Origin: Loigolactobacillus backii
GTDB lineage: Bacteria > Bacillota > Bacilli > Lactobacillales > Lactobacillaceae
Assembly (NCBI RefSeq): GCF_003946275.1
Contig: NZ_RHNQ01000001.1
Location: 1 to 64,000, forward strand
DNA: 64,000 bases
Direction: 5' to 3'
A model generated the notes under the pieces. That model had not been told where the DNA came from, did not search any database, and was given only the letters and a program-made list of their open reading frames with translations. Below are positions 1 to 64,000 of this stretch, piece after piece; position 1 is the first letter of the stretch; the number at the start of each line of letters is the position of its first letter. A program made the translations under genes and the position numbers.

Positions 1-128
1 GGGGAAGTATACTCTCCTCACAATTAGAACTATCAATATTTTACGTATCACCTACTTGACTTCTGACCACAAGTCTTATCAATAAATTACGTAAAACGTA
101 GCACCGTTTTATTTAACTGATGAAATGA

Positions 129-460
129 AGTTAAGCGGCTAGGACAAAAGCCCTAGCCGCTTACTATTTCTGATCATTACTCTAGTGGCGTGTAGCGTTC
201 ATATTTAAATTGAATTATATCGCTACCAAAAATAATGCTTATACCACTTGCCATTGAATTACACGTGGGCAGATTTAGGTTAGATTCCATTCCAGTGCGC
301 GAGGACGGAACGCGTGGCGGAATGGTACCTAAACTATTCGTTCCTGTTCCAGTTAGGTTTTAGCGTTTTTAAAACTAGTTAATAGTTTTAAATATGGTCG
401 TTACGATCCACTAGAACGTACGCCCAAAATCAGAGTTCTCGTACCTTTGTCACACCACTG
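129..460 (+). repeat. family A repeat copy A1, interrupted
   Basis: The head hairpin (133-162, 13-bp arms) and the following TTACTATTTC...CTCTAG match copy A7 at 51099. The sequence then departs at 186 and resumes at about 415 with AACGTACGCC, which continues the A7 order. CTAG is present at both junctions (182-185 and 411-414), as expected for a target-site duplication. See the findings for the insert. Confidence 0.7.
274..333. other. compound hairpin inside the insert of repeat A1
   Basis: Three nested complementary blocks are visible: TTTAGGT/ACCTAAA, CCATTCC/GGAATGG and CGCG/CGCG, separated by small internal loops and closed by a 9-nt apex. A second, simple hairpin with 10-bp arms TTTAAAACTA/TAGTTTTAAA lies at 368-392. 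This resembles a structured RNA or a palindromic mobile repeat. No known RNA family is recognised. Confidence 0.5.
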
Positions 461-484
461 TTTTCATTTTTGGCGGATATAAAA

Positions 485-512
485 AAGCACTTGGCTATTT
501 TGCCAAGTGCTT
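485..512 (-). terminator. terminator of yebC
   Basis: On the minus strand an 11-bp stem AAGCACTTGGC/GCCAAGTGCTT with a 6-nt loop is followed by a run of T. It lies 13 bases past the yebC stop codon. Confidence 0.9.
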
Positions 513-525
513 AAAATTACAATTA

Positions 526-1269
526 TTATTTAGCGTCTTCATTATCTGGTAATTCACCAGTATGGTAAACTTCCGATACGTCGTCATCATCTTCGAGAAG
601 ATCAATCATTCGTTCGAATTGTTCAACCTTATCCGTTGGAACTGGTGTTGTGTTCTCAGGAATCATGGTTAATTCAGCGTTGGCTAACTTATAACCTTTT
701 GCTTCCAAAGCATCACGAACAGCTGCCAATTGCTTCGGATCAGTGTAAATTTCGAAAGCTTCATCTGAAGTTTCCATATCATCAGCACCAGTTTCCAAAG
801 CATCCTCTAACATCTGATCTTCATCAACGTCCAAATCTTCACGTTCGATTACGATATAGCCACGCCGATCAAACATGTAAGCAACTGAACCTGAAGCACC
901 TAAGGCACCACCATTACGCGTAAAAGCAACACGTACATTAGATGATGTCCGATTTTTATTATCCGTTAAAGCATGAACTAAAACGGCAACACCACCTGGT
1001 GCGTAACCTTCATAAGTAACTTCTTCATAATTTGCTGTATCAGTATTGGAACCCTTATCAACCGCGTGTTTAACATTATCCTTCGGCATATTAGCAGCTC
1101 GTGCCTTATCCATAATCAAGCGTAGTTGGGGGTTTGAAGAAGGATCAGGACCCCCAGCTTTTACAGCCATATATAACTCGCGAGATATTTTTTGGAAGAT
1201 TTTTCCACGCTTTGCATCTTGGGCGTTTTTACGGCCCTGGATGTTATGCCATTTTGAATGTCCTGACAT
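526..1269 (-). CDS. yebC: YebC/PmpR family DNA-binding regulator / translation factor
   Basis: This 247-residue protein begins with the family signature [20 protein letters not shown] and covers the full usual length (240-250). It has the small N-terminal domain followed by the two mixed alpha/beta domains of the family, ending in an acidic tail rich in Asp and Glu. Family members were described as transcription regulators (PmpR), and some also help ribosomes through difficult proline stretches; which role applies here cannot be seen. The start has GAAAGAGGG upstream. It is a single gene with its own terminator, downstream of glmS but separated by the glmS terminator. Confidence 0.95.
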
Positions 1270-1449
1270 GTTATTTCCCTCTTTCCTTTATCAAAAAATT
1301 GTGTCAATTCAATAAGACACCTAGACTATATTATCAAAACTAGCCGTCGCTGACAAGACCCACCACCAATAAATTGATACCGATTACTTATTTTTAGACT
1401 GAATTATCTCCACTTAAAAAAACTAACCAATTGAATTTGGCAAAAAAAT

Positions 1450-1491
1450 AGGTTAGACCATTTAGCAATCATTGCCAAACGGACTAACTTA
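1450..1491 (-). terminator. terminator of glmS
   Basis: A long, slightly mismatched hairpin (GTTAGTCCGTTTGGCAAT against ATTGCTAAATGGTCTAAC) is followed on the minus strand by TATTTTTTTG. It begins 14 bases past the glmS stop. Confidence 0.85.
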
Positions 1492-1505
1492 CTTTTAGAT
1501 TAAGT

Positions 1506-3320
1506 TTATTCTACCGTAACTGCCTTTGCCAAATTACGTGGTTTATCAACATCATAGCCCCGATTCAAACTAGTGTAATAAGCTAATAATTGAGCTGGCA
1601 CAACGGTTAATAATGGTGTCAACATTGGGTCAACATCCGAGAAAGTAATGTTATCTTCAGGTTGAGCAACGCTATCCATCGCAATGGTTAATACGTGTGC
1701 ACCACGGGCCTTAACTTCCTGGATATTTCCGCGAGTATGACTTGCTACACGCTTATCGGTGATGATCGCCATAACTGGTGTACCATCCTCAATCAACGAA
1801 ATGGTACCATGTTTCAGTTCAGCACCAGCAAAGCCTTCCGCTTGAACGTAAGAAATTTCTTTTAACTTCAGTGCTGCCTCTAAAGACACGGCAAAATCAT
1901 AACCGCGCCCAATATAAAAGGCATTACGGGTTGTAGCCAAATAATTCTTGGCTAACGAGTTAATCAATTCTTTTTCATCAACTAAACTTTGCATTTCATT
2001 GGCCACGATACTCAACTGACCTTTAACGTCAAAGTCAGTGGCCGTCGTTTGCTGGCGAACGTCACCTAATGCTTTAGCCAAAATCGTTTGTAAGGCAATT
2101 TGTGCCGTGTAGGCCTTGGTCGAAGCAACTGCGATCTCGGGGCCGGCGTCAAGTAACATCGTGTACGTAGCCTCACGTGACAAGGTTGATCCTTCTGAAT
2201 TCGTGATCGTTAAACTTGGGTAGCCCCATTGATTAACCTTAACTAACACTTGGCGACTATCAGCTGTTTCACCACTTTGTGATAAGAAAAGGAAGAACGG
2301 TTTTTTGGACAATAATGGTGTGTTATAGCCAAACTCACTTGCCAACTGAACTTCCGTTGGAATATTGGCCAATTTTTCGAAAATTGATTTTGCAACTAGG
2401 CCTGCATTATAGCTGGTCCCGGCTGCTAAAATATAAAGCCGATCCGCCTGGTTCAGCGCCTTTAAAAGATCGGTTTCAATTTTAGGCTTCCCTGCATCAT
2501 CTAAATACTTCTGGAGCAAGGTTCGCATGACGGCTGGTTGTTCGTCAATTTCCTTTAACATATAAAATGGGTAAGTGCCTTTTTCAGTATCACTTTCGTT
2601 AATCGAAACGTGATATGATTTTCGGGTAACAGCTTTGCCGGCCAATGTTTCAATCGCAATTCCATCTTTTTTAACCGTCACAAGTTCGCCATCATGGAGT
2701 TCAACAAAATCCTTGGTTTGACCAACCATTGCCATGGCATCCGAGCAAACAACGTTAAAGCCATTACCCACACCAATTAACAACGGGCTCTTATTCTTAG
2801 CAACGTATAATGTGTCTGGATCTTCACGGTCAACTAACAAGAACGCGTAAGAACCATCCAGCAGCTGAACTGTTTTCCGAAAGGCTTCCTTACCGGAGAG
2901 TTGCTCGTTGGTTGCAAAATAGTCAACCAATTGAACAACAACTTCCGTATCGGTCTGACTGACAAGATGAACACCCTGCAAATATTGATCACGTAATTCA
3001 GCATAGTTATTGATGACACCGTTGTGGACCAAATAAAAACGACCATCAGCCGATACATGTGGGTGCGCATTAACGTCACTAGGAATACCATGAGTTGCCC
3101 AACGTGTGTGCCCAATTCCCATGGTTCCTTTCACTTCAGGTCCAATTGCCTTTTTAAGGTCCGCAATTCGGCCCTTCGTTTTAACTAAATAATCATGACC
3201 ATTTTGATCGTTAACGTAAACACCTGCTGAATCATAACCACGGTACTCTAACTTTTGTAACCCGTTGATTAAAATATCAACGGTATTTTCTTTTCCGATA
3301 ACACCAACAATTCCACACAT
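1506..3320 (-). CDS. glmS: glutamine-fructose-6-phosphate aminotransferase (isomerizing)
   Basis: GlmS makes glucosamine-6-phosphate from fructose-6-phosphate and glutamine, the first step toward UDP-GlcNAc for the cell wall. The 604-residue protein starts MCGIVGVIG, so the nucleophile is Cys2 (Cys1 after Met removal). An N-terminal glutaminase domain (about 1-220) is followed by two SIS sugar-isomerase domains, and the C-terminus ends in DKPRNLAKAVTVE as in the family. An ATG nine bases upstream (3329) touches the AGAGG ribosome site. The ATG at 3320 has correct spacing and puts the catalytic Cys in place, so it is chosen. The leader carries a glmS ribozyme and a strong promoter. Confidence 0.97.
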   Translation of the reverse strand: MCGIVGVIGKENTVDILINGLQKLEYRGYDSAGVYVNDQNGHDYLVKTKGRIADLKKAIGPEVKGTMGIGHTRWATHGIPSDVNAHPHVSADGRFYLVHNGVINNYAELRDQYLQGVHLVSQTDTEVVVQLVDYFATNEQLSGKEAFRKTVQLLDGSYAFLLVDREDPDTLYVAKNKSPLLIGVGNGFNVVCSDAMAMVGQTKDFVELHDGELVTVKKDGIAIETLAGKAVTRKSYHVSINESDTEKGTYPFYMLKEIDEQPAVMRTLLQKYLDDAGKPKIETDLLKALNQADRLYILAAGTSYNAGLVAKSIFEKLANIPTEVQLASEFGYNTPLLSKKPFFLFLSQSGETADSRQVLVKVNQWGYPSLTITNSEGSTLSREATYTMLLDAGPEIAVASTKAYTAQIALQTILAKALGDVRQQTTATDFDVKGQLSIVANEMQSLVDEKELINSLAKNYLATTRNAFYIGRGYDFAVSLEAALKLKEISYVQAEGFAGAELKHGTISLIEDGTPVMAIITDKRVASHTRGNIQEVKARGAHVLTIAMDSVAQPEDNITFSDVDPMLTPLLTVVPAQLLAYYTSLNRGYDVDKPRNLAKAVTVE

Positions 3321-3349
3321 AAAAAACATCCTCTTCTCAGATTAATATT

Positions 3350-3505
3350 GAAGTTCATGTTTCCAACTGCGTGATTGCCGCTTTATTGCAAGCTTACACT
3401 TGTTTTTAACGATCAATCTGTAGAGTGCAGACCCTGAAGCCACCCGCCGATATTCGATAGACTTCTTCCTCGTCAACCAAAAATTTTTGGCCCAGGCGCT
3501 TTCCA
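3350..3505 (-). ncRNA. glmS ribozyme (GlcN6P-responsive riboswitch)
   Basis: The minus-strand leader contains the hallmark cleavage-site block AGCGCC, with cleavage predicted between A at 3500 and G at 3499. The conserved blocks follow in the right order: TTGACGAGGA (end of P2 and core), TATCGAATATCGGCGG (core), a GAAG.../...CTTC P3 stem, and a 3' block ACATGAACTTC close to the Bacillus subtilis 3' end. I compared it from memory with the B. subtilis ribozyme. Known function: self-cleavage when glucosamine-6-phosphate binds, which lowers glmS expression. The 3' end lies about 30 bases before the glmS ATG. Confidence 0.93.
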
Positions 3506-3558
3506 TTATATTGGTATAGACACATCCTTTTCTCATTTAGTAATTGGAAACACTTAAA

Positions 3559-3587
3559 ACTATAGCTTTAAGTTGAACAGTTGTCAA
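3559..3587 (-). promoter_or_regulatory. promoter of the glmS ribozyme transcript
   Basis: On the minus strand there is a consensus -35 TTGACA (3582-3587), a 17-bp spacer and -10 TATAGT (3559-3564). Transcription would start about 50 bases before the ribozyme cleavage site. Confidence 0.85.
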
Positions 3588-3654
3588 TTATAGTTCACAT
3601 AAAAATAAATATTTTAATATTGGTATACTATCATTAATCATAAGCCAAGGCACA

Positions 3655-3700
3655 AAAATAAGGAACAATCACAAATCTTTTTGTAATTGTTCCTTATTTT
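3655..3700 (-). terminator. terminator after glmM
   Basis: Two 21-base arms (AAAATAAGGAACAATCACAAA and its near-perfect complement) enclose a 4-nt loop and end in a T run on both strands. It ends the cdaA-cdaR-glmM transcript and separates it from glmS. Confidence 0.85.
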
Positions 3701-3745
3701 TTTAATATTCACAATTATCTAGTTGGTAAAAAAATCATTGCTAAG

Positions 3746-5104
3746 CTATTCGACACCAACTTGTTCCCGAACAACGGCCGCGATTCGGTCAACGTACTGA
3801 CCAACTTCTTCTTTGGTTGGTGCCTCGGCCATTACTCGCAGTAATGGTTCAGTTCCACTTGGGCGTACTAAAACACGACCATCACCGTTCATTTCTTTTT
3901 CAACGGTGTCAATAACATCCTTAATCGTTGGGTTATCTAAGGCCTTTTTCTTATCGGCAACTTTAATATTAACCAATTTTTGCGGATAAGTTTTGACTGG
4001 CTCTGCTAATTCGGAGAGTTTTTTACCCGTTTGCTTCATAACGTTTAATAATTGAATAGCCGTTAAAAGCCCGTCACCTGTTGTATTATAATCAAATAAA
4101 ACAACGTGTCCTGATTGCTCGCCACCTAGGTTATAGCCGCTCTTACGCATCTCTTCAACAACGTAGCGATCACCGACCTTAGTTTGTAGGGACTTCAAAC
4201 CATCAGCCTCTAACGCCTTATAAAGGCCCATATTACTCATGACCGTTGTGACGACAGTATCCTTCTTTAGTCGGCCACGCTGAGCAAAATAATTGCCCAA
4301 AATGTACATGATCTTATCACCGTTAACAATCTTACCTTCTTCATCAACTGCAATACAGCGATCACCGTCACCATCAAAGGCAACACCAGCCTGTGCTTCC
4401 TTATCAACAACGGTTTCTGCAAGCTTTTCGGGATGAGTTGAACCAACACCATCGTTGATATTCACACCATTTGGTTTAGTTGCGATTGTCGTAAATTCAG
4501 TCTCTAAATCGGCAAATAAGCGGGTGACAATTCCACTGGTAGCTCCATTGGCCGCGTCAACAACAACATTTAAGCCAGACAAATCTTCTTGTAAGGTTTG
4601 TTCTAAGAATTGCGTGTACTTTAATACACCTTCTGAATAGTCCGCAACAGTTCCAAGACCTTCTTTTGATGGTCGTGGTAACGTGTCCTTGGGTTCATCC
4701 AACAAGTCTTCAATCTCGGCTTCTTGTTCGTCCAGCAACTTAAAGCCATCAGGGCCAAAAAACTTAATGCCGTTATATTCAGCTGGATTGTGCGAAGCTG
4801 TTATCTGGACACCAGCGGCAGCTCCTTGAATACGAGTTAAATAGGCTACAGCTGGTGTTGAAATAACACCTAAAGACATAACCTCGATGCCGACTGACAA
4901 CAAACCAGAAATTAATGCTTCTTCTAATAACTGACCAGAAATTCGTGTGTCCCGCGCAACCAAAACAAGTGGTTTTTTATCTTGATTTTCCTGGTATTTA
5001 GCTAGAACATAGCCACCAGTTCGACCAACGCGAAAAGCCAACTCGGGCGTTAATTCTTGATTTGCAACACCTCGTACGCCATCGGTTCCAAAATATCTTC
5101 CCAT
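3746..5104 (-). CDS. glmM: phosphoglucosamine mutase
   Basis: GlmM converts glucosamine-6-phosphate to glucosamine-1-phosphate in UDP-GlcNAc synthesis. The 452-residue protein has the usual length. It begins [12 protein letters not shown], carries the phosphoserine loop [11 protein letters not shown] (Ser104), the Mg-binding FDGDGDR loop in the middle, and the phosphate-binding [12 protein letters not shown] near the C-terminus. It is third in the cdaA-cdaR-glmM order that is conserved in Firmicutes; GlmM is known to bind and inhibit CdaA in several species. The cdaR stop lies 30 bases upstream. Confidence 0.97.
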
Positions 5105-5134
5105 AACTTAAATTCCTCGTTTCTTTTTCATTTA

Positions 5135-6262
5135 TTAATTAGACTGTGAGCTGCTACTACTCGAACTCTCTTGGTTCGCACTCTGACTTGACTCCGAACT
5201 CGATTCAGAAGAAGTCGTGCTACTTGAACTATCATTCTTACTGGAAGTAGCAGTGACACTGCTACTGGCAGCACCACTTTCAGCCGTTGTGTCATTATTA
5301 TTAGTCCCATCATCACTAACGGAGACAAGTACCTGAACACTCTTAGGACTGCACTGCAGATTACTACTACCCGGATCAAGGCTGATTGTCTTAGTGGTCG
5401 AAGATGAAGCATCGTCCACTGGCACATCAACCGTTAGATCTTTCAATTTATCAAGTTCACTCTGCGGTCCCGTTACGGTAACTGATTTGGTATCTGAAGA
5501 CAGCTTAACTGATTTACCATCTGCTGGTGTCCCAGTGGCCTTCAAATTAATACTTACTTTTTTAGACGGATGTTCCACCGGTATGGTCACTTTAACTGCT
5601 TGTGGATCCATTAAAACATTAACCGTATTTCCTTTGCTATCCAACGCTTGCAGTAAAGTTTCCTGGGAAATATCACTTTCAATATTGTTCTTTGTATTTA
5701 CGGTTGCAACGACTTGCTCAATTGAATTTACAGCCGAACGTGATCCTGTAACAGTGGTCGTCGTTTGATTCAAACTAATATCGCCCGTTGTGTAGCCGGT
5801 TGCCAAATTAGCCTTATTAAACTTGACCTGAATTGGAAAACGCTTAGTTTCCTTCCGTTGAACATCAATCGTTACTCGCTGGGGACTAATACGGTAACTA
5901 AGTTCCTTGTTTAGCCCTTCCTGGCGCAAAGTAACGACGTGTTTGCCAACACCCAGTCGTTCAAGGTTGGCCATTACTTTAAAATTTTGTGTATTAGTTG
6001 TTGCCGTTACTAAAGCACTGGGCCCTTCAATCTTAACCTTAACTTTTTCAGGATAACCGGTAATAAAATATTTATCCGTATCGGCGTTGATCTGTAGCGG
6101 CACCGTAATTGTTTTTGATTTATTTGCTAACATTGTACTACTGCTACTAGCAGCCTGCCGTGTTGAATTGATCCGATCAATATTAACGTAGGTAAACAAC
6201 ATGATCGCAAAAATCAGTGCTAGACCACGATAAACCCAAGGGCTATTAAAAAATTTGTTCAT
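5135..6262 (-). CDS. cdaR: YbbR-domain protein, regulator of the diadenylate cyclase
   Basis: This 375-residue protein has one N-terminal membrane segment (about residues 10-29) followed by several extracytoplasmic YbbR repeats. It ends in a tail of about 55 residues made mostly of Ser, Thr, Glu and Asp. The start overlaps the end of cdaA by 4 bp, so the two are probably translationally coupled. CdaR is the known membrane partner that modulates CdaA. The Ser-rich tail is an unusual low-complexity addition that may extend into or along the wall; that is inference. Confidence 0.93.
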   Translation of the reverse strand: MNKFFNSPWVYRGLALIFAIMLFTYVNIDRINSTRQAASSSSTMLANKSKTITVPLQINADTDKYFITGYPEKVKVKIEGPSALVTATTNTQNFKVMANLERLGVGKHVVTLRQEGLNKELSYRISPQRVTIDVQRKETKRFPIQVKFNKANLATGYTTGDISLNQTTTTVTGSRSAVNSIEQVVATVNTKNNIESDISQETLLQALDSKGNTVNVLMDPQAVKVTIPVEHPSKKVSINLKATGTPADGKSVKLSSDTKSVTVTGPQSELDKLKDLTVDVPVDDASSSTTKTISLDPGSSNLQCSPKSVQVLVSVSDDGTNNNDTTAESGAASSSVTATSSKNDSSSSTTSSESSSESSQSANQESSSSSSSQSN

Positions 6263-7098
6263 TTTTTAATTCCCCCTTTAATGACTGCGTCGATAAATTC
6301 TTGCACAACATTTCGTTGCGGTTGCTCAGGCTTCAATAATTCACGACGCAAAATTTTAAGGTAATCTTCTTGGGATAGATCACGCATCATTTCACTATTT
6401 TGGGTGATCATGACCCCACCAGTTTCTTCTGAAACAACAATCGTTAAGGCGTCGGTTACTTCACTAATCCCGACGGCTGCCCGATGTCTTGTCCCTAATT
6501 CTTTAGGAATAAGATTACTGTCTGATAATGGTAGGTAGGCTGCAGCCACCGCAATTCGCCCATTTTGAATGATTACCGCACCATCATGTAAGGGCGTGTT
6601 AGGAATAAAGATATTAATCAATAATTCCCCGGTGACATCGGCGTCCAAGGTAATTCCAGTTTCGATATAATCTTCTAAACCGGTATTTAATTGTAACGTC
6701 ATTAAGGCACCAATCCGCCGCTTTGACATGTACTGAATCGCCTTATCAAGCCCGGCAATCATGCGCTTTTCCTGTTCATTTTGCGAACGATTGCGCACAA
6801 AAATTGAACCGCGACCTAAATGCTCCAAGCCTCGTCGAATTTCAGGTTGAAATATAATTACTGTGGCGATAACGCCCCAATTAATGACCTGATCCATAAT
6901 AAACGAAACAGTCCGTAGCCCGATTCCCCAACTGATCAATTTAATTACCACGATCACAACTATTCCCTTTAATAGTTGCACCGCCTTGGTTCCCCGAACT
7001 AACATGATCAACTTATAAATGAAATACCAGACAACAAAGATGTCTAATAAGTTGACGATGTTACCCCAGTTTAATAGATCATTCCAATTAATTGACAT
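6259..7098 (-). CDS. cdaA: membrane diadenylate cyclase (c-di-AMP synthase)
   Basis: CdaA makes cyclic di-AMP from two ATP. The 279-residue protein has about three N-terminal membrane segments (roughly 12-35, 42-60 and 68-83), then the DAC domain with both catalytic motifs: DGA at 172-174 and RHR at 204-206. It heads the cdaA-cdaR-glmM operon. A TATAAT box lies 35-40 bp upstream of the start (7133-7138, minus strand) with no convincing -35, so the operon may have its own promoter or be read through from pot. c-di-AMP controls potassium and osmolyte balance in this group. Confidence 0.96.
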   Translation of the reverse strand: MSINWNDLLNWGNIVNLLDIFVVWYFIYKLIMLVRGTKAVQLLKGIVVIVVIKLISWGIGLRTVSFIMDQVINWGVIATVIIFQPEIRRGLEHLGRGSIFVRNRSQNEQEKRMIAGLDKAIQYMSKRRIGALMTLQLNTGLEDYIETGITLDADVTGELLINIFIPNTPLHDGAVIIQNGRIAVAAAYLPLSDSNLIPKELGTRHRAAVGISEVTDALTIVVSEETGGVMITQNSEMMRDLSQEDYLKILRRELLKPEQPQRNVVQEFIDAVIKGGIKK

Positions 7099-7156
7099 AG
7101 GCTACCTCCACTTCTTATAAACTTGCGTTATTATTATAGCACGAACGGGACTACTT

Positions 7157-8230
7157 TTAGTGACCATGCATCTTAAATTCAAGAAATTTATCATTATAAA
7201 TACCAACCATCCGCGGTCCTAAATCCTGGTAAACCTGCAGATGACTAATCGTTTTTTCATCTGGATAAAACTGTGGATCATGAGCAATTGCTTTGGGCAA
7301 CTTTTTTTCGGCCGCCTTATTTGGTGTGGCGTAACCAACATAAGTGGCATTTTGAGCGGCATTTTCCGGTCTTAGCATGAAATTAATGAACGCGTAAATG
7401 GCTTTATAGTGCTTAGCCGTCTTTGGAATCACTAAATTATCAAACCACAGATTGCTTCCTTCACGCGGTACAACATAATGTAAATGAGAATTATTCGCCA
7501 TCATCTCAGATGCCTCGCCGGACCAAGTAACGGCCAATGCTGCCTCGTCTTGCGCCATATACATTTTAATCTCATCTGCGACAACGGCCTTAACGTTAGG
7601 ACTTAATTGATCGAGCCGCTTTTTTGCCGCATTCAACTGGACTAGATTAGTTGTATTAACTGAATGACCTTGTTCGATTAAGGCCATTCCCATAATATCC
7701 CGAGCAGAATCCACCAACATAATTTGATTACGGAAACGTGGCGACCATAAATCACGCCAATGTTGTACCTGATTAGCCTTAACCATCTGATCATTGTAGA
7801 CAATCCCTAATGTTCCCCAAAAATAGGGTACTGAGTAACGATTATCCGGATCAAAACCAAGGTTAAGAAAACGCGAATTTATGTTAGCCAGACCGTGAAT
7901 TCGAGATTTATTTAACGGTTTTAATAAATGTGCTTTCCGCATTTTTTGAACCATATATTCTGATGGGACGGCCAGATCATAACTAGTACCACCCTGCTGA
8001 ATTTTAGTAAACATTGCTTCGTTACTATCAAAAGTTTCAACACGAACTTTGTAGCCTGTTTCATGTTGAAACTTTTTAATGAGTTGTGGATCAATATAAT
8101 CGCCCCAATTGTACAAGGTTAACGTATCGGAACTGGTTAGTCCTTGTGCCTTTTGTAAATGGCTACTCGTCATAAACAATAAGAAACAAACCGCCAAAAT
8201 TCCTAAAATAAAACTAATTAATCGTTTCAT
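7157..8230 (-). CDS. potD: spermidine/putrescine ABC transporter, substrate-binding protein
   Basis: PotD captures polyamines outside the cell for import. The 357-residue protein has a hydrophobic N-terminus (about 5-22) as signal peptide or anchor; I see no clean lipobox. The mature part begins with LTLYNWGDYIDP, the typical start of PotD/PotF-type binding proteins. It is the last gene of the potABCD operon and overlaps potC by 4 bp. Substrate choice (spermidine or putrescine) cannot be read from the sequence. Confidence 0.95.
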   Translation of the reverse strand: MKRLISFILGILAVCFLLFMTSSHLQKAQGLTSSDTLTLYNWGDYIDPQLIKKFQHETGYKVRVETFDSNEAMFTKIQQGGTSYDLAVPSEYMVQKMRKAHLLKPLNKSRIHGLANINSRFLNLGFDPDNRYSVPYFWGTLGIVYNDQMVKANQVQHWRDLWSPRFRNQIMLVDSARDIMGMALIEQGHSVNTTNLVQLNAAKKRLDQLSPNVKAVVADEIKMYMAQDEAALAVTWSGEASEMMANNSHLHYVVPREGSNLWFDNLVIPKTAKHYKAIYAFINFMLRPENAAQNATYVGYATPNKAAEKKLPKAIAHDPQFYPDEKTISHLQVYQDLGPRMVGIYNDKFLEFKMHGH

Positions 8231-9051
8231 TTAATTTGAGTTGCCTCCAATCGTTGCCGCTTTCGCGTTCGTTTGGAAGAATTATACTGATTGAGAAAAT
8301 AATACCCTACGACTAACAACAAAGAAAAAACGAACATCAACGCAGATAGTGCATTAATTTCTAAACTGATCCCTTGCCGCGCCCGGGCATAAATTTCAAC
8401 CGACAGCGTTTCAAAGCCATTCCCAGTAACAAAAAAGGTCACCGCAAAGTCGTCTAACGAATAGGTAAAGGCCATGAAATAACCGGCAAAAACACCTGGG
8501 GCAATGTAGGGTAAAATGACCCGACTAAAAACTTGAAAATTGGTAGCGCCTAAATCAGTTGCGGCGTCAATCAAAGATAAATTCATCTCGTTTAGCTTAG
8601 GAAGCACCATTAACACCACAATTGGAATGGAAAAAGCAATATGGCTTAATAAGACGGAGCCAAAACCCAGTTTGAACCCTAAAAAGGTAAAAAAGATTAA
8701 AAAACTGGCCCCAATAATGACATCTGGCGAAACCATTAGGATATTATTCAATGATAAAATGGCGTTTTTAACAACCGGCCGCTTGACACTGTAAATCTGT
8801 AATGCCCCCAACGTTCCAATAATAGTCGCCAAAAGTGATGACAAAAGTGCAATTAATAATGTATCAACAACAATCTCGATCATCCGGGAATCACTAAATA
8901 ATTCCGTATAATGCTGCCAAGTAAAACCAGTAAAATGCGTCATAGTTCCGCCACGATTAAAGGAATAAAAGATTAAATAAAAAATCGGTACGTAAAGTAA
9001 CGCAAAAACGAAAATTAAATATAAATTTTGCCAACTAAATCGTTTTTTCAT
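8227..9051 (-). CDS. potC: spermidine/putrescine ABC transporter permease
   Basis: PotC is one of the two membrane subunits of the polyamine importer. The 274-residue protein has six predicted membrane segments. It carries the permease EAA-type loop around DAATDLGATNFQVFSRVILP, which docks with the ATPase. Both ends overlap neighbours by 4 bp (potB and potD), giving a tightly coupled operon. A short basic tail ends the protein. Confidence 0.95.
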   Translation of the reverse strand: MKKRFSWQNLYLIFVFALLYVPIFYLIFYSFNRGGTMTHFTGFTWQHYTELFSDSRMIEIVVDTLLIALLSSLLATIIGTLGALQIYSVKRPVVKNAILSLNNILMVSPDVIIGASFLIFFTFLGFKLGFGSVLLSHIAFSIPIVVLMVLPKLNEMNLSLIDAATDLGATNFQVFSRVILPYIAPGVFAGYFMAFTYSLDDFAVTFFVTGNGFETLSVEIYARARQGISLEINALSALMFVFSLLLVVGYYFLNQYNSSKRTRKRQRLEATQIK

Positions 9052-9860
9052 TCACCTTTTCGCCCCTTTTTTCGTCGTTCACCAGTGACAAACATAATAA
9101 TGACCATTGCAACAATTAAAACAACCCCAATTGTGGAACCCATCCCCCAGTTCTGTGTTACTAAAAAATGCTCCTCAATTGCTGTCCCTAGCGTGATCAC
9201 CTTATTACCGCCGATTAAACGCGTTAGCATGAATAGCGATAACGAAGGAATGAAAACGGCCTGGACGCCGGCCTTAACACCGTTTATCGTTAAAGGAAAA
9301 ATCACCTTACTAAAGGTTTGCCAATTAGTCGCACCTAAATCACGACTGGCATTAACGAAGGATGGGTTCAGCTCATCAATAGCGTTAAAAATTGGTAAGA
9401 TCATAAACGGAATTTCAATGTAGGCCGCAACAAAAATAAAACTAGCGTTGGTAAATAACAGTTGCTGGGGGCCAATCCCAACAAAGGTAAGAAAATGATT
9501 CACCGACCCATTTTGACTGAGAATCCCAATAAACGCGTAGGCTTTCAATAACAAATTAATCCAGGTTGGTAAAATAATCAGCAACAACCACAATTGCTTA
9601 TTTTTAGTTTGATTTAGCCAATAGGCCGTTGGGTAACTGATCAATAGCGTTAACAACGTGATCAATAGTGCGTACCAAATCGAATTAAGCGTCATTTTAA
9701 GGTAGGTCCCCGAACCAAAGTAGGCTTGATAGTTAGCAAGCGTTAAATGGCCACTAATATCAAAAAATGATTGGTAAACAATCAGGACTAACGGCGCAAT
9801 TACAAAAAGAACGATCCAAAGAATGTATAAGAAGCTATAAGCCGGATTAAAACGTTTCAT
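9048..9860 (-). CDS. potB: spermidine/putrescine ABC transporter permease
   Basis: PotB is the second membrane subunit of the importer. It has 270 residues with about six membrane segments and the conserved cytoplasmic loop [20 protein letters not shown] that contacts PotA. It overlaps potA upstream and potC downstream by 4 bp each. Length and motifs match the family. Confidence 0.95.
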
Positions 9861-10951
9861 TCTTCTTCACCTTCATAAGTCTCAAGCCGCGCGTCAAATT
9901 CTTCTTCTGATTCACCAAAACGCATAACGTGCACATCCTCTGGCCCAAAACTAATCCCCACCTTTTGTCCAATGGTGGCCTTATGCACGGCGTGAATGAG
10001 CCACTGATTATTTGCGCTGTCATGACTCATAATTTCGTAAATATTTCCCCGGAAAACTTGCGTATCTACCGTCACAGTGAGCTTCCCCTTGGTTACATCC
10101 GTTAAAACTAAGTCCTCAGGGCGTAGCACAATTTCAACGGGCTCGTCTGGTCGCATTCCCGCATCCGCACACTCAAACTCCTTACCAACAAAAGAAACTA
10201 AGTAATCCTTGACCATTTTTCCTTTGACGATGTTACTTTCCCCAATAAAATCCGCAACAAAATGATTAATTGGTTCATCGTAGATATCCACTGGATTACC
10301 TTGCTGCAAAATCTTGCCATTATTCATTACAAAAATTTCATCACTCATCGCCAGTGCCTCACCCTGATCATGGGTCACAAATAAAAAAGTAATGCCTAAT
10401 CTACGCTGTAATTGGCGTAATTCAACTTGCATTGCTGTTCGCAGCTTGGCGTCTAAGGCGGATAATGGTTCGTCCAACAACAAAACTTCTGGCTCGTTAA
10501 CAATGGCCCGGGCAATCGCAACCCGTTGTTGCTGACCACCAGATAACTCGGCAATCTCGCGATCATCATAGCCCGTTAGTTGAACTAGACGTAATGCTTC
10601 AAGCACACGTTGGCGAATTTCTGCTTTAGGAACTTTTCGTAAACTAAGACCAAAAGCAACATTATCAAAAACATTTAGATGGGGAAAAAGTGCGTAGTCT
10701 TGAAATACTGTATTAACTTTACGTTTATTTGCGGGTAAGTTATTAATCTTTTGCCCTTTGAATTTGATTTCACCACTCGTTGCGCTTGTAAAGCCGGCTA
10801 GGATTCTAAGAATAGTTGTTTTACCGCAACCAGAAGGCCCTAGCAAAGTATAAAATTTGCCTTGTTCTAATTCAAAATTAATATCATTTAAGGCAATTGT
10901 GTCACCATAACGCTTATCAACGGCTTCAAAACTAATAATTGTATTTGCCAA
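9857..10951 (-). CDS. potA: spermidine/putrescine ABC transporter, ATP-binding protein
   Basis: PotA drives polyamine import. The 364-residue protein has Walker A GPSGCGKT (38-45), the signature LSGGQ (136-140), Walker B LLLDEP (157-162), and a C-terminal TOBE-type domain of about 120 residues, as usual for PotA. The start is a TTG with AAGGAG nine bases upstream. It is first in the potABCD operon. A TATAAT box with a weak -35 lies at 11013-11018 on the minus strand, back to back with the promoter of the divergent reductase gene. Confidence 0.95.
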
Positions 10952-11012
10952 CGCACATTGCTCCTTTTTAGTTAAATTATTCGCTTTTAAGTTTAATTCA
11001 CAGCACCCCCAA

Positions 11013-11041
11013 TTATATCGGACAAAATGCTTTTTTTAAAC
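11013..11041 (-). promoter_or_regulatory. candidate promoter of potABCD
   Basis: Minus strand -10 TATAAT (11013-11018), 17-bp spacer and a weak -35 TTTAAA (about 11036-11041). It lies about 60 bp upstream of the potA start. Confidence 0.5.
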
Positions 11042-11052
11042 CTTTTCCGTAC

Positions 11053-11082
11053 TTGTTTTACTGTTGTGAAATGGCTTACAAT
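11053..11082 (+). promoter_or_regulatory. candidate promoter of the YhdH-type reductase
   Basis: A -35 TTGTTT (11053-11058), an 18-bp spacer and -10 TACAAT (11077-11082) lie 35 bp before the start codon. Confidence 0.55.
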
Positions 11083-11116
11083 AATAAGAAAGTAAATTCA
11101 CTTTGGAGGGAAGCAC

Positions 11117-12115
11117 ATGACTGACTACCAGGCTTTAGAACTCACACAAGAAGCGGACACGATTATCCCGCAATTTACTACCCGGACGCTACAACCACTT
11201 GAAAGTGGTCAGGTCCAAATTAAGGTCGACTATTCCAGTATCAATTTTAAAGACGCCCTAACGCTTAACGCAAAAAGTGGCGTTCTTCACCATTACCCCC
11301 AAATTCCCGGCATTGATGCTGCAGGCGTGATTGTTAACAGTGCTTCCACTAAATTATTGCCTGGAACCGCCGTGGTTGTGACTGGTTTTGGTCTGGGTAT
11401 TAATCATCCTGGTGGCTTTGCCGAATACATTACCGTTCCCGAAAGTTGGGTGGTTCCTTTGTCCAACGGCTTAACAACCAAACAGGCCATGTTTTTTGGG
11501 ACCGCGGGCTTTACGGCGGCGCTATCCATTTTGACCCTGCGCCAGCACAGTTCAATGCTAAATCCACAAGCACCACTGCTTGTCACTGGTACTACCGGCG
11601 GCGTTGGCGGTCTAGCACTCATGATGCTTCACCAATTGGGCTACCAAGATCTCACTGCGGTCACCCGCCAACCACAACAGCAATCATATTTAGAACAACT
11701 TGGCGCAACTCAAGTAATTAATCCTGCTGAGCTAATTAATGATCAAAAACGACCGTTACTTAAACAACAATACACTGGTGTTGTTGACGCAGTTGGTGGC
11801 AGCCTTTTAAATAATTTACTTCCGCAAATCAGCTACACCGGTGCCGTCGCCTTATCTGGCAACGCCGCTGGCATTCAATTGGCCGCCACCACTTTGCCCT
11901 TTATTCTTCGCGGAATCACTCTGTACGGTATTGACTCAGTCAATGTTCCCATAAAACAACGACCAGTAATTTGGCAACATTTGGCCACTGATTTTTGGCC
12001 AACCAATTTAACCGATTTCAAAGTAAGAACTGTTCTATTCAAAGATTTAGGATTATTCCTACCAACTTACTTACAATCACCTCGCCAGGGCCGCGTGATT
12101 GTAAAGATCTCCTAG
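11117..12115 (+). CDS. YhdH/YhfP-family quinone oxidoreductase (acrylyl-CoA reductase-like)
   Basis: This 332-residue protein is a zinc-free medium-chain dehydrogenase/reductase. It shows the N-terminal GroES-like domain with the family phrase SSINFKDALTLN, then an NADPH-binding Rossmann fold with TGTTGGVGGLALMML. Relatives reduce alpha,beta-unsaturated carbonyls such as acrylyl-CoA or quinones with NADPH. The real substrate here is unknown. The ATG has GGAGGG upstream. It is a single gene, divergent from potABCD, and its stop codon abuts a family B repeat. Confidence 0.85.
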   Translation: MTDYQALELTQEADTIIPQFTTRTLQPLESGQVQIKVDYSSINFKDALTLNAKSGVLHHYPQIPGIDAAGVIVNSASTKLLPGTAVVVTGFGLGINHPGGFAEYITVPESWVVPLSNGLTTKQAMFFGTAGFTAALSILTLRQHSSMLNPQAPLLVTGTTGGVGGLALMMLHQLGYQDLTAVTRQPQQQSYLEQLGATQVINPAELINDQKRPLLKQQYTGVVDAVGGSLLNNLLPQISYTGAVALSGNAAGIQLAATTLPFILRGITLYGIDSVNVPIKQRPVIWQHLATDFWPTNLTDFKVRTVLFKDLGLFLPTYLQSPRQGRVIVKIS

Positions 12116-12165
12116 TGGCGTGTTGGAAAAAGCGTTTAGATTCCTGCAGTTACAATGCATCAACT
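12113..12165 (+). repeat. family B repeat fragment B1
   Basis: GTGGCGTGTTGGAAAAAGCG followed by GATTCCTGCAGTTACAATG resembles the head of copy B3 at 21289. It begins at the reductase stop codon. No clear right end is found; this is a degenerate or truncated copy. Confidence 0.4.
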
Positions 12166-12272
12166 GAGTATCATTTGAAACAAACAAGGGACCAAACAAT
12201 AATCACTTTTGGCCAACTACAGTCATGAAATAACGGCAGTAGTCCTAATTAATGATTATTGCTTGGCCCTTT

Positions 12273-14426
12273 TTAATTATCCTCAACATTATCAGCTAGC
12301 AGTAGTGCGTTTTCTGAATAATTAACGTACTGCCGCAACTTGGCAGCTAACTGCCACGAAATATACCGCTCCTCCAGCATATTTTGGATTCCGGTTCGCT
12401 CTGCAGCTAAGGCCTTCAAACGTAGTTCACGCATCTGCCGATCATACGTTACGCGTGGCGAATGGCCTTGAGCGTGATTCATCTGTTTAATTTGCTCAAT
12501 TTGGTTACGATAGTTAACAATAATCTGGTAAATAAGTTGCCGATTATACCGGTGTTTTTTAGCCGCCGTTGTTTTCAAAAAGGTAGAGAGTGCCTTGATG
12601 CCACCCTTTGCACACTCTTTTTCAACGTATAAACGTTCATTATAGAAGGGGCCTTTTTGCCGGTGTGCAATAACCTGATACCGCAACCGATTTAAGTTAT
12701 GCCGAAGATGGCCTATTTGAACTAAGATATGGGAACCATTTAATTGTTTGGGTAAATTAATTAACATTTGTCGCCGCCGAGCCAGATTCTTTTGAAAATA
12801 TGAGTAGGTTCTCCCCTGAATTTTACCCTCTTGCCATAATTGATCTAACACTTGGGCTTCACCATTCAAACCAACTTGGCGAAGTTTTAGTTCATCTTCT
12901 AGAAAAGGAACTAATTGTTCTTCTGTTCGATTAGCAACTTGAAGTTGGCGGATCATCTCTTGGTATTCCGAAATAAGGTCATAGACTGCCCGTTGATTTG
13001 ACGTATGCCGCTCACTTTCTATTCGTCTCACGGCCAATTGCATCGTATAAATTCTTGCCTTAACCTCTGGTAATTCTTTCTCAGAGGGCTTCTCCACCAT
13101 TCCTTGGGCCATATTTTCCTGTGATTGTAACTCGTCATCCCCACCTAAATCACTACCACGAGTCATGATTGAAACTTTGCTTTTGGTAATTAGTGGGATA
13201 AAAATAACCGCCATCAACAGGCTTAAAATAATAACCCCCGCCGCAATAAAAAGCATAATGGAGCGTTCAGGAAATGGTGCCCCAGAAGCAACATAATAAG
13301 GTACTGATAATACACCGGCCATTGTGATCGCACCACGAACACCGGACAATCCAGAGAGTAGTGCAACGCCAATACTTGGTCGAACATCGTCTTTGGATGG
13401 ATTAAGGTAGTGGAAGAGCATATTACCTAGTGTCCAAATAACCCGTAATGCGAAAATCGCCAGCCAAACTAAAATAACGTCTAAGATTGCTACTGGCGTA
13501 CTATCATTAGGATTGCGAATAGTTTGCGTCATTGCAACCGGCAATTCAATGCCAAGTATGATGAAGACAACCCCGTTTAATAAATAAATAGCAATATCCC
13601 AAGTTCTTTCTGTGACAATTTTTAATTCCGGCAAATAACCTGCATAATTTTGATTAGAAAAATTATAGACAATCCCCGCTGCCACAACGGCAATAACCCC
13701 AGATGCATGGGCACCTTCTTCGGCCACTAAATAAATAATAAACGGTGTAACCAACTGTAAAACAGTATGTAAAACAACATCACTTATTCCCTGCTGCAGT
13801 AAAAAGGCCTGCAGTCCCCGAATTAAATACATCAGGGCAACCCCAACCACTGCACCAACTAGCGCAATGTAGAAAAAATCAGTTGTTGCGTGCTGCCATG
13901 AAAACAAACCGGTAACAGTTGCGGCAATTCCGTACTTAAACCCAATCAGGCCACTGGCATCATTTATAAGACTCTCACCGCTAACTAAATGCAGCACACC
14001 ATCCGGTAATTTGGCCTGACTTGAAATCGATTGTACGGCCACTGGGTCAGTTGGTGAGATAATAGCCGCCAACGCAAAACTAGCTGCCAGTGGTAGATCA
14101 GGTACCAGCCAGTGGATAACATAACCACCTACTATGGTTGTCGCCAAAACAAGAAAAATGGCGTTTGCAATAATCGGCCCGCGTAAGGCCCATAACTCGG
14201 CCTTGGGAAAATGGCGGCCATCATTAAATAGCAGTGGTGCTATGAATAGCAGCATAAACCAATCCGTTCGCAAAGGAATTTGAACTTTAAAGGCCAAGGC
14301 CAACAATAGACCTAGCGCAATTTGCAATAAACTTACAGGAAGAAAGGTTAAGTAATGGCTAATAATATTTGATACAAGGACAAGGCAGATTAAAATAATT
14401 ATTGCTTCTAACATTGTCATTGTCAT
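12273..14426 (-). CDS. CPA1-family sodium/proton antiporter
   Basis: This 717-residue protein has an N-terminal membrane domain of about 12 segments (to about residue 420), with SPTDPVAV and the ND motif in GESLINDASGLI typical of NhaP/YjcE-type CPA1 exchangers. A cytoplasmic C-terminal region of about 290 residues is charged and helical. The family exchanges Na+ or K+ for protons across the membrane. The start (first of three Met codons in MTMTM) has AAGGAGGAA at good spacing. It lies just downstream of murB on the same strand with a hairpin between. Confidence 0.88.
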   Translation of the reverse strand: MTMTMLEAIIILICLVLVSNIISHYLTFLPVSLLQIALGLLLALAFKVQIPLRTDWFMLLFIAPLLFNDGRHFPKAELWALRGPIIANAIFLVLATTIVGGYVIHWLVPDLPLAASFALAAIISPTDPVAVQSISSQAKLPDGVLHLVSGESLINDASGLIGFKYGIAATVTGLFSWQHATTDFFYIALVGAVVGVALMYLIRGLQAFLLQQGISDVVLHTVLQLVTPFIIYLVAEEGAHASGVIAVVAAGIVYNFSNQNYAGYLPELKIVTERTWDIAIYLLNGVVFIILGIELPVAMTQTIRNPNDSTPVAILDVILVWLAIFALRVIWTLGNMLFHYLNPSKDDVRPSIGVALLSGLSGVRGAITMAGVLSVPYYVASGAPFPERSIMLFIAAGVIILSLLMAVIFIPLITKSKVSIMTRGSDLGGDDELQSQENMAQGMVEKPSEKELPEVKARIYTMQLAVRRIESERHTSNQRAVYDLISEYQEMIRQLQVANRTEEQLVPFLEDELKLRQVGLNGEAQVLDQLWQEGKIQGRTYSYFQKNLARRRQMLINLPKQLNGSHILVQIGHLRHNLNRLRYQVIAHRQKGPFYNERLYVEKECAKGGIKALSTFLKTTAAKKHRYNRQLIYQIIVNYRNQIEQIKQMNHAQGHSPRVTYDRQMRELRLKALAAERTGIQNMLEERYISWQLAAKLRQYVNYSENALLLADNVEDN

Positions 14427-14455
14427 TACGCAATTTCCTCCTTTTTAATAATAAA

Positions 14456-14480
14456 TGGTCGACCCAAAAAGAGTCGACCA
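14456..14480 (-). terminator. hairpin between murB and the antiporter gene
   Basis: A perfect 8-bp stem TGGTCGAC/GTCGACCA with a 9-nt loop is followed on the minus strand by TTTATTATT. The tail is short on T, so it may be a weak terminator or a processing hairpin. Confidence 0.5.
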
Positions 14481-14485
14481 CGTCG

Positions 14486-15418
14486 TTAGTTTTTTGATTC
14501 AGGATCTTCACCAATAATCCGTACTTCAGGTTCCAGTTGAACCCCAGATTTTTCTAAAACTGTTTTCTGAACAAAGTGAATTAAATCAATATAATTAGTC
14601 GCGGTCCCATGGGCAACATTTACCATAAAGCCAGCGTGCTTAGTTGAAACCTGAATGCCACCAATTTGTTTACCTTGTAGCCCAGCTTCATGAATCAATT
14701 TACCAGTAAAATAACCGGTTGGTCGCTTGAAGACACTTCCACAAGAGGGGTACTCTAAAGGTTGCTTAGACGCTCGTAACGCATTTAATTCGTCCATTCG
14801 TGCCTTAATCTTAACCGGGTCACCCTTTTTTAGTTGAAACTGTGCTTCTAGCACAATTCCTTGATTCTCCTGAACAAGACTGTGACGATAGCTAAAATGA
14901 AGCTCGCGGCCGCTGAACTTCTGTACTTGGCCATTTGGTAACAACAACGTCATCGCACTAACAACTTCACTCATCTCACCATCGTAAGCGCCAGCATTCA
15001 TGAACATTGCGCCACCAATACTACCGGGAATGCCCGCCGCAAATTCTAAGCCAGTTAGGCCACCCTGCCAAGCAGCGATTGTTGTATCAATAATCTTGGC
15101 ACCGGCTTGCACAATGATTTCTTTACCAACTACCTGAATTCGATGCATTTTAGTCAGAATAAGGACTAGCCCACGAATACCGCCATCCTTCACGATTAAA
15201 TTACTGGCATTACCTAAAATTGTAAGTGGTAATTGTTGCTCACGGGCGTAATTAACTAAATCAGTTGTTTCAGCGATTGTCTTTGGAAAGGCCAGGTAAT
15301 CTGCCGGCCCACCAGTTTTTGTATACGTATAATGACTTAAAGGTTCATTTAATTTAATATCAGTTTTCGAAAATTTTTGTTGGATCGTCAAAACATCATT
15401 TAACATACTTTGTGCCAT
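14486..15418 (-). CDS. murB: UDP-N-acetylmuramate dehydrogenase
   Basis: MurB reduces UDP-GlcNAc-enolpyruvate to UDP-MurNAc using FAD and NADPH, an early step of peptidoglycan synthesis. The 310-residue protein fits the type IIb family. It has the FAD-binding region with [37 protein letters not shown], and the substrate loop with SYRHS and [10 protein letters not shown]. The annotated ATG sits directly on the GAAAGGA ribosome site, so the ATG four codons later (15406) is an equally possible start. Confidence 0.95.
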
Positions 15419-15499
15419 TCCTTTCGGAAATTTATTCTTGTTATTATTTTAGCATGAACATTACTAGATTAACAGCTAGCAACTTCTAGGTAACCTGCT

Positions 15500-15528
15500 T
15501 TGTCTTTTGGCCAATTGTTTTGTAAAAT
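15500..15528 (+). promoter_or_regulatory. candidate promoter of exoA
   Basis: -35 TTGTCT (15500-15505), 17-bp spacer and -10 TAAAAT (15523-15528), ending 63 bp before the exoA ATG. Confidence 0.5.
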
Positions 15529-15591
15529 GGAGAAGAAATCACTGTCCTAACTTCAATAAATAAAACTGTACGGTCAACTGGAGGAACTAAA

Positions 15592-16344
15592 ATGAAATTT
15601 ATTTCGTGGAACGTTAATGGCTTGCGGGCCATTCTTAAAAAGAATTTTATGGACGTCTTTGAAGAACAAGATGCCGATTTCTTTTGTGTTCAAGAAACAA
15701 AACTACAAGCGGGTCAAGTTGATCTTGAGCTGCCTGGCTACCACCAATATTGGAATTACGCAGATCGCAAGGGCTATTCAGGTACTGCCATTTTCACTAA
15801 ACATGAACCTTTGACGGTTCGTTACGGAATGGACATCGATGAACACGACCATGAAGGCCGTTTAATCACGCTAGAATACCCTGATTTTTACGTGGTTACT
15901 TGCTACACACCCAATTCCCAAACTAAATTAAAACGATTAGATTACCGGATGCGTTGGGATACGGCCTTTCGCAATTACGTCACTGAACTTTATAAAGTTA
16001 AATCAGTGATTTTCTGTGGTGATTTAAATGTTGCTCACGAGGCAATTGATTTAAAAAATGATCAGTCTAATCATCATAATGCAGGCTTTTCAGACGAAGA
16101 ACGAGAACAGTTTACACAGCTATTAAAGGCTGGTTTCACCGACAGTTTTCGTTACTTTTACCCTGATCAAACTGGCAGCTATTCTTGGTGGAGCTACCGC
16201 TTTAACGCCCGGGCAAACAATGCTGGTTGGCGAATTGACTACTTTGTAACCTCCAATGACCTACAACCTAAATTAACGCGGGCGAGCATCTTAAACGATA
16301 TTATGGGCTCTGATCATTGCCCAGTAGTATTAGAAACCAACTAA
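15592..16344 (+). CDS. exoA: exodeoxyribonuclease III / AP endonuclease
   Basis: This Xth-family enzyme cuts DNA at abasic sites and degrades 3' ends in base excision repair. The 250-residue protein has all family blocks: MKFISWNVNGLRA at the N-terminus, QETKLQ with the metal-binding Glu35, GDLNVAHEAIDL with the catalytic Asp/Asn, and GSDHCPVVLE at the C-terminus with the catalytic Asp-His. GGAGG precedes the ATG. The following exonuclease gene starts 41 bases later on the same strand. Confidence 0.96.
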   Translation: MKFISWNVNGLRAILKKNFMDVFEEQDADFFCVQETKLQAGQVDLELPGYHQYWNYADRKGYSGTAIFTKHEPLTVRYGMDIDEHDHEGRLITLEYPDFYVVTCYTPNSQTKLKRLDYRMRWDTAFRNYVTELYKVKSVIFCGDLNVAHEAIDLKNDQSNHHNAGFSDEEREQFTQLLKAGFTDSFRYFYPDQTGSYSWWSYRFNARANNAGWRIDYFVTSNDLQPKLTRASILNDIMGSDHCPVVLETN

Positions 16345-16385
16345 CGACATCTAAATTTTTAACAATTAAGAAAGCGGGTAAATCA

Positions 16386-16922
16386 ATGAACTTTGTTGCA
16401 ATGGATTTTGAAACTGCGAACAGCAAACGCTATAGTGCCTGTTCAATCGCGCTTACAATTGTTCGTGATAGTCAGGTAGTTGATGAATTTTACTCACTAA
16501 TTAAACCTGATACGCCGTTTAGCCGGCGTAATGAAAAAATTCACGGCATTCATACGGCTGACGTTAGTACCGCACCGGATTTTCCAGCTGTTTGGCCGCA
16601 TATGGCACCTTTTTTCCAGCGAAACCGATTAGTTGTCGCGCATAACGCTAATTTTGATATTGGGGTTCTCCGCAGCTGTCTAGAGCACTACCAATTACAG
16701 CAACCTGAGTACTTAGCGCTAGATACGGTAAAAACAAGTCGCCAATTCTTCCCTGAATTTCCTAATCACAAGCTGGATACCGTTTGCCGTGAGTTAGAAA
16801 TTGATTTATACCATCACCACAACGCATTAGATGACAGCCTAGCTTGTGCTAATATTTTGCTTTGTGAAGCCAATCAATTTGGTACCGCCCCATTACAAAA
16901 ATTAGTTAAGGTCATCGCTTAG
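16386..16922 (+). CDS. small DnaQ-like 3'-5' exonuclease
   Basis: This 178-residue protein is a stand-alone DEDDh exonuclease domain. Visible motifs are FETA near the N-terminus with the Asp-x-Glu pair (MDFE, ExoI), AHNANFDIGVL (ExoII), and HHHNALDDSLACA (ExoIIIepsilon with His and Asp). An upstream in-frame start at 16317 lies inside exoA and has no ribosome site, whereas the ATG at 16386 directly opens the fold, so the shorter form is chosen. Such proteins resemble the epsilon proofreading subunit, but here the gene is free-standing beside exoA, suggesting a repair role. Confidence 0.88.
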   Translation: MNFVAMDFETANSKRYSACSIALTIVRDSQVVDEFYSLIKPDTPFSRRNEKIHGIHTADVSTAPDFPAVWPHMAPFFQRNRLVVAHNANFDIGVLRSCLEHYQLQQPEYLALDTVKTSRQFFPEFPNHKLDTVCRELEIDLYHHHNALDDSLACANILLCEANQFGTAPLQKLVKVIA

Positions 16923-16956
16923 TGAAGCAAATGCTTTGCTTAATAACCTTTCAACC

Positions 16957-17002
16957 AAAAATAGTAGCCCTGCCAAAAATTTTGACAGGAGCTACTATTT
17001 TT
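16957..17002 (+). terminator. bidirectional terminator after the exonuclease gene
   Basis: Arms AAAAATAGTAGC/GCTACTATTTTT with an inner CCTG/CAGG extension; T-rich on both sides. It separates the plus-strand exonuclease gene from the minus-strand GNAT gene. Confidence 0.85.
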
Positions 17003-17084
17003 CTTTTCCAAACGTTTCAGTCCCAAAAAATTCCAACTAAAAATCTAGCCCAAGCAATAACCTTGAACAGAAGTACTGCTTAAA

Positions 17085-17606
17085 CTAGTTGATCATCTTC
17101 GCCATCAATAATACTTGTAGAAAACCAGCCTGCTCATCATGAAAACCCCGCTCAAGCTTTCCTTCTACCTGAAAATCGAATTTTTGGTAAAGGTGAATTG
17201 CCCGCTCATTACGTGCCTGAACGGTCAGTTCTAAGCGGCGTAAGATTGATTCTTTTTCCGCCCAACTAATTAACTCCGCCATCATTGCACTTCCCAGGCC
17301 TAGGCCCCAATACGCTTGTAAAATGGAAATACCTAATTCACCAATGTGTTGAATTTGCGCCTCTTGTCCAGCAATCACTCGTGCAATTCCGATAATCTGC
17401 TTCCCAGCAAGTGCCACGAGCAGTGTGTTATTGGTTGACGCGTAAATATCGGCCAGTTGTTCTTGCTCAAACGCTTCTGTCATACCATCATTATTACCAT
17501 CCACTAACAAATAAGAAGTCTCTTGCCCCAATTTGGCCATTACCTTCATTATTTCGGCCGCATCCGTCGGAATTGCCTGCCGAATGGTTACTTCCTCATC
17601 ACTCAT
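17085..17606 (-). CDS. GNAT-family N-acetyltransferase
   Basis: This 173-residue protein shows the GNAT fold: a beta strand with VTIRQAIPTDAAEIMKVM, the acetyl-CoA loop region GLGLGSAMMAELISWA, and the C-terminal ELTVQARNERAIHLYQKFDF typical of RimI/Pat-like members. The target is unknown. The start at 17606 is preceded by AGGAG at 7 nt and overlaps the tsaE stop by 8 bp. A longer start at 17633 lacks a ribosome site. Coupling to tsaE is likely. Confidence 0.85.
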   Translation of the reverse strand: MSDEEVTIRQAIPTDAAEIMKVMAKLGQETSYLLVDGNNDGMTEAFEQEQLADIYASTNNTLLVALAGKQIIGIARVIAGQEAQIQHIGELGISILQAYWGLGLGSAMMAELISWAEKESILRRLELTVQARNERAIHLYQKFDFQVEGKLERGFHDEQAGFLQVLLMAKMIN

Positions 17607-18075
17607 GACGATACTCCTGAGCCAATGAATCAACTACCCGTTGGCTTTGTTCACCATGCGCTTCAAATAATAAACGACGCCAATCATCATGGTGTGGATC
17701 TTTAGTAAATTTAATCAACAAGTAATCCGTTGGCCATAGATCCTGAATAAACTGCGGCCATTCAACAACACTCACACCATCACCAGTAAAATATTCCTCT
17801 AGTCCAAGTTCATCACCGCCGCCATCTTCTAGTCGGTAAACATCCATATGGTAAAGCGGCAAGCGGCCTTCCTTATATTCACGAATCAAGGTAAACGTAG
17901 GACTCTTAACGTAACGTTTAATACCCAGTGCCTGCGCAATTCCTTTTGTGAAAGTTGTTTTGCCAGCACCTAAGTCCCCTTCCAAAAGAAGCACACTTCC
18001 AGCCTGCAGCAATTGACCTAGCTTGTTTGCTAATTGCTTGGTTTCCTGATCGTTTCTTACCTTTACCGTTAGCAT
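17599..18075 (-). CDS. tsaE: tRNA threonylcarbamoyladenosine biosynthesis ATPase
   Basis: TsaE works with TsaB and TsaD to add threonylcarbamoyl to A37 of ANN-decoding tRNAs. The 158-residue protein has Walker A GDLGAGKT (33-40), the family block SPTFTLIREY, and HMDVYRLE followed by a VEWPQ motif. It is full length. It overlaps the downstream GNAT gene, a frequent arrangement next to RimI-like acetyltransferases. Confidence 0.95.
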   Translation of the reverse strand: MLTVKVRNDQETKQLANKLGQLLQAGSVLLLEGDLGAGKTTFTKGIAQALGIKRYVKSPTFTLIREYKEGRLPLYHMDVYRLEDGGGDELGLEEYFTGDGVSVVEWPQFIQDLWPTDYLLIKFTKDPHHDDWRRLLFEAHGEQSQRVVDSLAQEYRHE

Positions 18076-18119
18076 GATTTCACCCTCACTTAACTAATTA
18101 GGTTTATTATACCAAAATA

Positions 18120-18300
18120 GGCGGGAGTGGGACAGAAGTCAGTTTTGGGTTTACTACGTCACGTAGGCCAACCCAATCACCGTGCTATGGTTATTGGGTT
18201 AGCTACAGTTAGGTATGTAAACCCATACTTTCAGCAAACGTTCTAGAGTAATGATCGGAAATAATAAGAGGCCAGGAAAAAATTCCTGACCTCTTACATT
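18120..18300 (-). repeat. family A repeat copy A2, near full length
   Basis: Read on the minus strand it has the head hairpin AAGAGGTCAGGAA/TTCCTGGCCTCTT followed by TTATT, the block ACTCTAGAACG, and an inner palindrome around GGTTATTGGGTT. The tail is AAACCCAAAACTGACTTCTGTCCCACT. The order matches copy A4 at 28857. Confidence 0.75.
18266..18295 (-). terminator. terminator of pta supplied by repeat A2
   Basis: 13-base arms with two mismatch or wobble positions around a 4-nt loop, followed by TTATTATTTCC on the minus strand. It is the first such structure downstream of pta. Confidence 0.65.
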
Positions 18301-18416
18301 GGATTTATTTTAATTATAATGAAAGATTTAAAAAATATTTGACTTCTGATCAACAAAACTTTGGTCAGGATTGGTAAATACGCTTATTATATTTCTCTGA
18401 CCAATTTGGTGAAAAC

Positions 18417-18463
18417 GTGTTTGCAAAAGCAGATTATGGCGTATAACTACTTTTTCAAACATT
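18417..18463 (+). repeat. short family B repeat B2
   Basis: GTGTTTGCAAAAGCAG on the left and TACTTTTTCAAACAT on the right form imperfect inverted ends around about 16 nt. It matches the ends of copy B3 and abuts the pta stop codon. Confidence 0.55.
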
Positions 18464-18465
18464 CC

Positions 18466-19437
18466 TTACATTAACGTCTGTGCTGCGGTAATGATCGCCA
18501 ATTTATAAACATCTTCCTCGTTAGCACCTCGCGACAGATCAGAAACTGGTTTGTTCAAGCCTTGTAGAATTGGTCCCACGGCTTCAAAGCCTCCAAAACG
18601 TTGGGCAATTTTATAGCCAATATTCCCTGCTTGTAATTCGGGGAAGACAAAGACGGTGGCCTGGCCAGCAACCTTAGAATCTGGTGCTTTTTGTTGTCCT
18701 ACTGAAGACACATACGCAGCGTCAAATTGTAATTCGCCATCAATTTGGTATTCTGGTGCAGCCGTTTGAGCTAGCTTAGTTGCTTCCTGAACCTTGGTAA
18801 CAACATCAGCCTTTGCTGACCCCTTAGTTGAAAAACTCAATAAGGCAACGCGCGGATCAATGTCAAATAACGCGGCCGTTTTAGCCGATTCTACTGCAAT
18901 TTCTGCCAATTCTTGTGCGTTAGGATCAACGTTAATAGCACAATCAGAGAATAAGTAACGTTCTTTACCTTTGGTCATAATAAAGGCACCACTTGTTCGG
19001 CTAACACCAGGTTTTGTTTTAATGATTTGCAAGGCAGGTCGAACAGTATCGCCAGTTGGATGAACTGCACCGGAAACCATCCCGTCAACTGCACCAGTAT
19101 AAACTAGCATTGTTCCAAAATAATTTTCGTCTAATAACATTGTTTCGGCCTGTTCTTTAGTATTTTTACCTTTACGCCGTTCAACAAACGCCGCTACTAA
19201 GCTCGCAAAATCCGCACTATTAGCCGGATCAATAATTTCAATACCGGTTAGGTCAAAATCATGTTCTGCAGCCACTTGTTTAACCTTAGTGACATCCCCT
19301 AGAACAACTGGTGTTAGAACACCATCGGCCTTCAGACGACTAGCCGCACCAAGGATTCGTGGTTCTGTGCCTTCTGGAAAAACAATCTTAATGTTCTTAC
19401 CTTTGATCTTGCTGGTTAAGCTTGCGAATAATTCCAT
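18466..19437 (-). CDS. pta: phosphate acetyltransferase
   Basis: Pta interconverts acetyl-CoA and acetyl phosphate, linking to acetate kinase for ATP formation. The 323-residue protein has the usual short-form length. It carries KIVFPEGTEPRILGAA at the N-terminus, GAVHPTGDTVRPALQIIKT in the middle and FVFPELQAGNIGYKIAQRFGG near the C-terminus. GGAGGG precedes the ATG. A possible cre site lies 36-49 bp upstream. It follows ung on the same strand with a 64-bp gap. Confidence 0.96.
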   Translation of the reverse strand: MELFASLTSKIKGKNIKIVFPEGTEPRILGAASRLKADGVLTPVVLGDVTKVKQVAAEHDFDLTGIEIIDPANSADFASLVAAFVERRKGKNTKEQAETMLLDENYFGTMLVYTGAVDGMVSGAVHPTGDTVRPALQIIKTKPGVSRTSGAFIMTKGKERYLFSDCAINVDPNAQELAEIAVESAKTAALFDIDPRVALLSFSTKGSAKADVVTKVQEATKLAQTAAPEYQIDGELQFDAAYVSSVGQQKAPDSKVAGQATVFVFPELQAGNIGYKIAQRFGGFEAVGPILQGLNKPVSDLSRGANEEDVYKLAIITAAQTLM

Positions 19438-19472
19438 TTAAAAACCCTCCAGTAACTTTTAATACTTTCATA

Positions 19473-19486
19473 ATACAGCGCTTACA
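19473..19486 (-). promoter_or_regulatory. possible cre (CcpA) site upstream of pta
   Basis: TGTAAGCGCTGTAT on the minus strand matches the cre consensus TGWAANCGNTNWCA except at the last two bases. CcpA control of pta is known in other Firmicutes. Only one site is seen and the match is imperfect. Confidence 0.4.
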
Positions 19487-19501
19487 CCAAAAATCCTAGT
19501 C

Positions 19502-20200
19502 CTATTTTAAATCGGCCTCGTCCACTTGCTCAGGTAACTGCCAATCAATTGGCGTTTCTCCAAACTTTTCAAGTGCGGCATTCGTTTTCGAAAATGGTTT
19601 AGAGCCAAAGAAACCATAACTTGCAGAAAATGGACTGGGATGAGAAGACGTCAACACAGCATTCTTCGATTCATCGATTAAGTCGCGTTTTGCCTTAGCG
19701 GCGTTTCCCCACAAAATAAAGACAACCCCGCCGCGCTGAGATAACTTTTCAATTGCCTTATCCGTTAGCTGCTCCCAGCCTTTACCTTTATGCGAAAAGG
19801 CCTGGCCACGACGAACGGTTAAAACTGAATTCAACAGCAAGACGCCTTGATCGGCCCACTTCTTTAGATAACCGTGTTTAACTGGGGCAATCCCTAAATC
19901 ACTTTGCAATTCCTTATAAATGTTCTGTAAAGATGGTGGCAACTTTACTCCAGGCTGAACGGAAAAGCTAACGCCCATCCCTTGATTAGGATTATGGTAC
20001 GGATCTTGGCCCAAGATAACAACTTTAACCTGATCGAATGGCGTCCATTCAAAGGCCGTAAAGATGTGGTACATATCTGGATAAACCGTCTGCGTCTCGT
20101 ATTCACCTTTTAAAAATTCATGTAATTGTGCGTAATAAGTTTTCGCAAATTCTGGCTCTAAAATAGTTTGCCAGTCATTATGAATCAATGTTTTCATCAT
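19502..20200 (-). CDS. ung: uracil-DNA glycosylase
   Basis: Family 1 UNG removes uracil from DNA. The 232-residue protein has the catalytic water-activating motif [11 protein letters not shown] (Asp66) and the DNA-intercalation motif [13 protein letters not shown] near the C-terminus, where the catalytic His lies. Two Met codons open the frame and GAGGTG precedes them. The ung-pta-tsaE order is also familiar from other lactobacilli (from memory). Confidence 0.96.
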
Positions 20201-20330
20201 TATAGCACCTCACTGCTATCTATCTTACCGCCCTGCCATTTAAAAAGCTATCCACATCAAAAGATAACGGTTTCGTGGTTCTTTAAAAGTATGCTAAACT
20301 ATTAGTGAAAACGAAACGGAGGGATCCGCA

Positions 20331-21200
20331 TTGATTCAACTGATTGCATCCGATATGGATGGCACTTTATTAAACGAAAAGATGACTGTTTCCAGTGAAA
20401 ATGCAGCCGCAATTCAACGCGCGGCGCAACTGGGAATTAAGTTTATCGTTGCCACAGGTCGCGGTTACACAGAAGCCAAACCGCTCATCGAACAAGTTGG
20501 CATTGAGGCCCCTATTATCACAATGAATGGCGCCCAAGTCTTTAACCATACTGGTGAAGTCATTGATACTGTCAGTATCCGTAAGGAAGTTGTTCGCAAA
20601 ATTTTTCATGTTCTCAAAGAAAAAGGCCTTTACTTTGAAGCAATGACAACTAAAGGAACTTTTTCTGATAGCAAAATGAAGCGAATTCAAAATGTCGCGT
20701 CACTACTTGTTGATCTCAAAACAACTGATAGCTTTAAGATTGCCGTTTCACTTGCATCCGCCCGGCTTGAATTAATGGACATTAATTACGTTGCAAGCTA
20801 CGATACGGTTTTAGACGATAAGGATAATTTTGTGCTTAAAGTCATTGCGTTTAGTCCCGAAAAACGTGAAATTTTGGCACCAATAGCAGATCAACTAGAA
20901 CAGCTAGGTAACTTAGCGATTACCGCCAGCTCGGCTAGTAATATTGAAATTAATCATATCAACGCCCAAAAAGGCATCGCCCTTGAGACTTACGCCAATT
21001 CATTAGGAATTAACATGAATAATGTCATGTCGATTGGCGACAACCTGAATGACCGTTCAATGCTTGAGGCCGCCGGTGTCAGTTTTGCAATGGGAAATGC
21101 AACTGAGAAAATTAAACAAGTTGCCCGTTATTTAACGGACACTAACGTTAAAGATGGCGTCGGTAAAGCGATTAACCGGGCAATTGACGAAAAGCTGTAG
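20331..21200 (+). CDS. Cof-type HAD-superfamily phosphatase
   Basis: This 289-residue protein is a class IIB HAD hydrolase. It has the nucleophile motif DMDGTLLNE at the N-terminus, motif II in FIVATGRGY, and the metal-binding GDNLNDRSMLEAAG motif near the C-terminus, with a cap domain inserted between. Such enzymes dephosphorylate sugar phosphates, FMN or PLP; the substrate is unknown. The start is TTG with a strong GGAGGG at 7-8 nt. Confidence 0.9.
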   Translation: MIQLIASDMDGTLLNEKMTVSSENAAAIQRAAQLGIKFIVATGRGYTEAKPLIEQVGIEAPIITMNGAQVFNHTGEVIDTVSIRKEVVRKIFHVLKEKGLYFEAMTTKGTFSDSKMKRIQNVASLLVDLKTTDSFKIAVSLASARLELMDINYVASYDTVLDDKDNFVLKVIAFSPEKREILAPIADQLEQLGNLAITASSASNIEINHINAQKGIALETYANSLGINMNNVMSIGDNLNDRSMLEAAGVSFAMGNATEKIKQVARYLTDTNVKDGVGKAINRAIDEKL

Positions 21201-21470
21201 AAACTGGCCTGTTTTCCTAGTTTAACCTATGTTACGCTTGGAAATACTCGCACCAGTATTTTTCCTGGTTAGTTTAATTAATGTAAACGTGTTTGAAAAA
21301 GCAGCTTCTGCAGTTGTCATGTTTCAACTTGGCTGCACTTCGGACTTCGGGCCATCTTAGCCCGATCGCCAGCGTCAGTGAAGCTAGTAATAATCCCCAA
21401 TTGTGGAGTAGAATCTGGCTGCTTTTTCAAACACTCTCTATAGTTACGCTCTTATAAAGAGGTGAATTGT
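21201..21470. other. intergenic region with full family B element
   Basis: No gene. It is dominated by the family B element at 21289-21434. Nothing else is recognised. Confidence 0.6.
21289..21434 (+). repeat. family B element B3 with perfect 16-bp inverted ends
   Basis: The ends GTGTTTGAAAAAGCAG (21289-21304) and CTGCTTTTTCAAACAC (21419-21434) are exact inverted repeats 146 bp apart. The inside includes CTTCGG...CCGAT-type short inverted repeats and no ORF. Size and ends fit a MITE-like element. Confidence 0.7.
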
Positions 21471-21989
21471 GTGCTGCAACTGTACATTAAGCAACAATTA
21501 CTGGCATCTAAGGGAGTGCCCATCATTGTTCGCGACCAGAAAAAAAAGCCCCGCTTTCTGGTTACTGGGCGTTTTGGTTTACGCCAAGATTCATTTACCC
21601 TTTACGCCATGGATGGTCATTATATTGCTGAAATTAAACAGATGTCATTAGGTTTATTTCCTAAATTTGACCTTTATCTAGGCCATAAAAAAGTTGGTGC
21701 CATCAAAAAAATGTACGGTGTTTGGCACCAATTTCAGTTTGTTAACGATCTAAATTGGATTATTATGGGAGATTTATTACGCCATCACTATAAAATTTAC
21801 CACCGGACAGAAACGTTGTTAGTAATGGATAAAGCCTTCTTATCGGATGGTGACTACTACCAACTTTCAATCACCCACGAATCTGACGCGCCCCTCTGCA
21901 TTTTATTAAGTCTCGTATTGGATCATTGGTCGGTTCGCCGGGATAAAAAGCCACAGAAACGCCGCAACTTGAACGCAATCTATGATTAA
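21471..21989 (+). CDS. LURP-one-related (YxjI-like) beta-barrel protein
   Basis: This 172-residue protein starts LQLYIKQQLLASKGVPIIVRD and repeats short beta strands with Gly turns (RFLVTGRF, AMDGHYIAEIKQ). This fits the LURP-one/YxjI family (tubby-like barrel), whose function in bacteria is unclear. The GTG at 21471 has AAAGAGG 8 nt upstream. A GTG three codons earlier overlaps the ribosome site and is less likely. It is a single gene between a family B element and a strong terminator. Confidence 0.7.
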   Translation: MLQLYIKQQLLASKGVPIIVRDQKKKPRFLVTGRFGLRQDSFTLYAMDGHYIAEIKQMSLGLFPKFDLYLGHKKVGAIKKMYGVWHQFQFVNDLNWIIMGDLLRHHYKIYHRTETLLVMDKAFLSDGDYYQLSITHESDAPLCILLSLVLDHWSVRRDKKPQKRRNLNAIYD

Positions 21990-21991
21990 CT

Positions 21992-22051
21992 AAAAGTACC
22001 ACTTCTCAATCACCTGTTGTTACACCAAGGTGATTGAAAAGTGGTACTTTT
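21992..22051 (+). terminator. strong bidirectional terminator between converging genes
   Basis: 23-base arms from AAAAGTACCACTT to its complement with one mismatch, a 14-nt loop, and T runs on both strands. It serves the LURP-one gene (plus) and the GNAT gene (minus). Confidence 0.9.
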
Positions 22052-22057
22052 TTAATT

Positions 22058-22624
22058 TTAACCGTTAGTAAGCTGCATGTGTTCGTAACTATGACCACTT
22101 AAGGTCGTCATCCCTACTTTTTTATAACCCATTTTAAGGTAAAGCTTCTTAGCGTTAGGATTAGCAACATCAACGTTTAAACCAACCTTGTTAAAGCCCT
22201 GCTTCTTCGCTAAATCAGGAATTGCCTTTAATAATTCGGTACCTACACCCTGGTGTTGCTGATTTTCTGCAACGGATAAGGTGTCCAAATACCATTCCCC
22301 AGGAAAGGCCTCCTTATCCGTGAAAACTTTATCGTTTGGGTCGGCACCTAATTCAGGTAAATAGACCTTTAACGCGTCATCAATGTGTACCTCAGCTTCA
22401 GCGGGATAGCCAAAGGCAACCCCAACGACTTTATCATTACGTAGCGCCACTAATCCGTGCCGATAGCTATAACGATAATCCTCAGTTTGGTAAGCTTTAG
22501 CAAGAACATCAAAAAAGGCCTTCTGGTCAACGTTTTTCAAAAATGGCAGTTCCATCTCTTCTAACACAATATTGATAATCGGGACAACTGCTTTTACGTC
22601 TTTCTTTTCTGCTGGTCTAATCAT
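22058..22624 (-). CDS. GNAT-family N-acetyltransferase
   Basis: This 188-residue GNAT protein starts MIRPAEKKDVKAVVP. It has the acetyl-CoA binding stretch LSVAENQQHQGVGTELLKAI and the C-terminal NVDVANPNAKKLYLKMGYKK. A good GGAGG precedes the ATG. The substrate is unknown. It is transcribed alone, divergent from the glutamine transporter genes. Confidence 0.85.
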   Translation of the reverse strand: MIRPAEKKDVKAVVPIINIVLEEMELPFLKNVDQKAFFDVLAKAYQTEDYRYSYRHGLVALRNDKVVGVAFGYPAEAEVHIDDALKVYLPELGADPNDKVFTDKEAFPGEWYLDTLSVAENQQHQGVGTELLKAIPDLAKKQGFNKVGLNVDVANPNAKKLYLKMGYKKVGMTTLSGHSYEHMQLTNG

Positions 22625-22703
22625 AATTTATCCTCCTTGTGACTCTACTGACCAGTGTACGAAAGGATTTCAACTCTGTCAAAGTTAGAATCCGCAAAAA
22701 GGA

Positions 22704-22767
22704 TAGTCAGCGTTTAAAATCTATGTTATATTAGATGACATAGAGTCGTGTCACTTTATATAACATA
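22704..22767 (+). promoter_or_regulatory. candidate promoter and inverted repeat upstream of the glutamine transporter
   Basis: A weak -35 TAGTCA (22704-22709), 17-bp spacer and -10 TATATT (22727-22732) are overlapped by a 10-bp inverted repeat TATGTTATAT (22722-22731) and ATATAACATA (22758-22767). The repeat could bind a regulator or fold in the 26-nt-looped leader. Confidence 0.45.
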
Positions 22768-22785
22768 TTATTTGGAGGCCTTTTT

Positions 22786-24231
22786 ATGCGCAAGCGTTTG
22801 CTTTGGTTAGGCACAGTCCTACTAGCTTGTTTGAGCTTATTTACGTTTTTTAGTACTAAAACTCAGGCGGCAGAAAAAACTTATACAATTGGAACAGATA
22901 TTACATACGCACCATTTGATTTTCAGGATTCAAATGGGCACTATACCGGCATTGATATTGATTTAATTAAGGCCATCGCTAAAGAAGAAGGTTTTAAAGT
23001 TAAATTAAAACCAGTTGGCTTTAACGCCGCTGTCCAAGCAGTTGAAGCTAACCAAATGGATGGTGTCATCGCTGGTATGACGATCACCAATGCACGTAAA
23101 CAACAGTTCGATTTTTCCGATCCCTACTACTACGCCGGTGAAGTTATGGCGGTTAAGCAAGGTAGTTCCATTAAATCACTAGAAGATTTGCGTGGTAAAA
23201 AAGTAGCCCTAAAAGTGGGTACTTTAGGTGCAAGTTACGCCAATTCAATTAAAAAGAAATACGGTTTTACAACAACTGAATTCGATCAATCAAATGATAT
23301 GTATAATGATGTTACAAGTGGTAATTCGGCTGCGGCCTTTGAAGATTACCCGGTTATGGCGTACGGTATTCGCAATGGCATGAAAATGAAAATTGTGACT
23401 AAACCAAAGGCCGGTGGTAGTTATGGTTTTGCGGTTAAAAAAGGTGAAAATCAAGAATTACTAACTAAATTTAACACTGGACTAAGTCATTTAAAGAAAA
23501 ATGGTCAATACGATAAAATCGTTGCTAAATACTTAGGTAAATCCGCTCAGGCTAAAGAAAAGAAAGCAGCTACAGGTAATGATGGTTTACTCAGTTTAGT
23601 TAAACAAAATAAGAGCTCCCTACTCAGTGGTCTTGGTCAAACGCTTTACTTGACGTTTATTTCAATCATCCTGGCAACCATTCTTGGTGTTATCGTTGGT
23701 TTGATGCAAGTAATGCCCGTTAAATGGGTTAATTGGCTATCAAGTATCATTATTTACATTTTCCGGGGAATGCCTTTACTAGTTCTGGCCCTCTTTATCT
23801 ATATTGGTGTTCCAAACTTGACTGGTAGTAAAATTTCCGCATTCGTTGCCGGAATTATTACACTAACCCTCAATGAAGGTGCCTACACTGCCGCTTTCGT
23901 TAGCGGCGGTATCAAGGCAGTTGATCCTGGGCAAATGGAAGCAGCACGCAGTCTTGGCCTTCCTTACGGTAAAGCAATGCGCCGTGTTATTTTACCACAA
24001 GGGGTCAAAATTATGGTTCCTTCCTTCATTAACCAGTTCATTATTACCTTAAAGGATACTTCAATTCTATCCGTGATTGGCATTCTTGAATTAACGCAAA
24101 CAGGTAAAATTATCATAGCTCGAAATCTACAGGGCTTCAAAGTTTGGACAATCATAGCAATTATGTACATTGTTATCATTACGCTATTAACCTGGCTATC
24201 CAAATTTGTTGAAAGGAGAATCAACGATTGA
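22786..24231 (+). CDS. glutamine-type amino-acid ABC transporter, binding protein-permease fusion
   Basis: This 481-residue protein joins a secreted binding domain to a membrane permease in one chain, as in GlnPH-type transporters. A signal peptide (about 1-28) ends at TQAAEKTY. Residues about 32-258 form a family 3 solute-binding domain ([24 protein letters not shown]). Residues about 275-480 carry about five membrane segments with the permease loop [20 protein letters not shown]. It overlaps the next gene by 4 bp. Glutamine or another polar amino acid is the likely substrate. Confidence 0.9.
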
Positions 24232-24974
24232 GCGAACAAAATTTAAAAGTTGATGTCACCGACTTAATTAAAGATTATGGTAATAATCACGTTTTAAAAG
24301 GACTTAATTTACAAGTTAAAAATAATGAGGTTGTCTGTATGATTGGCCCATCAGGCTCAGGTAAAAGTACTTTTCTTCGGTGTTTAAATAAATTAGAAGA
24401 TCCCACTGCAGGCCGGATTGTGATTGACGGACACGATATCTCTAATAAAAATACCAACATGAACCACGTTCGGGAAAAAATTGGAATGGTTTTCCAGCAC
24501 TTTAATCTATTTCCCAATTTAACCGTTTTAGACAACATTACTTTGGCCCCAATCGAATTAAAAAAGATGACCAAACAACAAGCCGAAGCAACTGCCCACG
24601 ACCTTTTAAAAAACGTCGGTTTAGATGAAAAGGCGACTGCCTACCCCGCCTCCCTATCAGGTGGCCAAGAACAGCGAGTTGCGATTGCCCGGGCCTTAGA
24701 AATGCAACCGGACATTATGCTATTTGATGAACCAACTTCCGCCCTTGATCCAGAAATGGTTGGTGATGTTTTAGACGTTATGAAGAACTTGGCCAAACAA
24801 GGAATGACCATGATTGTCGTAACTCACGAAATGGGATTTGCCAAGGAGGTTGCCGATCGTGTTGTCTTTATGGCCGATGGTCACATTATGGAAGAAGGCC
24901 GACCCGCTGACCTATTTGATCATCCCCAAAACCCACGTACCCAGGACTTCTTACGTAAAGTGCTCAACGCGTAG
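24228..24974 (+). CDS. glnQ: glutamine-type amino-acid ABC transporter, ATP-binding protein
   Basis: This 248-residue ATPase powers the upstream fused transporter. It shows Walker A GPSGSGKS (40-47), the signature LSGGQ (143-147), Walker B IMLFDEP (163-169) and the H-loop THEMGFA. The start is TTG inside the TTGA overlap with the upstream stop and has AAAGGAGAA in front, so translation is coupled. It ends close to a family A repeat that supplies the terminator. Confidence 0.9.
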
Positions 24975-25011
24975 ATTCTCGCTTATAGATATAGAAACCC
25001 TATCTTTTTAG

Positions 25012-25102
25012 GCACGTGAACTCAGACTTTTGACGCGCGTTCTAGAATAACGTTCGAAAACAAATAAGAGGCTAGGACAAAAGTCCTAGCCTCTTATTTG
25101 TT
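25012..25102 (-). repeat. family A repeat copy A3, truncated, with bidirectional terminator
   Basis: Read on the minus strand: hairpin AAATAAGAGGCTAGGAC/GTCCTAGCCTCTTATTT (25062-25099, 17-bp perfect arms), then TCTAGAACGCGCGTCAAAAG and GAGTTCACGTGCCTA, where it stops. T-rich flanks on both strands fit a terminator for glnQ (plus) and for the short minus-strand transcript. Confidence 0.75.
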
Positions 25103-25187
25103 TTTGGACCAAAGGATGCTTTCGTTCGGTCCTTTCTTATTAAATTTTTTGTTTAATGATCTAACGATTAGCCCAAACGAATAACCT

Positions 25188-25250
25188 TCATAGAATCTTT
25201 TGGCGCCAATATCCCGTACAGATGTGTTGCACATGGCTTATTAAGCACAT
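25188..25250 (-). CDS. candidate 20-residue peptide ORF
   Basis: An ATG with a perfect GGAGG at 7 nt opens a 20-codon frame (starts MCLISHVQHICTGYW, ends in Leu then TGA). An extended -10 (TGCTATAGT, 25271-25279) lies so close that the leader would be only about 12-14 nt. The transcript would run into the repeat A3 hairpin. The start codon can pair in a short stem (GATGTG with CACATC). The peptide matches nothing I know; it could be a real microprotein, a leader, or chance. Confidence 0.35.
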   Translation of the reverse strand: MCLISHVQHICTGYWRQKIL

Positions 25251-25472
25251 CCTAACACCTCCACAAAATTACTATAGCATATTCATTTTGGATAGTAAGT
25301 GTAGATGATAAGGCTTTAATTAATTTTTTTCAAATAGTGTCATTAATGTGCAATTCTGCAGTAAATTCTCATTATTTTCAAGAAATATCAATTATTAATC
25401 GAAATAATCGCGCCGGGAACCGATAATTAATGAGAAAATTAGTGCGTATTTTTAATCAAAATCAACAAAAAA

Positions 25473-25497
25473 AGTCACCGCTAAATTAACGGTGACT
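25473..25497 (-). terminator. terminator overlapping the smpB stop codon
   Basis: An 8-bp stem AGTCACCG/CGGTGACT has the smpB stop codon in its loop, followed on the minus strand by seven T. The last codons of smpB form the 5' arm. Confidence 0.9.
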
Positions 25498-25956
25498 CTT
25501 TAAAACACGTTGTAATTCACGATCTTGCTCACGACGTTTAATCGTTTCACGCTTATCGTACTCATGTTTCCCTTTGGCAACACCAATTAGAACTTTCGCA
25601 AAGCCATGTTTTAAATAAACTCGCAGCGGCACTAAAGTAATGCCCGCACTACTAGTTGCAATACCCAGTTTACGAATCTCTTTTTTGTGTAACAATAACT
25701 TTCGATTACGCAACGGATCAACGTTAAATTGATTACCCTGCGCATAAGCACTAATGTGAACATTTTCAAGCCAAAGTTCATCACTGTGAATCCGAGCAAA
25801 ACCATCTTTTAAATTCATGCGGCCAGCCCGGACTGATTTGATCTCGGTCCCGGTTAACGCAACGCCGGCCTCGTAAGTTTCTAAAATACTGTAATCATGG
25901 CGCGCTTTTTTATTCTGCGCTAACACGTTATCTTGCTTCTTTTGTTGTTTCGCCAC
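25486..25956 (-). CDS. smpB: SsrA-binding protein
   Basis: SmpB brings tmRNA to stalled ribosomes for trans-translation. The 156-residue protein shows the typical [21 protein letters not shown] start, the [19 protein letters not shown] block, and a basic tail rich in Lys and Arg ([20 protein letters not shown]). It follows rnr by 24 bp on the same strand, and RNase R acts in the same pathway. The ssrA gene itself is not found in the adjacent region. Confidence 0.96.
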
Positions 25957-25980
25957 TAGTCTTCACCTCACTACTTAAGG

Positions 25981-28380
25981 CTATTTTTTTCTGGTTTGCT
26001 GACTTTGATTAGTGTGACTGATCCGTGGATGATTGCCACTACCACCGGCTTGTGGCCGCCGCCGATTATTACTATTGTGCGTATTATTATTGCTACGCCC
26101 TTTAGCATTTCGATTATTACTGTGGTTGCGATCATTTTGACCACGGTGATTAAAGGTGCGCCGTGGTTTTGGTCGTTCAACCAAATCACCAAGGTCACTA
26201 GTTGGCGTATTCTCGTCTGGCAATAATTTAAAATCAATCTGACTTTGTTCCAGATCAACGTTAGTCAACTTAACCCGAACTGCTTGGCCAATTCGATAAG
26301 TACGCTTAGTGTGCTCCCCAACCATCGCTAAATAACTTTCAACAAAGTTATAGTAATCATCATCCATCGTTGAAATATGCACTAAACCTTCAACGGTATT
26401 CGGTAACTCAATAAATAAACCAAATTTCGTTACTGAACTGACCACTGCGTCAAACTCTTCACCGACTTGCGGTAACATATATTCACATTTCTTCAAACTA
26501 TCAGTATCCCGTTCGGCATCAATCGACCGTCGTTCCATTTCGGAACTGTGCGTTGCAATGCCATCTAAATCATCGCGGAATCTAGCCTGTGCCTCTTCAT
26601 TAGTACCATTTTCTTGGTACCAATGAATTAAACGGTGGACCATTAAATCAGGGTAACGGCGAATTGGTGACGTAAAGTGAGTATAATACTTGGCCGCAAT
26701 TCCAAAGTGACCTAACAGTTGATCCGCATATTTAGCCTGTTTAAAACTACGTAACAACATAATTTGAACAACTGGTTGAAGTGCTGAACCATCAATTTTT
26801 TCAAGGACTTTTTGCAACATCTTCGGGGTAATGTTTTCAATATCACCCTTAGCAACTACCCCAATATTATTGATAAATTCATAAAATCTGCGCATTTTTT
26901 CACTATCCGGCGTTTCGTGTACCCGGTATAAAAATGGTACGTGCATTTTACTGTAGTGTTCAGCAACCGTTTCGTTGGCCGCTAACATAAAGGATTCAAT
27001 CATCCGCTCACTAGTTCCACGTTCGCGCATTTTAATATCGGTTGGCTTACCATTCTCATCTACAATAATTTCTGCTTCAGGTTCATCGAAATCAATGGCA
27101 CCACGCCGATGACGCATATCGCGTAAAATCTTGTGTAATTCACCCATTACTTCAAACATTGGTACTAAATCAGCATATTCAGACCGAACAGCATCATCTT
27201 TGTCATCAAGTATTTGGTTGACCTCATTATAGGTCATTCGGGCAGAACTCTTAATGTAACTTGGAAAAATTGCGCGATCAATAATTTCGCCTTGTGGGTT
27301 AACTTCCATTTCACAAGTCATCGTTAAACGTTCAACTTGTGGATTTAAGGAACAAATACCATTTGACAATCGTTCTGGTAACATCGGTAAAACCCGGTCC
27401 GTCAAATAAGTACTAGTACCGCGATCAAAGGCCTCCTGATCAAGTGCTGTTCCCGGTGTAACGTAATGCGAAACATCAGCGATACTAACCCCTAAATGAT
27501 AGTTACCATTATCCAATTTCCAAACAACAACGGCATCATCAAAGTCCTTAGAAGAATCACCATCAATTGTGACAAAATCTTGAGCGGTCAAATCTTTTCG
27601 GCCAGTCTTCTCTTCTTCCAATACCTCGGCAGGAATATTGTTTGCCTCTGCCATGACTTCATCTGGAAACTCAGTTGGAATCCCATGACGATAAACAATT
27701 GAAAGAATATCAACACCAGGCGCATTTTTGTTACCCAAATCTTGTAAAGCAACGCCACGCATACTCTTTGGGTAAGCTGTGCTAGGGTAATTAGTAACGT
27801 CAACAACAACCATATCGCCATCTGTTGGGTGGACACCAGCATCTGAAATGTAAACCGGTACGTCCTGTAAACTTTTTTGCGTTAAATGAACGTAACCAAA
27901 TTGATGTACTTTTTGAACCTCACTTGGTGGAAAACCAGTGAACTCACCAACAACGCGCGTAAAATTACGCTTAGTAACGGCGGTAATCTTTCCTTCTGGT
28001 CCTTTGCCACTGCCAGGCTGAGCAGCCTTAATAACCTCGGCCTCAACTTCATCACCATTTAAAGCATAATTAGTGTTATCGGCTGAAACGTAGACATCTG
28101 GTAACTCAGGATCATAGGAAATAAAACCAAAACCACGATCATTAGCGTGAAATACACCTGCTACGGTTTTTAACTGCTCTGGCATCGCAAAACGACCACT
28201 ACTATCCGTTCGAATCACTTTTTCCTGCTCAAAACTGGTCAAAGTCTGAACCAATACTTTAAAAGCACTGGCCCCTTGTAAATTTAATCTTTCATTAATC
28301 TCTTCAACGGTATAAAAATGCTTCTGGTGTTGCTTGAAGAAATTTAAGACTTCCGTTTCAAATAATTCGTCCTTCTTCAA
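25981..28380 (-). CDS. rnr: ribonuclease R
   Basis: RNase R is a 3'-5' exoribonuclease that degrades structured RNA and tmRNA-tagged messages. The protein (799 residues with the start chosen here) has an N-terminal winged-helix and cold-shock region, the RNB catalytic domain with DGDSSKDFDDAV, an S1 domain, and an Asn/Arg/His/Gln-rich tail of about 65 residues. Two upstream ATG codons (28404, 28407) sit in a perfect palindrome without a ribosome site. The TTG at 28380 has GGAAAGAGG at 6 nt, so it is preferred. Confidence 0.95.
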   Translation of the reverse strand: MKKDELFETEVLNFFKQHQKHFYTVEEINERLNLQGASAFKVLVQTLTSFEQEKVIRTDSSGRFAMPEQLKTVAGVFHANDRGFGFISYDPELPDVYVSADNTNYALNGDEVEAEVIKAAQPGSGKGPEGKITAVTKRNFTRVVGEFTGFPPSEVQKVHQFGYVHLTQKSLQDVPVYISDAGVHPTDGDMVVVDVTNYPSTAYPKSMRGVALQDLGNKNAPGVDILSIVYRHGIPTEFPDEVMAEANNIPAEVLEEEKTGRKDLTAQDFVTIDGDSSKDFDDAVVVWKLDNGNYHLGVSIADVSHYVTPGTALDQEAFDRGTSTYLTDRVLPMLPERLSNGICSLNPQVERLTMTCEMEVNPQGEIIDRAIFPSYIKSSARMTYNEVNQILDDKDDAVRSEYADLVPMFEVMGELHKILRDMRHRRGAIDFDEPEAEIIVDENGKPTDIKMRERGTSERMIESFMLAANETVAEHYSKMHVPFLYRVHETPDSEKMRRFYEFINNIGVVAKGDIENITPKMLQKVLEKIDGSALQPVVQIMLLRSFKQAKYADQLLGHFGIAAKYYTHFTSPIRRYPDLMVHRLIHWYQENGTNEEAQARFRDDLDGIATHSSEMERRSIDAERDTDSLKKCEYMLPQVGEEFDAVVSSVTKFGLFIELPNTVEGLVHISTMDDDYYNFVESYLAMVGEHTKRTYRIGQAVRVKLTNVDLEQSQIDFKLLPDENTPTSDLGDLVERPKPRRTFNHRGQNDRNHSNNRNAKGRSNNNTHNSNNRRRPQAGGSGNHPRISHTNQSQQTRKK

Positions 28381-28395
28381 ATTAAACCTCTTTCC

Positions 28396-28414
28396 AAAAT
28401 ACATCATGTATTTT
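28396..28414 (-). promoter_or_regulatory. perfect 19-bp palindrome upstream of rnr
   Basis: AAAATACAT-C-ATGTATTTT is an exact palindrome that ends 1-2 bases before the rnr ribosome binding site. It is either a repressor operator or an RNA hairpin next to the ribosome site. Confidence 0.45.
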
Positions 28415-28465
28415 AACTAATTCAAATTTATTTTCACTATCTTATTCGGTTAAAAACCTAAAAAA

Positions 28466-28490
28466 ACCTCCTGCCATAAAAACAGGAGGT
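28466..28490 (-). terminator. terminator between secG and rnr
   Basis: Perfect 8-bp stem ACCTCCTG/CAGGAGGT with a 9-nt loop followed by TTTTTTT on the minus strand, 8 bp past the secG stop. Confidence 0.85.
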
Positions 28491-28497
28491 CAGTTCA

Positions 28498-28734
28498 CTA
28501 GTGTGATGACACGTAAGCTAATATCAAAGATAAGGCAAAGAAGAGAGTACCGAGTACGACGGTTACTTTCTGCATAAAAGCCTCAAAACCGCGTGCTTTT
28601 TGTTTGCCGGATATCTCTTGAGTCCCACCTGACAGTGCGCTTAATGCATCTTGCTGTTTACTAGGTTGCATCAAAACTGCAATAATGATCGACACAGAAA
28701 CAACAAGCAATAGGGTTAAAATTGTATTGTACAC
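28498..28734 (-). CDS. secG: preprotein translocase subunit SecG
   Basis: SecG is a small accessory subunit of the SecYEG channel. The 78-residue protein has two membrane segments (about 4-22 and 55-75) separated by a polar loop with ALSGGTQE, as in other Gram-positive SecG proteins. The start is GTG with AAAGGAGG upstream. The secG-rnr-smpB order is conserved in Firmicutes. A terminator separates secG from rnr. Confidence 0.93.
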   Translation of the reverse strand: MYNTILTLLLVVSVSIIIAVLMQPSKQQDALSALSGGTQEISGKQKARGFEAFMQKVTVVLGTLFFALSLILAYVSSH

Positions 28735-28856
28735 CCTAGTACCTCCTTTGATTAAATCCGTTGTTCGTTGTTTATTCTACAAACGAACTTTCATTGCCTT
28801 TTATTATACCATTGATTGAAATAGAACAAAACCCAAATGATAAAAAGTGTACAAAA

Positions 28857-29033
28857 AAAGGGGCTGGGACAAAAGCCCCTAGCCTCTCATTGTTTCTGAA
28901 CGTTACCCTAGAACGTGCGCCAAAAGTCTGGGTTCACGTGCCTAACTACGACTAATCGAATAACCATAGTACGGTTATTTGATTAGTCTACGTTACGCAG
29001 TAAACCCAAAAACGACTTTTGTCCCACTTCCCT
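28857..29033 (+). repeat. family A repeat copy A4, full length reference copy
   Basis: Head: GGGGCTGGGACAAAAGCCCC. Tail: CTTTTGTCCC (29016-29025). So the ends carry GGGACAAAAG/CTTTTGTCCC as inverted repeats. Inside, ACTAATCGAATAACC (28951-28965) pairs with GGTTATTTGATTAGT (28973-28987) with one wobble. The flanking CTGGGTT and AAACCCA also pair. The whole unit can fold into one long hairpin. Confidence 0.8.
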
Positions 29034-29064
29034 TGTTTAAGCCACTCGATCAGGAATAGTTTAA

Positions 29065-29125
29065 ACGTGTCTAAAAGGGCAGATTTCTGTTGTAGTTAAT
29101 TCTCGGAATCAGCACCCTTTGAGAC
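29065..29125 (+). repeat. short family B repeat B4
   Basis: GTGTCTAAAAGGG on the left and CCCTTTGAGACCC on the right are imperfect inverted ends. The left flank TTTAAACGTGT matches other family B heads. It abuts the tpiA stop codon. Confidence 0.5.
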
Positions 29126-29129
29126 CCTT

Positions 29130-29885
29130 CTAGTCCTGATAATGAACTAATTCTAAGAATGAATCTGGCTGTAAGCTAGCTCCACCAACAAGCCCACCAT
29201 CGATATCAGGTTGACTCATTAATTCTTTAACGTTAGCTGGTTTCATTGAACCGCCGTATTGAATACGAACGTTTTCAGCAGTAGTTTGGTCATATAACTT
29301 AGCAACTGTTTCGCGAATTAAATGACAAACTTCTTGTGCTTGTGCAGGAGAAGCAGTTTCGCCAGTACCGATTGCCCAGATTGGTTCGTAAGCAATAACA
29401 AGTGAAGCAACTTGCTTTGCTGATAAGCCCTTTAAAGCAGCAGTAACTTGTCCAGAAACCCATTCGTTAACCTTACCGGCCTTACGAGTTTCTAAAGTTT
29501 CACCACAACAGATAATAGGTGTTAAGCCATTATCAAATAGTGCGTGAGCCTTTTTGTTGATGTCTTCATCAGTTTCGTGGAAATAACCGCGGCGTTCGCT
29601 ATGGCCAATAATGCCATAGTTAACACCCATTTCAGCAAGAACTTTTGGTGAAGTTTCACCAGTAAAAGCACCATTGTCTTCAAAATAGTTGTTTTCAGAA
29701 GCAATGTGTAAGTTAGTACCTTTAGCGGCATCTAACAAAGTTTGAAGATCAACTGCTGGAGCACCGATAACGGCTTCTACTTTAGTTGTTTCAGGTAATT
29801 TGCCCTTAATTCCAGCAACAAATTCTGCTGTTTCTTTAGGGTTTTTGTTCATTTTCCAGTTACCAGCGATAATTGGTGTACGCAT
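29130..29885 (-). CDS. tpiA: triosephosphate isomerase
   Basis: TpiA interconverts dihydroxyacetone phosphate and glyceraldehyde-3-phosphate in glycolysis. The 251-residue protein has [15 protein letters not shown], the catalytic His in IIGHSERR, and the catalytic Glu in [13 protein letters not shown], with a complete loop GGSMKPANV. An ATG four codons upstream (29897) is fused to the AAAGG ribosome site, so 29885 is chosen. It is the last gene of the cggR-gap-pgk-tpi cluster. Confidence 0.96.
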
Positions 29886-29965
29886 AATATGAAACATCCT
29901 TTCTTATGTAACAAGAATGGGATCAAAAATTTAATTTTCATCCCAAACTTATCAGTAATTAATGC

Positions 29966-31177
29966 TTATTTATCAGAAATGGCCGCAATACCAGGTAAAG
30001 TCTTACCTTCAAGGTATTCAAGTGAAGCACCGCCACCAGTTGAAATATGAGTCAACTTGTCGCCAACGCCTAATTGTTTAACTGCAGCGGTTGAATCACC
30101 ACCACCTACAATTGTTGTTGCGTCAGTTAAAGTACCTAAGAACTTACCAATTTCTAGCGTGCCCTTAGCGTAGTTACTCATTTCAAAGACACCCATTGGT
30201 CCGTTCCAAACAACTGTCTTAGCGTCTTTAAGAACATCTTCAAAATTAGCAATTGACTTTTCACCGATATCGAGGGCCATATAGCCATCAGGAATATCGC
30301 CTTCAACGTCTTTGCTAGGTACATCATTATCAAACTTTTCAGCAACAATGTTATCAACTGGCAAGACTAATTTGTCGCCGGCCTTTTCAATAATTGACTT
30401 AGCTAAATCAATCTTATCTTTTTCAACTAATGAATTACCAATCTTGATACCCTTAGCAGCGTAGAACGTATACGTCATACCGCCACCAACGATAACCTTA
30501 TCAGCCTTACTCAATAAATGATCGATAACGCCGATCTTATCAGAAACCTTAGCACCGCCTAAAATAGCAACAAATGGGTGTTTAGGATTATCAACTGCAT
30601 TACCTAAGAATTTGATTTCCTTTTCCATTAAGAAGCCGGCTGCAACCTTTTGGCCCTTAGCCTTCATTGCAGTAGCAATCCCAACGTTTGAAGCGTGTGC
30701 CCGGTGAGCCGTACCAAATGCGTCATTGATGAAGAGATCACCTAATGATGCCCAGTATTCACCTAATTTAGGATCGTTCTTGCTTTCACGTTTACCAAAA
30801 TCATTGTCAATATCTTGGAAACGCGTATTTTGCATCAAAAGAACGGAACCGTCTTCCATGCCGTTAATTGCATCTTCAAGCTGTTTGCCTTCGTTAACGG
30901 GAACAAAAGTAACGGGTTTGTTCAATGCTTCGCTTAAACGAGTTGCAACTGGTTCAAGGGTTAATTCTTTCTTATCTTCATCAGTCTTAATCCGACCTAA
31001 ATGAGAAAGTAAGATTGCTTTACCACCATGATCGATAACGTATTGGATTGTTGGTAATGCCGCAACAATACGGTTGTCATCACCAATAACACCGCCTTTA
31101 ATTGGAACATTAAAGTCAACGCGAATTAAAACTTTTTTATCTTTTACATCTAAATCAGAAACGATTAATTTAGCCAT
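29966..31177 (-). CDS. pgk: phosphoglycerate kinase
   Basis: Pgk makes ATP from 1,3-bisphosphoglycerate. The 403-residue protein has the substrate block RVDFNVPI near the N-terminus and the nucleotide-binding [11 protein letters not shown]. The C-terminal signature includes WNGPMGVFE and GGGDSTAAV. It lies 217 bp after gap with a terminator between them, and 80 bp before tpiA. Confidence 0.97.
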
Positions 31178-31320
31178 GAAGGATAGCCTCCTATTTTAAT
31201 TTCAAAATGAATTTTTTATTTGGGTAAATAACGCCACTTACTAAGTGCTCTCATCCTTAGTTAAGTCACATTATTTAGCGATTTTTAATTTTTATCCGTA
31301 AGAGCAACAGAATAAAAAGA

Positions 31321-31357
31321 AAAAAGGTAGAGGAAGTTTACCTCCCTCCACCTTTTT
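31321..31357 (-). terminator. terminator between gap and pgk
   Basis: Minus strand AAAAAGGTGGAGG...CCTCTACCTTTTTT with a central GTAAAC loop and a T run. It should reduce read-through from cggR-gap into pgk-tpi. Confidence 0.75.
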
Positions 31358-31394
31358 AAAGATCTTTTAATTACTAAATTAGTTAAACTTTAAA

Positions 31395-32417
31395 TTAAAG
31401 CGTAGCGAATTTGAGTAAAGTACGAACCATTTGGCAAGTGAAGCCATATTCGTTGTCGTACCAAGCAACAGTCTTAACTAATTGCTTGTCGCCAGCAGTT
31501 GTAACTTCTGTTTGAGTTGGATCGAAGATTGAACCGAATGTAGTGCCGATAACGTCACTTGATACGATTTCGTCTGCGTTGTAACCAAAACTTTCGTTAC
31601 CTTCAGTGTGTTTCTTGATTGCTGCATTAACATCATCAGCAGTAACATTTTTGTCAAGGATAGATACTAATTCAGTTAATGAACCATCAACAACACCAAC
31701 ACGTTGTGCATGGCCTTGTAATTTACCCTTCAATTCTGGGATAACTAAGCCAATAGCCTTAGCAGCACCAGTTGAATGAGGAATTGTGTTAACAGCTGCT
31801 GCACGTGCTGCACGTAAGTTACCGCCACGAACTGGGCCGTCAAGTAACATTTGTGTAGAAGTGTAAGCATGGATAGTTGTCATAGTACCAACTTCAAGAC
31901 CAAATTCTTGGTTTAAGAAGTAAGCCATAGGAGCTAAGCAGTTAGTTGTGCATGAACCAGCTGAAACAATCTTATCATCAGCAGTTAAAACATCATCATT
32001 AACGTTGTAAACAACAGTCTTCAAGTCGTTGCCGGCTGGAGCTGAAATCAAGACGCGCTTAGCACCTGCATCCAAATGAGCTTGTGCTTTAGCTTTAGAT
32101 GTGTAGAAACCAGTACATTCAAGGACGAAATCAACACCATCGTTCTTAACCCAAGGAATATCTTGTGCTTTAGGTTCAGCATAGACACGATATTCTTTAC
32201 CGTCAACGACGATACCATTGTCAGTAGCGCTAACTTCGCCAGCAAAAGTACCATGTGTTGAATCATATTTCAATAAGTGAGCTAACATAGCAGGTGAAGT
32301 TAAATCGTTGATTGCGACAACTTCGATATCATTTGATTTAGCACCAAGTTCGAAAATACGACGGAAAGCCAAACGGCCGATACGTCCAAAACCATTAATA
32401 CCAATTTTTACAGTCAT
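31395..32417 (-). CDS. gap: glyceraldehyde-3-phosphate dehydrogenase
   Basis: Gap oxidises glyceraldehyde-3-phosphate with NAD+. The 340-residue protein shows the Rossmann start [14 protein letters not shown], the catalytic SAGSCTTNC (Cys156), and WYDNEYGF near the C-terminus. It starts 37 bp after cggR on the same strand, so it is in the regulator's operon. Codon choice looks strongly biased, as expected for a highly expressed glycolytic gene. Confidence 0.97.
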
Positions 32418-32454
32418 ACTAAAATTTCCTCCTTTAGGAAATAAAAAATTTATT

Positions 32455-33492
32455 TTAAAGGGTTACCCCTTTTAAAATCAAGTTTGCGGCACCTTCGTCA
32501 GTGATTAACCACGTTTGCTTAGGTGCTAATTTTGTGTAGGCCTTAATTGCGACGGCCTTACTTTGCCCGCCTGCAACAGCGACCACACAAGGAATATTTT
32601 GTAAGTCGCGAAGCTGTAATCCGATTCGTGGAATCTTATAAATAACCCGTCCACTTGCATCGAAAAAATAACCAAAAGCTTCGCCGACAGCATGCTCTTT
32701 TTCAAGCATTTTAATTGTCGCTAGTGGCATATTACGGCGCTTTGCCATCAAAGCAGCCACACCAATACTATGGACCACACTGGCACTTTTGTCAACTAGT
32801 GCCAACACGTCTTTAATCGCCGGTTCTTCAAGCAGTGGCCGGTATGCGCGCTCACTTACGTGTTCCGGAATGTACAGTACTCGGTACTGCCCCCCAGTGT
32901 GAAACGCCATTCGCGCACAAACCGCATTGGCCTGAATATCAACGGCTTCACCAAGGCCACCACGGGCAGGAACAAAAGTGAGCTTGCGGTGCGCTGATAA
33001 TTTGGGACTCAGCGTATCCGCAATTTTTGCCATTGTTGTGCCACCCATCGCCGCAATAATATTATCGCCATTAGGTAATAATAAGTCCAGCGTTTCGCTC
33101 ACTAATTTCCCCATATCATCAAGAACTTTAGTTTGCTGATCGGAATCACCAGGCACGATTAAGCAATGGTCAATTTGCAACACGGCACTTAACTGTTGCT
33201 CCTTAGCTCGGACGCCAAGAAGATTATCCATCACCGCTTCTAATCCTTGAAAAGTTGTTTGCCCTTTTTGAGTCAGCACCATACCAGACTTAGTTACACT
33301 GAGCAAATTATGTGCCCGCAGAAAATCTGTTTCCGTTCGCAGTACTCGCTCACTTTTACCAATCTTTTGTGCTAAAACTCGTCGACCAACTGGTGCCATC
33401 CAATAAATATTCTGGAGTATCTGGTAACGTAATTTGGCAACAAGAATTAAATCAGGCGCTAAGGCTTCAAGCCGCGCTAAGTCCTGGTGCAT
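32455..33492 (-). CDS. cggR: central glycolytic genes regulator
   Basis: CggR is a SorC/DeoR-type repressor of gap and neighbouring glycolytic genes, relieved by fructose-1,6-bisphosphate. The 345-residue protein has an N-terminal DNA-binding region ([20 protein letters not shown] helix-turn-helix) and a C-terminal sugar-phosphate domain with [12 protein letters not shown] and [13 protein letters not shown] longer frame start (33537) crosses a palindrome; the ATG at 33492 has AAGAGGA at 5 nt and is preferred. Two operator-like palindromes lie upstream. Confidence 0.93.
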
Positions 33493-33508
33493 CACAATCC
33501 TCTTCCTT

Positions 33509-33530
33509 AGTGGGACAATTATTCCCCACT
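33509..33530 (-). promoter_or_regulatory. palindrome in the cggR leader, possible CggR site 2
   Basis: AGTGGG and CCCACT form perfect 6-bp arms around 10 bp, just before the cggR ribosome binding site. The inside contains GGGAC and TGTCCC words similar to parts of the known CggR operator of B. subtilis. Confidence 0.4.
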
Positions 33531-33564
33531 GTGTCATCTAGCGACCCAATATGGCCAAAAAACA

Positions 33565-33592
33565 AAGTGCACAGTACTTTCTCTGTCCACTT
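33565..33592 (-). promoter_or_regulatory. candidate CggR operator 1
   Basis: On the minus strand AAGTGGACAG-N8-CTGTGCACTT is an inverted repeat with 9 of 10 arm bases matching. It starts about 8 bp after the expected transcription start, fitting the roadblock position of CggR operators. Confidence 0.5.
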
Positions 33593-33606
33593 AGACCACA
33601 ACTCGT

Positions 33607-33634
33607 ATTATAGCAAAACTGATTATGAATGCAA
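33607..33634 (-). promoter_or_regulatory. promoter of cggR-gap
   Basis: Minus strand -35 TTGCAT (33629-33634), 16-bp spacer ending in TGC, and -10 TATAAT (33607-33612), which also makes an extended -10. Confidence 0.8.
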
Positions 33635-33689
33635 GGTTCTAGCAACGATAATTCTTAGCTTAAAAACCACTTCAAAAATTACCATTTTT

Positions 33690-35000
33690 TTAAAACCGTT
33701 TTCTTTTTGAAGATGACGGTATTCCAAGACTTTCACGATATTTTGCGACGGTTCGGCGGGAAATTGAAATATTTTTTTCTTCCAAAAGTTTTACTAACTT
33801 TTGATCTGACAATGGCTTCTTTTTATCCTCAGCGTTAATCAATTGTTTTAACCGTTGTTGAACATTATCGGCGGAAAATTGATCCCCCACCGATCCACCA
33901 ACTGCATTTGAGAAAAAATGGCGTAGTTCGAACACGCCAAAATCGGCCTGCAAATACTTACCATTCACACTACGACTAATCGTTGATTCATGTAAATCTA
34001 GTGTCTGCGCAACATCCCGTAACATTAGTGGCTGCAGCGGATGATCTGGCCGTAAGAAGAAATCGATTTGGCGTTGAACAATAACCTGACCAACACGTAA
34101 GATAGTGTCACCACGCTGCACTAAACTTCGCTTTAACCAATCAAATTCTTGTTTCTTTTCCTTCATATAGTCGGTTACTTCTTGGTCCTTAGTCCGTACC
34201 ATTTGGTTAAAATAATGTTGTTGAAACATTAATCGGGGTCTTCCTGAACGCGTTGGCCTAACACTCAGCCGGTTGTTAGCCTCTTTTTGAACCAACAAAT
34301 CGGGAATAATATAATTATTCTGATTTTGCGTAAAAATGGCTCCTGGATTTGGTGACAGTGTCTGAATATAATCAAGAATATGTTGAACTTCTGCCAACGT
34401 TGTTTGATAGCGCTTAGCAATTTTATCCCAGTTTCGGTCAACGAAGTCGTTAAAACTCTCCTCCAAAACGATATACGCCAAATTAGGTGCAGTATTATCT
34501 TCCTGAATCTGTAATAATAAACATTCTTGAAGATCACGTGCGCCAACACCAGGCGGATCAAGTTGTTGCAATAAAGTTATAGCGTCCAAGAGTTGCAACT
34601 GATCGGCGCCAGTTTTTTCCGTTGCGTCGGCCAAGGAGATTTTTAAATAGCCATTAGAATCAACGTACTCTAATAAAAATAAGACGAGATCCCGCAGCGG
34701 TGTATCCCGCAAAGTTAACCGGACTTGTTGGAGCAGATAATCAAACAATGACGATGGTGTGTCCGGAATTGCGTTCATATAGTTATCAGTCCGATTGCCA
34801 GTCAGTGAACTCGCAGTTGTTCCCCCAGAGTAATCAGCCTTGAGTTCAATCAATGGATTTTCGAGACTTTTCTGTTCAAGAAACTTTTGTAACCCATCTA
34901 CGCTAAACTGTAGCATCTGGATTGACTGTTGTAGTTGCTGGGTCATAACAAGCTTTTGTACTTGTTTTTGCTGTTGGCTCATCGCCTGTTTTAACGGCAT
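33690..35000 (-). CDS. rpoN: RNA polymerase sigma-54 factor
   Basis: Sigma-54 serves -24/-12 promoters that need an enhancer-binding activator; in lactobacilli it usually drives mannose-type PTS genes. The 436-residue protein has the Gln-rich activator-interacting region (SQQQKQVQKLVMTQQLQQSI), the core-binding middle, a helix-turn-helix, and the RpoN box RRTVAKYRESL near the C-terminus. The ATG at 35000 has GGGAGGA at 6 nt and is preferred over 35018. No activator gene or -24/-12 promoter is seen nearby. Confidence 0.95.
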   Translation of the reverse strand: MPLKQAMSQQQKQVQKLVMTQQLQQSIQMLQFSVDGLQKFLEQKSLENPLIELKADYSGGTTASSLTGNRTDNYMNAIPDTPSSLFDYLLQQVRLTLRDTPLRDLVLFLLEYVDSNGYLKISLADATEKTGADQLQLLDAITLLQQLDPPGVGARDLQECLLLQIQEDNTAPNLAYIVLEESFNDFVDRNWDKIAKRYQTTLAEVQHILDYIQTLSPNPGAIFTQNQNNYIIPDLLVQKEANNRLSVRPTRSGRPRLMFQQHYFNQMVRTKDQEVTDYMKEKKQEFDWLKRSLVQRGDTILRVGQVIVQRQIDFFLRPDHPLQPLMLRDVAQTLDLHESTISRSVNGKYLQADFGVFELRHFFSNAVGGSVGDQFSADNVQQRLKQLINAEDKKKPLSDQKLVKLLEEKNISISRRTVAKYRESLGIPSSSKRKRF

Positions 35001-35034
35001 AAAAATTCCTCCCAACATTCTTTTAGATTATACC

Positions 35035-35063
35035 TTGTGTTTTGAGGATAATTCCGGTAGAAT
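35035..35063 (+). promoter_or_regulatory. promoter of the tRNA-Arg gene
   Basis: -35 TTGTGT (35035-35040), 17-bp spacer and -10 TAGAAT (35058-35063), 16 bp before the mature tRNA 5' end. Confidence 0.65.
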
Positions 35064-35079
35064 ATTCTGTGTTGCTTAT

Positions 35080-35151
35080 GCGCCTGTAGTGTAATGGATA
35101 TCACGTGAGATTCCGGTTCTTGAGATGGGGGTTCGATTCCCTCCAGGCGCA
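35080..35151 (+). tRNA. tRNA-Arg (anticodon CCG)
   Basis: A perfect 7-bp acceptor stem GCGCCTG/CAGGCGC encloses a D-arm (GTG...CAC), an anticodon loop TTCCGGT giving anticodon CCG, a short variable loop, and a T-arm with TTCGATT. The discriminator base is A. CCA is not encoded. It is a single tRNA gene with its own promoter and terminator. Confidence 0.95.
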
Positions 35152-35157
35152 TCAGTT

Positions 35158-35187
35158 AAGCTGCCTTTACGGGCAGCTTTTTTATTA
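35158..35187 (+). terminator. terminator of the tRNA-Arg gene
   Basis: Stem AAGCTGCC/GGGCAGCTT with a 5-nt loop followed by TTTTTATT, 7 bases past the tRNA. Confidence 0.9.
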
Positions 35188-35285
35188 CCCAAAATTAAAA
35201 ATGAGTTGTATCATTAGTAATTATTATACGTTTTCTCTACCTGTGGTACAACGTCATTGCTTTAGAAAAAATTAGCGTTAAATCA

Positions 35286-35326
35286 TTTGACCTTTTTTGA
35301 CCAATGTACTAAACTGGCATTACACT
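35286..35326 (+). promoter_or_regulatory. CtsR box and promoter of clpP
   Basis: Two direct heptads TTTGACC (35286-35292 and 35296-35302) separated by 3 bp are an exact CtsR operator in the reverse sense (GGTCAAA repeats). The second heptad overlaps the -35 TTGACC; an 18-bp spacer leads to -10 TACACT (35321-35326). CtsR repression of clp genes, lifted by heat or protein stress, is well established. Confidence 0.85.
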
Positions 35327-35380
35327 TAATTGAGTGCTAAAATTATATCGAAATCTATTATTCACTTAGGAGGTCACACT

Positions 35381-35962
35381 ATGTTAGTACCTACAGTCAT
35401 TGAACAAACTTCACGAGGCGAACGTTCTTATGATATTTACTCTCGCCTTCTGAAGGATCGAATTATTATGCTTTCTGGTGAAGTTAATGACCAGATGGCC
35501 AACTCCATCATTGCTCAACTTCTTTTCCTTGATGCACAAGATTCAGAAAAGGATATTTCCATTTACATCAATTCGCCAGGTGGCGTTATTACCGCCGGCC
35601 TCGCAATTTTTGACACAATGAATTTTATAAAATCAGATGTACAAACAATTGCAATGGGCATGGCAGCTTCTATGGCTAGTGTTTTATTAGCCGCTGGTAC
35701 TAAGGGCAAACGATTTGCCTTACCAAATTCGACTGTACTTATCCATCAGCCTTCTGGTGGCGCTCAAGGTCAGCAAACTGAAATTGAAATTGCGGCCCAA
35801 GAAATCTTAAAAACACGCAAACGGATGAACCAAATCTTGGCTGATGCAACTGGTCAACCAATTGAAACAATTCAAAAAGATACTGACCGCGATAATTACC
35901 TTACCGCTCAAGAAGCTAAGGATTACGGTTTGATTGACAGCATTATGGTCAACCAAAAATAA
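35381..35962 (+). CDS. clpP: ATP-dependent Clp protease, proteolytic subunit
   Basis: ClpP forms the barrel-shaped serine protease that works with ClpX, ClpC or ClpE. The 193-residue protein begins [20 protein letters not shown] and has the catalytic Ser97 in GMAASMAS and His122 in LIHQPSGG, with the acidic residue further on. The ATG at 35381 has AGGAGG at 7 nt; an upstream in-frame start at 35330 falls in the promoter leader and is rejected. Confidence 0.97.
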
Positions 35963-35971
35963 GCATTAACT

Positions 35972-36030
35972 AATTGGAGACCGGGATAAAAATCCTGGCC
36001 TCTTTTTATTTCCGAACTTTACTCTAGACC
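35972..36030 (+). repeat. family A repeat copy A5, head only, acting as clpP terminator
   Basis: GAGACCGGGAT/ATCCTGGCCTC (35977-36002) followed by TTTTTATTT is an intrinsic terminator 14 bp past the clpP stop. The sequence continues TCCGAACTTTACTCTAGA as in family A and then diverges. Confidence 0.75.
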
Positions 36031-36082
36031 AACTTGATAAAGTTAGCGGTCATTGATTGGCCCCTAGAAAAGTTGCTACTAT

Positions 36083-36163
36083 AAAAAGCGTGAAATAAAG
36101 TGCCATTATTGTAGTTAGTCAGTGGACTAGCACAAGATGGTACCTTACTTCACGCTTTTTTAA
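36083..36163 (-). terminator. terminator of the rapZ-yvcK-whiA operon
   Basis: AAAAAGCGTGAAATAAAGTGCCAT pairs with ATGGTACCTTACTTCACGCTTTTTT across a long loop with several mismatches. T runs flank it on both strands. It overlaps the end of whiA. Confidence 0.7.
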
Positions 36164-37111
36164 TTAAGAAACAGCTCTACCTTGCCGTAAATTATCCGCT
36201 ACTTCATTTAGTTTTCGTAAACGATGGTTGATGCCCGATTTAGAAATGGCACCACTAGGCACCATTTCCCCTAGCTCCTTCAACGTTATATCGGGATTGC
36301 CCAGCCGCAAAACCGCAATTTCTTGCAATTTAGCCGGCAAACTATCCAAACCAGCAACCGCGCTAATATACTTAATATTCTCAACTTGGCGGGTTGCCGC
36401 ATCAATGGTTTTATTAAGGTTTGCCGTTTCGCAGTTAACTAGGCGATTAACTGAATTTCGCATATCACGAACAATCCGGATATCCTCAAACTTAAGCATT
36501 GCATTCGTTGCACCTATCAACTGTAAAAAATCGGCAATTTTTTCTGCCTCTTTAAGATAAACAATAAAGCCGCCCCGTCGTTCTGTCGTTCGAGCATTTA
36601 GGCCAAATTGATTAATCATAGCAGCAACCTTTTGATTATGCTCTTCATAAAGTGAGTAAATTTCAAGGTGATAGCGACTTGTTTCGGGATTATTCACTGA
36701 ACCGCCAGCTAAAAAAGCACCACGCAAATAAGAACGAATTTTTTGTTCAGAATTAAGGACCTCTAATGATGGCAACGTTGATAGCGTTGAAATGCCATCC
36801 AAAATATGCAAATCATTTAAAACTTTATTCGTTCCCTGCTTTAACCGGACAATATAAAGATTATTTTTTTTGAGCTTCATTTTGCGGCGAACAATTAATT
36901 CACTTTCAACTGCATAATTTTGTTTTAACAGTGTGTACATTCGCCGGGCAATTGCCGGATTCTCCGTTTGTACATTTAAAATGAATTGGTGATTAAAAAT
37001 ACTTAATGAACCATTCATTCGAATTAAGGCCTCTAACTCCGCCCGGGCGTGTTCCCGGTGCACTTCAAGCGTTGTTAGTTCTTTCTTTACTTCGCTAGCG
37101 TAAGAACTCAT
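36164..37111 (-). CDS. whiA: DNA-binding protein WhiA
   Basis: WhiA is conserved in Gram-positive bacteria, resembles LAGLIDADG endonucleases without nuclease activity, and affects cell division and chromosome segregation. The 315-residue protein has the N-terminal LAGLIDADG-like halves ([20 protein letters not shown]) and a C-terminal helix-turn-helix ending with [20 protein letters not shown]. It overlaps yvcK by 4 bp. Confidence 0.96.
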
Positions 37112-38115
37112 TTTATCACCTCAGAAGGCTGCGATGCTAAATGAAGTAGCTCATGAGCTACCTTATCGCCGTCGTGAAAAACACCATGATCACGTAACTT
37201 TAAAAAATCGTCCGAAATCACGCGACAACTTAATTCACGTAGGCCGTGAAAATCATGTTGCACCTGGACCAAATACTCATCGTACTTCTGGTGATCCATA
37301 TAATTGTCTGGAACAGGCTGGGTATTAACCAATACCGTATTAACAAAATTAGCGCCTAAATGTTGGTTTAAAACGCGAACGTGTTCAGCATCCGTAAAAT
37401 GCTCCGTCTCACCTTTTTGCGTCATAATGTTACAAACATAGACAACCTGCGCCTTGGTTTGTTTAACTGCTGTTCCAACATTCTCAATCATTAAGTTGGG
37501 TAAAATACTTGTAAACAAACTACCAGGACCTAAAACAACAATGTCGGCGGTCATAATTGCATTGATCACTTCTTTAACGGCGTGAGGCTTTTTCTGTCCT
37601 AGCGCTGAAGTGACCCAAACACGTTCAATTTGTTTACCGGCACCGGTAATTTCCGCCTCGCCGGCAATATCGCTGCCATCAGAAAAATGAGCGTTCAAAA
37701 TCAAGGGGTCATTACTAGCTGGATACACGTGCCCGTCAATCTTCATCATCGTTGACAATTCCTGAACTGCGTCGAAGATTCCTGATTTCATTTCTGACAA
37801 CGCCGCAATAATTAAATTACCAATTGCGTGACCAGCCAGAAATGAGTCATTACTATTAAACCGGTACTGAAAAATATCCAAATAAAGTTGTGGTAAATTC
37901 GACAAAGCCGCCAACACATTACGAATATCACCTGGCGGAACGACGTTAACGTAATCCCGAATAATACCCGACGAACCGCCATCATCTGCAACGGTGACAA
38001 CGGCCGTGATATCAGCGTTGAGCTTGTGCAAGCTTTTGAGGATAACTGGTAAACCAGTTCCACCACCGATCACCACAATTCGTGGCTGTCGATAATTTGT
38101 AATGTGCTTTGTCAT
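37108..38115 (-). CDS. yvcK: gluconeogenesis factor YvcK/MgfK (CofD-like, UDP-sugar binding)
   Basis: The 335-residue protein has the family start [18 protein letters not shown] and [20 protein letters not shown], typical of the CofD/YvcK fold. Known members bind UDP-GlcNAc and help cells grow on gluconeogenic carbon sources and keep normal wall shape. It sits between rapZ and whiA with 4-bp overlaps on both sides, the conserved order in Firmicutes. Confidence 0.95.
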
Positions 38116-38996
38116 GAGCGATTCACCGTTTCCTTTCGTTTATTAACGTCACGGTGGGTGACTTCCACGGCGTATTGCTGACCTAAATCAGCCCCTAGCC
38201 GCTTGGCAATGGCAACAGAACGGTGCTGTCCGCCTGTACAGCCAATCGCTATCGTCAAATTCGTTTTTCCTTCATTTTGGTAACCAGGCATAATTGTGTG
38301 CAAGAGTCCGCTAAACCGTTCATAAAACTCCTCAGTAGCAGGCTGTTGCATAACATAATTATAAACTGGCTCGTCTAATCCAGTTAACGGTTTAAATTCG
38401 GGCACGTAGTAAGGATTGGTTAAAAAACGGACATCCATCACAATATCGGCATCAATTGGTAACCCGTACTTGAAACCAAACGAAATAACTTCAATATGAA
38501 AAGTCGCCACATCTTTTAACTTAAAATTCTCAAATAATTTCTCGCGTAATTCCCGGGGCGTTAAAGTGGTTGTATCCACAACTAACTGTGCCCGCTGCTT
38601 AATCTCATTCAGTAGTGCACGTTCTTTGGAGATGCCGTCCATTAGTCGGCCTTCCATTGCCAGTGGGTGTGAGCGCCGTGTTTCTTTGTACCGGGAAACT
38701 AACTCTTCATCGGAAGCATCTAGGAAAAGAATCTTAGTGGTGACAAAACTAGTGTTGTCCAAATTAGCCAACATATCGTTAATTTCATCGTAAAAAGCAC
38801 GTGATCGCAAATCAATCACTAAGGCAATCTTAGTGACTTTACCTGATTCTTTAACCAGTTCCCAAAATTTAGGAAGTAAACCCGGTGGCATATTATCGAC
38901 ACAAAAATAGCCTAAATCTTCAAAGCTCTGCATTGCAACGGTTTTGCCTGCACCGCTCATACCAGTAATAACAACTAAATTTAGTGCATCAGCCAT
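38112..38996 (-). CDS. rapZ: RNase adapter protein RapZ / YvcJ nucleotide-binding protein
   Basis: The 294-residue protein has Walker A GMSGAGKT (12-19), a Walker B-like stretch [10 protein letters not shown], and the C-terminal block [15 protein letters not shown]. In E. coli the homologue senses glucosamine-6-phosphate and directs decay of the GlmZ small RNA. In Gram-positives YvcJ is a nucleotide-binding protein of less clear role. It is first in the rapZ-yvcK-whiA operon. Confidence 0.95.
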
Positions 38997-39087
38997 TTTA
39001 ACGCTCCTCTTTAAATTCGCTCAAATTTTAATTCATCTGCATGTTCCAATATTAACATACCGGGCGTGTCATGCATAGTAACTAATC

Positions 39088-39627
39088 CTACTGCTTTCGA
39101 GCAAAGGCAATCATTAAATAATTTAACCCAAAAATCAAAAAATAAATACTTACCATGAAACTAAGTGAAACCATTGATAATAGCGGATTTAAAACTAATA
39201 TAAGCGCGGCGATAATGCCTAAAATATTAAGAATCACCGATAACCAATAATAGCCGGCACCAAATAGTCGTAGATGTCGCGCCGTTATAAGCCCATTAAT
39301 CGAATCAATCAAGAACCAAAAAGCAAATAAGTAACTTAATAGCAGCACACCAGTTGTAATGTGCGCCAAGAAGATAAAACCGACAATGATATCCAAAATT
39401 GCGATTACTAGACTAACCCGTGCAAGTTGGCCAATGGTTTCACGCATGGCCTGATAACTCGATAAGGTGGTCACCCCACGCACAATTGCACTGATTGCAA
39501 AAATAATAACAATACTCGACAAAGCAAGTCGTGGTGCGACGGTAACAAAGTAAGCAGCAATCAAAAAGATAATTCCTGTAATTAACTCTGACCAATCAAA
39601 ACCCCATTGACGTTTTTTACTAAACAA
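39088..39627 (-). CDS. DUF308/HdeD-like membrane protein
   Basis: With the start used here the protein has about 179 residues and six membrane segments in pairs, resembling the HdeD/DUF308 family linked to acid resistance in E. coli; the function here is unknown. A longer open frame to 39777 crosses a strong terminator (39698-39728), so it is unlikely to be coding. The TTG at 39627 has AAAGGGG about 8 nt upstream; nearby GTG and TTG codons at 39636 and 39633 are alternatives. Confidence 0.7.
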   Translation of the reverse strand: MFSKKRQWGFDWSELITGIIFLIAAYFVTVAPRLALSSIVIIFAISAIVRGVTTLSSYQAMRETIGQLARVSLVIAILDIIVGFIFLAHITTGVLLLSYLFAFWFLIDSINGLITARHLRLFGAGYYWLSVILNILGIIAALILVLNPLLSMVSLSFMVSIYFLIFGLNYLMIAFARKQ

Positions 39628-39654
39628 TTTCAACACCCCTTTCAAGTTAGTTAA

Positions 39655-39683
39655 ATGATAGTGGTTTCTGTGTAAAAGTGCAA
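39655..39683 (-). promoter_or_regulatory. promoter of the DUF308 gene
   Basis: Minus strand -35 TTGCAC (39678-39683), exactly 17 bp, and -10 TATCAT (39655-39660), placed between the argH terminator and the gene. Confidence 0.6.
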
Positions 39684-39697
39684 TTTTAACCAAAAAA

Positions 39698-39728
39698 ATC
39701 TGATTCGACAAGGCACATCGAATCAGAT
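39698..39728 (-). terminator. terminator of argH
   Basis: Perfect 11-bp stem ATCTGATTCGA/TCGAATCAGAT with a 9-nt loop followed by six T on the minus strand. Confidence 0.92.
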
Positions 39729-39784
39729 AAATAAATGCAGCTAGCATTGGGGAAAGATTAATTTTCCTTGCTTGCAAATACTTT

Positions 39785-39867
39785 TAAGGAGACCATAACA
39801 AAAGTCCTAACCGTTCACTATTTCCAAACACTACTCTAGAACGTGCGCCAAAAATCTAGGGGCACGA
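39785..39867 (+). repeat. family A repeat copy A6, truncated at the argH stop
   Basis: GGAGACCATAACAAAAGTCC then TATTTCCAAACACTACTCTAG and AACGTGCGCCAAAAATCTAGG match copies A4 and A7. The match stops at the argH stop codon (39868-39870). The head hairpin is weak here. Confidence 0.65.
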
Positions 39868-41256
39868 CTAATCCATCTTAAGTAGCGCCTTAGCCGCAGC
39901 TATTTGGCGCTTAATTTGTTTAAATCCAGTGCCACCTAGAGAATTACGGCGTTCAACCGCGGTCTTTGGATCAAGTGCCAGATAAATATCTTCCTGAATT
40001 AATGGCGATATTGCTTGATAATCGGCCAAACTAACGTCCTTTAAGTATTTATGTTCCTTTAAACACTTCAGCACTAGCTCCCCAACTAACTCGTGTGCTT
40101 GCCGGAATGGTAACCCCTTACTTGCTAAATAATCCGCCAATTCAGTCGCATTAGCAAAATCATGGGTGGTTGCGTAGGCCATCTGTTCTTTTTGGACTTT
40201 TAAAGTTCCCAACATCCCGTTAAAGACCGTCAGTGATTGTTCGACTGTGGTTACCGCGTCAAACATACCTTCCTTGTCCTCTTGAAAATCTTTATTGTAA
40301 GCTAACGGTAACCCCTTCATAACCGTTAGGAGACCCATTAAATCACCGTAAACTCGCCCCGTCTTACCACGAATTAATTCGGCCATGTCTGGGTTCTTTT
40401 TTTGCGGCATAATCGAACTACCCGTCGAATAGGTGTCATCCATCTCCAAATAGTGAAATTCTTGACTATCCCAAAGCACAATCTCCTCGCAAAAGCGCGA
40501 CAAGTGCATCATTAATTGCGCACAGTTACTGAGAAATTCTAAAATAAAATCACGATCACTGACTGCATCGAGACTATTTTGGTATACGGCCCCAAAACCT
40601 AATTGTTCGGCGGTATAGTCCCGGTCAGTCGGGAAAGTTGTTCCGGCCAACGCCGCAGCACCAAGCGGTGACATATCCGTGTGCTTTAAATTAAATTCAA
40701 AACGATCATAATCGCGCCTGAACATTTCAAAATAAGCCAATAAATAATGCGCGTAAGAAATTGGTTGCGCGTGTTGCATGTGGGTGTAACCAGGCATCAA
40801 CGTTTCAACGTTATCCGCCGCCTTTTTTACAACTGTTTCTTGTAACTGCTTAATGAGCGGCAAAATTTTATTAAGGTGTTTCTTCAAATAGAGGTGCATA
40901 TCAACAGCAACTTGGTCATTACGACTACGAGCCGTATGTAACTTACCGGCCACAGGACCGATTAAATCGGTCAATAATTTCTCTAGGTTCAAGTGAATAT
41001 CTTCATTTTCAATGGAGAAATGTAACTCTCCGGCTGCCAACTTGGTCTGCAATTGGTGCAGTCCAGTTGTAATTTGGTCGGCCTCGTCAGCCTTAAGAAT
41101 CCCGGTCTTTTTTAACATCGCTACGTGCGCCAATGAACCGATTAAATCTTCTGCTGCCATTTTCTGGTCAAAATCAATCGAAGCACCAAACGCCTGAACG
41201 TATTTACTTGGTTCCGCTGTAAAACGGCCACCCCATAATTGATGATTTTCTGCCAT
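39868..41256 (-). CDS. argH: argininosuccinate lyase
   Basis: ArgH splits argininosuccinate into arginine and fumarate, the last step of arginine synthesis. The 462-residue protein starts with LWGGRF, has the substrate-binding [14 protein letters not shown] and the family signature [11 protein letters not shown]. It follows argG on the same strand after 225 bp that contain a terminator and a short hairpin (AGCTAC/GTAGCT near 41280-41297) beside the argH ribosome site. Its stop codon touches repeat A6. Confidence 0.97.
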
Positions 41257-41430
41257 AGTTATCCTCCTAAAATATACTCAGCTACCTTAAAGTAGCTTAC
41301 AAACTTCGCTTAATCTATTTTCAAATTACTGAATAATAAAAATCGTACTTAAATCTATCTTAGTGTGATTTTAATGAAAAAACGAGCCAAATTAAACCAC
41401 CAACTACTGTTAATAATAGTTGAACCAACA

Positions 41431-41472
41431 AAAAAGAGCTAGGATAAGTTCACGATACTCCCAACTCTTTTT
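41431..41472 (-). terminator. terminator between argG and argH
   Basis: Minus strand AAAAAGAGTTGGGA pairs with TCCTAGCTCTTTTTT with two mismatches and a T run, about 10 bp past the argG stop. Confidence 0.7.
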
Positions 41473-41481
41473 GCACTGCTT

Positions 41482-42687
41482 TTAATCTTTTGCTTTTTCC
41501 TGAACCTGAGTATAAACCTGAGTTGGTAGGCCCCATAACTTAATGAAGCCTACAGCAGCGTCTTGGTCAAAGGTATCAGAAGAAGTGTAAGTAGCCAAAT
41601 TCTTATCGTACAGAGAATATGGTGATTTACGTCCTTCAACAGTGGCGGTTCCTTTATATAGCTTTACCCGAATTGTCCCCGTAACAACCTTTTGTGTTGT
41701 CTTTAAGAAAGCAACCATTGCCTTGAAAAGCGGTGAGAACCAAAGTCCATTATAAATGGTATTAGTCATTTGACCTTCAATTGTTGGTTTAAAATGAGCC
41801 AAATCACGTTCAAAAGTGAGGTCTTCTAATGCCTTATGTGCCTTAATTAAAACCATTGCTGCAGGTGCTTCATAAACTTCACGGGATTTGATCCCAACCA
41901 AACGATTCTCAATGTGATCAATCCGCCCAACACCATGTTTGCCAGCTAACTTGTCTAATTTAGCGATTAAATCAACTAAATTTAATTGCTCACCATCTAG
42001 GGTCACTGGAACACCCTGTTTAAAACCAATTTCAACGGTCGCCGGTGTGTTTGGTGCGTCCTCAACAGCATTAGTTATCGCGTAAGCATCAGCGGGTGGC
42101 GTTACCCATGGATCTTCAAGCACACCAGCCTCGTTGGCCCGGCCCCAAAGGTTCTGGTCAATTGAATAAGGGCTATCTAGGTTAATTGGCACTGGAATAT
42201 TATGTTCTGTAGCATAATTGATCTCTTCTTCCCGTGACCATTTCCAATCCCGAACTGGTGCTTCAATCTTCATTTCTGGTGCCAAGGCCCGAATTGCAAC
42301 TTCAAACCGAACTTGATCATTACCCTTACCCGTACAACCATGGGCAATGGCCGTTGCACCTTCTTTATGTGCCACTTCAACTAATTTTTTAACAATCAAT
42401 GGTCGGGACAACGCAGAAACCAAGGGATATTCACCCTCATACAAAGTGTGTCCCTGCAAAGCAATTAAAGCGTAATCGGCTGCAAATTCGGCGCGGCAAT
42501 CCAATGTATAAGATGCAATTGCCCCCATCTTTAAGGCCTTTTCTTTAATGAAAGTCATGTCCTTGCCAACTTCACCAACATTAATACAAGTCGCAATCAC
42601 ATCGTACCCTTTGTCGATCAACCATTTAATTGCAACTGACGTATCAAGTCCACCTGAATATGCTAAAACAATTTTTTCCTTTGCCAT
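41482..42687 (-). CDS. argG: argininosuccinate synthase
   Basis: ArgG joins citrulline and aspartate using ATP. The protein (401 residues) has the ATP-binding [11 protein letters not shown] at the N-terminus and the signature [19 protein letters not shown] directly before the ATG gives an equally close alternative start. The upstream promoter is flanked by ArgR-like boxes, so arginine repression is likely. No ornithine carbamoyltransferase or other arg gene is in the window. Confidence 0.96.
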
Positions 42688-42798
42688 CAATTATCTACTC
42701 CTTTAACGTTAAAAATAATTAGGTTATTACTTGGTTTCCACCAGTTTCTAATGTTATTTATTTTGCTTTCATTAGTTTCTAACCTTTACGATGATATT

Positions 42799-42827
42799 AG
42801 CATATACCCTTATTCAGTTTAATGCAA
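42799..42827 (-). promoter_or_regulatory. promoter of argG
   Basis: Minus strand -35 TTGCAT (42822-42827), 17-bp spacer and -10 TATGCT (42799-42804). An ArgR-like half site TGAATAAGG lies inside the spacer. Confidence 0.7.
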
Positions 42828-42855
42828 CTTTTTTATATAATTATTCATAAAAAAG
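42828..42855 (-). promoter_or_regulatory. ArgR box upstream of argG
   Basis: This 28-bp near-perfect palindrome contains TATGAATAATTATATA, close to the Gram-positive ARG box (ATGAATAATTATTCAT). It sits directly against the -35 of argG. Confidence 0.65.
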
Positions 42856-42910
42856 TAGTATATACCCCTTATTGTGTATATTTCTTATTTTGTTAACCAT
42901 AAAATAACTA

Positions 42911-42990
42911 CAAAAAAAGTAAGAACCCCTGGAATAATTAAAATTGGCTAAAAGCACAATTTTAACGACAACAGTGTCCTTACTATTTTT
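42911..42990 (-). terminator. terminator of uvrA
   Basis: An inner perfect stem TTAAAATTG/CAATTTTAA is extended outward by AGTAAGGA and TTCTTACT, then a long T run on the minus strand. Confidence 0.75.
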
Positions 42991-42995
42991 AAACC

Positions 42996-45866
42996 CTACT
43001 TTTTAGTTTTTAGCGAGTTGACATCAAAACGTGGTCGTTTTGCATCACGTTCTAAAATTGGCTTCAAATATTGACCAGTATAACTTGCATCAGTTTCGGC
43101 GATCTTTTCAGGCGTTCCAGTTGCAACAACATAACCGCCTTCCGCACCGCCTTCAGGTCCTAGATCAATTAAATAATCGGCCGTTTTAATAACATCTAAA
43201 TTGTGTTCGATGATTAAAACTGTGTTGCCAGCATCCACAAGTCGATGTAACACGGCCAATAACCGGTTAATATCATCTGAATGTAGGCCAGTTGTCGGTT
43301 CATCTAAAATATAAAAAGTCTTACCCGTTTGGCGCCGGTGTAATTCAGAAGCCAGCTTCATTCGTTGTGCCTCACCACCAGATAAAGTGGTTGCCGGCTG
43401 GCCCAAAGTAATGTAGCCCAACCCGACATCAACAATAGTCTGCAACTTACGTCGAATCTTGGGAATGTTTTCAAAGAACGGCAAGGCTTCATTAACCGTC
43501 ATATTCAAAACATCCGAAATATTTTTATTTTTATACAAAACTTCTAACGTTTCCGAATTGTAGCGACTACCGTGACAAACCTCACAGGGCACGTAAACGT
43601 CGGGCAGAAAGTTCATTTCAATTTTGATGATCCCATCACCCTTACAGGCTTCACAGCGACCACCGCGAACGTTAAAACTGAAACGATTCTTTTTATAGCC
43701 ATGCATTTTGGCTTCATTAGTCTGGGCAAAGAGATCCCGAATATCATCAAAAACACTGGTGTAAGTGGCCGGGTTACTCCGGGGAGTTCGCCCAATTGGA
43801 CTTTGATCGATATCAACTATCTTATCAATATTTTTCACACCCGCCACTGATTTATATTTACCTGGTTTTTGCTTGTTTCGATTTAATTTTTGCGCTAAAA
43901 CACGCTTTAAAATGCTGTTTACTAAGGTTGATTTACCGGATCCAGAGACCCCAGTGACGACAATAAAATCGCCTAACGGAAAATCAACGGTGATATTCTT
44001 CAAGTTATGTTCGGCAGCACCGGTCAAACGAATTTTTTTACCGTTACCTTTACGGCGTTCTTCCGGTAACCGAATATACTTTTTACCAGCTAAATATTGA
44101 CCGGTTAGTGACTTGGGATTAGCCTCAACTTCTTTAGGGGTTCCGGCCGCCATTACCCGGCCACCATTTTCACCCGCTCCCGGGCCAATATCTAATAGAT
44201 AGTCCGCGGCGCGCATAGTGTCTTCATCATGCTCAACGACAATTAACGTATTACCAAGATCCCGCATTGATTTTAATGAACTAATTAAGCGATTGTTATC
44301 TCGTTGGTGGAGACCAATTGATGGTTCATCTAAAATATACAAAACACCGGATAAATTCGAACCAATCTGGGTAGCCAAGCGAATCCGTTGCGCTTCACCA
44401 CCAGATAAGGTTCCAGCAGAACGACTTAAATTAAGGTAATCCAAACCAACATTTTTCAAGAAATTCAATCGATCAGTAACTTCCTTAAGAATTGGTTTGG
44501 CAATAGTTAACTCTTTTTCAGTTAGTTTTAATCCTTGGAAAAATTCTAAGGAACGATTAATCGCGTATTCGGAAACCTCAGCAATATGCTTACCGTTTAC
44601 TTTAACGGCAAGTGCTTGCGGGTTTAACCGGTAACCATGGCAAACGGGACAAGTTAATTCCGTCATGTATTGCCTCATCTGTGTCCGTGTAAAGTCACTG
44701 TTGGTATCGCGGTAACGTCGAGAAACGTTATTCACGACGCCTTCAAAGGTTGCGTCAACATCCCGAATTCCACCAAAATCATTTTCGTAATGAAAATGGA
44801 ACGTTCGGTCACCAGCACCATATAAAACTAAATTACGCTGCTCTTCAGGTAACTTATTAAATGGCTTTTCCATATCAATACCAAAACTTGCTGCGGCCTG
44901 GGCCAACATCTGGGGGTAATACTGGGATGAAATCGGGTTCCACGGTGCAATTGCCCCCGCTTTTAGAGTCAACGTTGGGTCAGGCACAATCAAATCTTCG
45001 TCAACTTCCAATTTAGCCCCTAAACCATCACACTCGGGACAGGCCCCAAAAGGTGCGTTAAATGAAAATAACCGCGGTTCCAACTCGCCAATCGTAAAGC
45101 CACAGTAAGGGCACGCATAATGTTCAGAAAACATGATCGGTTCGCCGCCAATAATGTCCGCCGTTGCGTACCCATCAGATAACCGCAACGCCGCCTCGAA
45201 TGAATCAAATAGCCGTGAGCGTGCGCTGGCCTTAACAACAATTCGGTCAATGACGATATCAATATCGTGTTTCTTATTCTTTTCCAGCTCAATGTCATCG
45301 CTAATATCATAAATTTCACCATCAATTTTAACGCGGACATAGCCCTCTTTTTGAATTCGCTGCAGGACCTTTTTATGTTGGCCTTTTTTGGCCCGAATAA
45401 TTGGTGACATAATTTGTAATTTCGTTTTTTCTGGTAAGTTTAATACTCGATTGACCATTTGTTCGACGGTTTGACTACTAATTTCTGTCCCATCATTAGG
45501 ACAAATGGGATGGCCAACCCGTGCCCACAGTAACCTTAGGTAATCATTAATTTCCGTAACGGTTCCAACTGTCGACCGGGGATTCTTTGAGGTTGTTTTT
45601 TGATCGATTGAGATAGCTGGGCTTAATCCATCGATAGAATCAACGTCAGGTTTATCCATTTGACCCAAGAACTGTCGTGCGTAGGCCGATAAACTTTCCA
45701 CATAGCGTCGTTGTCCTTCTGCATAAAGCGTATCAAACGCAAGTGAGCTTTTCCCTGAACCCGATAAACCAGTGATGACGACTAATTTATCCCGGGGAAT
45801 AGTAACGTCGATATCCTTTAAATTATGCGCACGAGCGCCGTGAATGATAATTTTATCATTTGCCAA
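42996..45866 (-). CDS. uvrA: excinuclease ABC subunit A
   Basis: UvrA finds bulky DNA damage and loads UvrB in nucleotide excision repair. The 956-residue protein has two ABC modules with Walker A GLSGSGKS and GVSGSGKS, and paired zinc-finger Cys motifs (CPYCGF...CPECDG and CEACKGDG...CEVCHG). The TTG at 45866 has GAGGAGG at 8 nt; the longer open frame upstream (45938) is rejected. It follows uvrB after 93 bp without a terminator, so they form an operon. Confidence 0.97.
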
Positions 45867-45959
45867 TAAATTTTCCTCCTCAGTTCTTAGGACTAATTTT
45901 AAGTTGAAACGCAAATGAACGTGCCAAACAAAGGTCATCCGATTGCGATTGTCTAAAAT

Positions 45960-47966
45960 TTATTCAATTGCTGCTTTTAGTTCTAAGATTGTATCCCGTA
46001 AAGTTGCTGCCTGTTCAAAATCTAATTTCTTGGCGGCGGCCTTCATCTGCTCTTCAAGCCGACCAATCATTTCTTTTTGTTCTTTCTTTGACATATCCGT
46101 AAAATCTGGTCCTTTAATGGCACCAGTTTCTTGGTGATCGTCCTTCGCCGCTTTCGTTGGTGAAATTAGATCACGAATTGGCTTAACAATGGTCGTTGGT
46201 GTGACGTGATGGACCTCATTAAACTTCTCTTGGGTGGTTCGTCGCCGTTTAGTTTCATCCATTGCCGCTTGCATTGAATCAGTAACCCGATCAGCGTACA
46301 TAATGACAGTCCCATCAACATTTCGTGAAGCACGACCAATTGTTTGAATCAGTGAGCGTTCACTCCGTAAGAAACCTTCCTTATCGGCATCTAAAATGGC
46401 AATCAGCGAAACTTCAGGAACATCAATTCCTTCCCGCAATAAATTAATACCAATCAGAACATCAAATTTGCCCAAACGTAGATCACGAATAATCTGTGTT
46501 CGCTCTAACGTTTTTATATCACTGTGTAAATAACGAACTTTAATTCCTAATTCTTTCAAATAGTCAGTTAAATCTTCCGCCATTTTCTTGGTCAAGGTTG
46601 TTACAAAAACACGTTCATGGCGCTCTACACGCTTATTAATTTCGCCTACAAGATCATCAATTTGACCCATAATTGGCCGAACTTCAATTTTAGGATCTAA
46701 CAGTCCAGTTGGTCGAATGATTTGTTCCGCGACGTGATCCGTTTGCGAATACTCATACGGACCAGGTGTTGCTGAAACGTAAACAATTTGATTAACGTGC
46801 TGTTCAAATTCATTTAGTTTTAGTGGTCGGTTGTCCAGCGCACTTGGTAACCGAAAACCGTAATCAACTAACATTTGTTTCCGAGCTCGGTCACCGTTAT
46901 ACATCCCCCGAATCTGCGGCATCGTTGCGTGAGATTCATCAATCATAATCAAGAAGTCCTTGGGAAAGAAATCAATTAATGTATACGGTGGCTCACCAGC
47001 TTTTCGACCCTCCATGTGGCGAGAATAGTTCTCAATTCCGGAAGTGTAGCCCATTTCGCGCAACATTTCAATATCATAATTGGTCCGCTGCTCTAGTCGC
47101 TGCGCCTCCAATAATTTATGCTGATCGGTTAACTCCTTCAAACGCGTCTTTAACTCGGCCTCAATGCTAACAATTGCGTGTTCCATCTGCTCATCGTTGG
47201 TCATAAAATGAGTTGCCGGGAATATGGCCACGTGATCGCGGTCACCCACAACTTCACCAGTTAGCGCATCTACTTCACGGATACGATCAATTTCATCACC
47301 AAAGAATTCAATTCGTAACGCCCGTTCATCCCGGGAAGCTGGAAAAATTTCAACAACATCCCCGCGGACACGAAAACGTCCCCGCTGAAAATCAATATCG
47401 TTACGTTCAAATTGAATATCAATTAAACGGCGCAGTAATTCATTGCGTTCCAATTCTTGGCCAACTCGCAATGATAAAACGTGATCACGATACTCATCCG
47501 GACTGCCTAAACCAAAAATACAAGAAACCGAAGCGACAACAATCACATCGTTACGTTCTAATAGTGAACTCGTTGCCGAATGGCGTAATTTATCAATTTC
47601 ATCATTAATGCTAGAATCCTTTTCAATGTACGTATCGCTTGACGGTACATAGGCTTCTGGTTGGTAATAATCATAATAACTTACAAAATATTCAACCGCG
47701 TTATTAGGGAAAAATTGTTTGAATTCGCCGTATAACTGACCAGCTAAAGTTTTATTGTGGGCTATCACCAAAGTCGGTTTTCCAACATTCTTAATCACTT
47801 CACTCATTGTAAACGTCTTACCAGTCCCGGTTGCCCCTAATAGGATCTGAGCCTTTTCACCATTTTCAATTCCCTCAGTCAATTGTTTAATTGCCTGTGG
47901 CTGATCACCAGCAGGTTGATAAGGTGAAACTAAATCAAAATCACGATGTTCTTCACGTTGAATCAA
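45960..47966 (-). CDS. uvrB: excinuclease ABC subunit B
   Basis: UvrB verifies the lesion and recruits UvrC. The 668-residue protein has Walker A GATGTGKT (44-51), the beta-hairpin region with [12 protein letters not shown], helicase motifs including RASRN, and a C-terminal UVR motif that binds UvrC. The TTG at 47966 has GAGGAGG at about 9 nt, better than the ATG at 48011. The leader is long and carries a tandem duplication and an SOS-like box. Confidence 0.97.
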
Positions 47967-47973
47967 GTAAGTG

Positions 47974-48173
47974 ACCTCCTCATTACCTATGTCTATTTTG
48001 TGTGACCACAAAATCCTATTTTCGGATGATGTCCATTCTCCTAGCGCTTAATTCGCACCCTGGAAACATGGCACCTCCTCATTACCTATATGTCTATTTT
48101 ACGTGACCACAAAATCCTATTTTCGGTGGATATTCCATTCTCCCAGCGCTTAATTCGCGCCCTGGAAACATGG
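47974..48173 (-). repeat. tandem duplication of about 100 bp in the uvrB leader
   Basis: Two head-to-tail copies, 47974-48072 and 48073-48173, agree at most positions (from ACCTCCTCATTACC to CCTGGAAACATGG). Each includes the AATGAGGAGG ribosome site and a CCAG...GCGC hairpin. The copy nearest uvrB provides the working ribosome site; the outer copy now sits before a short frame (48016-48069). Confidence 0.85.
48016..48069 (-). CDS. short upstream ORF in the uvrB leader
   Basis: ATG (48067-48069) follows GGAGG at 4 nt and opens 17 codons ([12 protein letters not shown]...) ending in TAG at 48016-48018, 50 bases before the uvrB start. It arose because the duplication placed a second ribosome site before ATGTTTCCAGG. 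It may be translated, but the peptide need not matter. Confidence 0.35.
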
Positions 48174-48320
48174 TCTCCAAACCAAACGAAAGAGAGTGGG
48201 CCAGCTATTTATAAAATATATCGAACCATTTATAAACTCGCTGCAAAAAGATGAGGCCTCTTTAAGCGTAATCATCACCTTTTCATTCCACTCTCTACAA
48301 TCAAATTAGTGTCTATATTC

Positions 48321-48349
48321 TATCACACCGAACATATTTTCGCCATAGC
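48321..48349 (-). promoter_or_regulatory. candidate SOS promoter with LexA box for uvrBA
   Basis: CGAAC-ATAT-TTTCG (48329-48342) matches the Gram-positive LexA (DinR) box CGAACATATGTTCG in 13 of 14 bases. On the minus strand it fills the spacer between a weak -35 TGGCGA and -10 TAGAAT. uvrBA is a classic SOS operon. Confidence 0.65.
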
Positions 48350-48358
48350 TTTGCTCGC

Positions 48359-48994
48359 TTACTTAACCTGCATAATTTGCTGCGTTATTTGCCGTAATTT
48401 TTCTCGATTAGTAAATTGCTCGGCCAATAAATCCGGTAAAATTTGATTAATAAAATACTGAACGCTTGCCATATCCGAAAATCTAACAATTGTCCGGAGA
48501 CTTTCCCGATAAATATTAGTGTAAACTGTTTCGGGATTACCTTTTTGAATCTCACCAAAGGATTCATACAATAAATCTACTTTATCAGAAACTGATAAGA
48601 TTCGTCCTTCCAATGTATCATCCTTACCTTCACCTAGTCGGCGCCGGTAAGCTTCCTGAAACTCGGTCGGTATTTCATTAACGATGAAATTCTCAGTAAG
48701 GTTGTCATCAACCTCCGCTAACATTTTGCGAAGTGCTGGTGTTGCGTATTTCACCGGCGTTTTAATGTCACCAATAAAGCGTTCTGTATAATCATGGTTC
48801 AATGCTTTTTCGTATAATGAACGCCAATCAACCGTTTGACCGGCATTTTCTTCAATATCACCGAGCATCTGCGCCACTTGAGTAACTTTAAACGAATGGG
48901 CGGCCACTGAATGCTCTTCAAATTTAAAATATCCTGGCGCTCGTTGAATTGTTTCTAAATTACTTAGGCTTTGTAAATATTGATGCATTCCCAT
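48359..48994 (-). CDS. YfbR-like HD-domain phosphohydrolase
   Basis: About 211 residues with the HD-domain metal ligands: a His in EEHSVAAHSFKV and the HD pair in NHDYTERFIGDI, with a later Asp in SDKVDLLYESF. Relatives include the 5'-deoxynucleotidase YfbR; the substrate here is not known. The ATG at 48994 is about 10 nt after GGAAGGA; a TTG at 49000 is also possible. The uvrBA promoter lies just past its stop codon. Confidence 0.75.
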   Translation of the reverse strand: MGMHQYLQSLSNLETIQRAPGYFKFEEHSVAAHSFKVTQVAQMLGDIEENAGQTVDWRSLYEKALNHDYTERFIGDIKTPVKYATPALRKMLAEVDDNLTENFIVNEIPTEFQEAYRRRLGEGKDDTLEGRILSVSDKVDLLYESFGEIQKGNPETVYTNIYRESLRTIVRFSDMASVQYFINQILPDLLAEQFTNREKLRQITQQIMQVK

Positions 48995-49068
48995 AATCAA
49001 TCAGTCCTTCCGGCTATTAAATTGCTCTTATTTTACAGTTTCTTCTGGTTAAATTTCAAGTTAAGTAG

Positions 49069-49132
49069 CAAAAATGGTGCGGTTATATCACCGTTTTAAC
49101 TCATTAAAACGTGCAATAACCACACCACTTTT
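49069..49132 (-). terminator. terminator of pgcA
   Basis: AAGTGGTGTGGTTAT pairs with ATAACCGCACCATTTTT, with an inner TTTTAA/TTAAAA extension and a T run on the minus strand, right after the pgcA stop. Confidence 0.8.
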
Positions 49133-49136
49133 ATTT

Positions 49137-50864
49137 TTATTTAGCCGCAAAAGCAGTTAATGCTTGCTCAAATGCCGTTAAACGAGTTTGAGCATCTTCT
49201 TCACTAGTACCAACCGTCCCAACATAGAATTTAATTTTTGGTTCAGTTCCTGAAGGACGAATGGCAATCCAAGTCCCATCGGCCAACAAATATTTAAGCA
49301 CGTTGGACTTTGGTAGCTTAATAGGTTCAGTGTGTCCATCCGCAAAATTAGTTACTTGATTTTGAAAATCCTGTAAAGCAGTAACCTTAACGTCATTGAA
49401 ACTTTCAGGTTGTTCTTCCCGGAATTTAGTCATTAGTGCCTTGATTTCACCAGCGCCTTCAGCCCCGGCAAAAGTTTGTGAAATTGTTTTTTCAGCAAAA
49501 TAACCATACTGCTTAAACAAATCTTGTAAGCCATCATATAGTGTTTTACCTTGTTTTTGATAGTAAGCCGTAATTTCGGCCAATAAAAGAACACCCTGAA
49601 TGGCATCTTTGTCTCGAACAAATGGTTTAATCAATGAACCGTAGCTTTCTTCAAAACCAAACATATAAGTATGGCTATGGTCTTCTTCATAATTTTTAAT
49701 CTTTTCAGCAATAAATTTGAAACCTGTCAAAACATTAATCATCTCAACACCGTAGTGTTCAGCAATTTTAGTTGCCAACTCAGTTGAAACGATAGATTTA
49801 ATTGCAACCGCGTTCTTAGGTAAGGTTCCGGCTTCCTGATTAGCTCGTAAAATATAATCAAGCATTAAGGCCGCAATCTGATTACCATTTAACAAGCGGT
49901 ATTCACCATCTGGTTGGCGCACCGCCGTTCCCAGCCGATCGGCGTCAGGATCAGTAGCAACCAACATGTCGGCGTCCTCTTTTTTACCCAAGGCAATTGC
50001 TAGATCAAATGTTTCTGGAAATTCAGGGTTTGGGTAAGCAACGGTAGCAAATTCTGGGTCGTAAATGGATTGCTCTGGTACTAAACGAAATTGGCTGAAA
50101 CCAGCATTCCGCAAAGCTTGCTCGCCTAACATTTTACCAGTGCCATGAAGTGGTGTATAAACCAACTTCATCTTACTACCAACTTCGTCAATTAATTTTT
50201 GATTGATCGTAACGGATTTAATATTAGCCAAGTAAGCTTCATCCACATCTTCACCAATGAGAGTTAATAAGTGCTTAGCCCGTAATTCATGCTCGCTAAC
50301 CGTTTTAATTGCAAACAGGTCCGTTACTTTACGAACATAACTAGTTGTTAAATCAGCCTCTTTTGGTGGCATCTGACCACCATCCGGGCCGTAAATTTTA
50401 TAGCCATTATATTGCTTCGGGTTATGGCTGGCAGTAATCATAATACCAGCGTAGGTACCTAAATTACGAACAGCAAACGATAGTTCTGGCGTAGGCCGTA
50501 GCGCGTCAAATACAAAGGATGGAATGCCATGAGCGCCCAAAACATGAGCGGCCTCATGCGCAAAGGCCTCAGAATTGTAACGTGAATCAAAGCTGATAGC
50601 GACCCCTTGCGCCTTTGTCTTAGCATCTAAGGTGTCCATCATTAACGCTAAGCCTTCAGTTGCTTGCCGAACCGTATAAATGTTCATCCGGTTAATCCCA
50701 GGGCCCATTACACCACGCATACCTGCTGTACCAAATTCCATTGGTGCATAAAAAGCATCCTTCAAATTAGCCTCATCACCGGCCATTTGTTCCAGTTCAG
50801 CTTTAAGCCCAGCGTCCAAACGTGTGTAATTTTTCCAAGTATTGTACGTATCCTGCCATGTCAT
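49137..50864 (-). CDS. pgcA: phosphoglucomutase / phosphomannomutase
   Basis: The enzyme interconverts glucose-6-phosphate and glucose-1-phosphate, feeding UDP-glucose for wall polymers and exopolysaccharide. The 575-residue alpha-phosphohexomutase has the phosphoserine loop ITASHNPKQYNG (Ser146), the metal loop ATDPDADRLG, and the phosphate-binding RPSGTEPKIKFY near the end. It is a single gene with its own terminator. Confidence 0.95.
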   Translation of the reverse strand: MTWQDTYNTWKNYTRLDAGLKAELEQMAGDEANLKDAFYAPMEFGTAGMRGVMGPGINRMNIYTVRQATEGLALMMDTLDAKTKAQGVAISFDSRYNSEAFAHEAAHVLGAHGIPSFVFDALRPTPELSFAVRNLGTYAGIMITASHNPKQYNGYKIYGPDGGQMPPKEADLTTSYVRKVTDLFAIKTVSEHELRAKHLLTLIGEDVDEAYLANIKSVTINQKLIDEVGSKMKLVYTPLHGTGKMLGEQALRNAGFSQFRLVPEQSIYDPEFATVAYPNPEFPETFDLAIALGKKEDADMLVATDPDADRLGTAVRQPDGEYRLLNGNQIAALMLDYILRANQEAGTLPKNAVAIKSIVSTELATKIAEHYGVEMINVLTGFKFIAEKIKNYEEDHSHTYMFGFEESYGSLIKPFVRDKDAIQGVLLLAEITAYYQKQGKTLYDGLQDLFKQYGYFAEKTISQTFAGAEGAGEIKALMTKFREEQPESFNDVKVTALQDFQNQVTNFADGHTEPIKLPKSNVLKYLLADGTWIAIRPSGTEPKIKFYVGTVGTSEEDAQTRLTAFEQALTAFAAK

Positions 50865-51260
50865 TAAAACGTACCTCCTAAAGTCATTAAATCCTTATTT
50901 AAAATTTACGTGGTCACCCCACGTCGGATCTTTAATTCAATAATTAGTATACTACAAAAGGCAGCGCTTTTATAAAACAACTCTAAAAAGCTCAGAATAA
51001 TTTCATTAATTGCTCAAAATTTAATAATCAGTTGCGTGGCTTAACCAACTTCCAGTTAGATTCTTCAATACCTAATTTAGTAAATTTACGCAAATTAAAA
51101 GCAGCTGGGACAAAAAGCCCTAGCCGCTTACTATTTTCGATCATTACTCTAGAACGTGCGCCAAAAGTCTGGGTCACGTACCTAATCCAGTAACCATAAT
51201 TAGCCTACGTTACGCAGTAAACCTAAAACCGACTTTTATCCTACTCCCTTAGCTAAAGCC
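50865..51260. other. 396-bp intergenic region with a family A repeat
   Basis: No gene. The first 230 bp are AT-rich and hold the pgcA promoter area, though no convincing promoter was picked out. The rest is family A copy A7 (51099-51246), which runs up to the trxB end and may terminate transcription from either side. Confidence 0.6.
51099..51246 (+). repeat. family A repeat copy A7
   Basis: AGCAGCTGGGACAAAAAGCC at the head, CTCTAGAACGTGCGCCAAAAG in the body and GACTTTTATCCTACTCCC at the tail. The inner palindrome is shorter than in A4 (about 30 bp missing). Confidence 0.75.
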
Positions 51261-52208
51261 TTAGGAAATTGTTTCTTTATCCTTAGCCGCTAAATCCTGA
51301 ATGTAGGCGTATGCCTGTTGACCGGCCATACCGCCATCACCAACTGATGTCGTAATCTGCCGTAGATCCTTTTGCCGAACGTCACCAATGGCAAAGATTC
51401 CAGGCACCTTAGTACGCATGTGATCATCCGTAACTACCCAACCAGCATCATCGAGAATCCCTAGATCAGTAAAACTATCCGTCAAAGCATTAATCCCAAC
51501 GTAGATGAAGACCCCACTAGCTGGTAATGTGTGTGCTTCGCCGGACACTTTGTCGGTGTAACGAACACCGGTGACTTTTTGATCATCACCTAAGATTTCC
51601 TCAGTATTAGCATTCCAGATAAAATTAACCTTAGGATTAGCAAAAGCACGATCCTGCATAATTTTTTGTGCTCGTAATTGATCCCGGCGATGAATAATTG
51701 TTACCTTAGAGGCCAACTGAGCTAGATACAGACCTTCTTCAACTGCAGAATCACCGCCACCAATCACAGCAACTTCCCGGTTCTTAAAGAACGCACCATC
51801 ACAAACAGCACAGTAGGAGACGCCCCGGCCACTATAGTCATTTTCGCCAGGAATTTCTAATTTACGGTGTTCGGCCCCAGTTGCAATAACAACGGCCTTG
51901 GCCTCATAATCACCATCATCAGTGCTGATTAGCTTAACGTCGCCATTATCCTTGATTCCGGTAACGTTACCGTAAGCGTACTCCGCACCAAATTGAGTTG
52001 CGCCGTCATACATTTTTTGTGCCAAATCAGGCCCAAGAACTGACTTGAAGCCTGGATAATTTTCAATTGCAGCTGTATTGTTCATTTGCCCGCCATAAAT
52101 CCCGCGGTCAAGTATAATAACCGATAAATTTGATCGTGATGCATAAAGTGCGGCCGTTAAACCACCTGGACCAGCACCGATTACAATGATATCAGCTTTT
52201 TTTGTCAT
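51261..52208 (-). CDS. trxB: thioredoxin reductase
   Basis: TrxB uses NADPH and FAD to reduce thioredoxin. The 315-residue protein has the FAD motif GAGPGGLTAA, the redox pair CAVC (133-136), the NADPH motif IGGGDSAVEEG, and GIFAIGDVRQK near the end. The ATG at 52208 has GGGGG at 8 nt and is preferred over 52226. It follows the TPR gene by 57 bp. Confidence 0.96.
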   Translation of the reverse strand: MTKKADIIVIGAGPGGLTAALYASRSNLSVIILDRGIYGGQMNNTAAIENYPGFKSVLGPDLAQKMYDGATQFGAEYAYGNVTGIKDNGDVKLISTDDGDYEAKAVVIATGAEHRKLEIPGENDYSGRGVSYCAVCDGAFFKNREVAVIGGGDSAVEEGLYLAQLASKVTIIHRRDQLRAQKIMQDRAFANPKVNFIWNANTEEILGDDQKVTGVRYTDKVSGEAHTLPASGVFIYVGINALTDSFTDLGILDDAGWVVTDDHMRTKVPGIFAIGDVRQKDLRQITTSVGDGGMAGQQAYAYIQDLAAKDKETIS

Positions 52209-52283
52209 GGTCACAACCCCCGTCATTTAGATTCTGAAATTAAGCATACGCCGTCGCTTTCAGAAAGTCTAATAGTTTGCTTA

Positions 52284-52691
52284 CTAAAAGTTACCAAGCT
52301 CAGTCCTTAATTGGGATAGTAAATCCATGGCTTCCGTCTTAAATTCCTGTTGACCGCTTGTGAGGTACCCTTGAACACACTGAAAGCTATCTTCAAACTG
52401 GTTCATAAAGGCATAGCAATTGGCCAAGAAATACTGAATTTCGGGATGATTCTTACCGTAATGCTTATTTAGCTGCTCTAACTGTAAAATTGCTTCATTA
52501 TAACGATTATCATACTGGAGACAAATCGCTAACTGACAATTAGCAAAGACATAATCATCATCAGTTTGTGCTAACGTTTGAGCCCGTTCAAGGTAAACAA
52601 TTGCCTTTTTATAGCGATTCTTTGAAAAAGCTGTCATTCCTAAATTAAAGTAAAATTCACATGAAGGCTGAAATGAGATAACCTCACCCAT
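52284..52691 (-). CDS. tetratricopeptide-repeat protein
   Basis: This 135-residue protein is made of about three TPR-like helix pairs (FNLGMTAFSKNRYKKAIVYLE, QLAICLQYDNRYNEAILQLE, YFLANCYAFMNQFEDSFQ). TPR proteins bind partners; the partner is unknown. A TPR gene between gpsA and trxB is, from memory, a recurring arrangement in lactobacilli. No membrane segment or signal is seen. Confidence 0.75.
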   Translation of the reverse strand: MGEVISFQPSCEFYFNLGMTAFSKNRYKKAIVYLERAQTLAQTDDDYVFANCQLAICLQYDNRYNEAILQLEQLNKHYGKNHPEIQYFLANCYAFMNQFEDSFQCVQGYLTSGQQEFKTEAMDLLSQLRTELGNF

Positions 52692-52845
52692 TACGTCGAC
52701 TCCTTTATTTAAAAAATAAATTATTCTGCGTTAACTAACTTAAATAAACCTCACCGTCAAATTAACCTACCTGAGATAAAATGTCAACCACCCGGCTAAA
52801 TTAAATTTAGGTTGTGTTTTAAAATCATTTTTAGTTAGTGTTTTC

Positions 52846-52900
52846 CTAACTAATTTGGCGTAAATGTGCTACAAGAACTTTTCCAAACGCTCACTTGCTA
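52846..52900 (+). repeat. family B repeat fragment B5
   Basis: CTAACTAATTTGGCGTAAATGTG followed by ACTTTTCCAAACGCTC resembles a short copy like B2. It ends about 6 bp before the gpsA stop codon. The match is weak. Confidence 0.35.
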
Positions 52901-52905
52901 CAATG

Positions 52906-53922
52906 CTAATCCATTTCCATTTTTCCTTCACGTTGCATTAAACAAGTGATTTCATCGCGAATATTCTTCTGTTCATATAGAACGTGATAAATAGCCGTAG
53001 TGATCGGCATTTCAATATTTTTTTGTTGGGCAAGTTCGTGGGCAACCTTGGTTGTTGAAACACCTTCAACAACCATTCCCATGTTCTTTAAAATTGTTTC
53101 TAGCGATTGTCCCTGGCCTAATTGATTGCCTGCCCGCCAATTACGGGAATGAACACTGGTACAGGTAACGATTAGATCGCCGACGCCGGATAGCCCGATA
53201 AAGGTCAGTGGCTTAGCACCAAAAGCGACCCCTAAGCGACTGATCTCGGCCAAGCCCCGGGTTATTAAAGCAGCCTTCGTGTTATCACCGTAACCTAACC
53301 CGTGCAGGGCACCGGCGCCGATTGCAATGACGTTTTTTAAGGCCGCCCCCATTTCGACACCAATGACATCATCATTGGTGTAAATTCTAAAATAATCATT
53401 CATAAATAATTGTTGTACTCGTTTAGCCGCCTCAAGATCGACGGAGGCCGCCGTAATTGAGGTTAAATCACGATTAGCAACATCCTCAGCGTGACTGGGA
53501 CCCGATAACACGACTAACGCCTGCCGTTCATTTTCAGGAATCTCCTCGCTTAACACTTGTGATAGGCGCTTATGCGTTCCCTGTTCCAGACCCTTACTGG
53601 CGTGCATAATCAGTGGCTTACGTCCGGTTTCATTTAAAACGGTAACGACCTTTTTTGCCACCTCGCGAATTGCATTCGTTGGGACTACAAATAAAATTAA
53701 ATCAACGTCTTGCAAGGCAGTAGCAAGGCTAAGTGTCGCTACCACTTTAGGATTAATTTTAAACGTTGGTAAATAATGAACGTTTGTGTGTTCTTGATTA
53801 ATTTCCGTAACTAACTTTTCTTTGTTAGCCCAGAGTGAAACCTGGTGACCATTTTCCGTTAATAAATTTGCTAAAACAGTCCCCCATGAACCGGCACCAA
53901 GTACCGCAATTTTTTCTGTCAT
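52906..53922 (-). CDS. gpsA: glycerol-3-phosphate dehydrogenase [NAD(P)+]
   Basis: GpsA makes glycerol-3-phosphate for phospholipids from dihydroxyacetone phosphate. The 338-residue protein has the N-terminal [13 protein letters not shown] nucleotide motif, HASKGLE, and the catalytic-domain signature [20 protein letters not shown]. It lies 27 bp after lgt, as part of hprK-lgt-gpsA. Confidence 0.96.
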
Positions 53923-53949
53923 AACGTTAAAAACTCCTTCTTAAACCGT

Positions 53950-54774
53950 TTACTTTTTTTGATTGCCAGCCAAATAATCAACCAGTAGTGGGTCATTGTA
54001 GCGGCGCCAAATCCATAAACCAATTGCACCAATAAAGAAAATCAGTGAAAGCAGTTGTGAAACTCGAAGCAGATTAAAGAGCATTAAACTATCCGTTCGC
54101 ATTCCTTCAATAAAGAAACGGCCAAACGCATACCAACTAACATAAAGCAGGAAAACCTCGCCCTGCTTAAATAGTCCTTTACGATGGCGTAAGCTCATAA
54201 TCACAACGAAACCAAGCAAGTCCCAAACTGATTCATACAAGAAAGTGGGCTGGCGGTAGGCCCTGTTAATAAACATCTGTTGGATAATGAAATTAGGTAA
54301 GTGCAATCCCTGCAAAAATGTAAGTGATGTCTGTGCACCAAAGGCCTCTTGATTCATAAAGTTTCCCCAGCGACCAATACCTTGCCCTAAAATAACGGTT
54401 GGTGCGGCAATATCCAGCACTAACCAAACCGGCAACTGATGCCGTCGACAAAACACGTAAAAAACGATCGCCGCTGCAATTAAACTACCATAAATTGCCA
54501 TTCCTCCGTGCCAAATCGCAATGATTTCACCAGGATGAGCAGCATAATACGGCCATTCAAAAAGGACATAATAAAGCCGGGCCCCAATTAAAGCAAAAGG
54601 CAAGGACCATAAAATAAGATTAAATAGATCGTCTGAAGAGACTTGGCGGCGATCGGCCTCACGCATTGCTAACACAACGGCCAAAACTACACCAGTTGCA
54701 ATAATCACGCCATACCAATGAATCTCAAATGGTCCAAATTTTAAAGCGATAGGATTTAACGCGGCTACCAACAT
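53950..54774 (-). CDS. lgt: prolipoprotein diacylglyceryl transferase
   Basis: Lgt attaches diacylglycerol to the lipobox Cys of lipoprotein precursors. The 274-residue protein has about seven membrane segments and the signature [13 protein letters not shown] with the essential Arg, plus FLYES and the C-terminal [12 protein letters not shown]. Its start overlaps the hprK stop by one base. At least one lipoprotein substrate (PstS) is in the window. Confidence 0.96.
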
Positions 54775-55814
54775 TAGGCGTCAGCACCACCCTTCTTTGT
54801 TTCATCCGTTTTCGGTTTTGAACTAACATCACCACTTGGTTTAGTTGTTGGTGTATTTGGCGTTGCATCTGCTGCTTCGTCAACTGCAGAATTTTTTTGA
54901 ATGAGCTGATTCAAATTAGATTCAAACGTCTTGGTTGCATCATAACCCATTGCTCGAGCTCGGAAATTCATCGCCGCAACTTCAATAATAATTGCCAAAT
55001 TACGCCCAGTTTTAACCGGAATCGTAACCCGTGGTAGCGTAACGTCAAAGATTTGCATTGCTTCTTCACCGTTACCTAACCGATCAAAATTCTTTTCGGG
55101 CGTCCAAGTCTCCAAATGAACAACTAGTTGAATTGGTGTATCACTACGAACTGCCCCCGCACCAAATAAATTCATGACATCAATAATACCAATTCCACGA
55201 ATTTCAAGCAGATGGCGTAAGATGGCCGGTGCTTCGCCAACTAAAGTTTGTTCATCCTGTTCATAAACTTCAACGCGATCATCAGCGATTAGACGGTGGC
55301 CCCGCTTAACTAGTTCCAAAGCAGTTTCACTTTTACCAACTCCTGAATCGCCAGTAATTAATACGCCAATTCCGTAAATATCTACCAAAACACCATGAAT
55401 TGACCGCCGTTCAGCTAGGCGCCCATCTAAATAATCGGTCATTAGGCTTGATAAGCGCGTCGTCGCAAGTTTTGATCCCAATACCGGGATTTTGGCGTCT
55501 CCTGCTGCCTGACACAATTCATCTGGTGCCGGTAATGAACGGGAGACAACAAACGCCGGCGTATCCTTAGCAGCCATTTTTCTAAAAATCATTAATCGCT
55601 CTTCAGGCGTCATTTTTTTTAAAAAAGAAATCTCAGTTCGACCAAACAATTGAATTCGTTCGTGGGGATAATAATTAAAATAACCGGTTAATTCTAAGCC
55701 TGGCCGGGAAATATCACTGACCGTAATGCCGCGCTGCTCTAAAAATTCTTGGCCCGCGTAAACCTTGAGTTTAGCACGGTCAACAAGCTCGCTAACTTTA
55801 ACACTTTCAACCAT
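54774..55814 (-). CDS. hprK: HPr kinase/phosphorylase
   Basis: HprK phosphorylates HPr at Ser46, the trigger for CcpA-dependent catabolite repression, and reverses the reaction. The 346-residue protein has Walker A GDSGVGKS (155-162) and the HprK signature further on ([16 protein letters not shown]). It is longer than the usual 310 or so residues because of a C-terminal tail rich in Ala, Thr, Lys and Asp. The ATG at 55814 has AGGAG at 8 nt and is preferred over 55832. Confidence 0.96.
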
Positions 55815-56042
55815 TACAATTGCTCCTATCATAAAAAGTAATTAAACAACAATATTCTTTATTTTAACATTGCCACATGGTCCCTGCACTGCTTTTCTAA
55901 TGAATTACTATTCAAAGACTGTACTTACTAGGTTCAACATACAAACTAAAAGACGTTATGTCAAAAGTAATCGCATTCAAAAACAACTTCTGTTCAGAAT
56001 CTTTTTAACTAATTTAGCCTAAACGTCCCCCTAATAATCAAA

Positions 56043-56092
56043 AAAATAGGTAGCCGGGACAAAAATATATTTTGTCTCAACTACCTATTTTT
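56043..56092 (-). terminator. terminator of the lia-like operon, family A-type hairpin
   Basis: AAAATAGGTAG and CTACCTATTTT form the outer stem with GACAAAA/TTTTGTC inside and a run of seven T on the minus strand. The central GGGACAAAA word suggests a relic of a family A head (copy A8). Confidence 0.88.
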
Positions 56093-56096
56093 TTAG

Positions 56097-56447
56097 TTAT
56101 GCTGCCCGACCAAAATGACTACTAATGATCATATTAACTAGTGAAATAACAATCGCAACTAGTATTGCTGAACTAAAGCTGCTGAAAGCAAAGCCACTGC
56201 CAACGAAAAAGGCAGTTAGGCGCAACATAATTGCGTTGATGATAATACTGAATAGACCCAATGTTAGTAATGTGATGGGTAGCGAAAGAAATGTCAGGAT
56301 AGGTTTAACCAAGGCATTCAAAATCCCCAGAACTAAACTAGCACCAATGGCCATCCAAATACTAGAAACAAAAAGGGCGTTGGGGAAAAAGCCAGCAATT
56401 GCCAAAAAGATAATGGCATTCACTAAAATTCGCTGCCAAAAACCCAT
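56097..56447 (-). CDS. YvlD-like phage-holin-family membrane protein (LiaZ-like)
   Basis: This 116-residue protein has four membrane segments and the family phrase ALVKPILTFLSLPITLLTLGL. Family members (YvlD, phage holin family 4) sit next to PspC and YvlB/LiaX genes. In Enterococcus the third gene of liaXYZ is of this type and belongs to the envelope-stress response to antimicrobial peptides. The start overlaps the upstream stop in TAATG. Confidence 0.8.
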   Translation of the reverse strand: MGFWQRILVNAIIFLAIAGFFPNALFVSSIWMAIGASLVLGILNALVKPILTFLSLPITLLTLGLFSIIINAIMLRLTAFFVGSGFAFSSFSSAILVAIVISLVNMIISSHFGRAA

Positions 56448-56740
56448 TAAAAATCACTCCAGTCGTCGTCTTCTACTTTAACATCTCGGGCCGCCTTACG
56501 TTCCCGGTTAGCCGAATGTGGTTGCGTGCGGTAATTACTTTGCCGCCAATTATAGTGGCGATGATGATAATTATGATGATTCTTCTTTGTTACTAAATGG
56601 AACATAACGATTAATAAAATTGGAACGGCTAAAAATCGTAACGGCAACCAAAGCAACAAGACCAACAATAAAACAAGTGCAATTGCTGGACTAAAGAAGA
56701 GCATCATTGCGCCCAATAATAGTAATAGTAAAAACATCAT
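56447..56740 (-). CDS. small two-segment membrane protein with His-rich tail
   Basis: I do not recognise a named family. The 97 residues contain two strongly hydrophobic Leu-rich segments (about 2-20 and 22-47), then a soluble tail with HHNYHHRHYNW and an acidic end DDDWSDF. The PspC protein encoded just upstream ends in the same seven residues. The gene lies between pspC and yvlD with TAATG overlaps at both ends, so it should be made together with them. Confidence 0.7.
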   Translation of the reverse strand: MMFLLLLLLGAMMLFFSPAIALVLLLVLLLWLPLRFLAVPILLIVMFHLVTKKNHHNYHHRHYNWRQSNYRTQPHSANRERKAARDVKVEDDDWSDF

Positions 56741-56988
56741 TAGAAATCACTCCAATCATCATCATGGCTTTGATTAGTCGTTGTCTGCTTTGAGGTCTGA
56801 TCATCAGCCATGACAAGCGCTAAAATGAGGTAAATAACAACAGCAGGCACAACGCCCGTGAGTAGCCCCGCAGCAGCATAAATCAAGCGAACCAATGTCT
56901 TATCTAAATTGAAATAGTCCGCAATGCCTCCTAAAACGCCACTTAGAATCCGGTTGTTTGATTTTACTAATCTTTTTGCCTGCATCAT
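56740..56988 (-). CDS. PspC-domain membrane protein (LiaY-like)
   Basis: The 82-residue protein starts with RLVKSNNRILSGVLGGIADY, the typical PspC opening, followed by a hydrophobic membrane segment (about 35-63) and a tail ending DDDWSDF. PspC proteins take part in phage-shock-like and Lia envelope stress responses. It follows the LiaX-like gene by 22 bp and its stop overlaps the next start. Confidence 0.82.
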   Translation of the reverse strand: MMQAKRLVKSNNRILSGVLGGIADYFNLDKTLVRLIYAAAGLLTGVVPAVVIYLILALVMADDQTSKQTTTNQSHDDDWSDF

Positions 56989-57010
56989 TTACACTCCTTA
57001 ATCATCTAAA

Positions 57011-58489
57011 CTACGCTTTAGTGTTCTTTAACAAAATATTCCCTGAAGTTGTACTTAAAGTTAACTTTGCCGGTGGTGTACTAAGGTCACGTTCGAAATC
57101 GTAAACTGAATTACCGGTATTATGCCGTTCATTAGTTACCGTGACTTCGCTTAAGCGTGACTTGATTGCACCAAAACGTGACTTGGTTTGGCCCGTAACT
57201 GCCAGATCTTCTGGCAAGGCAATTTTGACGTTACCATTAACAGAGCTGGCAACCAACTTAGTTAACGTTGTTTCATTGACAGTGGCCTTAACTTCACCAT
57301 TAACAGTGGTTAATTCTACTGACTCAGCGTTACTCATGAATTTAACCTCACCGTTAATTGTATTTAATAAGGCATCAATTAAACGACCACCATTTACCTT
57401 AATATTACCATTAACCCCCTCAACTTCAAGCATTGAGGCATTAACGCCGGTAAATGTCATCTGGCCATTGGTGCTCTTAATATATAAATCTTCACCCTCA
57501 AAATCGGTTAGATCAACATCACCATTTAATAATTTAATTGTGGTGTGATCGTAGGTCCGCTTAGGTAGGTAGAAGGTTAGATTGGCCTGAATTCGCTTAT
57601 TTGGCACTTTAAAGGTGAAAACATCTGCATCGATAGCAATCTCGCTCCGCTGTAAGAAATTCTCTAACGGACTAACATCTGCCATCTTACCGTACAACTT
57701 ACCACTAACACTAACCTTAATGTCAGTACCGTCCCAGGTCTTCAGCTTAACGTCCCCGTTAGCAACCTTAACATCTAAGATTGAGGCGGTTGTGTCGGCG
57801 TAATTAAATTCATGTTCAAATTTTGTTGTCGCAATACCAGGCACCTTAATGTTAACGTCTTTCCAGTCAACGTTATCCATAATCGTTTGCGCCGTGCCCT
57901 TAATGAACTGACCAAACTGACTGCCGGCCTCACCAACTTTTTCGCCCACTTGGTTTAAAGTGTCCGTTGCGTTGTCCCGCCATTCGTCACCTAAATTAAG
58001 CTTATCGGCCAGGTGATTTTTAATTTTATCACGTTGTTCGTGACGTTTTGCAGCAAGTTCGTGTTGTAAGTGGCGCTTTTCATCGCTTAAATTAGCCTGC
58101 TTGCTTTCTAATTGGCCAATCTTTTCTTTTGTTTCATCCCGATCCTGAACTTTTTCGGTGGATAGTGTTTCTAAATCTTCCATTGTGTTCAGAACCTGCA
58201 AGTGTTCTTGCTGGGTCTTTAAATCACGAGCATTCTGGGTTAGTTGTTCATTAATTTGTTGTGTCTTAGTTTGAAGTTCTTCAACCTCATTGGCTAATTC
58301 ATCTTGTTCCTGCTCATCTTTTTTATCTGTTGTTTGTTCCTCAGTTGATTTCTCTGGTGTTACCTTCGTTGTCGCCTGTTGCTCTGCGGTACTTTTATCT
58401 TTGGCGCTATTTTCTAATAAGCTCAAAGCTTCGTCAGTTGAGATGATTCCTTTTTTTACTAGGTCTAAAATTCGTTCACGTTCATTCAT
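57011..58489 (-). CDS. YvlB/LiaX-like protein with DUF4097 beta domain
   Basis: This 492-residue protein has an N-terminal helix pair with RERILDLVKKGIISTDEALS (SHOCT-like), then an acidic linker. A coiled-coil region follows (about 60-155), and a C-terminal DUF4097 beta-repeat domain shows LTTVNGEVKATV and TINGEVKF repeats. This is the layout of enterococcal LiaX, a surface sensor of daptomycin and antimicrobial peptides, and of Bacillus YvlB. I see no signal peptide. It is first in a four-gene operon. Confidence 0.8.
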   Translation of the reverse strand: MNERERILDLVKKGIISTDEALSLLENSAKDKSTAEQQATTKVTPEKSTEEQTTDKKDEQEQDELANEVEELQTKTQQINEQLTQNARDLKTQQEHLQVLNTMEDLETLSTEKVQDRDETKEKIGQLESKQANLSDEKRHLQHELAAKRHEQRDKIKNHLADKLNLGDEWRDNATDTLNQVGEKVGEAGSQFGQFIKGTAQTIMDNVDWKDVNIKVPGIATTKFEHEFNYADTTASILDVKVANGDVKLKTWDGTDIKVSVSGKLYGKMADVSPLENFLQRSEIAIDADVFTFKVPNKRIQANLTFYLPKRTYDHTTIKLLNGDVDLTDFEGEDLYIKSTNGQMTFTGVNASMLEVEGVNGNIKVNGGRLIDALLNTINGEVKFMSNAESVELTTVNGEVKATVNETTLTKLVASSVNGNVKIALPEDLAVTGQTKSRFGAIKSRLSEVTVTNERHNTGNSVYDFERDLSTPPAKLTLSTTSGNILLKNTKA

Positions 58490-58627
58490 GGCTAATAGCC
58501 TCCTTAAGCATGACTTCTTTTTGCTATGAGTCTATTATCGCTTGAACCGTTCCAAAAAACATAGGGCCTAAGTTGGATTTTATGCTAAGCAGTTGGTCTA
58601 AAACACCGGCAAACACTTGTGCTAATA

Positions 58628-58672
58628 AAAACGGTGAAACAATTTGGTTGACACCAATTTGTTTCACCGTTT
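58628..58672 (-). terminator. terminator of the pst-phoU operon
   Basis: 19-base arms AAACGGTGAAACAAATTGG and CCAAATTGTTTCACCGTTT with a 6-nt loop and T-rich tail on the minus strand, directly after phoU. Confidence 0.9.
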
Positions 58673-58675
58673 ACA

Positions 58676-59350
58676 CTACATTCTTTCATTATCGTTGTTA
58701 TTTAATTCAACAATCTTATTGGTCTTTAAATAAATGATCCATTCACTCAAGTTAGTCACGTAATCACCAATTCGTTCTAAATAACTGGCCACCATCATGT
58801 AGTCAGAACTGCCAACAACAGTTTCTGGTGATTGCTGCATTTGTTTAATGCAATCCGTGTAGATATCCTGAAAGGCCTGGTTTACTTTCTTATCCTGACC
58901 GGCAATCTTTTTTGCCTTTTTAGCATCCGTTTTAACGTAGGCGTCCAAAATAGCGGCCACCATTTTCTCAACAAAACGCGCCATCTTTGCAATATCTGCT
59001 TCAATTTCTGGAACACGGGGATTACCTTTTACACGAATTGTCGACCGTGCAATACTAACGGCATGGTCACCCATTCGTTCCAAATCACTACTTGCCTTCA
59101 TAATCGTCACAATCATTCGTAGATCAGAGGTTACCGGCTGCTGTAAAGCAATCATTTCAAAGCTTCGTTGTTCAAGATCAACTTCCCGTGCATTAATTTG
59201 ATTATCATTGTTTATTACATTTTGTGCCAATTCACGATCATGGTCGACAAAGGCCTTAACAGCATTGTAGATTGCTTCATTAACCATCATTCCCATTTCG
59301 GAAAAACGCGTGTGTAGCTTTTGTAACTCGCTGCCAAAAATTTCGCGCAT
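58676..59350 (-). CDS. phoU: phosphate transport regulator PhoU
   Basis: PhoU links the Pst transporter to the phosphate-sensing kinase and damps phosphate uptake. The 224-residue protein consists of two similar three-helix PhoU repeats, with the metal-binding patterns around SSDLERMGDHAVSIAR and SYLERIGDYVTNLSEW. It is last in the pst operon, 100 bp after the second pstB. Confidence 0.95.
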   Translation of the reverse strand: MREIFGSELQKLHTRFSEMGMMVNEAIYNAVKAFVDHDRELAQNVINNDNQINAREVDLEQRSFEMIALQQPVTSDLRMIVTIMKASSDLERMGDHAVSIARSTIRVKGNPRVPEIEADIAKMARFVEKMVAAILDAYVKTDAKKAKKIAGQDKKVNQAFQDIYTDCIKQMQQSPETVVGSSDYMMVASYLERIGDYVTNLSEWIIYLKTNKIVELNNNDNERM

Positions 59351-59450
59351 TATTGACTCCTCCTCAATTTTTAAGGTCCATTTTTATTTAAACGTGAAAC
59401 TGTTCCTCTAGACGATATTAACGACCGACCATTTTGCTGCAATCCTATTT

Positions 59451-60206
59451 TTAACCAAAACGACCAGAAATATAATCTTCACTTTCTTGTTTACTTGGAT
59501 TTGTGAAAAATTTTGTTGTGTTGGTATATTCAACTAAGCGGCCATCTAAAAAGAACGCCGTTCGGTCCGATATTCGGCCGGCCTGTTGCATATTATGCGT
59601 TACTAAAATAATTGAATAGTCCTTTTTCAAAGTCAGTAACATGGTTTCAATTTTTGAACTCGAAATTGGATCTAAGGCACTGGTCGGCTCATCAAGTAAA
59701 ATAACGTCCGGCTTAACGGCCAAAACTCTGGCAATACAAACACGTTGCTGTTGGCCACCAGATAAAGCCAGAGCACTTTGATGTAAAACATCCTTTGTCT
59801 CTTCCCAGACCGAAGCCGCCTTTAAACTTGTTTCAACGGCCTCATCCAACTGTCTTTTATCACGAATACCGGCCAAACGTAACCCGTAAACAACATTATC
59901 GTAAACCGAGAAAGGAAATGGATTTGGCTGCTGAAAAACCATTCCAACTTCTTTTCTTAATTCTACTATATCCATTTCCGGCGCGTAAATATCCTGCCCG
60001 TTTAAGGTGATTTTTCCAGTTATCGTAACGTTAGGAATCAAATCATTCATTCGATTCAATGTTCTGAGCAGTGTTGATTTACCACAACCAGAGGGGCCAA
60101 TTAATGCCGTAATCTCATTGGCAGTAAAAGCCATACTAATTCCCTTTAGTGCCTCTTTTTTTCCGTAGTATAAATGTGTGTCGTTGGTTTCAATAATAGT
60201 GGCCAT
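59451..60206 (-). CDS. pstB: phosphate ABC transporter, ATP-binding protein (second copy)
   Basis: This 251-residue ATPase has Walker A GPSGCGKS (37-44), [13 protein letters not shown], and [13 protein letters not shown]. It is one of two PstB proteins in the operon, a common feature of Lactobacillales. Which one pairs with PstCA, or whether they form a mixed dimer, cannot be told. It lies 43 bp after the other pstB. Confidence 0.94.
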
Positions 60207-60249
60207 TAACTACACCCCTCCATTTTAGACACCTTATGTGGTACTTAAA

Positions 60250-61059
60250 TTAACCAAAATGTCCCGAAATATAATCATTAGTTGCCTTAAGCTTTGGCTG
60301 CGTAAAGATTTGATTTGTCGCACCATATTCCAAAGCGTAACCGTCATAAAAGAACGCGGTATAGTCGCTAATTCGGGCGGCCTGTTGCATATTATGGGTC
60401 ACAACGATTAGCGTGTAATCCTTTTTTAATTGCGTTAGGGTATCTTCCACAACACTGGTGGAAATTGGATCAAGGGCACTAGCAGGCTCATCAAGTAATA
60501 AGATATCCGGTTTCAAAGCTAACGCTCGCGCAATACATAGGCGTTGCTGCTGCCCACCAGAAAGGGCCAAGGCACTTTTAGATAGACTATCCTTAACCTC
60601 TTTCCAAAGGCCTGCCTGCTGTAATGTTTTTTCTACTATTTCGTCTAATGCCGCTTTCTTCTTTGTTCCATGACGCCGCAAAGCAAAAGCAATGTTATCA
60701 TAAATCGATTTTGCAAATGGATTCGGTCGTTGAAATACCATTCCAATGTGTTTGCGCATTTCATAAACGTCAACCTGCGGAGAATTCACATCCAAATCAC
60801 GGTACATAATTGAACCAGTAACTTTCGCAGATTGAATCTCATCATTCATTCGGTTTAGCGCCCGTAAGTATGTTGATTTTCCTGAACCAGAAGGACCAAT
60901 GATTGCCGAAATCTTATACCGTTCAAACTGTAAGGCAACACCCTTAATCTGCTCATGATCACCATAATAAACGTGTAAATCATTGGTCTGTAAGGCAATC
61001 TCGTGTTCTGGTTGCGAAAAAGTTTTAATCGCGGTTTTGGTTACATCGTATTTTTGCAT
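60250..61059 (-). CDS. pstB: phosphate ABC transporter, ATP-binding protein (first copy)
   Basis: This 269-residue ATPase has an extra N-terminal stretch of about 20 residues before the ABC domain, Walker A GPSGSGKS (55-62), [13 protein letters not shown] and ILLLDEPASALDP. It follows pstA by 2 bp, so it is the copy more closely coupled to the permease genes. Confidence 0.94.
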   Translation of the reverse strand: MQKYDVTKTAIKTFSQPEHEIALQTNDLHVYYGDHEQIKGVALQFERYKISAIIGPSGSGKSTYLRALNRMNDEIQSAKVTGSIMYRDLDVNSPQVDVYEMRKHIGMVFQRPNPFAKSIYDNIAFALRRHGTKKKAALDEIVEKTLQQAGLWKEVKDSLSKSALALSGGQQQRLCIARALALKPDILLLDEPASALDPISTSVVEDTLTQLKKDYTLIVVTHNMQQAARISDYTAFFYDGYALEYGATNQIFTQPKLKATNDYISGHFG

Positions 61060-61061
61060 GC

Positions 61062-61949
61062 TTAATCGCCTCCGGTCATTTTCTTAAATAACCATTTTCC
61101 AAACCAACGTGCACTGAGATTAAAAAGTAAGACTACAATCACCAATACCGCAGAGGCTCCAGCCGAAACCGCCGCAACATCAGGCATAATCCCTTCTGAA
61201 TTAATTTTCCAAATGTGAACGGCCAGTGTTTCGGCAGGTCGCAATGGATTTAAGGGACTAGCAATGTAAAACGGATTCCAATTGCTAAAATCAAGTGCCG
61301 GTGCGCTTTGTCCTGCGGTGTAGATCAAGGCCGCCGCCTCACCAAAAACACGCCCAGCTCCAAGAATCATTCCCGTGGTAATACCTGGTAATGCTTCAGG
61401 GACGATAACCCGCGTCACCGTTTCAAAGCGGGATAGCCCTAGTGCTAAACCCGCTTCACGCTGACTACCCTGAACGCTAGCTAATGATTCTTCTACATTT
61501 CGCGTCAGTAGTGGTAAGTTAAAGAACGTCAGTGCCAGTGCCCCCGACAGGATTGAAAAACCAAACTTAAACTGAACAACAAAAATCAAGAAACCAAACA
61601 GACCAACAACGACTGATGGTAACGAACTAAGAATTTCAATTGCCGTTTGAACAAAAGTTGTGCGCCAATTTTTCTTAGCGTATTCTGACAAATAAATACC
61701 TGCACCCAAGGAAACCGGCATTGAAATTAACATTGCTAAAACAAGTAAGTATAACGAATTAAACAACTGAATACCAATACCACCGCCGGCCTCAAACGCG
61801 CGGGCTGGGGAAGTTAAAAAATGCCAAGAAACGTGGGGTAAGCCAGCGGCCAAAATATAAAGTAGTAGGGCGGCCAAAATTAAAATAATTGTTCCGGAAA
61901 TTAGGTAAAGGACAACTGTTGCGATTTTATCTTGTCGTCTGACGTTCAT
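61062..61949 (-). CDS. pstA: phosphate ABC transporter permease PstA
   Basis: The 295-residue protein has six membrane segments and the cytoplasmic permease loop REAGLALGLSRFETVTRVIV that contacts PstB. PstA and PstC together form the phosphate channel. It overlaps pstC by 4 bp. Confidence 0.95.
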   Translation of the reverse strand: MNVRRQDKIATVVLYLISGTIILILAALLLYILAAGLPHVSWHFLTSPARAFEAGGGIGIQLFNSLYLLVLAMLISMPVSLGAGIYLSEYAKKNWRTTFVQTAIEILSSLPSVVVGLFGFLIFVVQFKFGFSILSGALALTFFNLPLLTRNVEESLASVQGSQREAGLALGLSRFETVTRVIVPEALPGITTGMILGAGRVFGEAAALIYTAGQSAPALDFSNWNPFYIASPLNPLRPAETLAVHIWKINSEGIMPDVAAVSAGASAVLVIVVLLFNLSARWFGKWLFKKMTGGD

Positions 61950-62869
61950 TTCTTTAACGCCCCCTTCCGACCAATGAAGCGAATAAGCAGATTAAAGACC
62001 AGGGACATTAATAGTAATAATAAGGCCAGTGACCAGAGAACGTTATTTTGGAGTGAGCCCATAATTGTATTACCAATACCCATCGTTAGTACACTTGTCA
62101 AAGTTGAGGCCGGTGAAACCAAATTATGCGGCATCAAGGCCGCGTTACCAATAACCATTTGGACGGCCAAAGCCTCCCCAAATGCCCGGGCCATGCCGAA
62201 AACAATTGCCGTTAAGATACCCGGGGTTGCACTTCGTAAAACAACCTTATAAATGGTTTGCCAACGGGTTGCACCTAAGGCTAACGATGCTTCACGGTAA
62301 TAACGTGGTACTGCTTGCAGTGCGTCAACGCTCATGGAAGTTACGGTAGGTAAGATCATGACAAACAAGACAAAGGTTCCCGCTAAAATACCAAAGCCAG
62401 TACCACCAAAGATTCCACGCACGAAAGGAACAACTACCGATAAACCAATAAAGCCGTAAACAACTGATGGAATCCCAACTAATAATTCAGTCACTGGTTT
62501 CAGAATTTGCATCCCACGCCGCGGTGAAATCTCGGTCATAAAGATGGCCCCACCAACTGCAAAGGGTGTTGCCACTAAGGCAGACAAAATCGTCACTAAA
62601 AAGGAACCCACAATCATTGGTAACGCACCAACCTCAGGTAATCCACGAGCATCTTTTACGCTTGGATTCCAGACATCCTTAGTTAAAAAATCAATTAGAT
62701 TAACTTTATCGTGAAAAAAGGTTGCCAGTCCCCGGGAAGCCACAAAGTAAAAAATAGCTAAAACAATAAGCACAATTAAAGTAATACAGCAGAAGCTCAC
62801 TAACTTGCCCAAACGTTCAACTTTACTTTGGCGCGATTTTTTTAATAAACTTTCGCGAATTGGATCCAT
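61946..62869 (-). CDS. pstC: phosphate ABC transporter permease PstC
   Basis: The protein (307 residues) has a charged N-terminus, six membrane segments and the loop YREASLALGATRWQTIYKVV. The ATG at 62869 has AAGGAGG at 7 nt, and this ribosome site is encoded by the last codons of pstS, so the two are coupled. A longer start at 62911 inside pstS is rejected. Confidence 0.95.
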   Translation of the reverse strand: MDPIRESLLKKSRQSKVERLGKLVSFCCITLIVLIVLAIFYFVASRGLATFFHDKVNLIDFLTKDVWNPSVKDARGLPEVGALPMIVGSFLVTILSALVATPFAVGGAIFMTEISPRRGMQILKPVTELLVGIPSVVYGFIGLSVVVPFVRGIFGGTGFGILAGTFVLFVMILPTVTSMSVDALQAVPRYYREASLALGATRWQTIYKVVLRSATPGILTAIVFGMARAFGEALAVQMVIGNAALMPHNLVSPASTLTSVLTMGIGNTIMGSLQNNVLWSLALLLLLMSLVFNLLIRFIGRKGALKK

Positions 62870-62870
62870 C

Positions 62871-63731
62871 TTATGACCTCCTTGTAACGTGACCCGATAC
62901 ATCCCGTTCAACCTTCATTTGTGAAATTGAAATATAACCTAAACGTGGTAACACTTTTTCTTGAATTTTAGGACTCAAAACGTAAGCAATAAAATCTTTA
63001 GTTAGGCCCGTTGGTTTCCCTTTTGTATACATATGTTCGTAAGACCAAATTTTCCATTTATTCGTTAAAACATTTTCATCCGTTGGGGCAACGTGATTAA
63101 TTTTAACCGCAGCAATTGACTTATCCACGTAAGAAAATGCAAGGTAACTGATTGCACCAGGGGTTGCGGCCACTATTTGCCGTACCATTCCCGTTGAATC
63201 TTGTTCTTGCGCCTGCTTGGCCTGACTTCCTTGCAAAACCCATTTTTCAAAGGTAACTCGTGTGCCACTACCAGCAGCACGATTAACTAAAACAATTGGT
63301 AGGTCAGCACCGCCAAGTTGCTGCCAATTAGTAACCTGCCCCGTAAAAATTGCTTTTAACTGGGCAAAGCTTAAATTGGTGACACCAACTTTTTTGTTAA
63401 CAACAGGGGTGATTCCTACAACTGCAACACGATGATCAACTAATTTTTTTGCATCAACACCATTTTGTTCCTCAGCATGGACATCAGAATTACCAATATC
63501 AACTGCTCCAGCCTGAATTTGGCTGAGCCCAGTCCCAGAGCCACCACCTTGAACATTAATAAACTTACCTAAATGATCGTTACTGTACTGTTCACCAGCC
63601 GCCTCAACCAACGGCTGCAAGGCGGAAGAACCAACGGCAGTGATTGATTCACCACTTGATTGCTTCTGACAGGCCGTCAAACCAACGAGACTGATTAAAA
63701 GCGCCGCGGCAGTCAAGATCTTTTTCTTCAC
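62871..63731 (-). CDS. pstS: phosphate ABC transporter, phosphate-binding lipoprotein
   Basis: PstS binds phosphate outside the cell. The 286-residue precursor has a lipoprotein signal with LTACQKQS, so the anchor is Cys21. The phosphate-binding fold shows AVGSSALQPLVEAAGEQY, QGGGSGTGLSQ and NRAAGSGTRVTF. It is first in the pst operon, behind a Pho box. Lgt, which would lipidate it, is encoded in the same window. Confidence 0.96.
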   Translation of the reverse strand: MKKKILTAAALLISLVGLTACQKQSSGESITAVGSSALQPLVEAAGEQYSNDHLGKFINVQGGGSGTGLSQIQAGAVDIGNSDVHAEEQNGVDAKKLVDHRVAVVGITPVVNKKVGVTNLSFAQLKAIFTGQVTNWQQLGGADLPIVLVNRAAGSGTRVTFEKWVLQGSQAKQAQEQDSTGMVRQIVAATPGAISYLAFSYVDKSIAAVKINHVAPTDENVLTNKWKIWSYEHMYTKGKPTGLTKDFIAYVLSPKIQEKVLPRLGYISISQMKVERDVSGHVTRRS

Positions 63732-63750
63732 AATTACCCCCCCTATCCAT

Positions 63751-63809
63751 TTTATAGTTTAGCCAATGGACGTAAAAATAAAACACTTCTAATGTAAAGG
63801 TTGTGTAAA
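63751..63809 (-). promoter_or_regulatory. Pho box and promoter of the pst operon
   Basis: On the minus strand TTTACA occurs at 63804-63809 and 63793-63798, exactly 11 bp apart, and TTTACG at 63771-63776 keeps the 11-bp phase (22 bp further). This is the pattern of PhoP direct repeats. A -10 TATAAA lies at 63751-63756. Phosphate starvation control through PhoPR is likely; the phoPR genes are not in the window. Confidence 0.75.
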
Positions 63810-63933
63810 TTGGTATTTATCTTCCAGCTTAATTGGACCTTATCTGGACAGGTAAAAGCAAGAAAAATGCCTGTGACTAAATAAACTTTGGTTTCGATTT
63901 TATTCAAAAAAATAAACGCCTTCCAAAAAAACA

Positions 63934-63989
63934 AAACTGCGGGTTATCCGTAATGTTGAAGTTATAACATTACGGATAACCCGCAGTTT
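63934..63989 (-). terminator. large perfect hairpin at the right edge
   Basis: Arms of 24 bases, from AAACTGCGGGTTATCC to its exact complement, surround an 8-nt loop. On the minus strand a T-rich tail TTTTGTTTTTTTGG follows, so it probably ends a minus-strand gene beyond the window. On the plus strand the tail is not T-rich enough. Confidence 0.85.
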
Positions 63990-64000
63990 CCACTTTTAGA

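Follow-up and report, generated by a model that had tools for sequence, protein, structure and literature searches.

Structure of the interrupted repeat

Near the start of the window (the whole 64,000-nt stretch of Loigolactobacillus backii DNA analysed here), a copy of the repeat termed family A was found to be split in two by a structured insert. The left half of this copy, A1 (135-181, forward strand), runs up to CTCTAG (180-185), and the right half (415-460, forward strand), which is shortened relative to full family A as judged from a 30-copy alignment, resumes at AACGTACGCC (415). A profile built from 30 genome copies of family A recovered the two halves as separate matches, at 135-185 (E 2e-14) and 409-447, together with six further family A copies in the window. 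One CTAG is present at each junction (182-185 and 411-414), and uninterrupted family A copies, such as that at 51103-51246, contain a lone CTAG at the corresponding point; with the empty sites of two other copies described below, these two tetranucleotides are read as the left and right copies of a target duplication. An earlier note, made from the letters of the window, had described A1 as split by a structured insert with CTAG at both junctions, and this description was confirmed by re-reading the coordinates and by the separate profile matches.

The insert body (186-410, forward strand) measures 225 bp and is unrelated to family A; with the second CTAG (411-414) included, its length is 229 bp. 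Its ends, at 186-209 (forward strand) and 387-410 (reverse strand), are imperfect terminal inverted repeats, with 18 of the first 24 bases agreeing (by eye), and both recur in other copies in the genome. The earlier note had called them only loosely alike, yet they are real terminal inverted repeats.

Two hairpins, both noticed earlier, were also found on the forward strand. The first, a three-tier structure (274-333), had a DNA fold of -12.1 kcal/mol (z -3.2), which was equalled by 2 out of 200 shuffles. The second (368-392), located within the right end and confirmed from the sequence, has a 10-bp stem with arms TTTAAAACTA and TAGTTTTAAA, and similar sequence was seen in many of 28 right ends (by eye). 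When the whole 225 bp were folded as RNA, the fold was modestly better than that of the shuffles (z -1.8; 13 out of 200 equally good).

The repeat unit of family A is about 170 bp long, contains an inner palindrome, and is bounded by sequences like GAGGCTGGGACAAAAGTC at one end and GGGAGTGGGACAAAAGTC, in inverted orientation, at the other; it has the look of a mobile or structured family in its own right. Upstream of A1, positions 1-77 of the window are the final part of a multi-copy sequence that may be an insertion sequence; three other contigs of the assembly (C58, C67, and C79) likewise begin with it.

A dispersed family of longer elements

A search of the genome with positions 120-470 of the window gave 55 matches, to family A and to the insert. 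Relatives of the insert were found at 21 loci, that of the window included, to which three weaker ones (C104, C86, and C24) can be added, for a total of about 24 loci, sorted by eye from the match lists. These loci lie mostly outside family A. At many of them, the left and right parts of the insert matched the two ends of a longer element, and the window copy corresponds to q12-147 joined to q764-852 of the full copy L005. From these end matches, the 229 bp, taken in the earlier note for the mobile unit itself, are instead best described as what internal deletion has left of a transposable element that is non-coding and about 0.8 kb long.

Full copies of this element (L005, L004, C111, C89a, and C89b, as well as C1:201156-202021 in the genus genome G002) are about 0.77-0.87 kb long, and the longest internal open reading frame was 52 aa in the two full copies for which reading frames were listed (L004 and L166). 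Inverted matches within the body of the full element revealed two homologous folded units in opposite orientation. With L005 as the query, 80 matches were obtained in the genome, 19 of which were confined to a short inner repeat that is found on its own as well.

No match was found in a plasmid collection, searched with the full copy and the window insert, or in a phage collection, searched with the full copy. In a collection of named genomes, from which the genome of the window may itself be absent, the exact core pattern was present in only two records, both of Loigolactobacillus iwatensis JCM 18838; we infer that genome G004 is an assembly of this strain. The genome of the window and G004 are close sisters, with 93-94% identity across the 1.3-1.4 kb shared at the locus.

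Other repeats were observed within or beside the element. The short inner repeat, of about 98 bp (L005 about 2053-2154, q564-665), occurs at 19 other places in the genome, also alone, as well as in at least five other genomes of the genus, and is nested within some full copies; copies C81, C51a, L141, L146, and L147 do not carry it. Another nested repeat, of about 118 bp and starting CGACTTGGACTTGCC, was present in both arms, at matching points and in mirrored orientation, with GTG junctions (by eye). It was found in C51a, C133, C2, C51b, C83a, C35, and C71 (L041, L042, L045, L049, L043, L044, and L057, respectively), at about 1950-2300 of L102, and in tandem in G005. Finally, a third repeat, with a motif like AGTGTTTGGAAAA adjoining CTAG (by eye), was seen in the flanks of C70, C82, C35, C111, and C2.

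Target duplication and empty sites

Two empty sites were found by comparing the sister species. At the first, a copy of the window's genome (C89:33.9-34.7k) is absent from contig C1 of G004, where an intact family A reads TTAG. The flanks of this copy, which lies in family A in the opposite orientation (query L003:400-2100), matched G004 C1:45309-45777 (90% identity) and 45774-46241 (94%), and the two matches overlapped by 4 bases (45774-45777). At the second, the G004 copy L144 (C23:88163) is absent from contig C74 of the window's genome, which shows one CTAG versus two in the filled copy; the flanks match at 95% identity over 569 query bases and at 98% over 59. These sequence comparisons are most simply read as movement of the element, with duplication of 4 bases, in each of the two lineages since the split of the sister species. 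The 4-bp duplication put forward earlier was thus corroborated by the empty sites of two other copies, one target being CTAG and the other TTAG. Moreover, the idea of a second, non-coding, CTAG-flanked mobile unit nested in the first was upheld by the same two cross-species empty sites and by the presence of the element at many sites without family A.

The window copy had no empty counterpart among the genus genomes compared: its L. iwatensis ortholog (G004) carries the insert and family A at the same point, and six other genomes of the genus match only from about position 528 onwards. The search for an empty site that the earlier note had recommended therefore succeeded for two other copies, and not for that of the window.

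Among 42 loci (22 from the window's genome and 20 from G004, the latter chosen among the matches listed and being only part of the copies in G004), 58 ends were recognised, 38 of which were bordered by CTAG. Both ends were recognised in 16 copies, with CTAG on both sides in 7 of them. The 20 ends without CTAG included both ends of L005 (TCAG and CCAA), and one end each of C70 and G4_138, where CTAG was found three bases further in (by eye).

The family A profile matched an element border at 5 out of the 24 loci of the genome (C1, C89a, C89b, C83a, and C104), some of these 24 lacking an end. At C104, family A was present on the right side only, and at C111 a piece of family A lies about 70 bp away. 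Since the insertions into family A are found in both orientations, at least two of them were independent. The five copies, lying at a family A CTAG in both orientations, could be taken to mean that the element homes specifically to family A; we consider this very improbable. The window contains 135 CTAGs, 35 of which lie outside open reading frames of at least 80 aa, and 7 of these 35 are the family A site, so that about one insertion in five would be expected there from the choice of CTAG alone, which is about the share observed. Exclusive homing to family A was rejected on these CTAG counts.

The presence of the insert exactly inside family A in both sister species would also agree with its being an ordinary part of a longer form of family A, the case that the earlier note had set against its own proposal. 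This has next to no probability, given that family A borders the element at only 5 of 24 loci, that the insert is missing from all 30 family A copies in the alignment, which were retrieved with an uninterrupted query, and that for another copy the sister species shows an empty site in family A. The border counts, the alignment, and the empty site together refute a longer form of family A.

Origin of the 225-bp form

The arms beside the core of the element are of two types. Of 14 loci of the two sister genomes with a recognised arm on each side, 13 had each type on the side for which it is named; the remaining one, L146, was read as having the right type on both sides, the left one with 5/17 mismatches. 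In the window copy, the left arm is of the right type, in its G004 ortholog the right arm is of the left type, and a G002 copy shows the flipped arm order in full. The left side of the window copy agreed better with a flipped reference (89.9% over 138 positions) than with an unflipped one (85.4% over 137), as did the right side of the ortholog (86.2% versus 81.0% over 116), and the remaining side of each fitted both references about equally. The window copy and its ortholog seem to descend from one core-flipped form, trimmed at different points, and the three-tier hairpin at 274-333 would be the leftover of the long inverted arms that flanked the lost core, in core-flipped order. From this comparison, at least the last trimming of the window copy occurred in place, after the split of the sister species, whether the copy was long or short when it landed.

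Nine orthologous pairs were compared, and large losses in one species were observed in four: compared with C81, L150 is missing about 500 bp from between the arms, the flanks overlapping by 4 bases where they meet; parts of C83a are absent from L149 and parts of C89a from L153; and C35, in the genome of the window, is without parts of L139. The other five pairs, that of the window included, showed little or no difference in length.

Alternatively, the insert could be a true 225-bp MITE that moved in its present short form, having lost its interior before it landed in family A. Several short forms do exist (C104, L150, L151, L157, and C1), and MITEs of 100 and 228 nt are described from Pseudomonas syringae (PMC3189936). 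However, the internal junctions differ among the short forms, the ortholog of the window copy was trimmed differently, and in the pair C81/L150, where the form is of the same kind, the two members differ by an internal loss of about 500 bp. We therefore regard movement of the short form as unlikely, and favour trimming in place.

Ends of the element and search for a transposase

The CTAG-duplicating ends were observed in the species of the window, L. iwatensis, and G002. In G005 and G007, the core of the element is bounded instead by ends of the GGTTCTTTCTGAA type, and one similar end was found in G003 (L103). Both ends of this second type were recognised in L094, L095, L101, L108, and L114, those of L095 and L101 fitting the pattern only with 5-7 substitutions. 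All five copies were flanked by repeats of 6-8 bases, most of them A/T-rich, whose exact length is uncertain because the script that found them allowed small shifts.

No autonomous partner was found by end patterns, with up to 2 mismatches, in the genome of the window and eight genomes of the genus, and no transposase with the ends of the element was present among the matches to PF01609 (2 in the window's genome), PF13751 (one in the eight genomes, below the cut-off), and PF13586 (17 in 5 of the eight genomes). We examined 22 stretches carrying a transposase, several of which overlap and represent one place, for inverted ends bounded by CTAG or YTAR. Such ends were found in L207-L211 (G003; 14 of 16 bases) and in L203 (G002; 12 of 16), both unlike the ends of the element; the remaining stretches, at 7 to 11 of 16, were taken as background. 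No transposase was recognised, by eye in the lists of open reading frames, at the extra single-end matches C86 (L158) and L167-L173.

The folded core

The left core unit (q96-345 of L005) was present in G002, G005, and G007, with an identity to L005 of 84-91% for the aligned first-unit copies from these genomes, and of 75% and 70% for two rows representing the second, inverted unit (L094 and L108, respectively). By comparison, the yebC region showed 81-83% identity between the window's genome and the same three genomes; as the core copies compared were the best-scoring ones, this comparison leans towards high identity. The core alignment comprised 25 distinct sequences out of 29 unit-covering matches, partial matches being left out, and the rows of alignment A1 came from five genomes (G000, G002, G004, G005, and G007).

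The core unit fits a three-way junction of 57 pairs, with 98.4% of the cells paired. Nineteen of the 57 pairs had changed on both sides, as against a shuffled mean of 6.0, and none of 500 shuffles reached this number; the slid control of the 25-row alignment gave 2-3 double-changed pairs. When the second-unit rows L094 and L108 were left out, 8 of the 57 pairs remained (shuffled mean 3.2, maximum 6; slid control 0-3). Such counts are to be read with the caveat that related sequences inflate the number of compensatory changes and that template switching in hairpins can mimic selection. Because the two second-unit rows account for 11 of the 19 pairs, our estimate for a functional core, low from the start, was lowered slightly further.

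G-U cells numbered 23 and A-C cells 13; because two changes common to many rows account for 15 of the 23 G-U cells, no strand was identified. A full copy folded far better than its shuffles (z -13.6, 20 shuffles), in a structure that pairs the left half with the right half and does not form two separate junctions. Rfam gave no match at the gathering score for L003-L006, the best matches of L005 below this threshold being snoR117 (E 0.016) and mir-306 (E 0.2).

These results raise the possibility that the full element is in the first place a gene for a structured RNA, or a folded DNA signal, spreading as the cargo of transposon ends, the window copy being dead. Two observations speak for this view: the compensatory changes in the fold exceed the shuffles with or without the divergent rows, and one core occurs together with two kinds of ends. 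It is weakened by the reliance of most of the compensatory pairs on two rows, by the lack of an Rfam family, and by the lack of a clear strand preference, as separate G-U and A-C changes were similar in number (by eye); moreover, inverted repeats can be brought into agreement by replication, with no selection involved. We consider it possible, with the balance of probability clearly against it. The same low probability is given to the more general proposal that a non-coding core of twin inverted three-way junctions, spread throughout the genus and selected for its fold, may be packaged between at least two kinds of ends. If this were true, the core would act as mobile cargo, in the form of structured RNA or folded DNA, with a function of its own, and the window insert would be what stays after deletion of the cargo; a core carried in this way by both kinds of ends would constitute a mobile non-coding structure without an Rfam family.

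Proposed history of the insert

Overall, the insert is very probably the remnant of a non-autonomous, gene-less transposable element that was inserted at CTAG and later internally deleted. The full element, of about 0.77-0.87 kb and with imperfect terminal inverted repeats starting TGSNRYGTAGCG, would have inserted at a CTAG, which was thereby duplicated. The palindromic CTAG would have been cut with a 4-nt stagger by a DDE transposase supplied in trans, the IS5 type being the likeliest. As orthology and arm type indicate, a core-inverted copy was sitting in family A copy A1 before the split from L. iwatensis. Its long inverted arms may then have provoked the internal deletion, probably through replication slippage across the hairpin, a process proposed from an outcome that is directly seen; two ends and a stub hairpin would have been left. 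The remnant, having lost both structured units, probably does nothing now.

The split repeat is thus explained by before-and-after evidence from a sister species, and the case illustrates the in-place decay of a large fold-back element into MITE-like stubs. As a nested mobile unit, the insert is genuine but of an ordinary kind; the greater interest lies in the folded core that occurs with two kinds of ends.

Comparison with known systems

In the one open literature library covered, no publication on this element was found by title or abstract. The element resembles MITEs in lacking a transposase gene (L004 and L166, longest open reading frame 52 aa) and in having terminal inverted repeats, a target site duplication, and multiple dispersed copies. 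MITEs are usually under about 600 bp, a size range to be compared with 225 bp for the window copy and about 0.77-0.87 kb for the full copies. Since no autonomous partner sharing its ends was found, either by end patterns or among PF01609, PF13751, and PF13586 matches, we call it MITE-like and not a MITE of a named insertion sequence. A 4-bp duplication of the CTAG/YTAR type, as observed here, is typical of IS5 relatives, in agreement with MITEPsy1 and L207-L211; no IS5-type transposase reading frame was present in the full copies L004 and L166.

A likeness to REPINs is also apparent, non-autonomous elements in which a pair of inverted hairpin units moves together. The units of REPINs are tens of bases long and rely on a RAYT enzyme, and are not known to have terminal repeats and a target duplication of the kind seen here.

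Within the genus, a PF13586 insertion sequence is present in G003 as five copies (L207-L211, at 1477-2335 in each), with CTAG on both sides. We infer that it belongs to the IS5 family; its transposase is encoded in two overlapping frames of 123 and 143 aa (read in L207). This insertion sequence is like the element in being CTAG-flanked and in its unit of about 0.85 kb, but differs in encoding a transposase and in its ends (GGTCCGTCTGAAAACT versus TGSNRYGTAGCG). The single PF13586 match in the genome of the window had no such CTAG-bounded ends. The five copies suggest that a CTAG-duplicating transposase exists in the genus.

The SMRs, PATEs, and MITEs of Haloquadratum walsbyi are, as here, families of transposase-free repeats nested in mobile elements, for which the mobilising enzyme is sometimes missing; they belong to another lineage, and a twin folded core is not described in the accessible part of that report (PMC3119063). 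Finally, MITEPsy1 of Pseudomonas syringae pv. phaseolicola is an element of 100 nt whose 18-nt ends (GGAAGGTCTGAAAAAGCC) are related to those of ISPsy2. It is like the element described here in being non-coding, with terminal inverted repeats and a 4-nt duplication (of CTAG or YTAA in MITEPsy1), and in that some copies lie inside other transposons; the present element differs in its length of about 0.8 kb when full, its unrelated ends, and its folded core (PMC3189936). MITEPsy1 is the nearest published parallel that we found for the CTAG duplication (PMC3189936).
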